Virus record (IMG/VR): IMGVR_UViG_3300001450_000134
Location: 1 to 32,944 of that record
DNA from: a virus
Reading direction: 5' to 3' (one strand)
DNA length: 32,944 nucleotides
Shown here: positions 1 through 32,944 of the stretch, piece by piece
Numbering within the stretch: the stretch's first letter is position 1
How the letters are laid out: every line of letters starts with the position of its first letter
Notes under the pieces: model-generated
Database searches by the model: none
The model's input: the letters and a program-made list of their open reading frames with translations, nothing else
Told to the model about the DNA's origin: nothing
Position numbers and translations under genes: made by a program

Positions 1-3000
1 TAAATGTTGAGCCATATCCAGGAGTAGCTGTGCTTGTAGTACTAGATTTGCTTACAGTATCATGTGTAATTGATATTGTACCAGCGCCTGATTGGTTAGC
101 TGTAAATGTTCCGGAACCACCTAAGACTCCAGTACCTTGAACTGTTAATGTTCCATTACCAATTGAAACTGAACCAGAACCTATGTTTGTAATATGTCCG
201 TGAGTATCTAAAGTAATATCTTGAATAAATGTAGTACCTGAATTATTTACTGAAGCTTGGTTTGATGTATCTGCGTGATTATATGTTATAACATTATTTG
301 AAGCGCTATAGCCAACAGTCATTGATGTTCCAGCCGCAAAAGAAACTCTTTCAGTTTCAGCAATATTTCCTTTATCACTACCACCAACTGTTAAGTTCCA
401 TCCACTGTATGTATCAACAGCAACTCCACCAGCTGCAGTTAAACGCCCTTGAGCATCTACTGTAAATGTTGGAATTTGAGAACCACTACCGTAGTTTCCA
501 GCTGTTACTGCTGTATTACTTAAATTAGCTGTAATTGTATCGCCGCTTCTTACTGTAGCTATACCTGTTCCACCCGAAATTGTAAGTGTATCATTATTAC
601 TATTAGCTGCAGCTGTTCCGCCTGAGTTAGCAGCAATGTTTTTAAATATATTTTGTGATGAACCTTTATCAGTATTTACATATGTTACTGCAAAGCCAGA
701 TACGCTTTCACTTAATCCACTTCCAGCAGTAAATGTTAAATTATCTCCTGAACCAAAATTGGTTCCTTCAACTGAAGGCGTTGCAACGGTAGCGGTAGAA
801 AGAATTAATGAACCATCTGCTTCCCATCTATCAGTTGCAAAGTTATATACAATTGAGTGAGCGCCTGTTACTCCAGCAGCAGCATTACTATGAACTCCTG
901 CAAAAACTTTTGTTTCAAGACCGAATCCGCCAGTTGATGGTTCGGTTGAACCTAAATTGCTACCAGCAAGTATTAAAGTATCTTCTACTTCTAGTGTTGA
1001 TGTATTTAATATTGTATTTGTACCTTGAACTGTTAAGTCACCAGTAACAACTAAGTTATTTCCAATTGTTACGTCATTTGGTAAACCAATTGTAAGAACA
1101 TTATTATTAATACTAGTTTCTACTTCTCCAGAAGAACCATTTACAGCTAGTGTTTCACCTAAATTAATTTGATGAGTTGTGCCCGCTTGAGCATCAATAC
1201 TTATTCCAGTATTACTTAATTTACTGTTGGGTATTGAACCTGCTAATTTACTAGCTGCAATACTTCCAGCCAACATACTATTTTCTACAGACCCTGCTGC
1301 GATAGTTGCTGTTAAAGTAGTATTACCTGTTAAATTTGTTAATGTTGCTGTTCCACTTAAATCTCCGCCTAAAGTAATTTGTGGGTCAGCTGTTAAAGCA
1401 AAATCAAAGTTTTGATTTGTTGAATCCCATGTTACACTAATTCCTGTTTCAGTATTACTTGCAACTAAATCTTCAGCATTATAGAATGTTACGATATCTG
1501 CAGTATTTGCAGAACCGTTTGCGGCCATTCCTTTTAATCTCCATGCTCTTTTAGCATTTGAACTTACTTGTGTTTCGTCCCATTGTAATTCTACATCATG
1601 GTTAGTCATAGAACCGGATGGAGTAATATGGTCTCTATCTACTCTTAATCCCATTGGAGATGAAGTTAAGTTAGCATCTAATTGAACAAAGGCTGAACCT
1701 AAACTTGCAACAGAACCTGCTCCTCCACTAGATAATAATAATGTACCATCTGATAAATCAAGAGTTTTTCCACTACCTATTTTTACGTCTGAATTAACGG
1801 TTTGTTCTGAACCTGATGTTAAGAATAATCTTGCATCGACATCAGTATGTAATTCTGCAATCGCAGTACTTACTGTTGAAGCTGTTGTTCCAAATGCGCC
1901 TGCTGTAATTGTACCAAGCTTGGTATTAATTGTAGCTATATCAGTATCGTTTGAATTTATTTCTCCATGCAATTCGTTAATCGCACCTGTATGAGTATTT
2001 GAACTTGTTCCTAAAGTAGCACTTCCTAATTCTGTATGTAGTTGAGCCAAAGCTCCAGTAATACTATTATTACCTGAAGCAATTGTGGTAATATTAACAT
2101 CACCGATTTCTGTATGTAATTGAGCTAATGCTGCAGTGACGGTAGAAGCAATTGCACTTATATCGGTATTACCTTGTAAAGCGTCTAATTCGTTAATTGC
2201 TGCTACTAAATTACTTGCTGCTGTAGTTAGTGTATAATTACTAGCACTTCCTCTTATTGCAGTTTCTAATTCATTAATTGCAGCAACTACTACTTCACCA
2301 TCATTTGTAGTTCCTAATGCTGTGACATCACCAAGCTCTACTCTAAGTTCTCTTAATCCTGCAGATAAATCTGTAGCTGATAAACCAGTTAAGGACATAT
2401 TACCTATTTGACCTTCGTGTTCTGCAATCGCAGTACTTACAGTTGAAGCTGATGTTCCCATTGCTCCAGATGTAATTGTTCCAAGCTCTGCATCATGTTC
2501 ATTAACTGCAAGAGTTAAACTACCAGCACTGGTTGTTAAATTTTCTACGACACCAACGTCGTCTTGTAATTCGTTAACTGCATCTACTAAACTGGTTGAA
2601 TCTACTACTACAACATGACCTGATGTTGCGCCTGTTATTAATTCTATTAATGTGCCATGACCAGCATCGATTCCAGTTTGAGATGATATTCTTGCAGCAA
2701 CAATACTATTACTACCAAGAGTTAAATTTTTGCTAGTGCTAAATGCTACGCCGTTAGTGGTTTTAAATCTTACTGTATTAGAATCTGCTGATAATAATAC
2801 ACCAGAGAATCCTCCTGTCTGAGTAACAGTTGCGTTTTCTACAAAAGTAGCATGTATTGAAGGTGAACCATTTAGTGTTACTTTTAAAGCATAGTTAGGA
2901 ACTTTAAAATCTGCGGCGGCCAATCCTTGAGTTAATGCTGTACCTTGTTTTGTTACTCTGATAGCGCCAGTCCTATATGACTCTGCAACTCCTGTTGTTT

Positions 3001-3214
3001 TATCAACAGTAATTTCAGGTAATATTTCAAACCTTCCAGCTAATTCAAAGAATTTCTGACCTGATGTGGCTGTAAATGATTCAGTTTTATCTCCTAAATT
3101 ACTACTTAAAAGATTATCATCACCAACGTTTCTTATTGAAAGTTCATTACTTTTCTGTCTAAACTCTTCAAGTGTATTTGATTTTAATGTTCTTACTTCG
3201 TCTCTTATTGCCAT
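1..3214 (-). CDS. Fiber-like virion structural protein, C-terminus beyond the left edge
   Basis: The minus-strand frame starting at the ATG at 3214 showed no stop in the stretches I translated and runs off the window, giving at least 1071 residues. The N-terminus (MAIRDEVRTLKSNTLEEFRQ) is helical and looks like a virion attachment segment. Residues about 210-460 hold some ten degenerate repeats of the type AINELxxxIG or ALAQLHTEIG, a likely trimeric coiled-coil or shaft. Then follow Ser/Thr/Gly-rich beta repeats, an AASKLAGSIPNSKLSNTGI-type segment near residue 655, and a module containing SIVYNFATDRWEADGSL. This composition is typical of long tail-fiber or fiber-connector proteins of marine T4-like phages. 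The start overlaps the stop of the preceding gene (TAATG), so the two are probably coupled. The receptor-binding tip, if present, lies outside the window. Fiber role is inferred from composition and position at the end of the baseplate block. Confidence 0.72.
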   Translation of the reverse strand, partial: MAIRDEVRTLKSNTLEEFRQKSNELSIRNVGDDNLLSSNLGDKTESFTATSGQKFFELAGRFEILPEITVDKTTGVAESYRTGAIRVTKQGTALTQGLAAADFKVPNYALKVTLNGSPSIHATFVENATVTQTGGFSGVLLSADSNTVRFKTTNGVAFSTSKNLTLGSNSIVAARISSQTGIDAGHGTLIELITGATSGHVVVVDSTSLVDAVNELQDDVGVVENLTTSAGSLTLAVNEHDAELGTITSGAMGTSASTVSTAIAEHEGQIGNMSLTGLSATDLSAGLRELRVELGDVTALGTTNDGEVVVAAINELETAIRGSASNYTLTTAASNLVAAINELDALQGNTDISAIASTVTAALAQLHTEIGDVNITTIASGNNSITGALAQLHTELGSATLGTSSNTHTGAINELHGEINSNDTDIATINTKLGTITAGAFGTTASTVSTAIAELHTDVDARLFLTSGSEQTVNSDVKIGSGKTLDLSDGTLLLSSGGAGSVASLGSAFVQLDANLTSSPMGLRVDRDHITPSGSMTNHDVELQWDETQVSSNAKRAWRLKGMAANGSANTADIVTFYNAEDLVASNTETGISVTWDSTNQNFDFALTADPQITLGGDLSGTATLTNLTGNTTLTATIAAGSVENSMLAGSIAASKLAGSIPNSKLSNTGISIDAQAGTTHQINLGETLAVNGSSGEVETSINNNVLTIGLPNDVTIGNNLVVTGDLTVQGTNTILNTSTLEVEDTLILAGSNLGSTEPSTGGFGLETKVFAGVHSNAAAGVTGAHSIVYNFATDRWEADGSLILSTATVATPSVEGTNFGSGDNLTFTAGSGLSESVSGFAVTYVNTDKGSSQNIFKNIAANSGGTAAANSNNDTLTISGGTGIATVRSGDTITANLSNTAVTAGNYGSGSQIPTFTVDAQGRLTAAGGVAVDTYSGWNLTVGGSDKGNIAETERVSFAAGTSMTVGYSASNNVITYNHADTSNQASVNNSGTTFIQDITLDTHGHITNIGSGSVSIGNGTLTVQGTGVLGGSGTFTANQSGAGTISITHDTVSKSSTTSTATPGYGSTF
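1830..2600 (-). repeat. Tandem degenerate AINEL/ALAQLH repeats within the fiber gene
   Basis: The translated minus strand carries about ten copies of a 10-residue core ([A]-[I/L]-x-[E/Q]-[L/H]-x-x-[E/D]-[I/L/V]-G) separated by 15-35 residues. The best preserved long copies are at about 1854-1921 and 2421-2488, exactly 567 bases (189 codons) apart, with near-identical DNA over some 60 bases; both encode LGTIT(A/S)GA(F/M)GT(T/S)ASTVSTAIAE. The frame-preserving spacing suggests internal duplication or recombination within the fiber shaft. Confidence 0.7.
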
Positions 3215-3414
3215 TATTTACTACCTAATTTTTTTATAATCTTTTTAAGCTCTTCTATATCTGATTTCATTGTTTCAATTTCAGATTCTTTTGCTTTAAG
3301 TTTATCAAGTTGGTCTCTTCTTGCAGAAAAGGCCGATGTATTAGTATTTATAACAGCTTGAGTTGCTGTATCTTTTACTAAATCCGGATTTTCTTTTACT
3401 TTTGTCTTTGCCAT
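3214..3414 (-). CDS. Small coiled-coil protein between DUF4815 protein and fiber
   Basis: 66 residues, very rich in Lys and Glu. The C-terminal half (about residues 34-64, from QLDKLKAKESEIETMKSDIE onward) has a clear heptad pattern and should form a coiled coil; there is no signal peptide or membrane segment. The start has an AGGA site 6 bases upstream, and the stop overlaps the fiber start codon (TAATG), so it is translated just before the fiber. A small coiled-coil gene at this spot could be a fiber chaperone or connector, but nothing in the sequence proves it. I do not recognise the family. Confidence 0.7.
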   Translation of the reverse strand: MAKTKVKENPDLVKDTATQAVINTNTSAFSARRDQLDKLKAKESEIETMKSDIEELKKIIKKLGSK

Positions 3415-3422
3415 TTGTTATC

Positions 3423-6400
3423 CTATGTAGCGCATATTGCTCTAAAATCTTTTATTAATGGTGGGTTCGATGTTGATGTCGAACGTAATACTATTTTAAA
3501 TTGTATAGTACCAAAACTACCAATATTTGCTGCAGTTAAAACTGATTCTGTTAAATCATATCTTACTTCAGAAAAAGAACTTTCATTAACTGGTATTGAC
3601 TCGGCTGGAGTTGCTGCTGTAAATGCCACTTCGTTAATATCAGCTGATGAACCACCTTCAAGAGTTCTGTAATATAAATCTACGTTTGAAGCGCCTGGTC
3701 TTAAAACATTTAAAAAGATTGTTGCTGAATCTGCTTCTTCATTAAGTTCTACTCTTTTAGTTATATACCTAGCTAACTCTGCTCCACCCGTTGCTGTAGT
3801 TTCTGAACCACCGCTTGAACTTATAAGGTTTTCTACTGTATGTACTGATGCTCTGTTTAAATCTATTACAGGAGATATTGCTTCATCAGTTGTACTTAAT
3901 ACACATCTTAATTTAAATGATTTAGCACTACCCATTGATGTTGATTCATTAATTGCCGAACCAATAACACTTGGTGCGTCGAATGTAAAGTTTTTATTAA
4001 CAAGTATTTCTCTTTCAGTTTTTGCTTGATAAGCCGTTTCTGTTCCATTAATACTTTTACCAGTATATGTTGTAAGGAAATATCTAACAGAAGTTCCTGG
4101 TAATGTAATATTTGATATTACTGGATATATTAAATCCATGTGTCTATTTTCTGTTGCTGTGACAGCGCTTCCGCCACCTGCTCCGATACCAGCAGCTGAA
4201 TTTGTTGAAACATCTGAACTTCCTGCTGTTATTGTATAACTATCATGAGTAATACTAGAAATAGTACGATTACCATTTATATTTGCAGCCAAAATACCAT
4301 TAGTATCTACAGCTCCAGCAATCGTTACTGTTCCGCCACCATACATTCCATGATTTTTATGTGTGACTGTAATTACACCAGAATTCTGTGTAGTAGCTAA
4401 AGGATTACCACCTAGTTTTTTAGGAGGTACTACATCATTAGTTAACGTTAATGTTGATGATGAACCACTAAATGAAGCTCTGTTTAATTTGAATTTTAAA
4501 TCTTTACTTTGTTCTGGTGTCCATGTTGAAGCATTTGCTGAACTGAAAAATACACCATTATATGGCTGTTTTGTAATTCTTTCAGATGTATTTGTTACGT
4601 CAAATCCGCCCATTTCTGCTATCCATACTTCGTAATCATCTGATTGAGATGTAATTACTATTGCGTATTCTGTATCTTGAGCTAAATAAACTGGATAATC
4701 AAACGCAAAGTTAGTTGCAGTTGCTGCATTTGCATTAGCAAATGTACTTGGGTTTGAAACAATATCAGTTGGATATACAATCTTGTCTGCGCCTGGCACT
4801 ATTCTCTGTGTAGGGAATCCATTTAATGTAGTTCTTATTGTGACTCTTACTGGAATTGTAGTACTTATTGATTTAAAGAATAAGTCAACAGACTTAGCAA
4901 AGATACCACCAGCTTTATCAATAAGAATTGTTTCTGCTACTGGGTCTATCCATTCTGTTGTTTCGCTTACTTGTGTATCAACAAGAGTTCTATCTTGATT
5001 TAATTCTGATTGTACTAATCTTGGTACCTTTGTAGATACTATTCTACTCTCAATAGATTCCATTAATCCTTGAGCATGATACTGAGCTTCGGCGTAGGTA
5101 GTTTCGCTATCTTTATCGTTTGAAGAGCTGTCTGTAAGTCTAAATTCTCTTACACCAGTCTGGAACTTAAGCGCGGCATTTCTTGGTATGATAAACGAAC
5201 CTTCCACTACGCCAGAGCCGTTAGTAATTAAATTGTCACTGGCATTTGCTGCAACTTCTCCTTCATGAGTAACAACTGCTGTTCTTGTTGCAAACTCTAC
5301 AAAAGATGTTTCTTCACAGAAATCAGTAACGTTAACTCCATCAAAGAAAGCATGTACTTTTGTACTTGGCTTCATTAATTGAGCTTTAAAAAATATTTTT
5401 CTTGACCTTATGAATGGTACAAAGTTGACTTCAACAACTCTTGTTCCATCACTTCTTAAAACGGTATCAAATGCAAGTTCAGTACTTAAACCAGTTCTTG
5501 ATTGATTTTGTGTAGTAGTAGTAGTTGTTGTAGTAGTTGATTGATTTCCAAAAGTTCCTCTGAAATTTCCAAATCCGCGGTCAAAATCTTCTCCAAGCCA
5601 CCAAGGTCTTAGACCAGTGTTAAAACCTCCAGCTCCTGTAGTTTGTTCGTCAGTTTCTACTCCAGTCCAATTTGTTTCCCATTCATTCCACACTGTACCT
5701 AATATACCAGCCTCTTCAGCCATTTGTTTAAATTGGTCATATGAAGAAGAATCATCTATTACAACATTTGGCCTTACATCAGTTTCTTTCCATTCGTCTG
5801 AATCAGGAGAAAGCTCCATAGTTCCAGCCCAACTAAATACGTTGTATGGATTTACATTTGAGAATGTTGATGCATAAGGTTGATTAATATAATTAACATC
5901 TGATGCCATTGGCATAGTAGCTAATGAATTTGTTAATGTTGCTGCACCAGAAGTTGAATTACTTTCTGTACTTAATCTTACTAAGTTAACATTTCTTTCA
6001 TCAAATTTTGGTCTTAATATACCATTTGATTTATCGATAGCTGCAGTATAATCTGGATTTCCTGAATCTCCAACTGAATGACTTCTAAATCCATCTACTA
6101 TAAATCCATTTTTTAATCTTGAGAATCCACTACCATCAAACAATTCTACGTCAGCGGCGCTTTGTTCTAATAATGATAGGGATGTATAATATTCTAAGTT
6201 TTTAATTCTTTTATCAAGTGCACCAATATCTTTCATGGTATATCTTGTGTTATTAAGAATTTTTGGTTTAACATCGTCTAAATCATATATGAAAGGTTTT
6301 AAATTTAAGTCATATATACCCATTGCATCATCAGGTGTTTCTGGAGCTTTAGGATTTAAATTTGGTACACCAACTGCTGTTTTAAATTCGCCTTTACGAT

Positions 6401-8711
6401 TAATAAAGACTTTATCAATTCTTGGCATAAAATGTTCTACTTGAGCAATAGGTGCTGAATTTGGTTTAACTGGCTGTGGATTACTTGCGTTTGTTCCTGT
6501 AAAATTATCTGCTCCAGCATCAGCCTTTGTTGGTCTAAAGTCTAAACAATCTAATAAATTAAAGGTTCCTTTAGAACTATTAAATAATACTTTTTTCTTT
6601 CTATCTGCTTCTGGATATGAATCAACTGAGAAATAATCTCCTGATGAATGTGTATAATGGTCAAATGTAACTGTTATATTACCAGCTGGTGTAGGGAATC
6701 CTGGCTTAAGTGTGACTTTACCATTTTGATAAAAATTATCTCTTTGTCCGTTATCTAATATAAATCTATCTGTAATATTTACTGATTGAGCATCAGTAAC
6801 AGATACTATTTTTATAATATCTGATTTATCTAAATTTAATGAACCACCTGAAAGAGCTCCAGCTTTTGTAGCGCCATTAACTCTATTCTTTTGTTTTTGT
6901 AATGTATTTTTTCTTACATCAGCCATTACTTTTAATCTACCAGAACCAGCAGTAACTCCACTAATATTACCAAATGTTAATGACGCTTGGCCATCAGAAC
7001 CCGATGTAATTTGTGGTGTGGTATCAATAACACCAGTACCTAAAGAAGCTGTAATGGAACTTGTATTAACAAAGGTATCTCCGCCAGAAACTGAGATTGA
7101 ATTTGAATTTAAATCAAATAATTGTTTTACTACTATAATAGTATCTGTTGTTGTACTACCTGTTTTTAAAGTTTTAACAGCGGATTGTGGTAATTTAAAT
7201 ACCATGGTATTATTACCAACTTCAAATAGATTACCAGCTGAAGATAAATCACCAATAAAGTTTTGAGTAGTTCCTGTTTGGTTAACACTTCTTACTGAAC
7301 TAAATACATTAGTACCAGACATGTTAATATCAAAAAGATAAAGTCTTAGTTCTGAACTTACAAATTCTAGAGCTCTTGCTCTTGCAGTACCTATAACACT
7401 ACCGCCTTGTCCTGTTGCGCTATGTAAATTAATTGTTGCAAAAGTATTAACATCTGGCATGCCTTTTACAGTTGAAGCTGTTAACTTGACATAGTTTCCT
7501 ACTTGTGCACTTGTTGTAGCAACATTAACTGTATTAGTAGAACTTGCGCTCCTTGGTTTTTCTACTACTAAATTTTTAGTTGTATTGTTTTGAACTCTAA
7601 ATCCTTTTACATAAGCTACTGATGGGTCAATACCTACAACTAATCTATCTTCACCGAATGTAGTGGCTGCACCTGTATTAGCAGCATCTCCATCAGCTAT
7701 AATTTCAGCTGTAGTTTTAAAACCAAAGTTAGTTCCATCGTTTAAATATTCTCTTACATTAAGTTGAAATGGTTCTACAACATAATCACCAGATTCTTCA
7801 AATGTTCTTCTTGCTAATCTTTCTGTTAATTCTGTATCGCCAGTTTTATCTGTTTTATCAACAGCAGCTTTACCATCTTCTATTACAATTAATGTAATAT
7901 AATCATTTTCTGTTCTTGAAGATAAAGCTAAAGGTTCTTTTATAAGTGTTGTACTTATTTTATACCTTTTTGCTCCTGGAGCAGCAGTATTTGGAACACC
8001 TTGTGCGTTATCTAGTAAAGTAGTATCTGTTCCTGATTCAACAACTGATTCTGTGACTTTTAAACCTATAATATAATCTGGTGTGTTTGTATATTTGTCT
8101 AATATTAATGAACCAGCTGGAACATAAGCAAATGTTCCTGATATAAAATATACACCTTCTTCTATATTTACTGTTGAACCTAATCCAGTAGCAGCTGATG
8201 AAACAGCTTTAGCATATCTTACTGGTGAACCATTAGATGTTAATTCTTCTCCGTTCGCAAATACTGAAGTTGTATTATTAGTACCTGAATTAGTATATTT
8301 TACATATAAAGTAGCTGGGTTTGAAGCATCAGCTTTTGCAACTACTTCTAATACTTCAGCGGTGACTCCGCCAGTAGCACCAGTAATTGTAGTACCTACA
8401 AATTCTGATAAATAGTTATCTGCATTTAAACCAGCTCCACCTCCAACAGTACTATTAAATGATGATTCTATTTTTACAAAATCGTATTCTACATTTAATG
8501 TGACTTTACCGTTAACAACTCTTGAACCGTCTTTAAAAGCGTATTGACCATAACGGTCTATTTGAGCTTGTAATGCAGTTTGTAATTGTGTAAGCTCTCT
8601 TGCTTGTACTGCATATCCTGGTCTGAACAGAATTCTATGATAATTCTTTGTTTCATCAAAATCATCAAGTGTGTAATCTGTAAAATTGTGTTTTACTATT
8701 GTTGTTGCCAT
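3423..8711 (-). CDS. Very large virion structural protein with N-terminal DUF4815-type domain
   Basis: 1762 residues. The N-terminus (FRPGYAVQARELTQLQTALQ, residues about 30-50) matches the DUF4815 family of marine T4-like phage structural proteins found downstream of the baseplate wedge genes. Residues about 100-155 carry a small beta module (GTTITGATGGVTAEVLEV ... NGEEL) related to inserts in gp8 and gp53 of this window. A run of nine threonines lies near residue 1062 (DNA 5512-5538) and looks like a flexible linker between an N-terminal baseplate-bound part and a C-terminal beta-rich part with Ser/Gly/Thr-rich repeats. No enzymatic motif is visible. It starts 25 bases after the gp8 stop with only a weak purine stretch as ribosome site. 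A role at the baseplate periphery or as fiber base is inferred from family and position. Confidence 0.8.
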   Translation of the reverse strand: MATTIVKHNFTDYTLDDFDETKNYHRILFRPGYAVQARELTQLQTALQAQIDRYGQYAFKDGSRVVNGKVTLNVEYDFVKIESSFNSTVGGGAGLNADNYLSEFVGTTITGATGGVTAEVLEVVAKADASNPATLYVKYTNSGTNNTTSVFANGEELTSNGSPVRYAKAVSSAATGLGSTVNIEEGVYFISGTFAYVPAGSLILDKYTNTPDYIIGLKVTESVVESGTDTTLLDNAQGVPNTAAPGAKRYKISTTLIKEPLALSSRTENDYITLIVIEDGKAAVDKTDKTGDTELTERLARRTFEESGDYVVEPFQLNVREYLNDGTNFGFKTTAEIIADGDAANTGAATTFGEDRLVVGIDPSVAYVKGFRVQNNTTKNLVVEKPRSASSTNTVNVATTSAQVGNYVKLTASTVKGMPDVNTFATINLHSATGQGGSVIGTARARALEFVSSELRLYLFDINMSGTNVFSSVRSVNQTGTTQNFIGDLSSAGNLFEVGNNTMVFKLPQSAVKTLKTGSTTTDTIIVVKQLFDLNSNSISVSGGDTFVNTSSITASLGTGVIDTTPQITSGSDGQASLTFGNISGVTAGSGRLKVMADVRKNTLQKQKNRVNGATKAGALSGGSLNLDKSDIIKIVSVTDAQSVNITDRFILDNGQRDNFYQNGKVTLKPGFPTPAGNITVTFDHYTHSSGDYFSVDSYPEADRKKKVLFNSSKGTFNLLDCLDFRPTKADAGADNFTGTNASNPQPVKPNSAPIAQVEHFMPRIDKVFINRKGEFKTAVGVPNLNPKAPETPDDAMGIYDLNLKPFIYDLDDVKPKILNNTRYTMKDIGALDKRIKNLEYYTSLSLLEQSAADVELFDGSGFSRLKNGFIVDGFRSHSVGDSGNPDYTAAIDKSNGILRPKFDERNVNLVRLSTESNSTSGAATLTNSLATMPMASDVNYINQPYASTFSNVNPYNVFSWAGTMELSPDSDEWKETDVRPNVVIDDSSSYDQFKQMAEEAGILGTVWNEWETNWTGVETDEQTTGAGGFNTGLRPWWLGEDFDRGFGNFRGTFGNQSTTTTTTTTTQNQSRTGLSTELAFDTVLRSDGTRVVEVNFVPFIRSRKIFFKAQLMKPSTKVHAFFDGVNVTDFCEETSFVEFATRTAVVTHEGEVAANASDNLITNGSGVVEGSFIIPRNAALKFQTGVREFRLTDSSSNDKDSETTYAEAQYHAQGLMESIESRIVSTKVPRLVQSELNQDRTLVDTQVSETTEWIDPVAETILIDKAGGIFAKSVDLFFKSISTTIPVRVTIRTTLNGFPTQRIVPGADKIVYPTDIVSNPSTFANANAATATNFAFDYPVYLAQDTEYAIVITSQSDDYEVWIAEMGGFDVTNTSERITKQPYNGVFFSSANASTWTPEQSKDLKFKLNRASFSGSSSTLTLTNDVVPPKKLGGNPLATTQNSGVITVTHKNHGMYGGGTVTIAGAVDTNGILAANINGNRTISSITHDSYTITAGSSDVSTNSAAGIGAGGGSAVTATENRHMDLIYPVISNITLPGTSVRYFLTTYTGKSINGTETAYQAKTEREILVNKNFTFDAPSVIGSAINESTSMGSAKSFKLRCVLSTTDEAISPVIDLNRASVHTVENLISSSGGSETTATGGAELARYITKRVELNEEADSATIFLNVLRPGASNVDLYYRTLEGGSSADINEVAFTAATPAESIPVNESSFSEVRYDLTESVLTAANIGSFGTIQFKIVLRSTSTSNPPLIKDFRAICAT

Positions 8712-8736
8712 AAATCTCTTCTCTTTCTAATTGATA

Positions 8737-10335
8737 TTAGAATTCAATTATTACTTTAATATCTTCAATCTGTGTTGTTGTTCTGCTAATAGGATTTCTA
8801 TTTTCTAAGAATAATATCTCTCCACTTGCACGGTCTACTTCAGGATTTCCTACTGCATTAGATGTTTCTAATGTATCTGCTTGACTTGATGACTGACCAG
8901 TAACGACTTCGCCATTTACGAAAGCCTTATATCCTGTTTTTGAATTTTGATGGTATCTTAAATAACCATTTGATGTATCTTTTTCTACTACGTAAGCTTG
9001 TGCTCCACCAGCTCCTACAATTAACTCATCAATTGTATAATTAGCTACTGTTGCAGACGAATTAAAGTCTAAATAACTTGTAGCCTTTAAAGTATCTGCT
9101 GTTGCAATATTACCACCCAATGGAGTAGCGTTATAAGCTCTTGGTTCGTTAATTAAAGTAATTTGTCTGAAATCGTTACCTACTGTGATATCACCACCAT
9201 CATTTCCGTCTAGTTTAGAATTAAGAGCTACAAAGAATCCACCAAGTTCTGATACTGGGTCAACTCCATGTCCTGCTTTAGGAGCAATTACTGCTCTTGC
9301 TGTAGCGTCCGAACCAAGGCCACCTGAAATCACGATATCAGCTACTCTATAATTAGTACCTTTGTTTGCAATTGTGATTCCTGTAACCGCATTACCTGCT
9401 ACTGTAACGCCGGCAGTTGTTGTGACTGTTGCTCCGGTACCATCACCTGTTATTGTAACTGCTACGTTAGTATTAGCAGAATATCCTGTTCCACCAGCAG
9501 TAACTTCGATTCTTTCGATACCAGCAGCTGTTGTTGAATCTCTTGAAGCTTTTTGGTTTAAGTATTGAGCATAATCTGCTTCTGATAAAACAGCCTCTGC
9601 AGCTGAATCAGCAGCATAAGCAAAGGTTAATATACCTGATACTGAACCTGATGGAGCTCCACTTAATGTTAATACAGAACCGTTAATAGCTGAAACAGTT
9701 TTAGATGAACCTACATTAGTTCCACTTACTGTCATTCCAACATGTATACCTGGAACAGTTTCTGTTAGTATAATTGTAGCTGTTGTTGAAGCGACTGCTA
9801 CAACAGCGCTTGCTGATAATGAAACAGTTTTAACTGGCATATAACTATTAGTTAAGAATTTTTCTGCGTCTGCGACTGATATCGTATACATATATTTCCA
9901 TGTATATCCATCTGATTCTGCAGTTGGAGCAGTTAATGTTTGAGTTGGCTGAATGCTTGAAGCTCCGCCGCCTGCCTTAATACATTTATAAACTTTAAAT
10001 TCTGATGTAACGATATAGAATGCTTTATCAAATATACTTGCATCATCTGAATCCCATGCAAAGTATGCGCTACCTGATGTCCAAGTATGTCTTGGAACTA
10101 CATGAGCAATGTCAGCAGGTATAATTTTCTTCATACCTATAAGGTTTGCTCTTGCTTCTCCTAACTGGTCTAAGTTATCTGATGGAACAAAAGGAGTTGT
10201 GTCTGTAGTATCAGATGTGGTTAAAGACCATACGTCTGATTTACCTATTGCTACATAGACACTAGAGCCTTCTATTTGCTCTTTAAAATGCGATGCATTT
10301 ACTGTTCTAAAATTTGATGTTATGATTGCTGCCAT
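8737..10335 (-). CDS. 8: Baseplate wedge protein gp8-like
   Basis: 532 residues. The N-terminal half resembles T4-like gp8: MAAIITSNFRTVNASHFKEQ, then YVAIGKSDVW, FKVYKCIKAGGGASS and DGYTWKYMYTISVADAEKFL. gp8 is a dimeric wedge protein that bridges gp6 and gp10 in the T4 baseplate. T4 gp8 has 334 residues; the extra length here is mainly two beta inserts, a GTGY-type repeat (about residues 273-350, GGTGYSANTNVAVTITG) and a VVTGQSSSQA-type module (about 435-488). An AGGA ribosome site precedes the start, and the gene begins 13 bases after the stop of the 945-aa gene. A possible late promoter lies 49 bases upstream inside that gene. Confidence 0.85.
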   Translation of the reverse strand: MAAIITSNFRTVNASHFKEQIEGSSVYVAIGKSDVWSLTTSDTTDTTPFVPSDNLDQLGEARANLIGMKKIIPADIAHVVPRHTWTSGSAYFAWDSDDASIFDKAFYIVTSEFKVYKCIKAGGGASSIQPTQTLTAPTAESDGYTWKYMYTISVADAEKFLTNSYMPVKTVSLSASAVVAVASTTATIILTETVPGIHVGMTVSGTNVGSSKTVSAINGSVLTLSGAPSGSVSGILTFAYAADSAAEAVLSEADYAQYLNQKASRDSTTAAGIERIEVTAGGTGYSANTNVAVTITGDGTGATVTTTAGVTVAGNAVTGITIANKGTNYRVADIVISGGLGSDATARAVIAPKAGHGVDPVSELGGFFVALNSKLDGNDGGDITVGNDFRQITLINEPRAYNATPLGGNIATADTLKATSYLDFNSSATVANYTIDELIVGAGGAQAYVVEKDTSNGYLRYHQNSKTGYKAFVNGEVVTGQSSSQADTLETSNAVGNPEVDRASGEILFLENRNPISRTTTQIEDIKVIIEF

Positions 10336-10348
10336 TCTTCTATCCTGG

Positions 10349-13186
10349 TTATTCTATATGTACAAAAGTACTTGTGTTATTATTATTTATATCACTTGAG
10401 TCGATAGTTTGCAATGTTTTACTACCTAAAAACTCAATTGTTTGGTTACTATTATAAAGCCTAGCTGTATTATAAAAATTATCTGTGCCTTTTCTTTGTA
10501 TGTAATTATTATTTATAACAGTTCTAAAACTTGCATTTACTACTTTAACTTTAGACTCTGGTAAAAATTTAACTGCAGTTCCTGTTGAAGTCATTATAGA
10601 ACCAGTTGCTTGTACTGGATTTGTTTTAACTTCTGTTATTAATGTATCTACATGATTATGATTACAATTAACTTCTATTATCTCTTGTTGGTCTGCTATT
10701 CTTGATTCGTTATTTGCTTCACTTCCAATTGTAAGAATAGGGTCATTAATATATCCACTTCCCGCATTTGTTATTGTTATATTATTAATCTCACTTGGAG
10801 TTAATATAGCTTTTGCAGTTGCAACAGTGCCGCCAAGCTGTTGAGCTAATGTAATTGTTGGAGGTTCTGTATAACCTGAACCACCACTTACTAATATTAT
10901 TTTTGTGACTTTACCATTTTCTAAAACAGCCTTTCCAACTGCACCACTTCCGTTTCCTCCACTAATTAATACTGTTGGAGAAGTATTAGGATTATATCCT
11001 GACCCACCATGAGTTACATTTATACTTTGTAAACTTGTAGCTACTAAATTAAATTTAGCTGTTGCAGTTACGTTTGAAGATAAGAAAGCTCCAGTCGCAT
11101 CTTTTGATTGTGGTATTGGAAAAGAAATTGTAGGAGGTTTTATAAATGTCTTATCTGCTAATCCTACCATATCTACAGATGCTATTTTAGTTGCATTTGG
11201 ATTTGCTGGAGCTGTTCCAACTAAATTTTGCCAATTTCTGCCTTCTGAGTTAACAGTTATAACATCTTTGTTTAGTCTTCCTAGAGCGTCTAAACCTACC
11301 GTCACCGACGGTGCAACTCCTGTAAGTCCCGGGAGGGATATACCATTAAAAGTGATTGTCAGTGAAGAACCAGTATAACCAAATCCTGGCTCTCCTATTG
11401 TTAGTGCTTCCAAAGCTCCGTTTAAAGTTGTGGCTGTTGCTGTTGCAGTTATACCTGTTAATGTATGTGATGTTCCGGAACCAACTCCTGATATATTAAG
11501 TTCTGCTCCACCTGCTGTTGCTGATAAAGAAATAGCATTACCTGATATTGTTTTAACAAAATAAGTTGTACCAGAAACGAGTCCACCAATTGCTGTTCCT
11601 CCACCGCTATTATATGTAACTCCATCATTCGCTACCCATGAATTTTTTTGAGCAACTGATAAAGTTATATTATTATTTGAAGTACTTACAATTGAACTAC
11701 TTGAACCATTAAATGTTTGAGCTGTTGGAGCGGCAATACTTAAAACTGCCGTATTATAATCTTTACCACCATTACCTATTGTTATTGAAGATACTGAACC
11801 ATTTGTAAGAACAGCTGTCAATGTTGCTGTTGTAAATCCTGATGGAGTTCCACTATCTGATGATGTTATAGCAGGAACTGCAGTATAACCTGTACCTCCA
11901 GCTGTTATTGATGTTCCATTTATTATACCATTTTTTAAAGCAACTGAAACAGTACCTGACTTATGGACCTTTGCTGTAATAGTAGGTAAGAAAGCTGAAA
12001 CAAACATCTCAACAAGTATTGGAACATCTTCTGGCCCTATAATACCTGGCTGTCTATCTGGTATTGCTGATAAAACTTTTCTTATTGCTAATCCTAAATC
12101 ATCTGTTCTTTTTCTACCAGAAGGTTCTCCGTTTGGAGCTAGGTCTACGTAACCATTAGGATTAAAAATATCTTCTCCTAATACAGCTTTTGTTAATTGT
12201 AAGAATACTAATATCTCAGCAAAGTAAACAAATCCGGCTGGGTGAACTAATCGATTATATGATAGGTCCCAATCAGATAAATTTTTACCAGTCTTAATTA
12301 AATAAGAAAACTTTTGATATTTTTTACTATCCTGTACTACAATACTATCAGATAAGAATCCTTTATTATCTAAATATGTACCACCTTTAGGAAGAGAGGC
12401 GTTAACATCCCAAGCACCTGATGATGGTATTAATACACTATCATAAGGAAACTCTACTTCAGCGATATCATTAAATAATATTTTAAAAAATATCTCAATA
12501 GAATCTGATGTACCTCTTAATCTATAAAAATCTATAATTTGTTTATAAAGAGTTCTTTTATCTACAGTAACTCCTCTTGGAATTGTAGCTGCAATTTCTT
12601 TTTGCATTAATTCTAAATAGCCTGAGCTATTAGTATCGATATCCATTGCCTGTTCAATCGTATTCATTACATACGATGGACCTGGACCTACCCAATTCTT
12701 TTGTATTGTTGTTAATTTGGCTGAAGAGTTATTATGAGCTGATAAACCGTTAACAGTAAATGTCTTACCTATTTCAGACGTTGAATTGACGAGTGTGCCT
12801 GGTAGTTCATTACCATTTGTTATTGCTACATTGACATCAGTTAAAGTTATATTAGTAGTTGTACCATTAGGAGCTGTTATAACAAGAGATGAGCCTGCAC
12901 CGGTTTCATCTGTAAAAAATTTATTATTCTCGTTATTAGGGTCAGGTATTCTAAATTGTGCTTGGCCATTTAATACAACATCTGTAAAAACATTATTTTC
13001 TTGATAAATAAATTCATCCATATTCATAAATGCATAATAAGCTTGTAAGAATTTATCTAGCTTATCTTTATTTTCTAATATTTCGGATGGTATTATTTGG
13101 TCTAAACGAATATCTTCTTTCGTTTGAGACAGTGTTCCTTGTTCGAGTTCAATCGCTCCTGGAGTTAATGTCTTTTTATATCCCAT
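10349..13186 (-). CDS. Baseplate wedge/structural protein in gp7 position
   Basis: 945 residues, between gp6 and gp8, the place of the wedge initiator gp7 in T4. Residues about 30-400 are the conserved marine core, with KDKLDKFLQAYYAFMNMDEF and SDSIEIFFKILFNDIAEVEF followed by WDVNASLPKGGTYLDNKGFL. Residues about 425-825 are a series of beta repeats with the core GGSGYxxxPxxxI (for example GGSGYTEPPTITLAQQ and NAGSGYINDPILTIG); the same repeat type is inserted in gp8. The C-terminus is again non-repetitive. T4 gp7 is of similar size (about 1030 residues), but I see no direct identity to it, so gp7 is a positional assignment. The start overlaps the gp6 stop (TAATG), indicating translational coupling. 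Confidence 0.7.
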   Translation of the reverse strand: MGYKKTLTPGAIELEQGTLSQTKEDIRLDQIIPSEILENKDKLDKFLQAYYAFMNMDEFIYQENNVFTDVVLNGQAQFRIPDPNNENNKFFTDETGAGSSLVITAPNGTTTNITLTDVNVAITNGNELPGTLVNSTSEIGKTFTVNGLSAHNNSSAKLTTIQKNWVGPGPSYVMNTIEQAMDIDTNSSGYLELMQKEIAATIPRGVTVDKRTLYKQIIDFYRLRGTSDSIEIFFKILFNDIAEVEFPYDSVLIPSSGAWDVNASLPKGGTYLDNKGFLSDSIVVQDSKKYQKFSYLIKTGKNLSDWDLSYNRLVHPAGFVYFAEILVFLQLTKAVLGEDIFNPNGYVDLAPNGEPSGRKRTDDLGLAIRKVLSAIPDRQPGIIGPEDVPILVEMFVSAFLPTITAKVHKSGTVSVALKNGIINGTSITAGGTGYTAVPAITSSDSGTPSGFTTATLTAVLTNGSVSSITIGNGGKDYNTAVLSIAAPTAQTFNGSSSSIVSTSNNNITLSVAQKNSWVANDGVTYNSGGGTAIGGLVSGTTYFVKTISGNAISLSATAGGAELNISGVGSGTSHTLTGITATATATTLNGALEALTIGEPGFGYTGSSLTITFNGISLPGLTGVAPSVTVGLDALGRLNKDVITVNSEGRNWQNLVGTAPANPNATKIASVDMVGLADKTFIKPPTISFPIPQSKDATGAFLSSNVTATAKFNLVATSLQSINVTHGGSGYNPNTSPTVLISGGNGSGAVGKAVLENGKVTKIILVSGGSGYTEPPTITLAQQLGGTVATAKAILTPSEINNITITNAGSGYINDPILTIGSEANNESRIADQQEIIEVNCNHNHVDTLITEVKTNPVQATGSIMTSTGTAVKFLPESKVKVVNASFRTVINNNYIQRKGTDNFYNTARLYNSNQTIEFLGSKTLQTIDSSDINNNNTSTFVHIE
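10384..10391 (-). promoter_or_regulatory. Possible T4-type late promoter for gp8
   Basis: TATAAATA on the minus strand, 48 bases before the gp8 start codon and inside the preceding gene. It is followed by a normal leader and an AGGA ribosome site. The octamer occurs by chance several times in DNA this AT-rich, so position is the only support. Confidence 0.3.
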
Positions 13187-15030
13187 TATTTAAATCTTGA
13201 TGTTGTTGTATAGTCTATAGAACCAGCTGAACCAGCAACTGCAATTGTATCTATTTCTGGAGTTATAACTACAAAACTATTATCAATTGATATTAATTGG
13301 TCTCTTTTTGGTCCTAAATCTAGTGAGTTAGGAAGTACTGTAATTTTAATCGGTGTAACAGCATCAGGTGTAAAGTTATTTAAAACAATAGTACCTTTAT
13401 CTACATCTATTTCTCCAGCGCTTTTAATCACTGTTGTATTAACATCATTCACTACTTTATAAACAATTACATTTCTTTTAGTAGAATCAGTAATAGGCTC
13501 ATCACCAAAGAAATGGTCAACGTTATTTATTTTAAAAGCTGAAGATGATATTAAAAATGCTGTTGAATTGCCTGACTGGAAAAAAGGAGATGAAAAACTT
13601 AAACTAAAGTTATTTAAAGCGTTATTTACAGGCGTAATATTTTGAAACATTCTCGGTCTTACTGTTGTATTTAATATAGCCGGGTCACTGTTATCTATAT
13701 TCCTTGTTAACTGTGAGTGTCTAAACACACCGTCAAATTTATTTAAATTATTAAAATTATAATCGGTTATAGTATCTCTTACTACTGATTGTAACTCGAC
13801 AGAACTTCTATCTGTTAAATTAGGATTATATTTAAATGATACATCTAATTCTAAAAAAGTAAAGTTAGGGTCTACTATTTGTGGAGTTATTGATACAACA
13901 TTCTTACCTTTTAAAATAGCTCCTGTAATACTTGTTTTTTCTGCTGTTGTAAGTGTTTCTGCTAATAAAGGTTTAATACAAATATATACTCTTCCATAGT
14001 CGGGTGGGTCATTATCTTCTCCACCCCAAGTTGAAATAGAATCTATATTACTAAATTCTTTTTTAATAATAGATGCATAGTCATCAGCTGTTACTGCTCT
14101 GTTTTGTGATATAAAAGTAAGAGGAGCATTAAATCTTATTGACTCCATTGTTTCTTCTTCAGCTCCACCTGAAGCTGCAGTATCTAATGTGACTGATATA
14201 TTAGCAAAACCTCCAATTGAATCTACCATAGTAAATGAATTTGCACCGTTACTTTCAGTACCTTTAGTAGTTACGTAATCAACAGTAACGATATTATTAT
14301 TAGTCGGTTTAAATCCAGTTACGCCGTCTCCAAAATATACTTCATAATAACCACCTGGGTTTTCTTGTAAGTAATAAACTTTTGATGTAGAATCTACACC
14401 TCTTAATGTTTCAAATTTAGTATATACATCAAATGCTGTTGATTCTTCGTTCGCTTGTACACGTACGCGTAACGTACTTGTGTCTGCATCAAAGTCAGAG
14501 AGTTGAAATTTTTGATTTTCTATATCATTATCAACTCTATATTTTAATTCTCTTATATTTCCTTCAACAATAGTTACATCGTTAAATGTATATAATGTAC
14601 CAGCTAAAGTAGCTGTTTGATTTTCTAATACAACAAATTGAAATTCTTCACCACTTACTACTGTATTTAATTTTGTTCCTTTTGCTAATAATAATGTTGT
14701 GGGAATCGTGCCAGTTTCTCCAGCAATATTAACTACTAAATCTACTTTCGCTCTTGGAGATAAAACAGACCTAGGGGTATATCCTAATAACTTAGCTCTT
14801 GTTACGACATTACCTCTTATTTGAGCTGAATCTAAAAATGATTCATTTAATGAGTAATGAGCATTTAACGCATTATAATGAGTATTATAAGCTAATACAT
14901 CTAATAAGACATTAAGGCCTGAACCTTCAAAGTCATAATCATTAAATTCTGTCTGTTGTTTTAAAAAGTTTTTGAGATTATTTTTTATATCTGCAAAATC
15001 TAGTTCCGTTACATTTAAGTTTGTTGCCAT
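13186..15030 (-). CDS. 6: Baseplate wedge protein gp6 (baseplate J-like)
   Basis: 614 residues, close to T4 gp6 (660). The N-terminus TELDFADIKNNLKNFLKQQ, followed by DYDFEGSGLNVLLDVLAYNT and NESFLDSAQIRGNVVTRAK, is the hallmark of T4-like gp6. Mid-protein YYEVYFGDGVTGFKP is the baseplate-J-type strand-loop. gp6 dimers form the inner ring of wedges that holds the baseplate together and moves during sheath contraction. The gene starts one base after the gp25 stop and its own stop overlaps the next start. gp25-gp6 adjacency is conserved in contractile injection systems, supporting both calls. Confidence 0.93.
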   Translation of the reverse strand: MATNLNVTELDFADIKNNLKNFLKQQTEFNDYDFEGSGLNVLLDVLAYNTHYNALNAHYSLNESFLDSAQIRGNVVTRAKLLGYTPRSVLSPRAKVDLVVNIAGETGTIPTTLLLAKGTKLNTVVSGEEFQFVVLENQTATLAGTLYTFNDVTIVEGNIRELKYRVDNDIENQKFQLSDFDADTSTLRVRVQANEESTAFDVYTKFETLRGVDSTSKVYYLQENPGGYYEVYFGDGVTGFKPTNNNIVTVDYVTTKGTESNGANSFTMVDSIGGFANISVTLDTAASGGAEEETMESIRFNAPLTFISQNRAVTADDYASIIKKEFSNIDSISTWGGEDNDPPDYGRVYICIKPLLAETLTTAEKTSITGAILKGKNVVSITPQIVDPNFTFLELDVSFKYNPNLTDRSSVELQSVVRDTITDYNFNNLNKFDGVFRHSQLTRNIDNSDPAILNTTVRPRMFQNITPVNNALNNFSLSFSSPFFQSGNSTAFLISSSAFKINNVDHFFGDEPITDSTKRNVIVYKVVNDVNTTVIKSAGEIDVDKGTIVLNNFTPDAVTPIKITVLPNSLDLGPKRDQLISIDNSFVVITPEIDTIAVAGSAGSIDYTTTSRFK

Positions 15031-15031
15031 T

Positions 15032-15481
15032 TTATCTTAACCTTCTTAATACGATTTCAACTGCATCGTTTGAATCGAATTCTTTTATTTTAAATCTTAC
15101 ATTTATACGATACTCATTTTTATCAGCATTATCTATAATATCAATACTTCTTATAGATACTCTTTGTTCATATTTTTGTATTACAAACCTTATTTGTTCT
15201 CTTAGTTCTATATTAGTTAATACTCCAGCTGGTTCAAAAAGTAATCCTCTCAGATTAGCTCCTAAATCATCTTGAAATGGTCTCTCGTAAAAATTTGTTA
15301 TAAGTAAATTTCTTATAGCATTTTTAATAGCAGCATCGTCTTTTAAAGGTATAATATCCTTACGTATAGGATGTATCTTTAAAGATAAATCTAAATCGCG
15401 ATGAGGTTTCTTTTTAGATACAATCCTAGCTTGCTCTAAATCCCCTGATATTTGCTTGTCGCCTGTATATAATCCTGCCAT
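15032..15481 (-). CDS. 25: Baseplate wedge protein gp25 (GPW/gp25 family)
   Basis: 149 residues (T4 gp25: 132). The family signature is present: AIRNLLITNFYERPFQDDLG followed by LRGLLFEP and a C-terminal beta hairpin (EYRINVRFKIKEF). gp25 sits at the sheath-baseplate interface and nucleates sheath assembly. The ATG at 15481 is the only methionine in the whole protein, so the start is certain, yet there is no Shine-Dalgarno. The 17 bases between the upstream stop and this ATG contain TATAAATA ending 6 positions before the A of ATG, which puts the expected transcription start on the start codon. The mRNA from this promoter would be leaderless. Re-initiation after the upstream gene is the alternative. 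Confidence 0.95.
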   Translation of the reverse strand: MAGLYTGDKQISGDLEQARIVSKKKPHRDLDLSLKIHPIRKDIIPLKDDAAIKNAIRNLLITNFYERPFQDDLGANLRGLLFEPAGVLTNIELREQIRFVIQKYEQRVSIRSIDIIDNADKNEYRINVRFKIKEFDSNDAVEIVLRRLR

Positions 15482-15486
15482 ATATC

Positions 15487-15494
15487 TATTTATA
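15487..15494 (-). promoter_or_regulatory. Late promoter TATAAATA abutting the gp25 start codon
   Basis: Minus-strand GTATAAATAGATATATGGCA spans promoter and start codon of gp25. With T4 late spacing (five bases between TATAAATA and +1) the start site is the A of ATG. The same 20 bases occur at the 215-aa gene (20682-20701, plus strand), which argues against chance. No ribosome site lies between octamer and ATG. Confidence 0.7.
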
Positions 15495-15498
15495 CTCG

Positions 15499-16512
15499 TT
15501 AACCTGCTTCTTCAACCGTTATTGCGTTAGGAAGTGGATTTTGTACTGTGCTAGCCACCTCTTGTATACCTGCTGGTAATTGAATTGTTTTTGGTACTCC
15601 TATTAACTCTAAGAACTTACAAAAATCGAATGTTAAGAATGCAATAATCGCATCTAGTCCTGGTATAAGTTTAATAGCATCAGTTATTTTAGAGAGTACT
15701 TCTTTAAGTAGATATGCAAAATAATCTTGAGCAAAGTTTAATAATTTTTTTATTAATCTATCTCTTTGAAATTCAGATATCTCTACCTTTTCTTTTATTT
15801 CACCACCTAATATTTGTTCTATCGTAAAGGGTCCTATTTTTATAGCTTTTAATTCCTCTATTTGTTCCTGTATATCTTTTTTCTCATCAGCAATAATAGT
15901 TTGAATAGCTAATTTAGCTGCCGCTCTTGGGTCAGTTGGTAAAGTAAACCCTAATCCTAAATCTTGTAATCCTTGTATAAAATTACCAGTTTGAAAGTCT
16001 TTTACTTTTTCTTTAAAATAATCTTTTACTGTTTTCTTTTTAAAATCTATACTATCAAACTTATCTTTATATAATTTATATTCTGGTGGTAATAGCTCAT
16101 ATAAATTGTCTATATCTAAATCAATGTCATCAAATAATGTATTTAAATAAGTTCTATCAGTAACAAATTTAATCACATCAACTTCTATACCAAGTATATT
16201 AACTGTTATTTCAATAGCTACAAGGTCAGCGACTATTTTTAATAATTGTGATTGTACATATGTACTAAACTCATCAACTAAACCTTGTATTCTTATTTCC
16301 CATTCTATTTCTTGTATTTCTAATTTTTTAAACTTAGGGTCAAAAGGTTCAAATATAGGTTTTAAATCTTCTAGTATTTTTTTTAATTCTTCTATCTCGT
16401 ACGTATACGCGTGCGAAGCTAAACCTTTAAAATAATTTGCTAAATTAGCTGGTGTAGGTAATAAAACTGCCGGGCATTCTAATGGCGGTATCGTTAATGT
16501 AGGTGTTGTCAT
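15499..16512 (-). CDS. Unknown helical baseplate-region protein between gp5 and gp25
   Basis: 337 residues. The N-terminus is proline-rich (TPTLTIPPLECPAVLLPTPA), then mostly alpha-helical and highly charged, with long KxxE-rich stretches (for example EEIKE-type segments around residues 210-250). A hydrophobic part near residues 285-315 (KLIPGLDAIIAFLTFDFCKF) could be a membrane-active or buried helix. The C-terminus is again proline/alanine-rich. The start overlaps the gp5 stop (TAATG), so its output is tied to the hub protein gp5. Marine T4-like phages often have an unassigned virion protein here; a hub-associated or needle-associated role is possible. No lysozyme or peptidase motif is visible. 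Function unknown. Confidence 0.75.
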   Translation of the reverse strand: MTTPTLTIPPLECPAVLLPTPANLANYFKGLASHAYTYEIEELKKILEDLKPIFEPFDPKFKKLEIQEIEWEIRIQGLVDEFSTYVQSQLLKIVADLVAIEITVNILGIEVDVIKFVTDRTYLNTLFDDIDLDIDNLYELLPPEYKLYKDKFDSIDFKKKTVKDYFKEKVKDFQTGNFIQGLQDLGLGFTLPTDPRAAAKLAIQTIIADEKKDIQEQIEELKAIKIGPFTIEQILGGEIKEKVEISEFQRDRLIKKLLNFAQDYFAYLLKEVLSKITDAIKLIPGLDAIIAFLTFDFCKFLELIGVPKTIQLPAGIQEVASTVQNPLPNAITVEEAG

Positions 16513-17078
16513 TATATAACTTTAGTTTTAGTTAATGATTTAATTTCTATAGTTCCGTCTTCTAAAAATTTAATATAAGAGCCAGTCTTATGAGTTATTC
16601 TTATTTGTTCAGAACCATCTTTATTATCTATTTCTATTAAATGACCAGCTTTTGATTTATAAACTTTATTATCTATTGATGGCGCATTTTCGCCTGAAGC
16701 AGCTGCAACTATTTTTTGAGCAATTGTAGGTTTGACATATGATTCTTCAGGAATATCTGGCGTGCCTTTTGTTTGAGTAGCTATTGAACCTATAACCATA
16801 GGGTCTTGAGCTGATGGTCCATCTCTAAAAAAGCCAACAACCCATGAACCGATTTCTAAATGATGATTACCACCATTACCTTTTAATGATGCTGATGTGA
16901 CTGGCATCATAACTGTAGCCCAAGGTAAATCAGCAGTCTTTATTTCAGAGTTATCATAATAACCATAAGCTCTTACTTTTACTCTGTTTAAATTTTCTGT
17001 ATCATTAATATCTTCTACACTACCTATAAACCATGTAAAATTTCCGTTTACATATTGGTCATCATTTCTTTTAAACAT
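16512..17078 (-). CDS. 5: Baseplate hub protein gp5, OB-fold form without lysozyme
   Basis: 188 residues. The N-terminal OB-fold (about residues 12-110: FTWFIGSVEDINDTENLNRV, then DLPWATVMMPVTS and GSWVVGFFRDGPSAQDPMVI) is the gp5/VgrG hub domain. After a linker comes a short beta segment (AGHLIEIDNKDGSEQIRITH ... GSYIKFLEDGTIEIKS), the start of the spike domain. T4 gp5 has 575 residues with a lysozyme domain and a long beta-helix; both are absent, and no frameshift explains it because the downstream gene starts on the stop codon. A lysozyme-free gp5 is common in marine T4-like phages. It should form the trimeric hub with gp27, encoded just upstream. An AGGG site precedes the start. Confidence 0.88.
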   Translation of the reverse strand: MFKRNDDQYVNGNFTWFIGSVEDINDTENLNRVKVRAYGYYDNSEIKTADLPWATVMMPVTSASLKGNGGNHHLEIGSWVVGFFRDGPSAQDPMVIGSIATQTKGTPDIPEESYVKPTIAQKIVAAASGENAPSIDNKVYKSKAGHLIEIDNKDGSEQIRITHKTGSYIKFLEDGTIEIKSLTKTKVI

Positions 17079-17079
17079 A

Positions 17080-18405
17080 TTAATTTTTCCCTAAAAGGTC
17101 TAGTTGATATTCTTTAAATGAATCTTTTTTCAACGTTGCATGTATTACATATCCATCTTTTGCAAAATGATGAATAGTTTTTGTCACTAAATATTTACCA
17201 GAAAGCATTTGGTCTATAACATCATCTCCTGATACTAATTCTTCTGTTATATCAGCGTGTTTTAAAATTTCTAATTCAACAATTTTACCTGGAGCAAAAT
17301 TAAAGTCTCCAGCAATAATCATATCAATTGAAGTATTATTTATTGTAGATGAAGCGGTTATAGATTGCATCATACCTTTATTATCTGTTTGTTTATGATA
17401 ATTAGATAGGTCAAATGCATTCTCATTTAATGATTGATAGTATTTTTTAGATTCTCGCATATCAAAAAGCTTTTCTTCATCAACTGTCATTTCCGGAACA
17501 GCTGCAGGATACCTATTTAATGTAGGTTCAGGTGGTTCATCTTCAAATTTAAATTTATATACTTCAGTTTCTTTAGTTGATATATCTATTGTAGTGAGAA
17601 TAGAACCATAGACTCCATTTTCAACGGGTGTAAGTTTAGAAAGATTAAGAGCTGATTTTATTTTTCTTATTTTATTTCTTTCTTCTTCAAACATTAATTC
17701 TTCTTTACTTCTAAACCTTGTTTGTTCAAATTCAGGATTTTTATTATAATTATTATATACCTCTCCGTTTAAAATTTCTTTATATGATGTTAAAATTAAT
17801 CCTTCACCTGCAGTTTCATAAAAATATAATGGTGTTCCTTTATCATTTGCATTTCTTAATAGCCATGCTATTGTATCAAGTGGTTTTAAATTTGGATATA
17901 TACCTTTGCATATAGCATTTCCAGAAGCTCTTGCATCTATTTTAGACTTAAGTTGAGATTTTACTATACTGCTAATTAATTGCTTAGTATCTCCATTAAA
18001 AGAAGTATTTAAAAGTTTTTTATTATTTAAATAAGCATGCTTTGAAACACAAACTAATGAATAGGTTACTGATGATGCAGTACGTTCAGTAAATCTTACA
18101 ATATCTGATACATAAACTTCTAATTCAAAGAATTGAAATCCTTTTATTGGTTCTTCACGCGATATACTAAACATTATTTTTTCGTTTCCAGCAAGATTTG
18201 CTGAAGAAAATAAATTAATACCATCTAATATTTGCATTTCTACTATAATACCTGAACGGTGCAAAGCTTCGTATATTTTAACATCATGAACTAACCTAGT
18301 CATGTCAATGGGATGGCCTGAATTAGTAGTTAATTCAACGTTATCAATAGTAAACCCTATAGGGTTTAAGCAAATTTGTTCTTCATTTGTTAAATTATAA
18401 GCCAT
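17080..18405 (-). CDS. 27: Baseplate hub protein gp27-like
   Basis: 441 residues (T4 gp27: 391). The N-terminal tube-like domain is visible: HPIDMTRLVHDVKIYEALHR, then IIVEMQILDGINLF and EKIMFSISREEPIKGFQFFE. The central part has CVSKHAYLNNKKLLNTSF and IAWLLRNANDKGTPLYFYE, typical of the gp27/gp44-like hub fold. The C-terminal part (SIDMIIAGDFNFAPGKIVEL ... GKYLVTKTIHHFA) is also characteristic. gp27 trimers adapt the gp5 spike to the hexameric tail tube. It lies between gp53 and gp5 with gaps of 1-4 bases. No Shine-Dalgarno is visible: the start is five bases from the gp53 stop, so it probably depends on translation of gp53. Confidence 0.85.
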   Translation of the reverse strand: MAYNLTNEEQICLNPIGFTIDNVELTTNSGHPIDMTRLVHDVKIYEALHRSGIIVEMQILDGINLFSSANLAGNEKIMFSISREEPIKGFQFFELEVYVSDIVRFTERTASSVTYSLVCVSKHAYLNNKKLLNTSFNGDTKQLISSIVKSQLKSKIDARASGNAICKGIYPNLKPLDTIAWLLRNANDKGTPLYFYETAGEGLILTSYKEILNGEVYNNYNKNPEFEQTRFRSKEELMFEEERNKIRKIKSALNLSKLTPVENGVYGSILTTIDISTKETEVYKFKFEDEPPEPTLNRYPAAVPEMTVDEEKLFDMRESKKYYQSLNENAFDLSNYHKQTDNKGMMQSITASSTINNTSIDMIIAGDFNFAPGKIVELEILKHADITEELVSGDDVIDQMLSGKYLVTKTIHHFAKDGYVIHATLKKDSFKEYQLDLLGKN

Positions 18406-18409
18406 ACTA

Positions 18410-19192
18410 TTATCTATTAATTAAATCTTTAAATGCATTTACAAATTGATTCATATGAGCTGGGTCTATATATCTTATTCTAGAGTTAGTATCATTTGTT
18501 TCTTCAAGATGTTGTCTGTTTGTAACGAAAGATAGGTTAGCTGGAGATACGCCGCCAACTATTTGGTCGCTATTAGTCACTGGTCTTTTAAGAGCATCAT
18601 CTGTTCTGTGATAATAGTATGGAGCGTCAATGTAATTATATACATTATAAGTAGAAACTGAATCTTCTGATGTTGCTCCTACAATTAATTCTTTAGCTCC
18701 GTTTGATGTACCTATAAATGTTCCTGTTGTATCTTGTACAATTAACTGACTTAAGTCGACTATTTTTTTAGTAACTTTTCCTGATGCGCTACTTACTGAA
18801 CCAGTAACTGTTTCACCCATTTTAAATCTACCAGATAAACTATTTTCATGGTTATTAAGTACTTGTGGATTAGTTTCTATCGCAAATCCATTATATGATT
18901 TAGCCATATACTCTTGTAAAGCTTCTTGACTCATAGGCCAAGCTCTGTATCCATCATGTAAATGGTCATTTATTAAAAAGAATGTCCAATAAAAATGTGG
19001 TGAATCATATAATCTACCAGATACTATATCTGGCCTTTCGCCATTTTTTATTTCATAAAATTTATATCCGGAAAAATTATCTATAAAAGTAGGTAATGGT
19101 CTTACACTTCTAAATAAATCAACCATATTTTGTTGAACTCCGGTACGATTAAAATCATACTTTACTTTTGGAAAATGTTTAAAAAAACTCAT
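18410..19192 (-). CDS. 53: Baseplate wedge protein gp53
   Basis: 260 residues (T4 gp53: 196). Signature stretches are FYEIKNGERPDIVSGRLYDS, PHFYWTFFLINDHLHDGYRA and WPMSQEALQEYM, all of the gp53 family, which completes each wedge and joins it to the hub. The extra length comes from a beta insert at about residues 120-180 (FKMGETVTGSVSSASGKVTK ... NGAKELIVGATS), a GE-VTG-type module also found in gp8 and the DUF4815 protein. The C-terminus (TNDTNSRIRYIDPAHMNQFV) is conserved-looking. An AGGAG site lies 8 bases before the start. Confidence 0.9.
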   Translation of the reverse strand: MSFFKHFPKVKYDFNRTGVQQNMVDLFRSVRPLPTFIDNFSGYKFYEIKNGERPDIVSGRLYDSPHFYWTFFLINDHLHDGYRAWPMSQEALQEYMAKSYNGFAIETNPQVLNNHENSLSGRFKMGETVTGSVSSASGKVTKKIVDLSQLIVQDTTGTFIGTSNGAKELIVGATSEDSVSTYNVYNYIDAPYYYHRTDDALKRPVTNSDQIVGGVSPANLSFVTNRQHLEETNDTNSRIRYIDPAHMNQFVNAFKDLINR

Positions 19193-19203
19193 ATATTCAA
19201 CTC

Positions 19204-20184
19204 CTAATTGTTAACTACACTGCCTTGGCCTGCAGGAGGATTATAAAATCCTTCTTTTCTTTCATCGATAGTATCATCATTTTCATATAAATCTTGACGT
19301 ACAAGAACTCTTTCTTCTTGAAATGTAAGAGCTAAATCAACTTCTACCGGAGCTCCACTATCTTCATGCATTGCTACTGAAGTTTCATTAATTGAAGTTT
19401 CTAGTGATGTTAAATAACAAGGTTTTATTTTAGGCATATATGGATTTTCTTCTCCCATAACTAAAAATTGTATATTAAACAATGGTGGATATACTAAAGC
19501 AATTGAACCGGCTCTCTTTGGATATAAAAATTTTCTAAAAGTTCTTTCAATAGCAACAGCCATATCAGACTCTTCTACATTACTTGCAACTAATTTAAAA
19601 GCAAAAGAGTATCCTCTTACATTTGTACTTTCGTATCCTGTTCTTGTATACGGATTTGTCGCAATACCAGCTTTTAATGCTGCAGCACTTGTTATTTTAT
19701 CAATTCTTCCGCCTGCAATATTAGCTAGATTATCTTTTGCAAGAATAGCTGTAGCATACATATCTGCGTCAGTAACTGAACTAGTTCCTCCACTCTTTAA
19801 TCCCAGAGCTATACCTGCAAGACTTTTTAAAGTACCAGCATCAAATGATGTATAGTTTGCTCCATCAGATACTGAAATACCTGGTGGTTGATGTAATACA
19901 ATTGATACATTTTTTGTACCATTTGTTTGTCCAATGCCAAATCTTATAAGAGGATATCCCTCATTAGCTCCATCTCCTAAATCGCTTGGAAAATGATAAC
20001 TCAGGCTTTTTGATAGGCCAACTCTTTCTTGTACTGTAGCATCACTTATATTTTCTATAGATTCTGATATTGAATCAATAATACCTTGCTCTTCTTGTTG
20101 AGCTGCTCGCTTTGCTTCTCTTTCGGCTTGTCTTGCTTGTCTTTTAGCTGCTCTTTCTGCTTTCCATTCGGCAAATGAACTCAT
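19204..20184 (-). CDS. 48: Baseplate tail-tube cap protein gp48-like
   Basis: 326 residues. The C-terminal third (NPYMPKIKPCYLTSLETSIN, MHEDSGAPVEVDLALTFQEE) carries the P-x-x-C-x-x-x-S/T ... DGxPxxxxLxLxFxE pattern of the gp48/gp54 tube-initiator group, and SLSYHFPSDLGDGANEGYPL resembles their first strand. These proteins cap the hub and start the tail tube. Residues 5-32 form an unusual basic, Ala/Arg/Lys-rich helix (EWKAERAAKRQARQAEREAK) that could be a coiled coil or bind nucleic acid or tape measure. It is the first gene of the minus-strand late block, with an AGGAG site and a late promoter about 46 bases upstream. The choice of gp48 rather than gp54 is a judgement. Confidence 0.7.
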   Translation of the reverse strand: MSSFAEWKAERAAKRQARQAEREAKRAAQQEEQGIIDSISESIENISDATVQERVGLSKSLSYHFPSDLGDGANEGYPLIRFGIGQTNGTKNVSIVLHQPPGISVSDGANYTSFDAGTLKSLAGIALGLKSGGTSSVTDADMYATAILAKDNLANIAGGRIDKITSAAALKAGIATNPYTRTGYESTNVRGYSFAFKLVASNVEESDMAVAIERTFRKFLYPKRAGSIALVYPPLFNIQFLVMGEENPYMPKIKPCYLTSLETSINETSVAMHEDSGAPVEVDLALTFQEERVLVRQDLYENDDTIDERKEGFYNPPAGQGSVVNN

Positions 20185-20196
20185 GCTTTTCTCCTA

Positions 20197-20204
20197 TATA
20201 AATA
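20197..20204 (+). promoter_or_regulatory. Late promoter TATAAATA for gp4 operon
   Basis: TATAAATA on the plus strand, 33 bases before the gp4 start codon, in the only gap between the divergent gp48 and gp4 genes. The predicted start is near 20210. It lies inside the leader of the opposite transcript. Confidence 0.65.
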
Positions 20205-20229
20205 CTTATATTAATTAATACTATAGAGT

Positions 20230-20237
20230 TATTTATA
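20230..20237 (-). promoter_or_regulatory. Late promoter TATAAATA for the minus-strand tail block
   Basis: Minus-strand TATAAATA overlapping the first base of the gp4 start codon; predicted start near 20224 and a leader of about 40 bases to gp48. The two late promoters of this gap face each other across about 25 bases, so their RNAs would overlap by roughly 10-15 bases. Confidence 0.65.
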
Positions 20238-20677
20238 TGAGTTATAGAGGCAGATACACAATAAAGCGACCAGAAAAATATGCGGGAGATGCAAATAAAG
20301 TTGTATACCGTTCTTTGTGGGAAAGACAAGCATTTAAATGGTGTGAAAACAATCCAAAAGTAAAGATGTGGAATTCAGAAGAGGTAGTTGTACCTTATAA
20401 ATGTACAGTAGATAAAAAATTACATCGTTATTTTGTTGACCTTTTAATACAAATGGAAGATAAAAAAACTTATTTAATAGAAATTAAACCAAAGAATCAA
20501 ACAACTCCACCTAAAAAACGTAGTCGTAAGACTAAAAAATATATTAATGAGATGATTACATACAGTAAGAATCAAGATAAGTGGGAAGCAGCTACTCAGT
20601 TTGCTGAATATAAAGGTTGGAAGTTTCAAGTATGGACAGAAGAAACTTTAAAGAATTTAGGCATAAAGATACTATAA
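20237..20677 (+). CDS. 4: Head completion nuclease gp4
   Basis: 146 residues, almost the length of T4 gp4 (150). MSYRGRYTIKRPEKYAGDAN, VYRSLWERQAFKWCENNPKV and WNSEEVVVPY align with T4 gp4 over the whole N-terminal half. The fold is TnsA/PD-(D/E)xK-like: Glu29 (SLWER), Asp68 (YFVDLLI) and Glu82-Ile-Lys84 (YLIEIKPK) are the likely active-site residues. In T4 the protein is needed to complete DNA-filled heads before tails attach. Only a weak GAG precedes the start. It opens the plus-strand late operon and diverges from gp48. Confidence 0.93.
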   Translation: MSYRGRYTIKRPEKYAGDANKVVYRSLWERQAFKWCENNPKVKMWNSEEVVVPYKCTVDKKLHRYFVDLLIQMEDKKTYLIEIKPKNQTTPPKKRSRKTKKYINEMITYSKNQDKWEAATQFAEYKGWKFQVWTEETLKNLGIKIL

Positions 20678-20682
20678 GTCTG

Positions 20683-20690
20683 TATAAATA
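20683..20690 (+). promoter_or_regulatory. Late promoter TATAAATA abutting the start codon at 20696
   Basis: TATAAATA fills the 18-base gap between the gp4 stop and the next ATG. GTATAAATAGATATATGGCA here is identical to the block at the gp25 start. Predicted +1 is the A of ATG, and there is no ribosome site in the gap. Confidence 0.7.
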
Positions 20691-20695
20691 GATAT

Positions 20696-21343
20696 ATGGC
20701 AAGTTTATTCGATACCCTACAAGCAAACGCATTTAGAAGCGGAATAAAAGCTCGTACAAGACAATCACGAGCATGGTTTCAAAAAAATGTGCAAGGTTTA
20801 CAAATATCTAGAACATCTCTTTTACAAGATTCTGCTTTAGATAGGACAGGTCAAAATATACGTGGAAGCATGTATATGTATTTTTACGACCCTAAAACAA
20901 AAGCAACCTTACCTTACTATGATAGGTTTCCACTAACAGTAATGGTCGATGGAGCACCTGGTGGATTCTATGGATTAAATCTACATTATTTAAACTATAA
21001 TACTAGGGCTAAGTTTTTAGATGATTTAATGGCATTTGGACCATCAACACCTACTGAAAGCTCTCGGCTTACACAATTAAGATACAATTTAATATCAGGT
21101 GTAAGAAAATTTAAAGAATTTAGACCATGTTTTAAACATTATTTAGGAGCTAATGTACGTTCAGCGTTTTCAAGAGTTCCAATGACTGATTGGGAGATTG
21201 CTATATTCTTACCAGTAGAACAATTTCAGAAGAAAAGTAAAACAGCGATATGGAATGAAAGTAATAAAATCGCAAGAAGCAGTGGAAGCATAAGTATTAA
21301 AAATACTAAAGCTTACTATACTAGAAATAGGAAGAAAAAATGA
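20696..21343 (+). CDS. Conserved T4-like late protein of unassigned role
   Basis: 215 residues. The N-terminus is basic and helical (SGIKARTRQSRAWFQKNVQG). The core has GSMYMYFYDPKTKATLPYYD, GGFYGLNLHYLNYNTRAKFL and a C-terminal DWEIAIFLPVEQFQKKSKTA followed by a Lys/Arg-rich tail. The combination of a YDPKTKxxLPYYDxFP strand and GLNLHYL is familiar from T4-like marine genomes, but I cannot tie it to a numbered T4 gene. Placed directly after gp4 and before tube and hub genes, it is probably a head-completion or tail-assembly protein. The start is fixed because the next Met is near residue 60. It has no Shine-Dalgarno and a late promoter touches the ATG, so a leaderless mRNA is predicted. Confidence 0.75.
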   Translation: MASLFDTLQANAFRSGIKARTRQSRAWFQKNVQGLQISRTSLLQDSALDRTGQNIRGSMYMYFYDPKTKATLPYYDRFPLTVMVDGAPGGFYGLNLHYLNYNTRAKFLDDLMAFGPSTPTESSRLTQLRYNLISGVRKFKEFRPCFKHYLGANVRSAFSRVPMTDWEIAIFLPVEQFQKKSKTAIWNESNKIARSSGSISIKNTKAYYTRNRKKK

Positions 21344-21975
21344 GCATAGAAAGATTAAAGTCTTTAATAAGTAAAAAGGGTGGATTAGCAAAAGCTAATA
21401 GATTCAATGTTATGTTTACACCACCAACACAATCATTACTTAATTTAGATTTACAAGGTATGATAAGTTCTGCAATATCTGGTAATTTTAATGCAAAGAA
21501 TCTAGTTAATGACCCAAGAGATATATCATTGCTCTGTGATTCAGTAGTTATTCCAGGCAAACAAATAAGTACATTAGATTACCAAACAACAAAAAATTCA
21601 GTAAAAATACCTTATGGATATGTACAAGATGATGTATCATTAAGTTTTTTACTAACAAACGATTATTATATGAAAACTATCTTTGACAAATGGATAAATA
21701 GTATAGTAGATACCAAAAAATATTGTGTAGCATATAAAGATGACATTACCTGTGATGTAATAATACAGCAGTTAGATGAAGAAGATGTACCAATATATGG
21801 TGTAAAATTAGAGGGTGCATTCCCGATAACAATGAGTGAAATAGCGCTTTCTAACGAAAGTACTAATACGATTCAAAAATTGAATGTGAGTTTTGCTTAT
21901 GACAAATGTGTGCCACAAGGTGCATTAAGTAGTACAGGTAGCGCGATAAGAAGCGCGTTGTCTATATTTGGATAA
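21340..21975 (+). CDS. Tail-tube-fold baseplate protein, gp54/gp19-type
   Basis: 211 residues. The pattern ANRFNVMFTPP, then DISLLCDSVVIPGKQISTLD, IPYGYVQDDVSLSFLLTNDY and a C-terminal YGVKLEGAFPITMSEIALSN is that of T4 gp19-like tube proteins, where the antiparallel strands build the inner tube. The major tube gene normally sits beside the sheath gene, which is not here, and this copy sits among hub genes. It is therefore more likely the tube initiator (gp54 role) than the main tube subunit. The start overlaps the previous stop (ATGA), giving translational coupling. Confidence 0.7.
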   Translation: MSIERLKSLISKKGGLAKANRFNVMFTPPTQSLLNLDLQGMISSAISGNFNAKNLVNDPRDISLLCDSVVIPGKQISTLDYQTTKNSVKIPYGYVQDDVSLSFLLTNDYYMKTIFDKWINSIVDTKKYCVAYKDDITCDVIIQQLDEEDVPIYGVKLEGAFPITMSEIALSNESTNTIQKLNVSFAYDKCVPQGALSSTGSAIRSALSIFG

Positions 21976-21993
21976 TATAATAGGAGAATTATT

Positions 21994-22704
21994 ATGGCTT
22001 TACCAGAGCTAAATACAGCTAGGTATAGTATGGTTATACCATCAACTGGTCAAACAGTTAATTACAGACCATATCTAGTGAAAGAAGAAAAGATATTAAT
22101 GATGGCTATGGAGTCTGATGATAATAAAGTTATCGCCAGAGCTACAATGGATGTTATTAAATCTTGTATTGAAGAAAAAATTGATGTTGAAGAATTAGCA
22201 ATGTTTGACATTGAAGCTATATTTTTAGCATTAAGATCAAAATCTGTCGGCGAATCGATGGAATTAAAAATAAAATGTGGTGATGAATCATGTAAGAAAG
22301 TTAATGATATACGTATTAACTTTGATGAAATTGAAATACCAAATATTAGTAATGAAAAAACTAATATTATGTTGACTGATGATGTTGGTGTTGTAATGAA
22401 ATACCCATCGATGAAAGATGTCGATAAAATGGGTAATGTTGATGAGAATGATACGCAACAAGCTATGAGTATGATAATGGCATGCATAGATTCTATATTT
22501 GATGAGGATGCAGTGTATCCAACTAGCGATGAATCTAGTAAGTCTTTAACTAACTTTGTAGATTCTTTAAACAATGTACAATTTTTAAAATTGTCAGAAT
22601 TTTTTAGAGATATGCCAACAGTACAACACACAGTTAATTATAAATGTGAGTGTGGAAAAGAGCAAGAACAAGTATTAAGAGGACTTTCTAGTTTTTTTAT
22701 GTAG
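21994..22704 (+). CDS. 26: Baseplate hub/assembly protein gp26
   Basis: 236 residues (T4 gp26: 208). MALPELNTARYSMVIPSTGQ with KYPSMKDVDKM in the middle and the C-terminal KCECGKEQEQVLRGLSSFF match the T4 gp26 baseplate family. Cys95, Cys100, Cys218 and Cys220 could bind a metal. An AGGAG site lies 7 bases upstream. The last sense codons before ATG-TAG are TTT TTT, preceded by T, a perfect T TTT TTT slippery heptamer; the -1 frame continues for 65 codons. The position shortly before the tape-measure gene, and the frameshift, suggest this pair acts as tail-assembly chaperones, rather than (or as well as) a structural hub subunit. Confidence 0.88.
   Translation: MALPELNTARYSMVIPSTGQTVNYRPYLVKEEKILMMAMESDDNKVIARATMDVIKSCIEEKIDVEELAMFDIEAIFLALRSKSVGESMELKIKCGDESCKKVNDIRINFDEIEIPNISNEKTNIMLTDDVGVVMKYPSMKDVDKMGNVDENDTQQAMSMIMACIDSIFDEDAVYPTSDESSKSLTNFVDSLNNVQFLKLSEFFRDMPTVQHTVNYKCECGKEQEQVLRGLSSFFM
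22692..22698 (+). promoter_or_regulatory. Programmed -1 frameshift slippery site T TTT TTT
   Basis: Seven T residues placed in the gp26 frame as T-TTT-TTT, followed by ATG TAG. After slipping one base back, the ribosome reads TAT GTA GGC and continues to the stop at 22893-22895. The product would be a fusion of about 300 residues. The out-of-frame extension has no start with a Shine-Dalgarno of its own. Confidence 0.7.
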
Positions 22705-22895
22705 GCCTTTCGCACGATAGTCTTGTAAACCATTATAAGACTAATTTTGCTATGATGCAGCATCATCAATATAGTTTGACAGAATTAAATGATATGGTGC
22801 CGTGGGAAAGGGAGATATACATTTCTTTGCTTAAGGACCATATAGAAAAGGAAAATGAGCGTATGGAACGCGAAAACCAAAAAATGAGGAGATAA
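22698..22895 (+). CDS. 51: gp51-like extension read by -1 frameshift from gp26
   Basis: The -1 frame after the slippery site encodes 65 residues: YVGLSHDSLVNHYKTNFAMM, then a helix with YSLTELNDMVPWEREIYISL and a charged end (KENERMERENQKMRR). A motif of the type LxxMxPWEREIY close to the C-terminus is what I expect in gp51-like hub catalysts and in the second frame of tail-assembly chaperones. The first ATG in frame is at 22752 (leaving 47 residues) and has no ribosome site, so frameshifting is the more likely route of synthesis. The stop lies two bases before the ATG of the next gene. The gp51 name is from position and motif only. Confidence 0.65.
   Translation, partial: YVGLSHDSLVNHYKTNFAMMQHHQYSLTELNDMVPWEREIYISLLKDHIEKENERMERENQKMRR
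22718..22743 (+). other. Hairpin downstream of the frameshift site
   Basis: TAGTCTTGTAA pairs with TTATAAGACTA in an 11-bp stem (one G-U) closed by an ACCA loop. It starts 19 bases after the slippery heptamer, farther than the usual 5-9 bases, and is itself coding in the -1 frame. It may stimulate frameshifting or pause the ribosome. Confidence 0.45.
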
Positions 22896-22897
22896 TA

Positions 22898-23275
22898 ATG
22901 GCTGAAAATCAAGATAACAGCAGAAATGAAGTAGAAATAGACTTAGATAAGTATATGGCTATGATTGACAAGCTTGACGAACAAGAAGACCAAATTAAGG
23001 AAATGAAAGAGGAGGCTAGACAAGCCGCAGAAAGATTAGGACCTCGTAAAAGAAAATTCATAGACTTATTCTTAGACGACAATGACTTAAACGAAAAAGC
23101 AATCATAGGATTTATATCATTCTTTTTAATGATGACTTTCGGTATTACCGATTTAGTTACAGCATTAGTATGGGATATTGACTTAAAGGTTTCTGAAACA
23201 ATTTACACGTCCTTTGTGGTAGTAACACTAGGGTCGTTTGGTATATCTGAAGCTGGTAAAGCATTCGGTAAATAA
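22898..23275 (+). CDS. Small membrane protein, possible holin
   Basis: 125 residues. Residues 10-47 are an acidic/basic coiled coil (DKLDEQEDQIKEMKEEARQA), 48-54 a basic patch (GPRKRK), and two hydrophobic segments follow at about 68-90 (IIGFISFFLMMTFGITDLVT) and 100-119 (ETIYTSFVVVTLGSFGISEA), with a short basic tail. There is no signal peptide. Two TM helices with short polar ends fit a class II holin, but the long N-terminal coiled coil and the location between the gp26/51 pair and the tape measure equally fit a tail-associated membrane-insertion protein. A GAGGAG site lies 7-8 bases before the start. No endolysin is in the window. Family not recognised. Confidence 0.75.
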   Translation: MAENQDNSRNEVEIDLDKYMAMIDKLDEQEDQIKEMKEEARQAAERLGPRKRKFIDLFLDDNDLNEKAIIGFISFFLMMTFGITDLVTALVWDIDLKVSETIYTSFVVVTLGSFGISEAGKAFGK

Positions 23276-23285
23276 GGAATAAAAT

Positions 23286-25133
23286 ATGTCATCTTCTATA
23301 AAAAGCTCAACAGGACCAGTAAAAAGTACACTTGACAGTGTAGTTGATAAACTACATGCAATGAATGAAGACCAAACAGCTATTCAAAAAGAATCTATGA
23401 TTTATGCGAATGAGCTGCAAGATTATGTACAAAACGAAGGTCATGCTTTGTCTAATGCTCAATTAGTTTCTATGCAAGAATTGATTCTTGCTCTAAGAGA
23501 AGGTAGATTAGACGATATAGAAGCTACAAAAGAAGAACTTATTAGACAACGTGCTGAAGAAAGAAGAGATGAAGAAAGAAACGATACTTTAACTGACACT
23601 TTTAAACAATTAAAGAAACAATATAAACTATTACAAGACCAATTTAGAGATAAAGATGGTATAACGATTCTTGGACTTATTATTAGAACAGCTGTTGTTG
23701 GATTACTAATAGGAGCTGTGCAAGGTGTAGCAAGCGTATACGCCAACGCATTTAAAAAAATTGGACTATTTTTAGGTGGAGCTGCTAAGAAATTCTCAGT
23801 ATTTTTCCAGCTTGATAAGTTGTTTGAATCAATAAAGCTTGGATTTGGAAACTTAAAGGCTGGTTTTAAAGATTTATTTAAAAATTCTAAGTTTGCTCAA
23901 TTCTTTAAAGGTGGTAATAAAAATTCTTTTATGGGATTAGTATTTAAAGAATTTATTAATATATGGAAAGATATAAGTGGTTTAATAAAAAATCAAATAC
24001 AAAATGTTGTAAAAGTATTTAAAGCGATTGGTGGATTCTTTACAGGAGCTCCTCTTGCATTTAAAGGTTTAACTGATTTAAAATTTGGTATCTCATCTAA
24101 CTCTAAATTCTTCACAGCAATAGGTAATTTTTTAAATTTTCTAAAAGGGCCATTTGTATCAGCATTTACTGCTATTGGTGCTAAAGTAAAAGGTATAACA
24201 ACTGGTTTAACTCTCTTTGTCGGTGGAACATTTGATAAGATTGCGAGTGTGTTTACTGGAAGAGACGGTAGTATATTTAAAGATATAGGAAAAAACATAG
24301 TTAAGTTTTTTGAAAAGTCTGGTCCATTACGTAGATTCTTTGGATTCTTTTCAGCTATACAAAATGCATTTATCCAATTAGGAAAAGTTATTGGTTCAAA
24401 AGTACTCTTGCCTATATTTGCAGTTATAGGTGCTGCCATGGGTATCTTTCAGGATATCAGAGGCATAAATGATGGTGTTGAAAGATTTATAAGAGGATGG
24501 TTTGGCGCTGCTAGAGGAGCATTTAGAATAGTTGTAGGAGAATTTGCCGATTTTCTTAAACAATTGTTAGGATTTGTTATAGATTTAATACCTGGTGTTG
24601 ATGGTGTAAGAGAAACCTTTGGCAAATTCTCATTTGCAGACTTCTTTGACGAATTATTTTTTATGATAGCTGATTTTTATGTCGAAATAGTTAATCAAAT
24701 AAGAGATACAATTGCTGATATAGGAATAAGCGGAATGCTAAAGAATATGGCTCTAGAACTTGCTCTGGTATTTGCAAAAATAGTAGACTTCCCTATAGCA
24801 ATAGGAAAAGGAGCAGCAGCTGCGTTATTAGCAGCCGCACCTGGCGGCAAAACTCCAATGGATGAGTTTAATAGAGCATTTAATGAGCAGATGGAAGGTG
24901 GAGCAGCTTCTTATATTAAATCTAAAATGACTGTAGCTGATGGATTAGGCGAGGACGGTAGCGAACTTGAGTATAAGAGTGATATGTATGGAGAAGGAAA
25001 CGCAATGTATCAACAACTAAACCAACAAAATACAAGTAATATCGGCGGAGATAACCTTACAATAACAGGAACTACTGATGATGAAACTGTTCTAAATAGA
25101 ATGTTTGGATTCTTTAGTAGAGACGGCGTATAA
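23286..25133 (+). CDS. 29: Tape measure / hub protein gp29-like
   Basis: 615 residues (T4 gp29: 590). The N-terminal part is helical and highly charged (EATKEELIRQRAEERRDEER), as expected for an extended tape measure. A long hydrophobic segment lies at about 126-155 (TILGLIIRTAVVGLLIGAVQ) and another near 375-395 (LLPIFAVIGAAMGIFQDI); repeated Phe/Gly/Lys-rich stretches (FKAIGGFFTGAP, FTAIGAKVKGITTGL) lie between. Tape measures set tail length and enter the cell ahead of the DNA. Size, composition and the upstream frameshifted gene pair support the call. AAGGA precedes the start. It is the last plus-strand gene and converges on gp32. Confidence 0.8.
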   Translation: MSSSIKSSTGPVKSTLDSVVDKLHAMNEDQTAIQKESMIYANELQDYVQNEGHALSNAQLVSMQELILALREGRLDDIEATKEELIRQRAEERRDEERNDTLTDTFKQLKKQYKLLQDQFRDKDGITILGLIIRTAVVGLLIGAVQGVASVYANAFKKIGLFLGGAAKKFSVFFQLDKLFESIKLGFGNLKAGFKDLFKNSKFAQFFKGGNKNSFMGLVFKEFINIWKDISGLIKNQIQNVVKVFKAIGGFFTGAPLAFKGLTDLKFGISSNSKFFTAIGNFLNFLKGPFVSAFTAIGAKVKGITTGLTLFVGGTFDKIASVFTGRDGSIFKDIGKNIVKFFEKSGPLRRFFGFFSAIQNAFIQLGKVIGSKVLLPIFAVIGAAMGIFQDIRGINDGVERFIRGWFGAARGAFRIVVGEFADFLKQLLGFVIDLIPGVDGVRETFGKFSFADFFDELFFMIADFYVEIVNQIRDTIADIGISGMLKNMALELALVFAKIVDFPIAIGKGAAAALLAAAPGGKTPMDEFNRAFNEQMEGGAASYIKSKMTVADGLGEDGSELEYKSDMYGEGNAMYQQLNQQNTSNIGGDNLTITGTTDDETVLNRMFGFFSRDGV

Positions 25134-25156
25134 AAAAAAGGAGGCTTTCGCCTCCT
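25132..25156 (-). terminator. Rho-independent terminator after gp32
   Basis: On the minus strand AGGAGGC-GAAA-GCCTCCT is a 7-bp GC-rich stem with a GNRA loop, followed by a run of seven further T. It is a strong intrinsic terminator for the gp32 transcript. Read on the plus strand the stem lacks a T run; a weaker AT hairpin at 25160-25175 follows there. The poly-A/T run overlaps the gp29 stop codon. Confidence 0.92.
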
Positions 25157-25174
25157 CTCAAATCTCAAAAGATT

Positions 25175-26092
25175 TTAACTTTCTTTCGCTAGTTTAGCAA
25201 AATAACTTAATGTATCATCTTCATCAGATGATTCTTCAACTGAAGGAGTACTACCCATTGCTTCCGCGTCGGATGTAGTCATACCTACAGATGGAGCTGA
25301 TACTGAATTCATCATTGGCTCTGCCGCTGCAGAATGACCCGCTACGACTCCAAGTACTTTATTCAACTTCATTGATAGCTCATCATAAGTTTTATAGTTT
25401 TCAGGTGTTAAGAAATCCTGTAAAGAATACAGTCTATCATAAACTTCGGTTAACCTAGATTCATCTCCATCATGCAAAGCACTTGGTGAACTGAATTCTG
25501 ATTTATCGTAGTTTACCCAACCTTCTACTTTTCTGATTTTAATTTTAAAATCAGCACCTTCCCAGAAATCGTAAGGATTTACTGGATTTTCATCAGCGAA
25601 TTGAGGTTGCATAACATCCATGACTTTATCAAAGATTTTTTTACCAAATTTGTAAAGGAATACTTTCCCTTCATTCTCTGGATTTGATGGGTCAGAAACG
25701 ACTAGCACATTACTTACATAATGTAGCCTTCTTTTTCTATCCCTAGCAGTTGCTTTATCTTCGTCTCTACCTGAGTTCCAAAGAACAGAGTTTGACTCTG
25801 ATACTGGGTCCTCTTGTCCAATGGACGTTAAAGAGTTTTCGATATACCATAAGCCAGTTGGTCCCTTGAATCCATGGTCCCAATACCTTACCCAAGGTAA
25901 GTCCTCACCATCTTTCGCTGGTAAGAATCTGATTACGGCATAACCGTTTCCTGCTTTATCTCTTGTAGGCTTCCAAAATCTGTCATCCGCATAGGAATTA
26001 GTTTCTGGTTTAGCTGAAGAGACTGCTTCTGCTGCTTTTACGAGTTTGTCGATTGACGAGCCTCGCATGCTCTTTAGATTTTCTAATGACAT
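25175..26092 (-). CDS. 32: Single-stranded DNA-binding protein gp32
   Basis: 305 residues (T4: 301). The N-terminal LAST-like basic segment (SLENLKSMRGSSIDKLVKAA) drives cooperativity; the core has WKPTRDKAGNGYAVIRFLPA, VLVVSDPSNPENEGKVFLYK and FGKKIFDKVMDVMQPQF; the C-terminus is acidic (EESSDEDDTLSYFA) and should recruit gp59 and polymerase. The zinc ligands of T4 gp32 (His64, Cys77, Cys87, Cys90) are missing, and the protein has no cysteine. I chose the ATG at 26092 because GGAG lies 9 bases upstream; an ATG 15 bases earlier overlaps that site. The gene has its own promoter inside gp59 and a strong terminator. T4 gp32 represses its own translation through an unstructured AT-rich leader, and the leader here is similarly AT-rich. 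Confidence 0.95.
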   Translation of the reverse strand: MSLENLKSMRGSSIDKLVKAAEAVSSAKPETNSYADDRFWKPTRDKAGNGYAVIRFLPAKDGEDLPWVRYWDHGFKGPTGLWYIENSLTSIGQEDPVSESNSVLWNSGRDEDKATARDRKRRLHYVSNVLVVSDPSNPENEGKVFLYKFGKKIFDKVMDVMQPQFADENPVNPYDFWEGADFKIKIRKVEGWVNYDKSEFSSPSALHDGDESRLTEVYDRLYSLQDFLTPENYKTYDELSMKLNKVLGVVAGHSAAAEPMMNSVSAPSVGMTTSDAEAMGSTPSVEESSDEDDTLSYFAKLAKES

Positions 26093-26093
26093 T

Positions 26094-26144
26094 TTATATT
26101 TCTCCATATTTACAATGTATTACTGAATTATCCACTTTATTCAT
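26094..26144 (-). CDS. Possible 16-codon leader peptide of gp32
   Basis: In the gp32 leader an ATG at 26144 opens MNKVDNSVIHCKYGEI and stops one base before the gp32 ATG (TAA-A-ATG). It has no Shine-Dalgarno and begins only 11 bases after the -10 box, so it would be near-leaderless. It overlaps the gp32 ribosome site and could couple or gate gp32 translation. It may equally be chance in a short leader. Confidence 0.3.
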   Translation of the reverse strand: MNKVDNSVIHCKYGEI

Positions 26145-26155
26145 AATATAGTTAT

Positions 26156-26184
26156 ATTATACCACATTACGTGGCATTTGTAAA
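26156..26184 (-). promoter_or_regulatory. Sigma70-type promoter for gp32
   Basis: Minus strand TTTACA (26179-26184), 17-base spacer, TATAAT (26156-26161), preceded by CC as in the other promoters of this family. It sits across the last codons of gp59. Predicted start near 26149 gives a leader of about 57 bases. Confidence 0.85.
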
Positions 26185-26763
26185 GGTTTCTTTTAATAAA
26201 TGTAAACATTTATCTCTATCAAACTTTACGAAGGGTCTATATTTCATAATCTTTCTATAGATGTCAGGCCAAATAATAGTATCTGTTATCTTTCTATTTT
26301 CACGTTCTACGAACCCAAGTATTGAATCCAAGATTACGATTGTTTCCAATTGTATTTCTTCTTGCATCCAAAGCTTTATGATTAATGGATGATTGTTTTC
26401 TTCTGCTTCTAAAAGAGAATCAAACGATATATCCATATCATTAAGTTTATTTATATCAGTTTGAAACTGATAGCTTAAAGATTCCATAATTTTTTTATGG
26501 TCTCTATAATATCTTTCTCCACCTTCGTTAAGCATATCACCGACATACTTAACATCGTTTTTAAAGTTAGCAATATAGAACTCTTTTAATTCTGGTCCAT
26601 ATGTTTTTGCTAGCTTTGCAAAGAAGAATTTGTCTTTTCTTTTAAAGAATGACGTAGGTTTTACTGAAGTCTTAAAATGATACTTAATCGCATCGTATCC
26701 ATCTGTTTCGAAATGGAGTTTAAGTGCGTTATATAATTTATAAGATTCAAACGGGTCATTCAT
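26167..26763 (-). CDS. 59: Replicative helicase loader gp59
   Basis: 198 residues (T4: 217). VYKLY-type N-terminus (SYKLYNALKLHFETDGYDAI), then KRKDKFFFAKLAKTYGPELK, matching T4 DAIKYN ... RRDKYFFQKL. The C-terminal half has LETIVILDSILGFVERENRK, like T4 FETFILLDSFLNIIDK. gp59 binds forked DNA and gp32 and loads the gp41 helicase. Gene order 32-59-33 is the same as in T4. The start overlaps the gp33 stop (ATGA), and the 3' end contains the gp32 promoter. Confidence 0.93.
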   Translation of the reverse strand: MNDPFESYKLYNALKLHFETDGYDAIKYHFKTSVKPTSFFKRKDKFFFAKLAKTYGPELKEFYIANFKNDVKYVGDMLNEGGERYYRDHKKIMESLSYQFQTDINKLNDMDISFDSLLEAEENNHPLIIKLWMQEEIQLETIVILDSILGFVERENRKITDTIIWPDIYRKIMKYRPFVKFDRDKCLHLLKETFTNAT

Positions 26764-27026
26764 AGAGGTAGTTTATTACCTCTCTTAGCTTTGATTAAAT
26801 GTAAGCCTGAAGCTTCTTCTTCAATCTTTTGCTTTAAGGAATCTGTTAAGAGTTTTTTAAGATTTTTATAATCCATACCTCTTTGTTCTACTACGTAAGA
26901 TGCTGCATCGATATATGACATATTGTTATTTGCTACAAGATGCTCTACTGCTGCAGAGAATCTCTTCTTTGTCATTATCTTCTGTTCTACTGGATTATCT
27001 TTATCCGACAAACTCTTCACCTTCAT
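26760..27026 (-). CDS. 33: Late transcription coactivator gp33
   Basis: 88 residues from the ATG at 27026. FSAAVEHLVANNNMSYIDAA with LKQKIEEEASGLHLIKAK corresponds to T4 gp33 EKMVEEFGMSYLEATTAF and IIEKIQSEAID. In T4 it binds the RNA polymerase beta-flap and, through a hydrophobic C-terminus, the sliding clamp; the end here is NKLPL, a plausible clamp tail. With gp55 it would activate the TATAAATA promoters of this window. The start is uncertain: ATG 27026, GTG 27020 and ATG 26975 are all poor in Shine-Dalgarno, and the first two lie within the peroxiredoxin gene. The stop overlaps the gp59 start. Confidence 0.85.
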   Translation of the reverse strand: MKVKSLSDKDNPVEQKIMTKKRFSAAVEHLVANNNMSYIDAASYVVEQRGMDYKNLKKLLTDSLKQKIEEEASGLHLIKAKRGNKLPL

Positions 27027-27522
27027 TCCATGCACAACCTGTAAGACCACCTGCTTGTAAAGCTTTTAATGTTCTTAATACCTCTTGTGCGTTTCTTCCT
27101 GTATCTAAAGCGTTAATAGATACATGTTGTACAATTCTATTCTTATCAAAGATAAACGTTGCTCTATATGGAACACCTTCTTCTTCGTTAACAATACCTA
27201 GTTGATGTGATAGTCCTAATCCACAATCAGCAGCTAAAGTATGACTGATATTACCAATCATATTATTATCTTGTTTCCAAGCCAATTTACAGAACTCGTT
27301 ATCTCCACTTATTCCAATAACATTAGCATCATCGACTAAACAGTCAAACCCTGCTATTTCTGTTGGACATATAAAGGTAAAGTCCTTAGGATAGAAATAA
27401 ACTACGCTCCACTGTTTTTTCTGTGGCATATAGCTTTCGTTTACTTCAACTCTCACAAATTCATTTTTTTCATTGATTCCCTGTAGTGAGAAGGCAGGGA
27501 ACTTTTCTCCGACTGATAGCAT
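27001..27522 (-). CDS. 2-Cys peroxiredoxin (AhpC/TSA family)
   Basis: 173 residues. It should reduce H2O2 and organic peroxides in the cytoplasm. The PxxxTxxC active site is PKDFTFIC with peroxidatic Cys52; Arg120 (GVPYRATFIF) completes the catalytic triad; the resolving Cys163 is in GLTGCAWNEGEEFVG, so this is the typical dimeric 2-Cys type. Start and expression are well supported: TAGGAGG six bases before ATG, the TAG being the stop of the gene before it. It lies between gp33 and a conserved phage gene in the replication operon, under the early promoter at 28768-28796. No frameshift or loss of key residues is seen, so it is probably active. It is a host-derived auxiliary gene. The reducing partner is not in the window. 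Confidence 0.95.
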   Translation of the reverse strand: MLSVGEKFPAFSLQGINEKNEFVRVEVNESYMPQKKQWSVVYFYPKDFTFICPTEIAGFDCLVDDANVIGISGDNEFCKLAWKQDNNMIGNISHTLAADCGLGLSHQLGIVNEEEGVPYRATFIFDKNRIVQHVSINALDTGRNAQEVLRTLKALQAGGLTGCAWNEGEEFVG

Positions 27523-27531
27523 ATTATCCTC

Positions 27532-28653
27532 CTAAAATACTCTCATTAATATACAGTCAGCATTAACTCTGCCTGTTGGTTTATCTATTTTTGTTGTTAA
27601 TGTATCCCAAATCTTTTCAATCTGTTTCTCTGTTTTATTTAAAATCATTGGTAGTATTTCATCTGGCTTTCTTAAAGTAGCTTGTCTAGATTCTTTATCA
27701 AAGTTCTTTATTGATGTGCCTGATACTTCGAATCCAGTTGTTGAATGAGTAACGTATTCGATTAATTTTTTATTCTTACAGTTATATATGTAAAGCTTAT
27801 TTTTAGTAGGTATCAATATAGGATTGATTGATACTAATTTAGCATCGATATTCTCTTGGCAATATTTTAATTTTGCCACTTGAGTGTCTGATGATTTTGG
27901 CTTCTTAGCTCTTGGCATTCTTTCAGCTTTAAATGAATCTTTCAATCTATCTAAGTCAGCAAATATTTCTCTAAACTGTTTAAGTATTTTATTCTTATCG
28001 CCTTTAGAAAAATGAGAATAAGCTTCAACGCATTGGTCACATGTTTTTTCATATGCTTCATTGATGTTATTGTATTCAAATTCTAATAAGTCTTTAAACA
28101 TTTTGATTGCATTACCTTTTAAACCAGCGCCTTTAAATCTATTATAAGCACTGAATTTTTTAGTAAAGTCTCCTTCTAGCCAACCTTCAACTATTTCAGT
28201 ATCAAAATCAGCATATACAGTATCCATGATTTTTCTTCTGGTTCTTTCAGCTGGACTGATAACAACTACTTTTGCTTTTGCTGCTTCTTCAATTTTCTGC
28301 ATTTTTAAAGCTAATTCGTATTGAGCATTAATGAAAGCTTTAATCTCTTCAAGCTGTTCATCTGAATATACCCACCCTCTAGACAAGAGTTTAATTTGTT
28401 TATTGACTCTCATGAATCTATAGTCTTTTTGTCTTTTAAGTACTTGAACTTTCTTTTTATCAAATCCACAATAGTCTATTGCAAACTGATAAGTTGTAGG
28501 CATGTAATCTTTAGTCTTATAAAAATAGTTGTACCAAGAAGCTCCTCTTGTCCACTCTCTATCGTTGAACTCTGATTCCTCAGTATAAATTGGTTCTGGT
28601 CCAAGAAACTTATCGTCTAAACTTGGTCCTCTTTTTCTTTTATTTGCTGCCAT
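27532..28653 (-). CDS. Unknown 373-aa protein upstream of peroxiredoxin-gp33
   Basis: The start at 28653 is chosen because AGGAG lies 6 bases upstream; an in-frame extension of 13 codons has no ribosome site. N-terminus MAANKRKRGPSLDDKFLGPE is basic. Notable stretches are TRGASWYNYFYKTKDYMPTT, helical charged segments, TCDQCVEAYSHFSKGDKNKI and a basic hinge (ERMPRAKKPKSS). The C-terminal part (residues about 270-373) looks globular and ends GRVNADCILMRVF. A Cys-x-x-Cys (CDQC) is present but without further zinc ligands nearby. No enzyme motif is recognised. Operon position beside gp33, gp59 and gp32 suggests a role in replication, transcription or DNA handling. Confidence 0.85.
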   Translation of the reverse strand: MAANKRKRGPSLDDKFLGPEPIYTEESEFNDREWTRGASWYNYFYKTKDYMPTTYQFAIDYCGFDKKKVQVLKRQKDYRFMRVNKQIKLLSRGWVYSDEQLEEIKAFINAQYELALKMQKIEEAAKAKVVVISPAERTRRKIMDTVYADFDTEIVEGWLEGDFTKKFSAYNRFKGAGLKGNAIKMFKDLLEFEYNNINEAYEKTCDQCVEAYSHFSKGDKNKILKQFREIFADLDRLKDSFKAERMPRAKKPKSSDTQVAKLKYCQENIDAKLVSINPILIPTKNKLYIYNCKNKKLIEYVTHSTTGFEVSGTSIKNFDKESRQATLRKPDEILPMILNKTEKQIEKIWDTLTTKIDKPTGRVNADCILMRVF

Positions 28654-28661
28654 ATTTCTCC

Positions 28662-28760
28662 TTATATATATTGCAATGCGAAAGCTATCCACAAAGGTAG
28701 ACAGATTATCGCAGTTATTTTAAATGTGTGTTTATTCCAAAATTGTATTAATTGTTTCAT
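28662..28760 (-). CDS. 32-aa single-TM microprotein, leaderless
   Basis: ATG at 28760 opens MKQLIQFWNKHTFKITAIIC and goes on with a hydrophobic LPLWIAFALQYI to a stop at 28662; the stop is directly followed by the AGGAG of the next gene. One membrane helix covers about residues 13-31. The ATG stands seven bases after TATAAT, so it coincides with the expected transcription start and no Shine-Dalgarno is possible. The layout equals that of the gene starting at 29790. It could be a real membrane peptide or a leader ORF. Confidence 0.55.
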   Translation of the reverse strand: MKQLIQFWNKHTFKITAIICLPLWIAFALQYI

Positions 28761-28767
28761 AATGTAT

Positions 28768-28796
28768 ATTATACCATAGTTTCGTTCAAATGTAAA
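28768..28796 (-). promoter_or_regulatory. Early promoter of the gp32-59-33-peroxiredoxin operon
   Basis: Minus strand TTTACA (28791-28796), 17-base spacer ending ACTATGG, TATAAT (28768-28773), then ATACATT and ATG. An A/T tract (AAAAATAATC) precedes the -35 box and may act as an UP element. Nearly the same sequence occurs at 29798-29826. Confidence 0.9.
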
Positions 28797-28807
28797 CGAT
28801 TATTTTT

Positions 28808-28867
28808 AAAAAAGGCGGCTGAGCCTCTGCGGGTGATAAGGAGTCGCGTTGATGAGACCCAGCCTTT
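28808..28867 (-). terminator. Structured element with T tract ending the small-gene operon
   Basis: Minus strand: AAAGGC (28867-28862) pairs with GCCTTT, and GGGT (28860-28857 as ACCC on plus) pairs with its partner at 28831-28834, enclosing about 22 bases; a small GGC-TCA-GCC hairpin lies near the base, followed by six T. It starts five bases after the stop of the 57-aa gene and ends just before the next promoter. A terminator is the simplest reading. The larger, multi-branched shape and higher GC than its surroundings leave room for a small RNA. Confidence 0.55.
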
Positions 28868-28872
28868 AATCA

Positions 28873-29046
28873 TTAAGTATTATCTCCGTCCCTATACTTG
28901 ATGTTTGATTTATCGAATATTTTTCTTTTAGTTTCCCATGGTAAAGGAATTGTTCTACCATGTTTTTGTTCGTTAACTACATGAGCAGACATAAAAACAA
29001 TAAATGCTCCGAATATACATAGTACTATTCCAAAAAATGTTTCCAT
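28873..29046 (-). CDS. 57-aa single-TM protein
   Basis: METFFGIVLCIFGAFIVFMS forms a membrane helix at residues 4-20, followed by a cytoplasmic-type basic tail (EQKHGRTIPLPWETKRKIFD). GAGGAG lies 7 bases before the ATG, which overlaps the stop of the 118-aa gene (TAATG). It is the last gene of a four-gene overlapping chain. Function unknown; many T4-like phages have such small membrane proteins among early genes. Confidence 0.75.
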   Translation of the reverse strand: METFFGIVLCIFGAFIVFMSAHVVNEQKHGRTIPLPWETKRKIFDKSNIKYRDGDNT

Positions 29047-29402
29047 TAGTTTCTCCTCATGTTTGCGATATCAGTTGCTTCTTCTTGAGAAATAACTGGT
29101 ACAGCGTTTGATTTATGCATAGTGGCAATACCTTTTACTAAAGTGCCAGTATACATCATTGTTTCTTTTTTAGTACAATCGCCTTTAATCTCATGGTAAT
29201 TACCATTTTTCATATATTCTTCCATTATAGAATTGTATTGTACTGCTTGTCTTTCTCTTATCTTCTCTAATTGAGATTGCTTTAAAGCTACTGATTGAAA
29301 AGCTACAGGTTTCTTTTTAACTCTGTTAGCTGCATGGTTCTTTCTCTTTCTCCCACAAGGTGAATACCTTAATGAACCCATATAAAAACTTGTTACTGCC
29401 AT
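29046..29402 (-). CDS. Unknown basic protein, 118 aa
   Basis: The N-terminus (YMGSLRYSPCGRKRKNHAAN) is strongly basic, followed by RVKKKPVAF and a helix (LEKIRERQAVQYNSIMEEYM). Two cysteines (SPCGRK, GDCTKK) are far apart, so no zinc finger. The basic character suggests nucleic-acid or RNA-polymerase contact, which is inference only. GGAGG lies nine bases upstream inside the preceding 43-aa gene, and ATG overlaps its stop. I do not recognise the family. Confidence 0.8.
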   Translation of the reverse strand: MAVTSFYMGSLRYSPCGRKRKNHAANRVKKKPVAFQSVALKQSQLEKIRERQAVQYNSIMEEYMKNGNYHEIKGDCTKKETMMYTGTLVKGIATMHKSNAVPVISQEEATDIANMRRN

Positions 29403-29533
29403 TACTTAGGTCCTCCATTATGACCAATCATGGTCTTTGCTTTTTGCTTTTCTCTCCATGCTAGGAAATGAATTGCGACTTCTCTTGTTGTGTGAGTTAA
29501 AGTACTCACTGGACTTCTTTTAGTTTTTTTCAT
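29402..29533 (-). CDS. 43-aa basic microprotein
   Basis: MKKTKRSPVSTLTHTTREVA, then IHFLAWREKQKAKTMIGHNGGPK and stop. The end encodes NGGP partly because its codons GGA GGA serve as the ribosome site of the next gene. The ATG overlaps the stop of the 86-aa gene (ATGA) and its own stop overlaps the next ATG (TAATG), so it is locked into the chain, which supports it being real. Function unknown. Confidence 0.7.
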   Translation of the reverse strand: MKKTKRSPVSTLTHTTREVAIHFLAWREKQKAKTMIGHNGGPK

Positions 29534-29790
29534 AATTTTTCTATCTGTTTTAATATTCTGTCGACCTGTGGGTCATTTAGATGCCCTATAACATCATTCG
29601 TTACTTCGGTTGTATAATCCAGTGAGCCATCAGCATCTAACACTGCGAGCTCCCATAGACCTTTGTCATAACCATACGAACCTTTATGTTTAATAACACT
29701 TGCTCCATAACCATTAGGGAATTGATATACTTTTTGTATACCTCCATTAAAGTCATTAGTTTCTTTTAAGTGTTTTTGTTTGTAATTCAT
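29530..29790 (-). CDS. Conserved small phage protein, 86 aa, leaderless start
   Basis: MNYKQKHLKETNDFNGGIQK, FPNGYGASVIKHKGSYGYDK, GLWELAVLDADGSLDYTTEV, then NDVIGHLNDPQVDRILKQIE. The FPNGYGAS ... GLWELAV pattern is a small-protein type I associate with many marine and enteric phages, without known function. M1 is the only methionine, and the codons before it back to an in-frame TAG contain no ATG, GTG or TTG, so the start is certain. It stands seven bases after TATAAT, with no Shine-Dalgarno. It is the first gene of the chain 86-43-118-57 aa. Confidence 0.88.
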   Translation of the reverse strand: MNYKQKHLKETNDFNGGIQKVYQFPNGYGASVIKHKGSYGYDKGLWELAVLDADGSLDYTTEVTNDVIGHLNDPQVDRILKQIEKL

Positions 29791-29797
29791 AATGTAT

Positions 29798-29826
29798 ATT
29801 ATACCATAGTTCTACGCAAATGTAAA
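29798..29826 (-). promoter_or_regulatory. Early promoter with start codon at +1
   Basis: Minus strand TTTACA (29821-29826), 17-base spacer ending ACTATGG, TATAAT (29798-29803), then ATACATT and ATG. An A/T tract precedes the -35 box. Identical to the promoter at 28768-28796 at almost every position apart from the middle of the spacer. It overlaps the region just after the stop of the 90-aa gene, with no terminator between. Confidence 0.9.
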
Positions 29827-29835
29827 GGATTATTT

Positions 29836-30108
29836 TTAGTTATTTTGCGTAAATGCGCTTATAAGGTCTGCACCTTTTAATTCGAATTCTGTAAATAAAA
29901 ATGTTTCGCCATTAGCTAAAGTTCTTTCGACAAGGCCATTGTTATATTCTTTATCAATAACTCTTTTACCATTTTCAGTATCTTGTGGTCTATCATCGTA
30001 CCACATTGAACTTAACGAATGTGCATGTAATGTTTTAACGCCTTTTGACCATTCTTCAGCTTCTATTTTTAGTCTTTGCTGTTCGACTCTTTCATCATAT
30101 TGTGTCAT
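29836..30108 (-). CDS. Unknown protein, 90 aa
   Basis: MTQYDERVEQQRLKIEAEEW is helical and charged; KEYNNGLVERTLANGETFLF and FTEFELKGADLISAFTQNN form a beta-like second half with a NGLVERTLANGE motif of the kind seen in small phage proteins. GGAGG lies 8 bases before the ATG, inside the coding end of the preceding gene, which it overlaps by 14 bases. Last gene of the module driven from 31502-31530. Function unknown. Confidence 0.8.
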   Translation of the reverse strand: MTQYDERVEQQRLKIEAEEWSKGVKTLHAHSLSSMWYDDRPQDTENGKRVIDKEYNNGLVERTLANGETFLFTEFELKGADLISAFTQNN

Positions 30109-30271
30109 TTAATTTTTCCTCCACAATTTCTTTTACTTTCTTTTCACTATACCATAGACTAGAAAACATTTCTTCTGTTCCATCTGCCCACTGTACATGA
30201 TATCTTTTATAACCATAAGGCCTGTCAGAAAAGATTCTAACATCGCCATAATTTTCTACTAGCACTCTCAT
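30095..30271 (-). CDS. Unknown protein, 58 aa
   Basis: The start at 30271 overlaps the stop of the 98-aa gene (TAATG) and has AGGA nine bases upstream; a start three codons earlier is possible but has no site. MRVLVENYGDVRIFSDRPYG and KRYHVQWADGTEEMFSSLWY suggest a small beta fold with a C-terminal helix (SEKKVKEIVEEKL). No known family. Confidence 0.75.
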   Translation of the reverse strand: MRVLVENYGDVRIFSDRPYGYKRYHVQWADGTEEMFSSLWYSEKKVKEIVEEKLNDTI

Positions 30272-30567
30272 TAGTTCCATTCCTGGTCTATCTTAGATGC
30301 ATGATAAGCATCCATATAAGAACTGTTTTCTAGAAATCTTTCTGTAGACTTTTCACTATGGTACATATTATCTGGTGAATTAAAATCAAGAGAGCCTGGC
30401 ATATGTTCGCCTGCTTTCTTTACTGAACGTGTAAGCTTTTTATGTAATTTAGCTTCTTCTTTTAGTTTAGCTTTACGATTATCGAGTTTTGTAATGATGT
30501 CTTTCATTTCAATCTCTTCTTTTATTTGCAGTAATTCTGCTTTAAGCGCATTAAATGTTTTAGCCAT
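30271..30567 (-). CDS. Unknown coiled-coil protein, 98 aa
   Basis: Residues 1-50 are a highly charged helix (ALKAELLQIKEEIEMKDIIT, NRKAKLKEEAKLHKKLTRSV), probably a coiled coil; the second half is polar with LDFNSPDNMYHSEKSTERFL and an aromatic end. GGGAGG lies 8 bases upstream, and ATG overlaps the stop of the 55-aa gene (TAATG). Function unknown. Confidence 0.78.
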   Translation of the reverse strand: MAKTFNALKAELLQIKEEIEMKDIITKLDNRKAKLKEEAKLHKKLTRSVKKAGEHMPGSLDFNSPDNMYHSEKSTERFLENSSYMDAYHASKIDQEWN

Positions 30568-30734
30568 TATTCAATCCTCCCTTCTATAGAATCAACAGTA
30601 CTTTGGACTGAATCGATTCTTGATTCGATATCTCCTAAAGAGCTGACTTCACCAGCCATATTGTTGATTTGATTTTCCATATTGTCTAGCTTACATTGTA
30701 TGTCTTCTAATAGACTCATTATATCTTCGTTCAT
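30567..30734 (-). CDS. 55-aa coiled-coil microprotein
   Basis: MNEDIMSLLEDIQCKLDNME, NQINNMAGEVSSLGDIESRI, DSVQSTVDSIEGRIE. The I/L/M/V spacing fits heptads along almost the whole length, like a fibrous or antiparallel coiled coil, with acidic charge. AGGAG lies 8 bases upstream; both ends overlap neighbours (ATGA with the 64-aa gene, TAATG with the 98-aa gene). Its neighbour of 98 aa is also coiled coil, so the two could pair; that is speculation. Confidence 0.75.
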   Translation of the reverse strand: MNEDIMSLLEDIQCKLDNMENQINNMAGEVSSLGDIESRIDSVQSTVDSIEGRIE

Positions 30735-30925
30735 AGTATTTCTCCTTCAATTAAATTCTTTTCTGAAAAGCCGCCGCCAAATGGGGCGTACTGTAAATTT
30801 GTTACGCAATGTTGATTGTCATATTGCTTTCTTTGTTTGCCTTGGATATATCCTGCGAGTGACTTTGCTTTTTTCTCGTCCTCTGCATAGATATATGACT
30901 CTGTTGTTATTAAATATCTTTCCAT
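30731..30925 (-). CDS. Unknown protein, 64 aa
   Basis: MERYLITTESYIYAEDEKKA, KSLAGYIQGKQRKQYDNQHC, then TNLQYAPFGGGFSEKNLIEG. A beta strand, helix, strand pattern of the kind YLITTESYIYAEDEKKAKSLA is common in small phage proteins that have a ferredoxin-like fold. AAGGAG lies 8 bases upstream. Stop overlaps the next start (ATGA). Function unknown. Confidence 0.8.
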   Translation of the reverse strand: MERYLITTESYIYAEDEKKAKSLAGYIQGKQRKQYDNQHCVTNLQYAPFGGGFSEKNLIEGEIL

Positions 30926-30935
30926 AATATACTCC

Positions 30936-31466
30936 TTAAAATGTTATGTTTCTTGGTAATGTGACTTCAGGCTCTGGAGCGTACTCTTTAAGCCAGGCAC
31001 CAAGCTCTCTGTTACCAACACAGAAATCGCCGTCTTCCATTAGGAACTCGACTTTATAATTAATACGTCCGCTTTCAGACTCTGAACAGCCTGTCCATGT
31101 TTCAGTCTTCTCAAGAATTTCTTTTTTCATCCAGCCATCGACACGATTGTCTTCGACTTTAATGAAATTAACATGACCTAAAAGGTCAAAAGAAAACTCA
31201 GTGACTGAATCCCAATCAGCGCAAACTTGCTCCATGTGAGGAACAACTTTTACGTCGTTGATGTATTCTTCTGAACCACCGTTTGACTTGACTAAGTCAG
31301 TGGTTATATATGGCTTGACTCTAGCCACGAAAGTAGCAATCTCATTTTCATTGAGTTCGCCACAGTTAGACATTACGTAAGTAGTGCCTCCCTTGAACTT
31401 CATATACGGGTTTTTTGAATCCCCGTAGTTCTCGAGATATTGTGTGTGTATTACTAATTTATTCAT
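30936..31466 (-). CDS. Unknown protein, 176 aa
   Basis: MNKLVIHTQYLENYGDSKNP and YMKFKGGTTYVMSNCGELNE start it; the middle has VCADWDSVTEFSFDLLGHVN and the end GRINYKVEFLMEDGDFCVGN. Base composition is visibly richer in G+C and uses more C-ending codons than the surrounding genes, so it may have arrived separately. AAGGAG lies 6 bases upstream, with a promoter about 36 bases upstream of the ATG. It is the first gene of a six-gene module. No enzyme motif recognised. Confidence 0.85.
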   Translation of the reverse strand: MNKLVIHTQYLENYGDSKNPYMKFKGGTTYVMSNCGELNENEIATFVARVKPYITTDLVKSNGGSEEYINDVKVVPHMEQVCADWDSVTEFSFDLLGHVNFIKVEDNRVDGWMKKEILEKTETWTGCSESESGRINYKVEFLMEDGDFCVGNRELGAWLKEYAPEPEVTLPRNITF

Positions 31467-31501
31467 ATTAACTCCTTATCAATTTGTCCGAATATATGTA
31501 T

Positions 31502-31530
31502 ATTATACCATACTTTTGAGCAAATGTAAA
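31502..31530 (-). promoter_or_regulatory. Early promoter of the six-gene small-protein module
   Basis: Minus strand TTTACA (31525-31530), 17-base spacer ending AGTATGG, TATAAT (31502-31507) and ATACAT. The A/T tract AAAATAATCC precedes the -35 box. Predicted start near 31494 leaves a short leader with a normal ribosome site, unlike the promoters at 28768 and 29798. Confidence 0.9.
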
Positions 31531-31532
31531 GG

Positions 31533-31559
31533 ATTATTTTCACTTTTAGGTGAAATAAT
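31533..31559 (-). other. AT-rich hairpin upstream of the promoter
   Basis: ATTATTTTCAC and GTGAAATAAT can pair around TTTTAG with one bulged T. It stands between the stop of the 45-aa gene and the -35 box. It may be a weak terminator or an operator; the lack of a T run on the minus strand argues against efficient termination. Confidence 0.35.
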
Positions 31560-31580
31560 TGTGAGAAAGTGTTGATTCCC

Positions 31581-31718
31581 TTATAGTCCTTTGTCATTTA
31601 CTCTGTTTAGTTTATTTATTTTATCTGTTTCTTTTTGAATTTTGTTTGCAGTTCTTTGGAAAGATTTCTCAATCTGACTATCGAACCATGCAAAAAATAA
31701 TTTTCTAAGCTTACCCAT
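31581..31718 (-). CDS. 45-aa amphipathic helical microprotein
   Basis: MGKLRKLFFAWFDSQIEKSF, then QRTANKIQKETDKINKLNRV. The first 12 residues (GKLRKLFFAWF) are basic and hydrophobic like a membrane-surface anchor; the rest is a polar helix. AGGAG lies nine bases upstream within the end of the phosphatase gene, and the ATG is one base after that gene's TAA. Function unknown. Confidence 0.7.
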   Translation of the reverse strand: MGKLRKLFFAWFDSQIEKSFQRTANKIQKETDKINKLNRVNDKGL

Positions 31719-31719
31719 C

Positions 31720-32160
31720 TTAAAATGCTCCTGGAGCTACTTGCATGCATGGGATTCCATTGGCTCTCCACATTGCAACAACTTGGTCTCTGTCATCGAA
31801 GACCATGTCTGGTTTCCAGTCAGCTTTGATAAGCTCGTCAAGAACTCTTTGTTTGAACTGATGGTCAGGCTCGAAGCTGTCATCTGGTCTCATGAAAAGA
31901 TGCGACCAAAATACACCCATTGTCTGCTTAAGCTGATGCTCAGTGATTTCTCTTTGTCTTTCTTTTCTAGCTGAAACAATAACAATTTCATGACCAGCGT
32001 CATGCATGTTCTCAGCGATTTCAAAGACATGCTCCATACGAGTGTCGTCTTTAGTTGCTTCTTCAAAAGCTTTCCAATCTACTTGCTGACTTCCATCAAC
32101 AAATTTTCTTCTATGTTCGACGTCCATTAAGGTTCCGTCTACGTCAAATATTATTTTCAT
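31720..32160 (-). CDS. HAD phosphatase, stand-alone polynucleotide 3'-phosphatase-like
   Basis: 146 residues. HAD motif I is FDVDGTL (Asp6 nucleophile, Asp8), motif II IVIVSAR (Ser63), a Lys near 103 may serve motif III, and motif IV is FDDR (Asp122, Asp123). The end DDRDQVVAMWRANGIPCMQV with APGAF is nearly that of the T4 Pnk phosphatase domain ([20 protein letters not shown]). T4 Pnk (301 aa) has an N-terminal 5'-kinase; here the protein begins straight at motif I, so the kinase is absent. It should remove 3'-phosphates from RNA or DNA ends, for repair of host-cleaved tRNA or nicked DNA. An AGGAG site precedes the start, which overlaps the previous stop. Confidence 0.85.
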   Translation of the reverse strand: MKIIFDVDGTLMDVEHRRKFVDGSQQVDWKAFEEATKDDTRMEHVFEIAENMHDAGHEIVIVSARKERQREITEHQLKQTMGVFWSHLFMRPDDSFEPDHQFKQRVLDELIKADWKPDMVFDDRDQVVAMWRANGIPCMQVAPGAF

Positions 32161-32444
32161 TATTTTGCTCCTTGTAAATCTTTAACCCAGTAGCCTGAAC
32201 AACCGATTGCTGAATTATCGCAACCCTGTCCTTCAAAAAACCACTCTATATTAATACCTTTAAATGTTACGTAAGGTAAGATATACGTAGTATAATTAAA
32301 CATAGGGTCATTTTTATTATATGCTCTTACGTGTATATCAGTGTTGTTAACTTCTTTGACATAGCCTTCGAAAGTTCTACCACTAGTTGTGAACTTGATA
32401 CCATCATCTTGTCTTACGATTTCTTTTATTGTTGTTATATTCAT
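32160..32444 (-). CDS. Unknown protein, 94 aa
   Basis: MNITTIKEIVRQDDGIKFTT, SGRTFEGYVKEVNNTDIHVR, then YILPYVTFKGINIEWFFEGQ and GCDNSAIGCSGYWVKDLQGA. The first half looks like a small SH3-like or OB-like beta barrel. Two cysteines near the end (GCDNSAIGC) could form a metal site or disulfide. AAGGAG lies 7 bases upstream, and a promoter stands about 40 bases upstream. The stop overlaps the phosphatase start (TAATG). Function unknown. Confidence 0.82.
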   Translation of the reverse strand: MNITTIKEIVRQDDGIKFTTSGRTFEGYVKEVNNTDIHVRAYNKNDPMFNYTTYILPYVTFKGINIEWFFEGQGCDNSAIGCSGYWVKDLQGAK

Positions 32445-32477
32445 TTAAACTCCTTATCTTTTAAACTGTATAGGTAT

Positions 32478-32506
32478 ATTATACCCTAGTTGGGAGCAAA
32501 TGTAAA
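32478..32506 (-). promoter_or_regulatory. Early promoter of the phosphatase module
   Basis: Minus strand TTTACA (32501-32506), 17-base spacer ending CTAGGG, TATAAT (32478-32483) and ATACC. The -35 side reads CCTTTACATTTGC, as at 29821 and 31525. The leader has a normal AAGGAG site. Confidence 0.88.
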
Positions 32507-32561
32507 GGACTTTTGGGAAAATAATGAAAATAATTACACAACAATCACTATGTCAGCAGTT

Positions 32562-32944
32562 TTAACCGCGTTTAGGACATGTTGTGTTATTAATTATTTG
32601 ATGATTCTTTATAACAGCTAAAGAAGTACCTATAGTCAATGCATCAATTTCTATCTTAGACCAGTCAAAATATTTTGGATTAAAGATTGTAGCCATTAAT
32701 AGCGACTTATGTAATATGAGATGGTCTCGATGTGGAACTCTTGGTAGAGTTGGATTGGATTCATATATACAACTGTACTTCATTCCTTTTACTGTAGAGT
32801 GTATATCTAAGATTTGGATTATATAGAATGTCACCCATCGATATTCGCTATTATCAGAGTGGAGTGTATATTGTGACCTTTTCTGATTTGCCCTTAACAA
32901 GGATTCTATCGACTTCTGAGAATGCTCTCTCTTTACAGCTTCGA
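32562..32944 (-). CDS. Unknown protein, N-terminus beyond the right edge
   Basis: The minus frame is open from the right edge to a stop at 32562, at least 127 codons, which is long for chance in this AT-rich DNA. Readable parts are EAVKREHSQKSIESLLRANQ, EYRWVTFYIIQILDIHSTVK, HRDHLILHKSLLMATIF and KIEIDALTIGTSLAVIKNHQ, ending TTCPKRG. A TTG at 32900 could serve as a start but has no ribosome site, so the true start is probably outside. The residue mix is less phage-typical than its neighbours. No family recognised. Confidence 0.45.
   Translation of the reverse strand, partial: EAVKREHSQKSIESLLRANQKRSQYTLHSDNSEYRWVTFYIIQILDIHSTVKGMKYSCIYESNPTLPRVPHRDHLILHKSLLMATIFNPKYFDWSKIEIDALTIGTSLAVIKNHQIINNTTCPKRG

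Follow-up and report, generated by a model that had tools for sequence, protein, structure and literature searches.

A promoter and a start codon are fused in the DNA analyzed here, and the site is very probably one case of a recurrent class of leaderless genes that uncultured marine T4-like phages express from sigma70-type, T4-early-like promoters. The window, by which we mean the whole 32,944-nt stretch that was analyzed (IMG/VR record IMGVR_UViG_3300001450_000134), is a virus fragment from a T4-like myophage. It encodes gp32, the nearest relatives of its baseplate gp6 belong to the marine phages Melnitz, Mosig, and HTVC008M (~42%), and Rfam and tRNA scans of it gave no matches. Comparison of sequences makes leaderless expression well supported through the fixed spacing between promoter and ATG, the bimodal distances from promoter to first ORF, the contrast in Shine-Dalgarno (SD) sequences, the near-exclusive use of AUG, and the start used by SD-led homologues. 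The gene at issue encodes an 86-aa protein, and its start region is composed as follows.

29821-29826, minus strand: -35 element TTTACA
29798-29808, minus strand: extended -10 element TATGG-TATAAT (TATAAT at 29803-29798), separated from the -35 element by a 17-nt spacer
29791-29797, minus strand: 7-nt discriminator ATACATT; the 6-7 nt gap is kept in 15 homologous pairs
29790-29788, minus strand: ATG of the 86-aa gene, directly after ATACATT
29530-29790, minus strand: 86-aa ORF, PHROG 4074, with a putative leaderless start at ATG 29790

An earlier note on this DNA had described TTTACA, a 17-nt spacer, TATAAT, seven bases, and then ATG, and every one of these elements is present on the minus strand between 29826 and 29788. 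From the end of TATAAT to the ATG is 7 nt, and counted from the second base of TATAAT, an A, the distance is 12 bp. Sigma70 polymerase usually initiates 7-8 nt after the -10 element; the transcription start is expected at T29791 or A29790, and the predicted leader of the 86-aa mRNA is 0-1 nt rather than the ~20 nt or more, with an SD, of T4-type early genes. The site instead has the geometry of TA-led leaderless bacterial genes, in which the -10 box is about 10-12 bp from the start codon (Zheng et al. 2011, PMC3160421). The note also held that this ATG must be the start, which the reading frame bears out: the ORF contains a single Met, an in-frame TAG lies at codon -8, and no ATG, GTG, or TTG occurs between that TAG and the start. 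Other starts, upstream or internal, were sought and none is in frame. The gene has no SD, again as described, in contrast to the AGGAG or GGAG found before most neighboring early-region genes. A GGAGGT within codons 16-17 was considered as a hidden SD and set aside, as no usable start follows it.

Homologues of the 86-aa gene were retrieved at 80 loci. The earlier note had proposed comparing the spacing across related phage loci, and in 15 of the 16 distinct homologues with a promoter just upstream the gap between TATAAT and ATG is 6 or 7 nt, a value that stays fixed despite differing first codons and promoter spacer. Homologues with a longer leader or an SD had been named as evidence that would count against a leaderless start, and such cases exist. 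L030 is the exception among the promoter-bearing homologues, with a 31-nt gap, and the operonic homologues L010, L014, and L019 are without the promoter, and in them the same Met is preceded by AGGA or something similar. The claim for the 86-aa gene is not refuted by these loci because none of them has the fused promoter. The SD-led operonic L010, in fact, starts at the Met aligned to the window's ATG at 29790, and because operonic SD-led homologues use this same Met the start codon is supported independently of the promoter. Transcription starting a few bases farther upstream would give a leader of 1-5 nt and an mRNA that is functionally near-leaderless. The gaps of sister genes, which range from 6 to 11 nt and include NrdA with its short leader and gap of 7-11 nt, are compatible with this variant, but the 6-7 nt gap of the 86-aa family agrees with initiation right at the A of the ATG, and we regard such a leader as unlikely here.

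The surroundings of the promoter raise the question of whether the gene is instead expressed mainly by read-through from the upstream operon (promoter 31530), through coupling or re-initiation, with the adjacent promoter weak or secondary. A distance of 46 nt separates the upstream gene's stop (29836) from the ATG at 29790, so that the intergenic space amounts to roughly the promoter alone, and no terminator was found between this gene end and the promoter at 29826. Read-through transcripts may therefore also carry the 86-aa gene, and the promoter-less homologues do sit inside operons. However, the 46-nt gap holds a near-consensus promoter whose fixed spacing is kept in relatives, and read-through RNA would offer no SD, whereas the operonic homologues have AGGA. 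Read-through as the main route is thus highly improbable, and leaderless expression from the adjacent promoter remains the preferred reading.

The claim that the 86-aa gene is the first of an early module stands in part. It does head an operon, which extends from 29790 to 28873 and has four genes (86, 43, 118, and 57 aa) that overlap at their ends, and its early status is presumed from the sigma70-type promoter only. The rest of the unit is arranged as follows.

29402-29533, minus strand: operon gene 2, 43 aa, ATGA overlap and no SD here (coupled)
29046-29402, minus strand: operon gene 3, 118 aa, phrog_27048, GGAGG SD here
28873-29046, minus strand: operon gene 4, 57 aa, GAGGAG SD, TAATG junction
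28808-28864, minus strand: intrinsic terminator closing the operon, 11-bp stem, 26-nt loop, T-run

The terminator (-19.8 kcal/mol, z -2.6) is close to the next promoter (28796), and it was missed by a consensus terminator scanner that allows loops of up to 8 nt. Relatives show that the fused start is not tied to one gene of this operon. A homologue of the 43-aa gene in L184 is itself leaderless with a 7 nt gap, the 118-aa family is leaderless at 7 nt in L034, L035, L038, and L041, and among the 86-, 43-, and 118-aa genes the fused start is found on whichever lies first behind the promoter in a given relative. As for the 86-aa protein, members of PHROG 4074 occur in phages of many hosts, and its AlphaFold2 model is confident (pLDDT 94). 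Comparison of this model with the PDB gave no match to a solved structure, and all relatives found are likewise phage proteins of unknown function. What the protein does is immaterial to the case for a leaderless start.

The scanned 9 kb contains no more than five promoter matches at the 11/12 consensus level. They form one family on the minus strand, with -35 elements starting at 32506, 31530, 29826, 28796, and 26184. The four besides 29826, with the ORF behind one of them, are listed here.

28768-28796, minus strand: the other ATG-fused promoter, TTTACA-17-TATAAT, with ATACATT-ATG as at 29826
28662-28760, minus strand: 32-aa hydrophobic ORF MKQLIQFWNKHTFKITAIICLPLWIAFALQYI, predicted to be leaderless, behind the 28796 promoter
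31502-31530, minus strand: same-family promoter with conventional leader and AAGGAG SD, gene start 31466, an internal contrast
32478-32506, minus strand: same-family promoter with conventional leader and AAGGAG SD, gene start 32444, an internal contrast
26156-26184, minus strand: same-family promoter before gp32 (start 26092), with an ATG 11 nt after TATAAT

The leaders behind the 31530 and 32506 promoters are ~28 nt long and carry AAGGAG, which is the T4-type combination of leader and SD. The 32-aa ORF ends in a TAA that shares bases with the AAGGAG SD serving the following gene (ATG 28653, phrog_11903). This small ORF is kept in L001 and L007, the latter having a different variant of the downstream gene. 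The ATG behind the 26184 promoter opens a 16-aa uORF (MNKVDNSVIHCKYGEI; window 26094-26144, minus strand) that ends just before the gp32 start at 26092. Two relatives, L096 and L188, retain MxKVDNSVIxCKY of this uORF, which is possibly linked to translational control of gp32.

To look at the promoter irrespective of any ATG, the pattern TTTACATTT-N9-TATGR-TATAATATA was searched in viral contigs, yielding at least 79 sites after removal of near-duplicates; the sampled promoters are a subset of those in the collection. Among the 79 matches listed, the first ORF begins at 6-8 nt in 23 cases, at 9-11 nt in 5, at 12-21 nt in 6, and at 22-45 nt in 37. The distances are bimodal and form two classes, not a continuum. 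An SD precedes none of the 28 genes at 6-11 nt and 29 of the 37 at 22-45 nt, again among the matches listed. The AUG preference that characterizes leaderless genes is seen as well, with ATG at 6-8 nt in 28 of the 79 matches listed and GTG or TTG there in 2. These counts bear on the idea that the ATG is placed by chance, the consensus continuing as ATACATWTA in AT-rich DNA that yields an occasional ATG. Copies with an SD leader often have ATA at the same place, one mutation from ATG, as this idea would have it. When the leaders were circularly shifted (5000 shifts), however, ATG fell at 6-8 nt 8.3 times on average (sd 2.7, maximum 19), and the observed 28 is a 3.4-fold excess among the matches listed. 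Moreover, most of the ORFs behind these ATGs are long and conserved, and it is exactly in this class that the SD is missing, which leaves a chance origin extremely unlikely. The same pattern gave 6, 10, and 5 matches in G001, G002, and G004, respectively, while the reversed pattern, run as a control, matched nowhere in any record. Over these whole contigs, promoter-linked ORFs starting at 6-11 nt number 9 of 26 (G001), 9 of 20 (G002), and 5 of 10 (G004).

Cultured relatives were considered as possible carriers of the same leaderless habit, and this was set aside: HTVC008M, Mosig, and Melnitz have one to three promoter-linked ORFs each at 6-11 nt, and T4, Syn9, and P-SSM4 have none. T4 early promoters combine a TTTACT or TTTACA -35 element, a 17-nt spacer, a TGTGG or TATGG extended -10, and TATAAT, and the window promoters match this description. 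The difference lies in what follows, as the ORF-linked T4 sites within 40 nt have gaps of 25-40 nt, most with an SD, and none is at 6-21 nt. The one T4 match to the search pattern is not linked to a promoter and ORF in the whole-genome distance analysis.

The genes concerned are diverse. Among the matches listed, the first ORFs behind the promoter fall into at least 73 families, of which at least 25 have leaderless members and at least 15 occur in both states. The leaderless genes include DNA polymerase (phrog_262), UvsY, a polynucleotide-kinase-like phosphatase, and phrog_624; late sigma factor gp55, clamp gp45, an AAA ATPase, bS21, and phrog_11903 are SD-led. The earlier note's suggestion of a distinct expression strategy thus gains comparative support as regards leaderless use, and it proves broader than claimed, with about 25 families involved and a second site in the window itself (the 28796 copy). 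In the gp45 and gp55 families (L223, L214) an ATG near the 5' end is often followed at once by GGAG, with the real start ~13 nt downstream; this form with both uAUG and SD may represent an evolutionary link from one class to the other. The SD-led bS21 (PF01165) is at L215:4517-4786 on the plus strand behind the same promoter family, with relatives in G002 and G004. Each of the three large contigs examined apparently carries a bS21 gene, and a link between phage bS21 and altered translation initiation is possible.

The mechanism that we propose would begin with recognition of the T4-early-like extended -10 promoter by the host sigma70-type RNA polymerase. Transcription would start 7-8 nt past TATAAT, at the A of the start codon or one base before, and the mRNA, with AUG as its 5' end, would be read in the leaderless mode, there being no SD that the transcript could include. 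70S ribosomes bind mRNAs with a 5'-terminal AUG, a position in which this codon is strongly favored over other start codons (PMC9031893). The earlier note's further idea, that leaderless use favors 70S initiation under infection, is speculative. The remaining operon genes would be reached via translational coupling or their own SDs, and the unit would end at the intrinsic terminator. Promoter-start-codon fusion would coexist with ordinary promoters followed by a leader and SD. A bolder proposal, which we offer as speculation of low probability, is that one early promoter type feeds two translation classes, replication and recombination genes being mostly leaderless and regulatory genes SD-led, and that phage bS21 shifts host ribosomes toward the leaderless phage mRNAs during infection.

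Leaderless translation has precedents. The lambda cI (PRM) mRNA is leaderless, and its 5'-terminal AUG is read by 70S ribosomes without an SD. E. coli 5'-uAUG mRNAs combine a 5'-terminal AUG with an SD (PMC4965119) and resemble the gp45 and gp55 families. These are single cases or leadered host mRNAs, whereas here the arrangement recurs over a class of genes within one phage group. The TA-led genes and the -10-adjacent ORFs of Deinococcus-Thermus (Zhong et al. 2025, PMC12340547) share a -10 element close to the start, no SD, and a transcript expected to begin at the AUG. They differ in that the present genes are phage genes with a strong -35 element and extended -10, accompanied by SD-led genes from the same promoter family in one genome. 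Thermus phage phiYS40 is the closest in kind as a phage with many leaderless mRNAs, in its case middle and late ones, with reported shifts in host IF2/IF3 and a host phylum rich in leaderless genes (PMC3594737). The promoters of the window group, by comparison, are sigma70-type and presumably early, in marine T4-like phages. Leaderless genes and phages that rely on them (phiYS40) are therefore already known. Systematic, gene-specific, and conserved use in marine T4-like phages, including replication genes, appears to be unreported; a literature search for leaderless T4-like or early phage genes found no report, with many subscription papers outside its coverage.

If this reading is correct, the start codons of a phage gene class, DNA polymerase included, can be fixed by the promoter, and SD-based gene finders could misplace such starts. 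The arrangement points to a reliance of marine T4-like phages on leaderless initiation, a process that has received very little study in their hosts. The fused start also saves ~25 nt per gene in compact genomes. Finally, the same families being leaderless and SD-led under one promoter type constitutes a natural experiment, which makes the reason for the choice of mode testable.

The host is approached through one gene. An AhpC-like peroxiredoxin encoded at window 27001-27522 (minus strand) has 69-74% identity to SAR86 chromosomal proteins and at most ~50% to those of other bacteria among the best matches, L282 excepted. Judged by this single gene, SAR86 may plausibly be the host or the source of the gene. 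A host-wide leaderless habit in SAR86 was considered and rejected: in a sample of SAR86 genomes, TATAAT-ATG pattern counts were roughly equal to the reversed control, and a 230-kb SAR86 sample had no excess of TATAAT at leaderless distance from ATG. In Deinococcus, by contrast, the arrangement is host-wide. With no such excess in the sampled SAR86 DNA, the leaderless class would be a phage trait if SAR86 is the host, and efficient leaderless translation in that host is for the same reason taken as an assumption. The excepted match, L282, is contig JAAXIF010000105.1 (121 kb), filed under a Sphingobacteriales genome; it was dropped as host evidence because phage-like genes adjoin its match. With its lysozyme and phage peroxiredoxin genes, L282 is probably a misbinned relative of the window phage.
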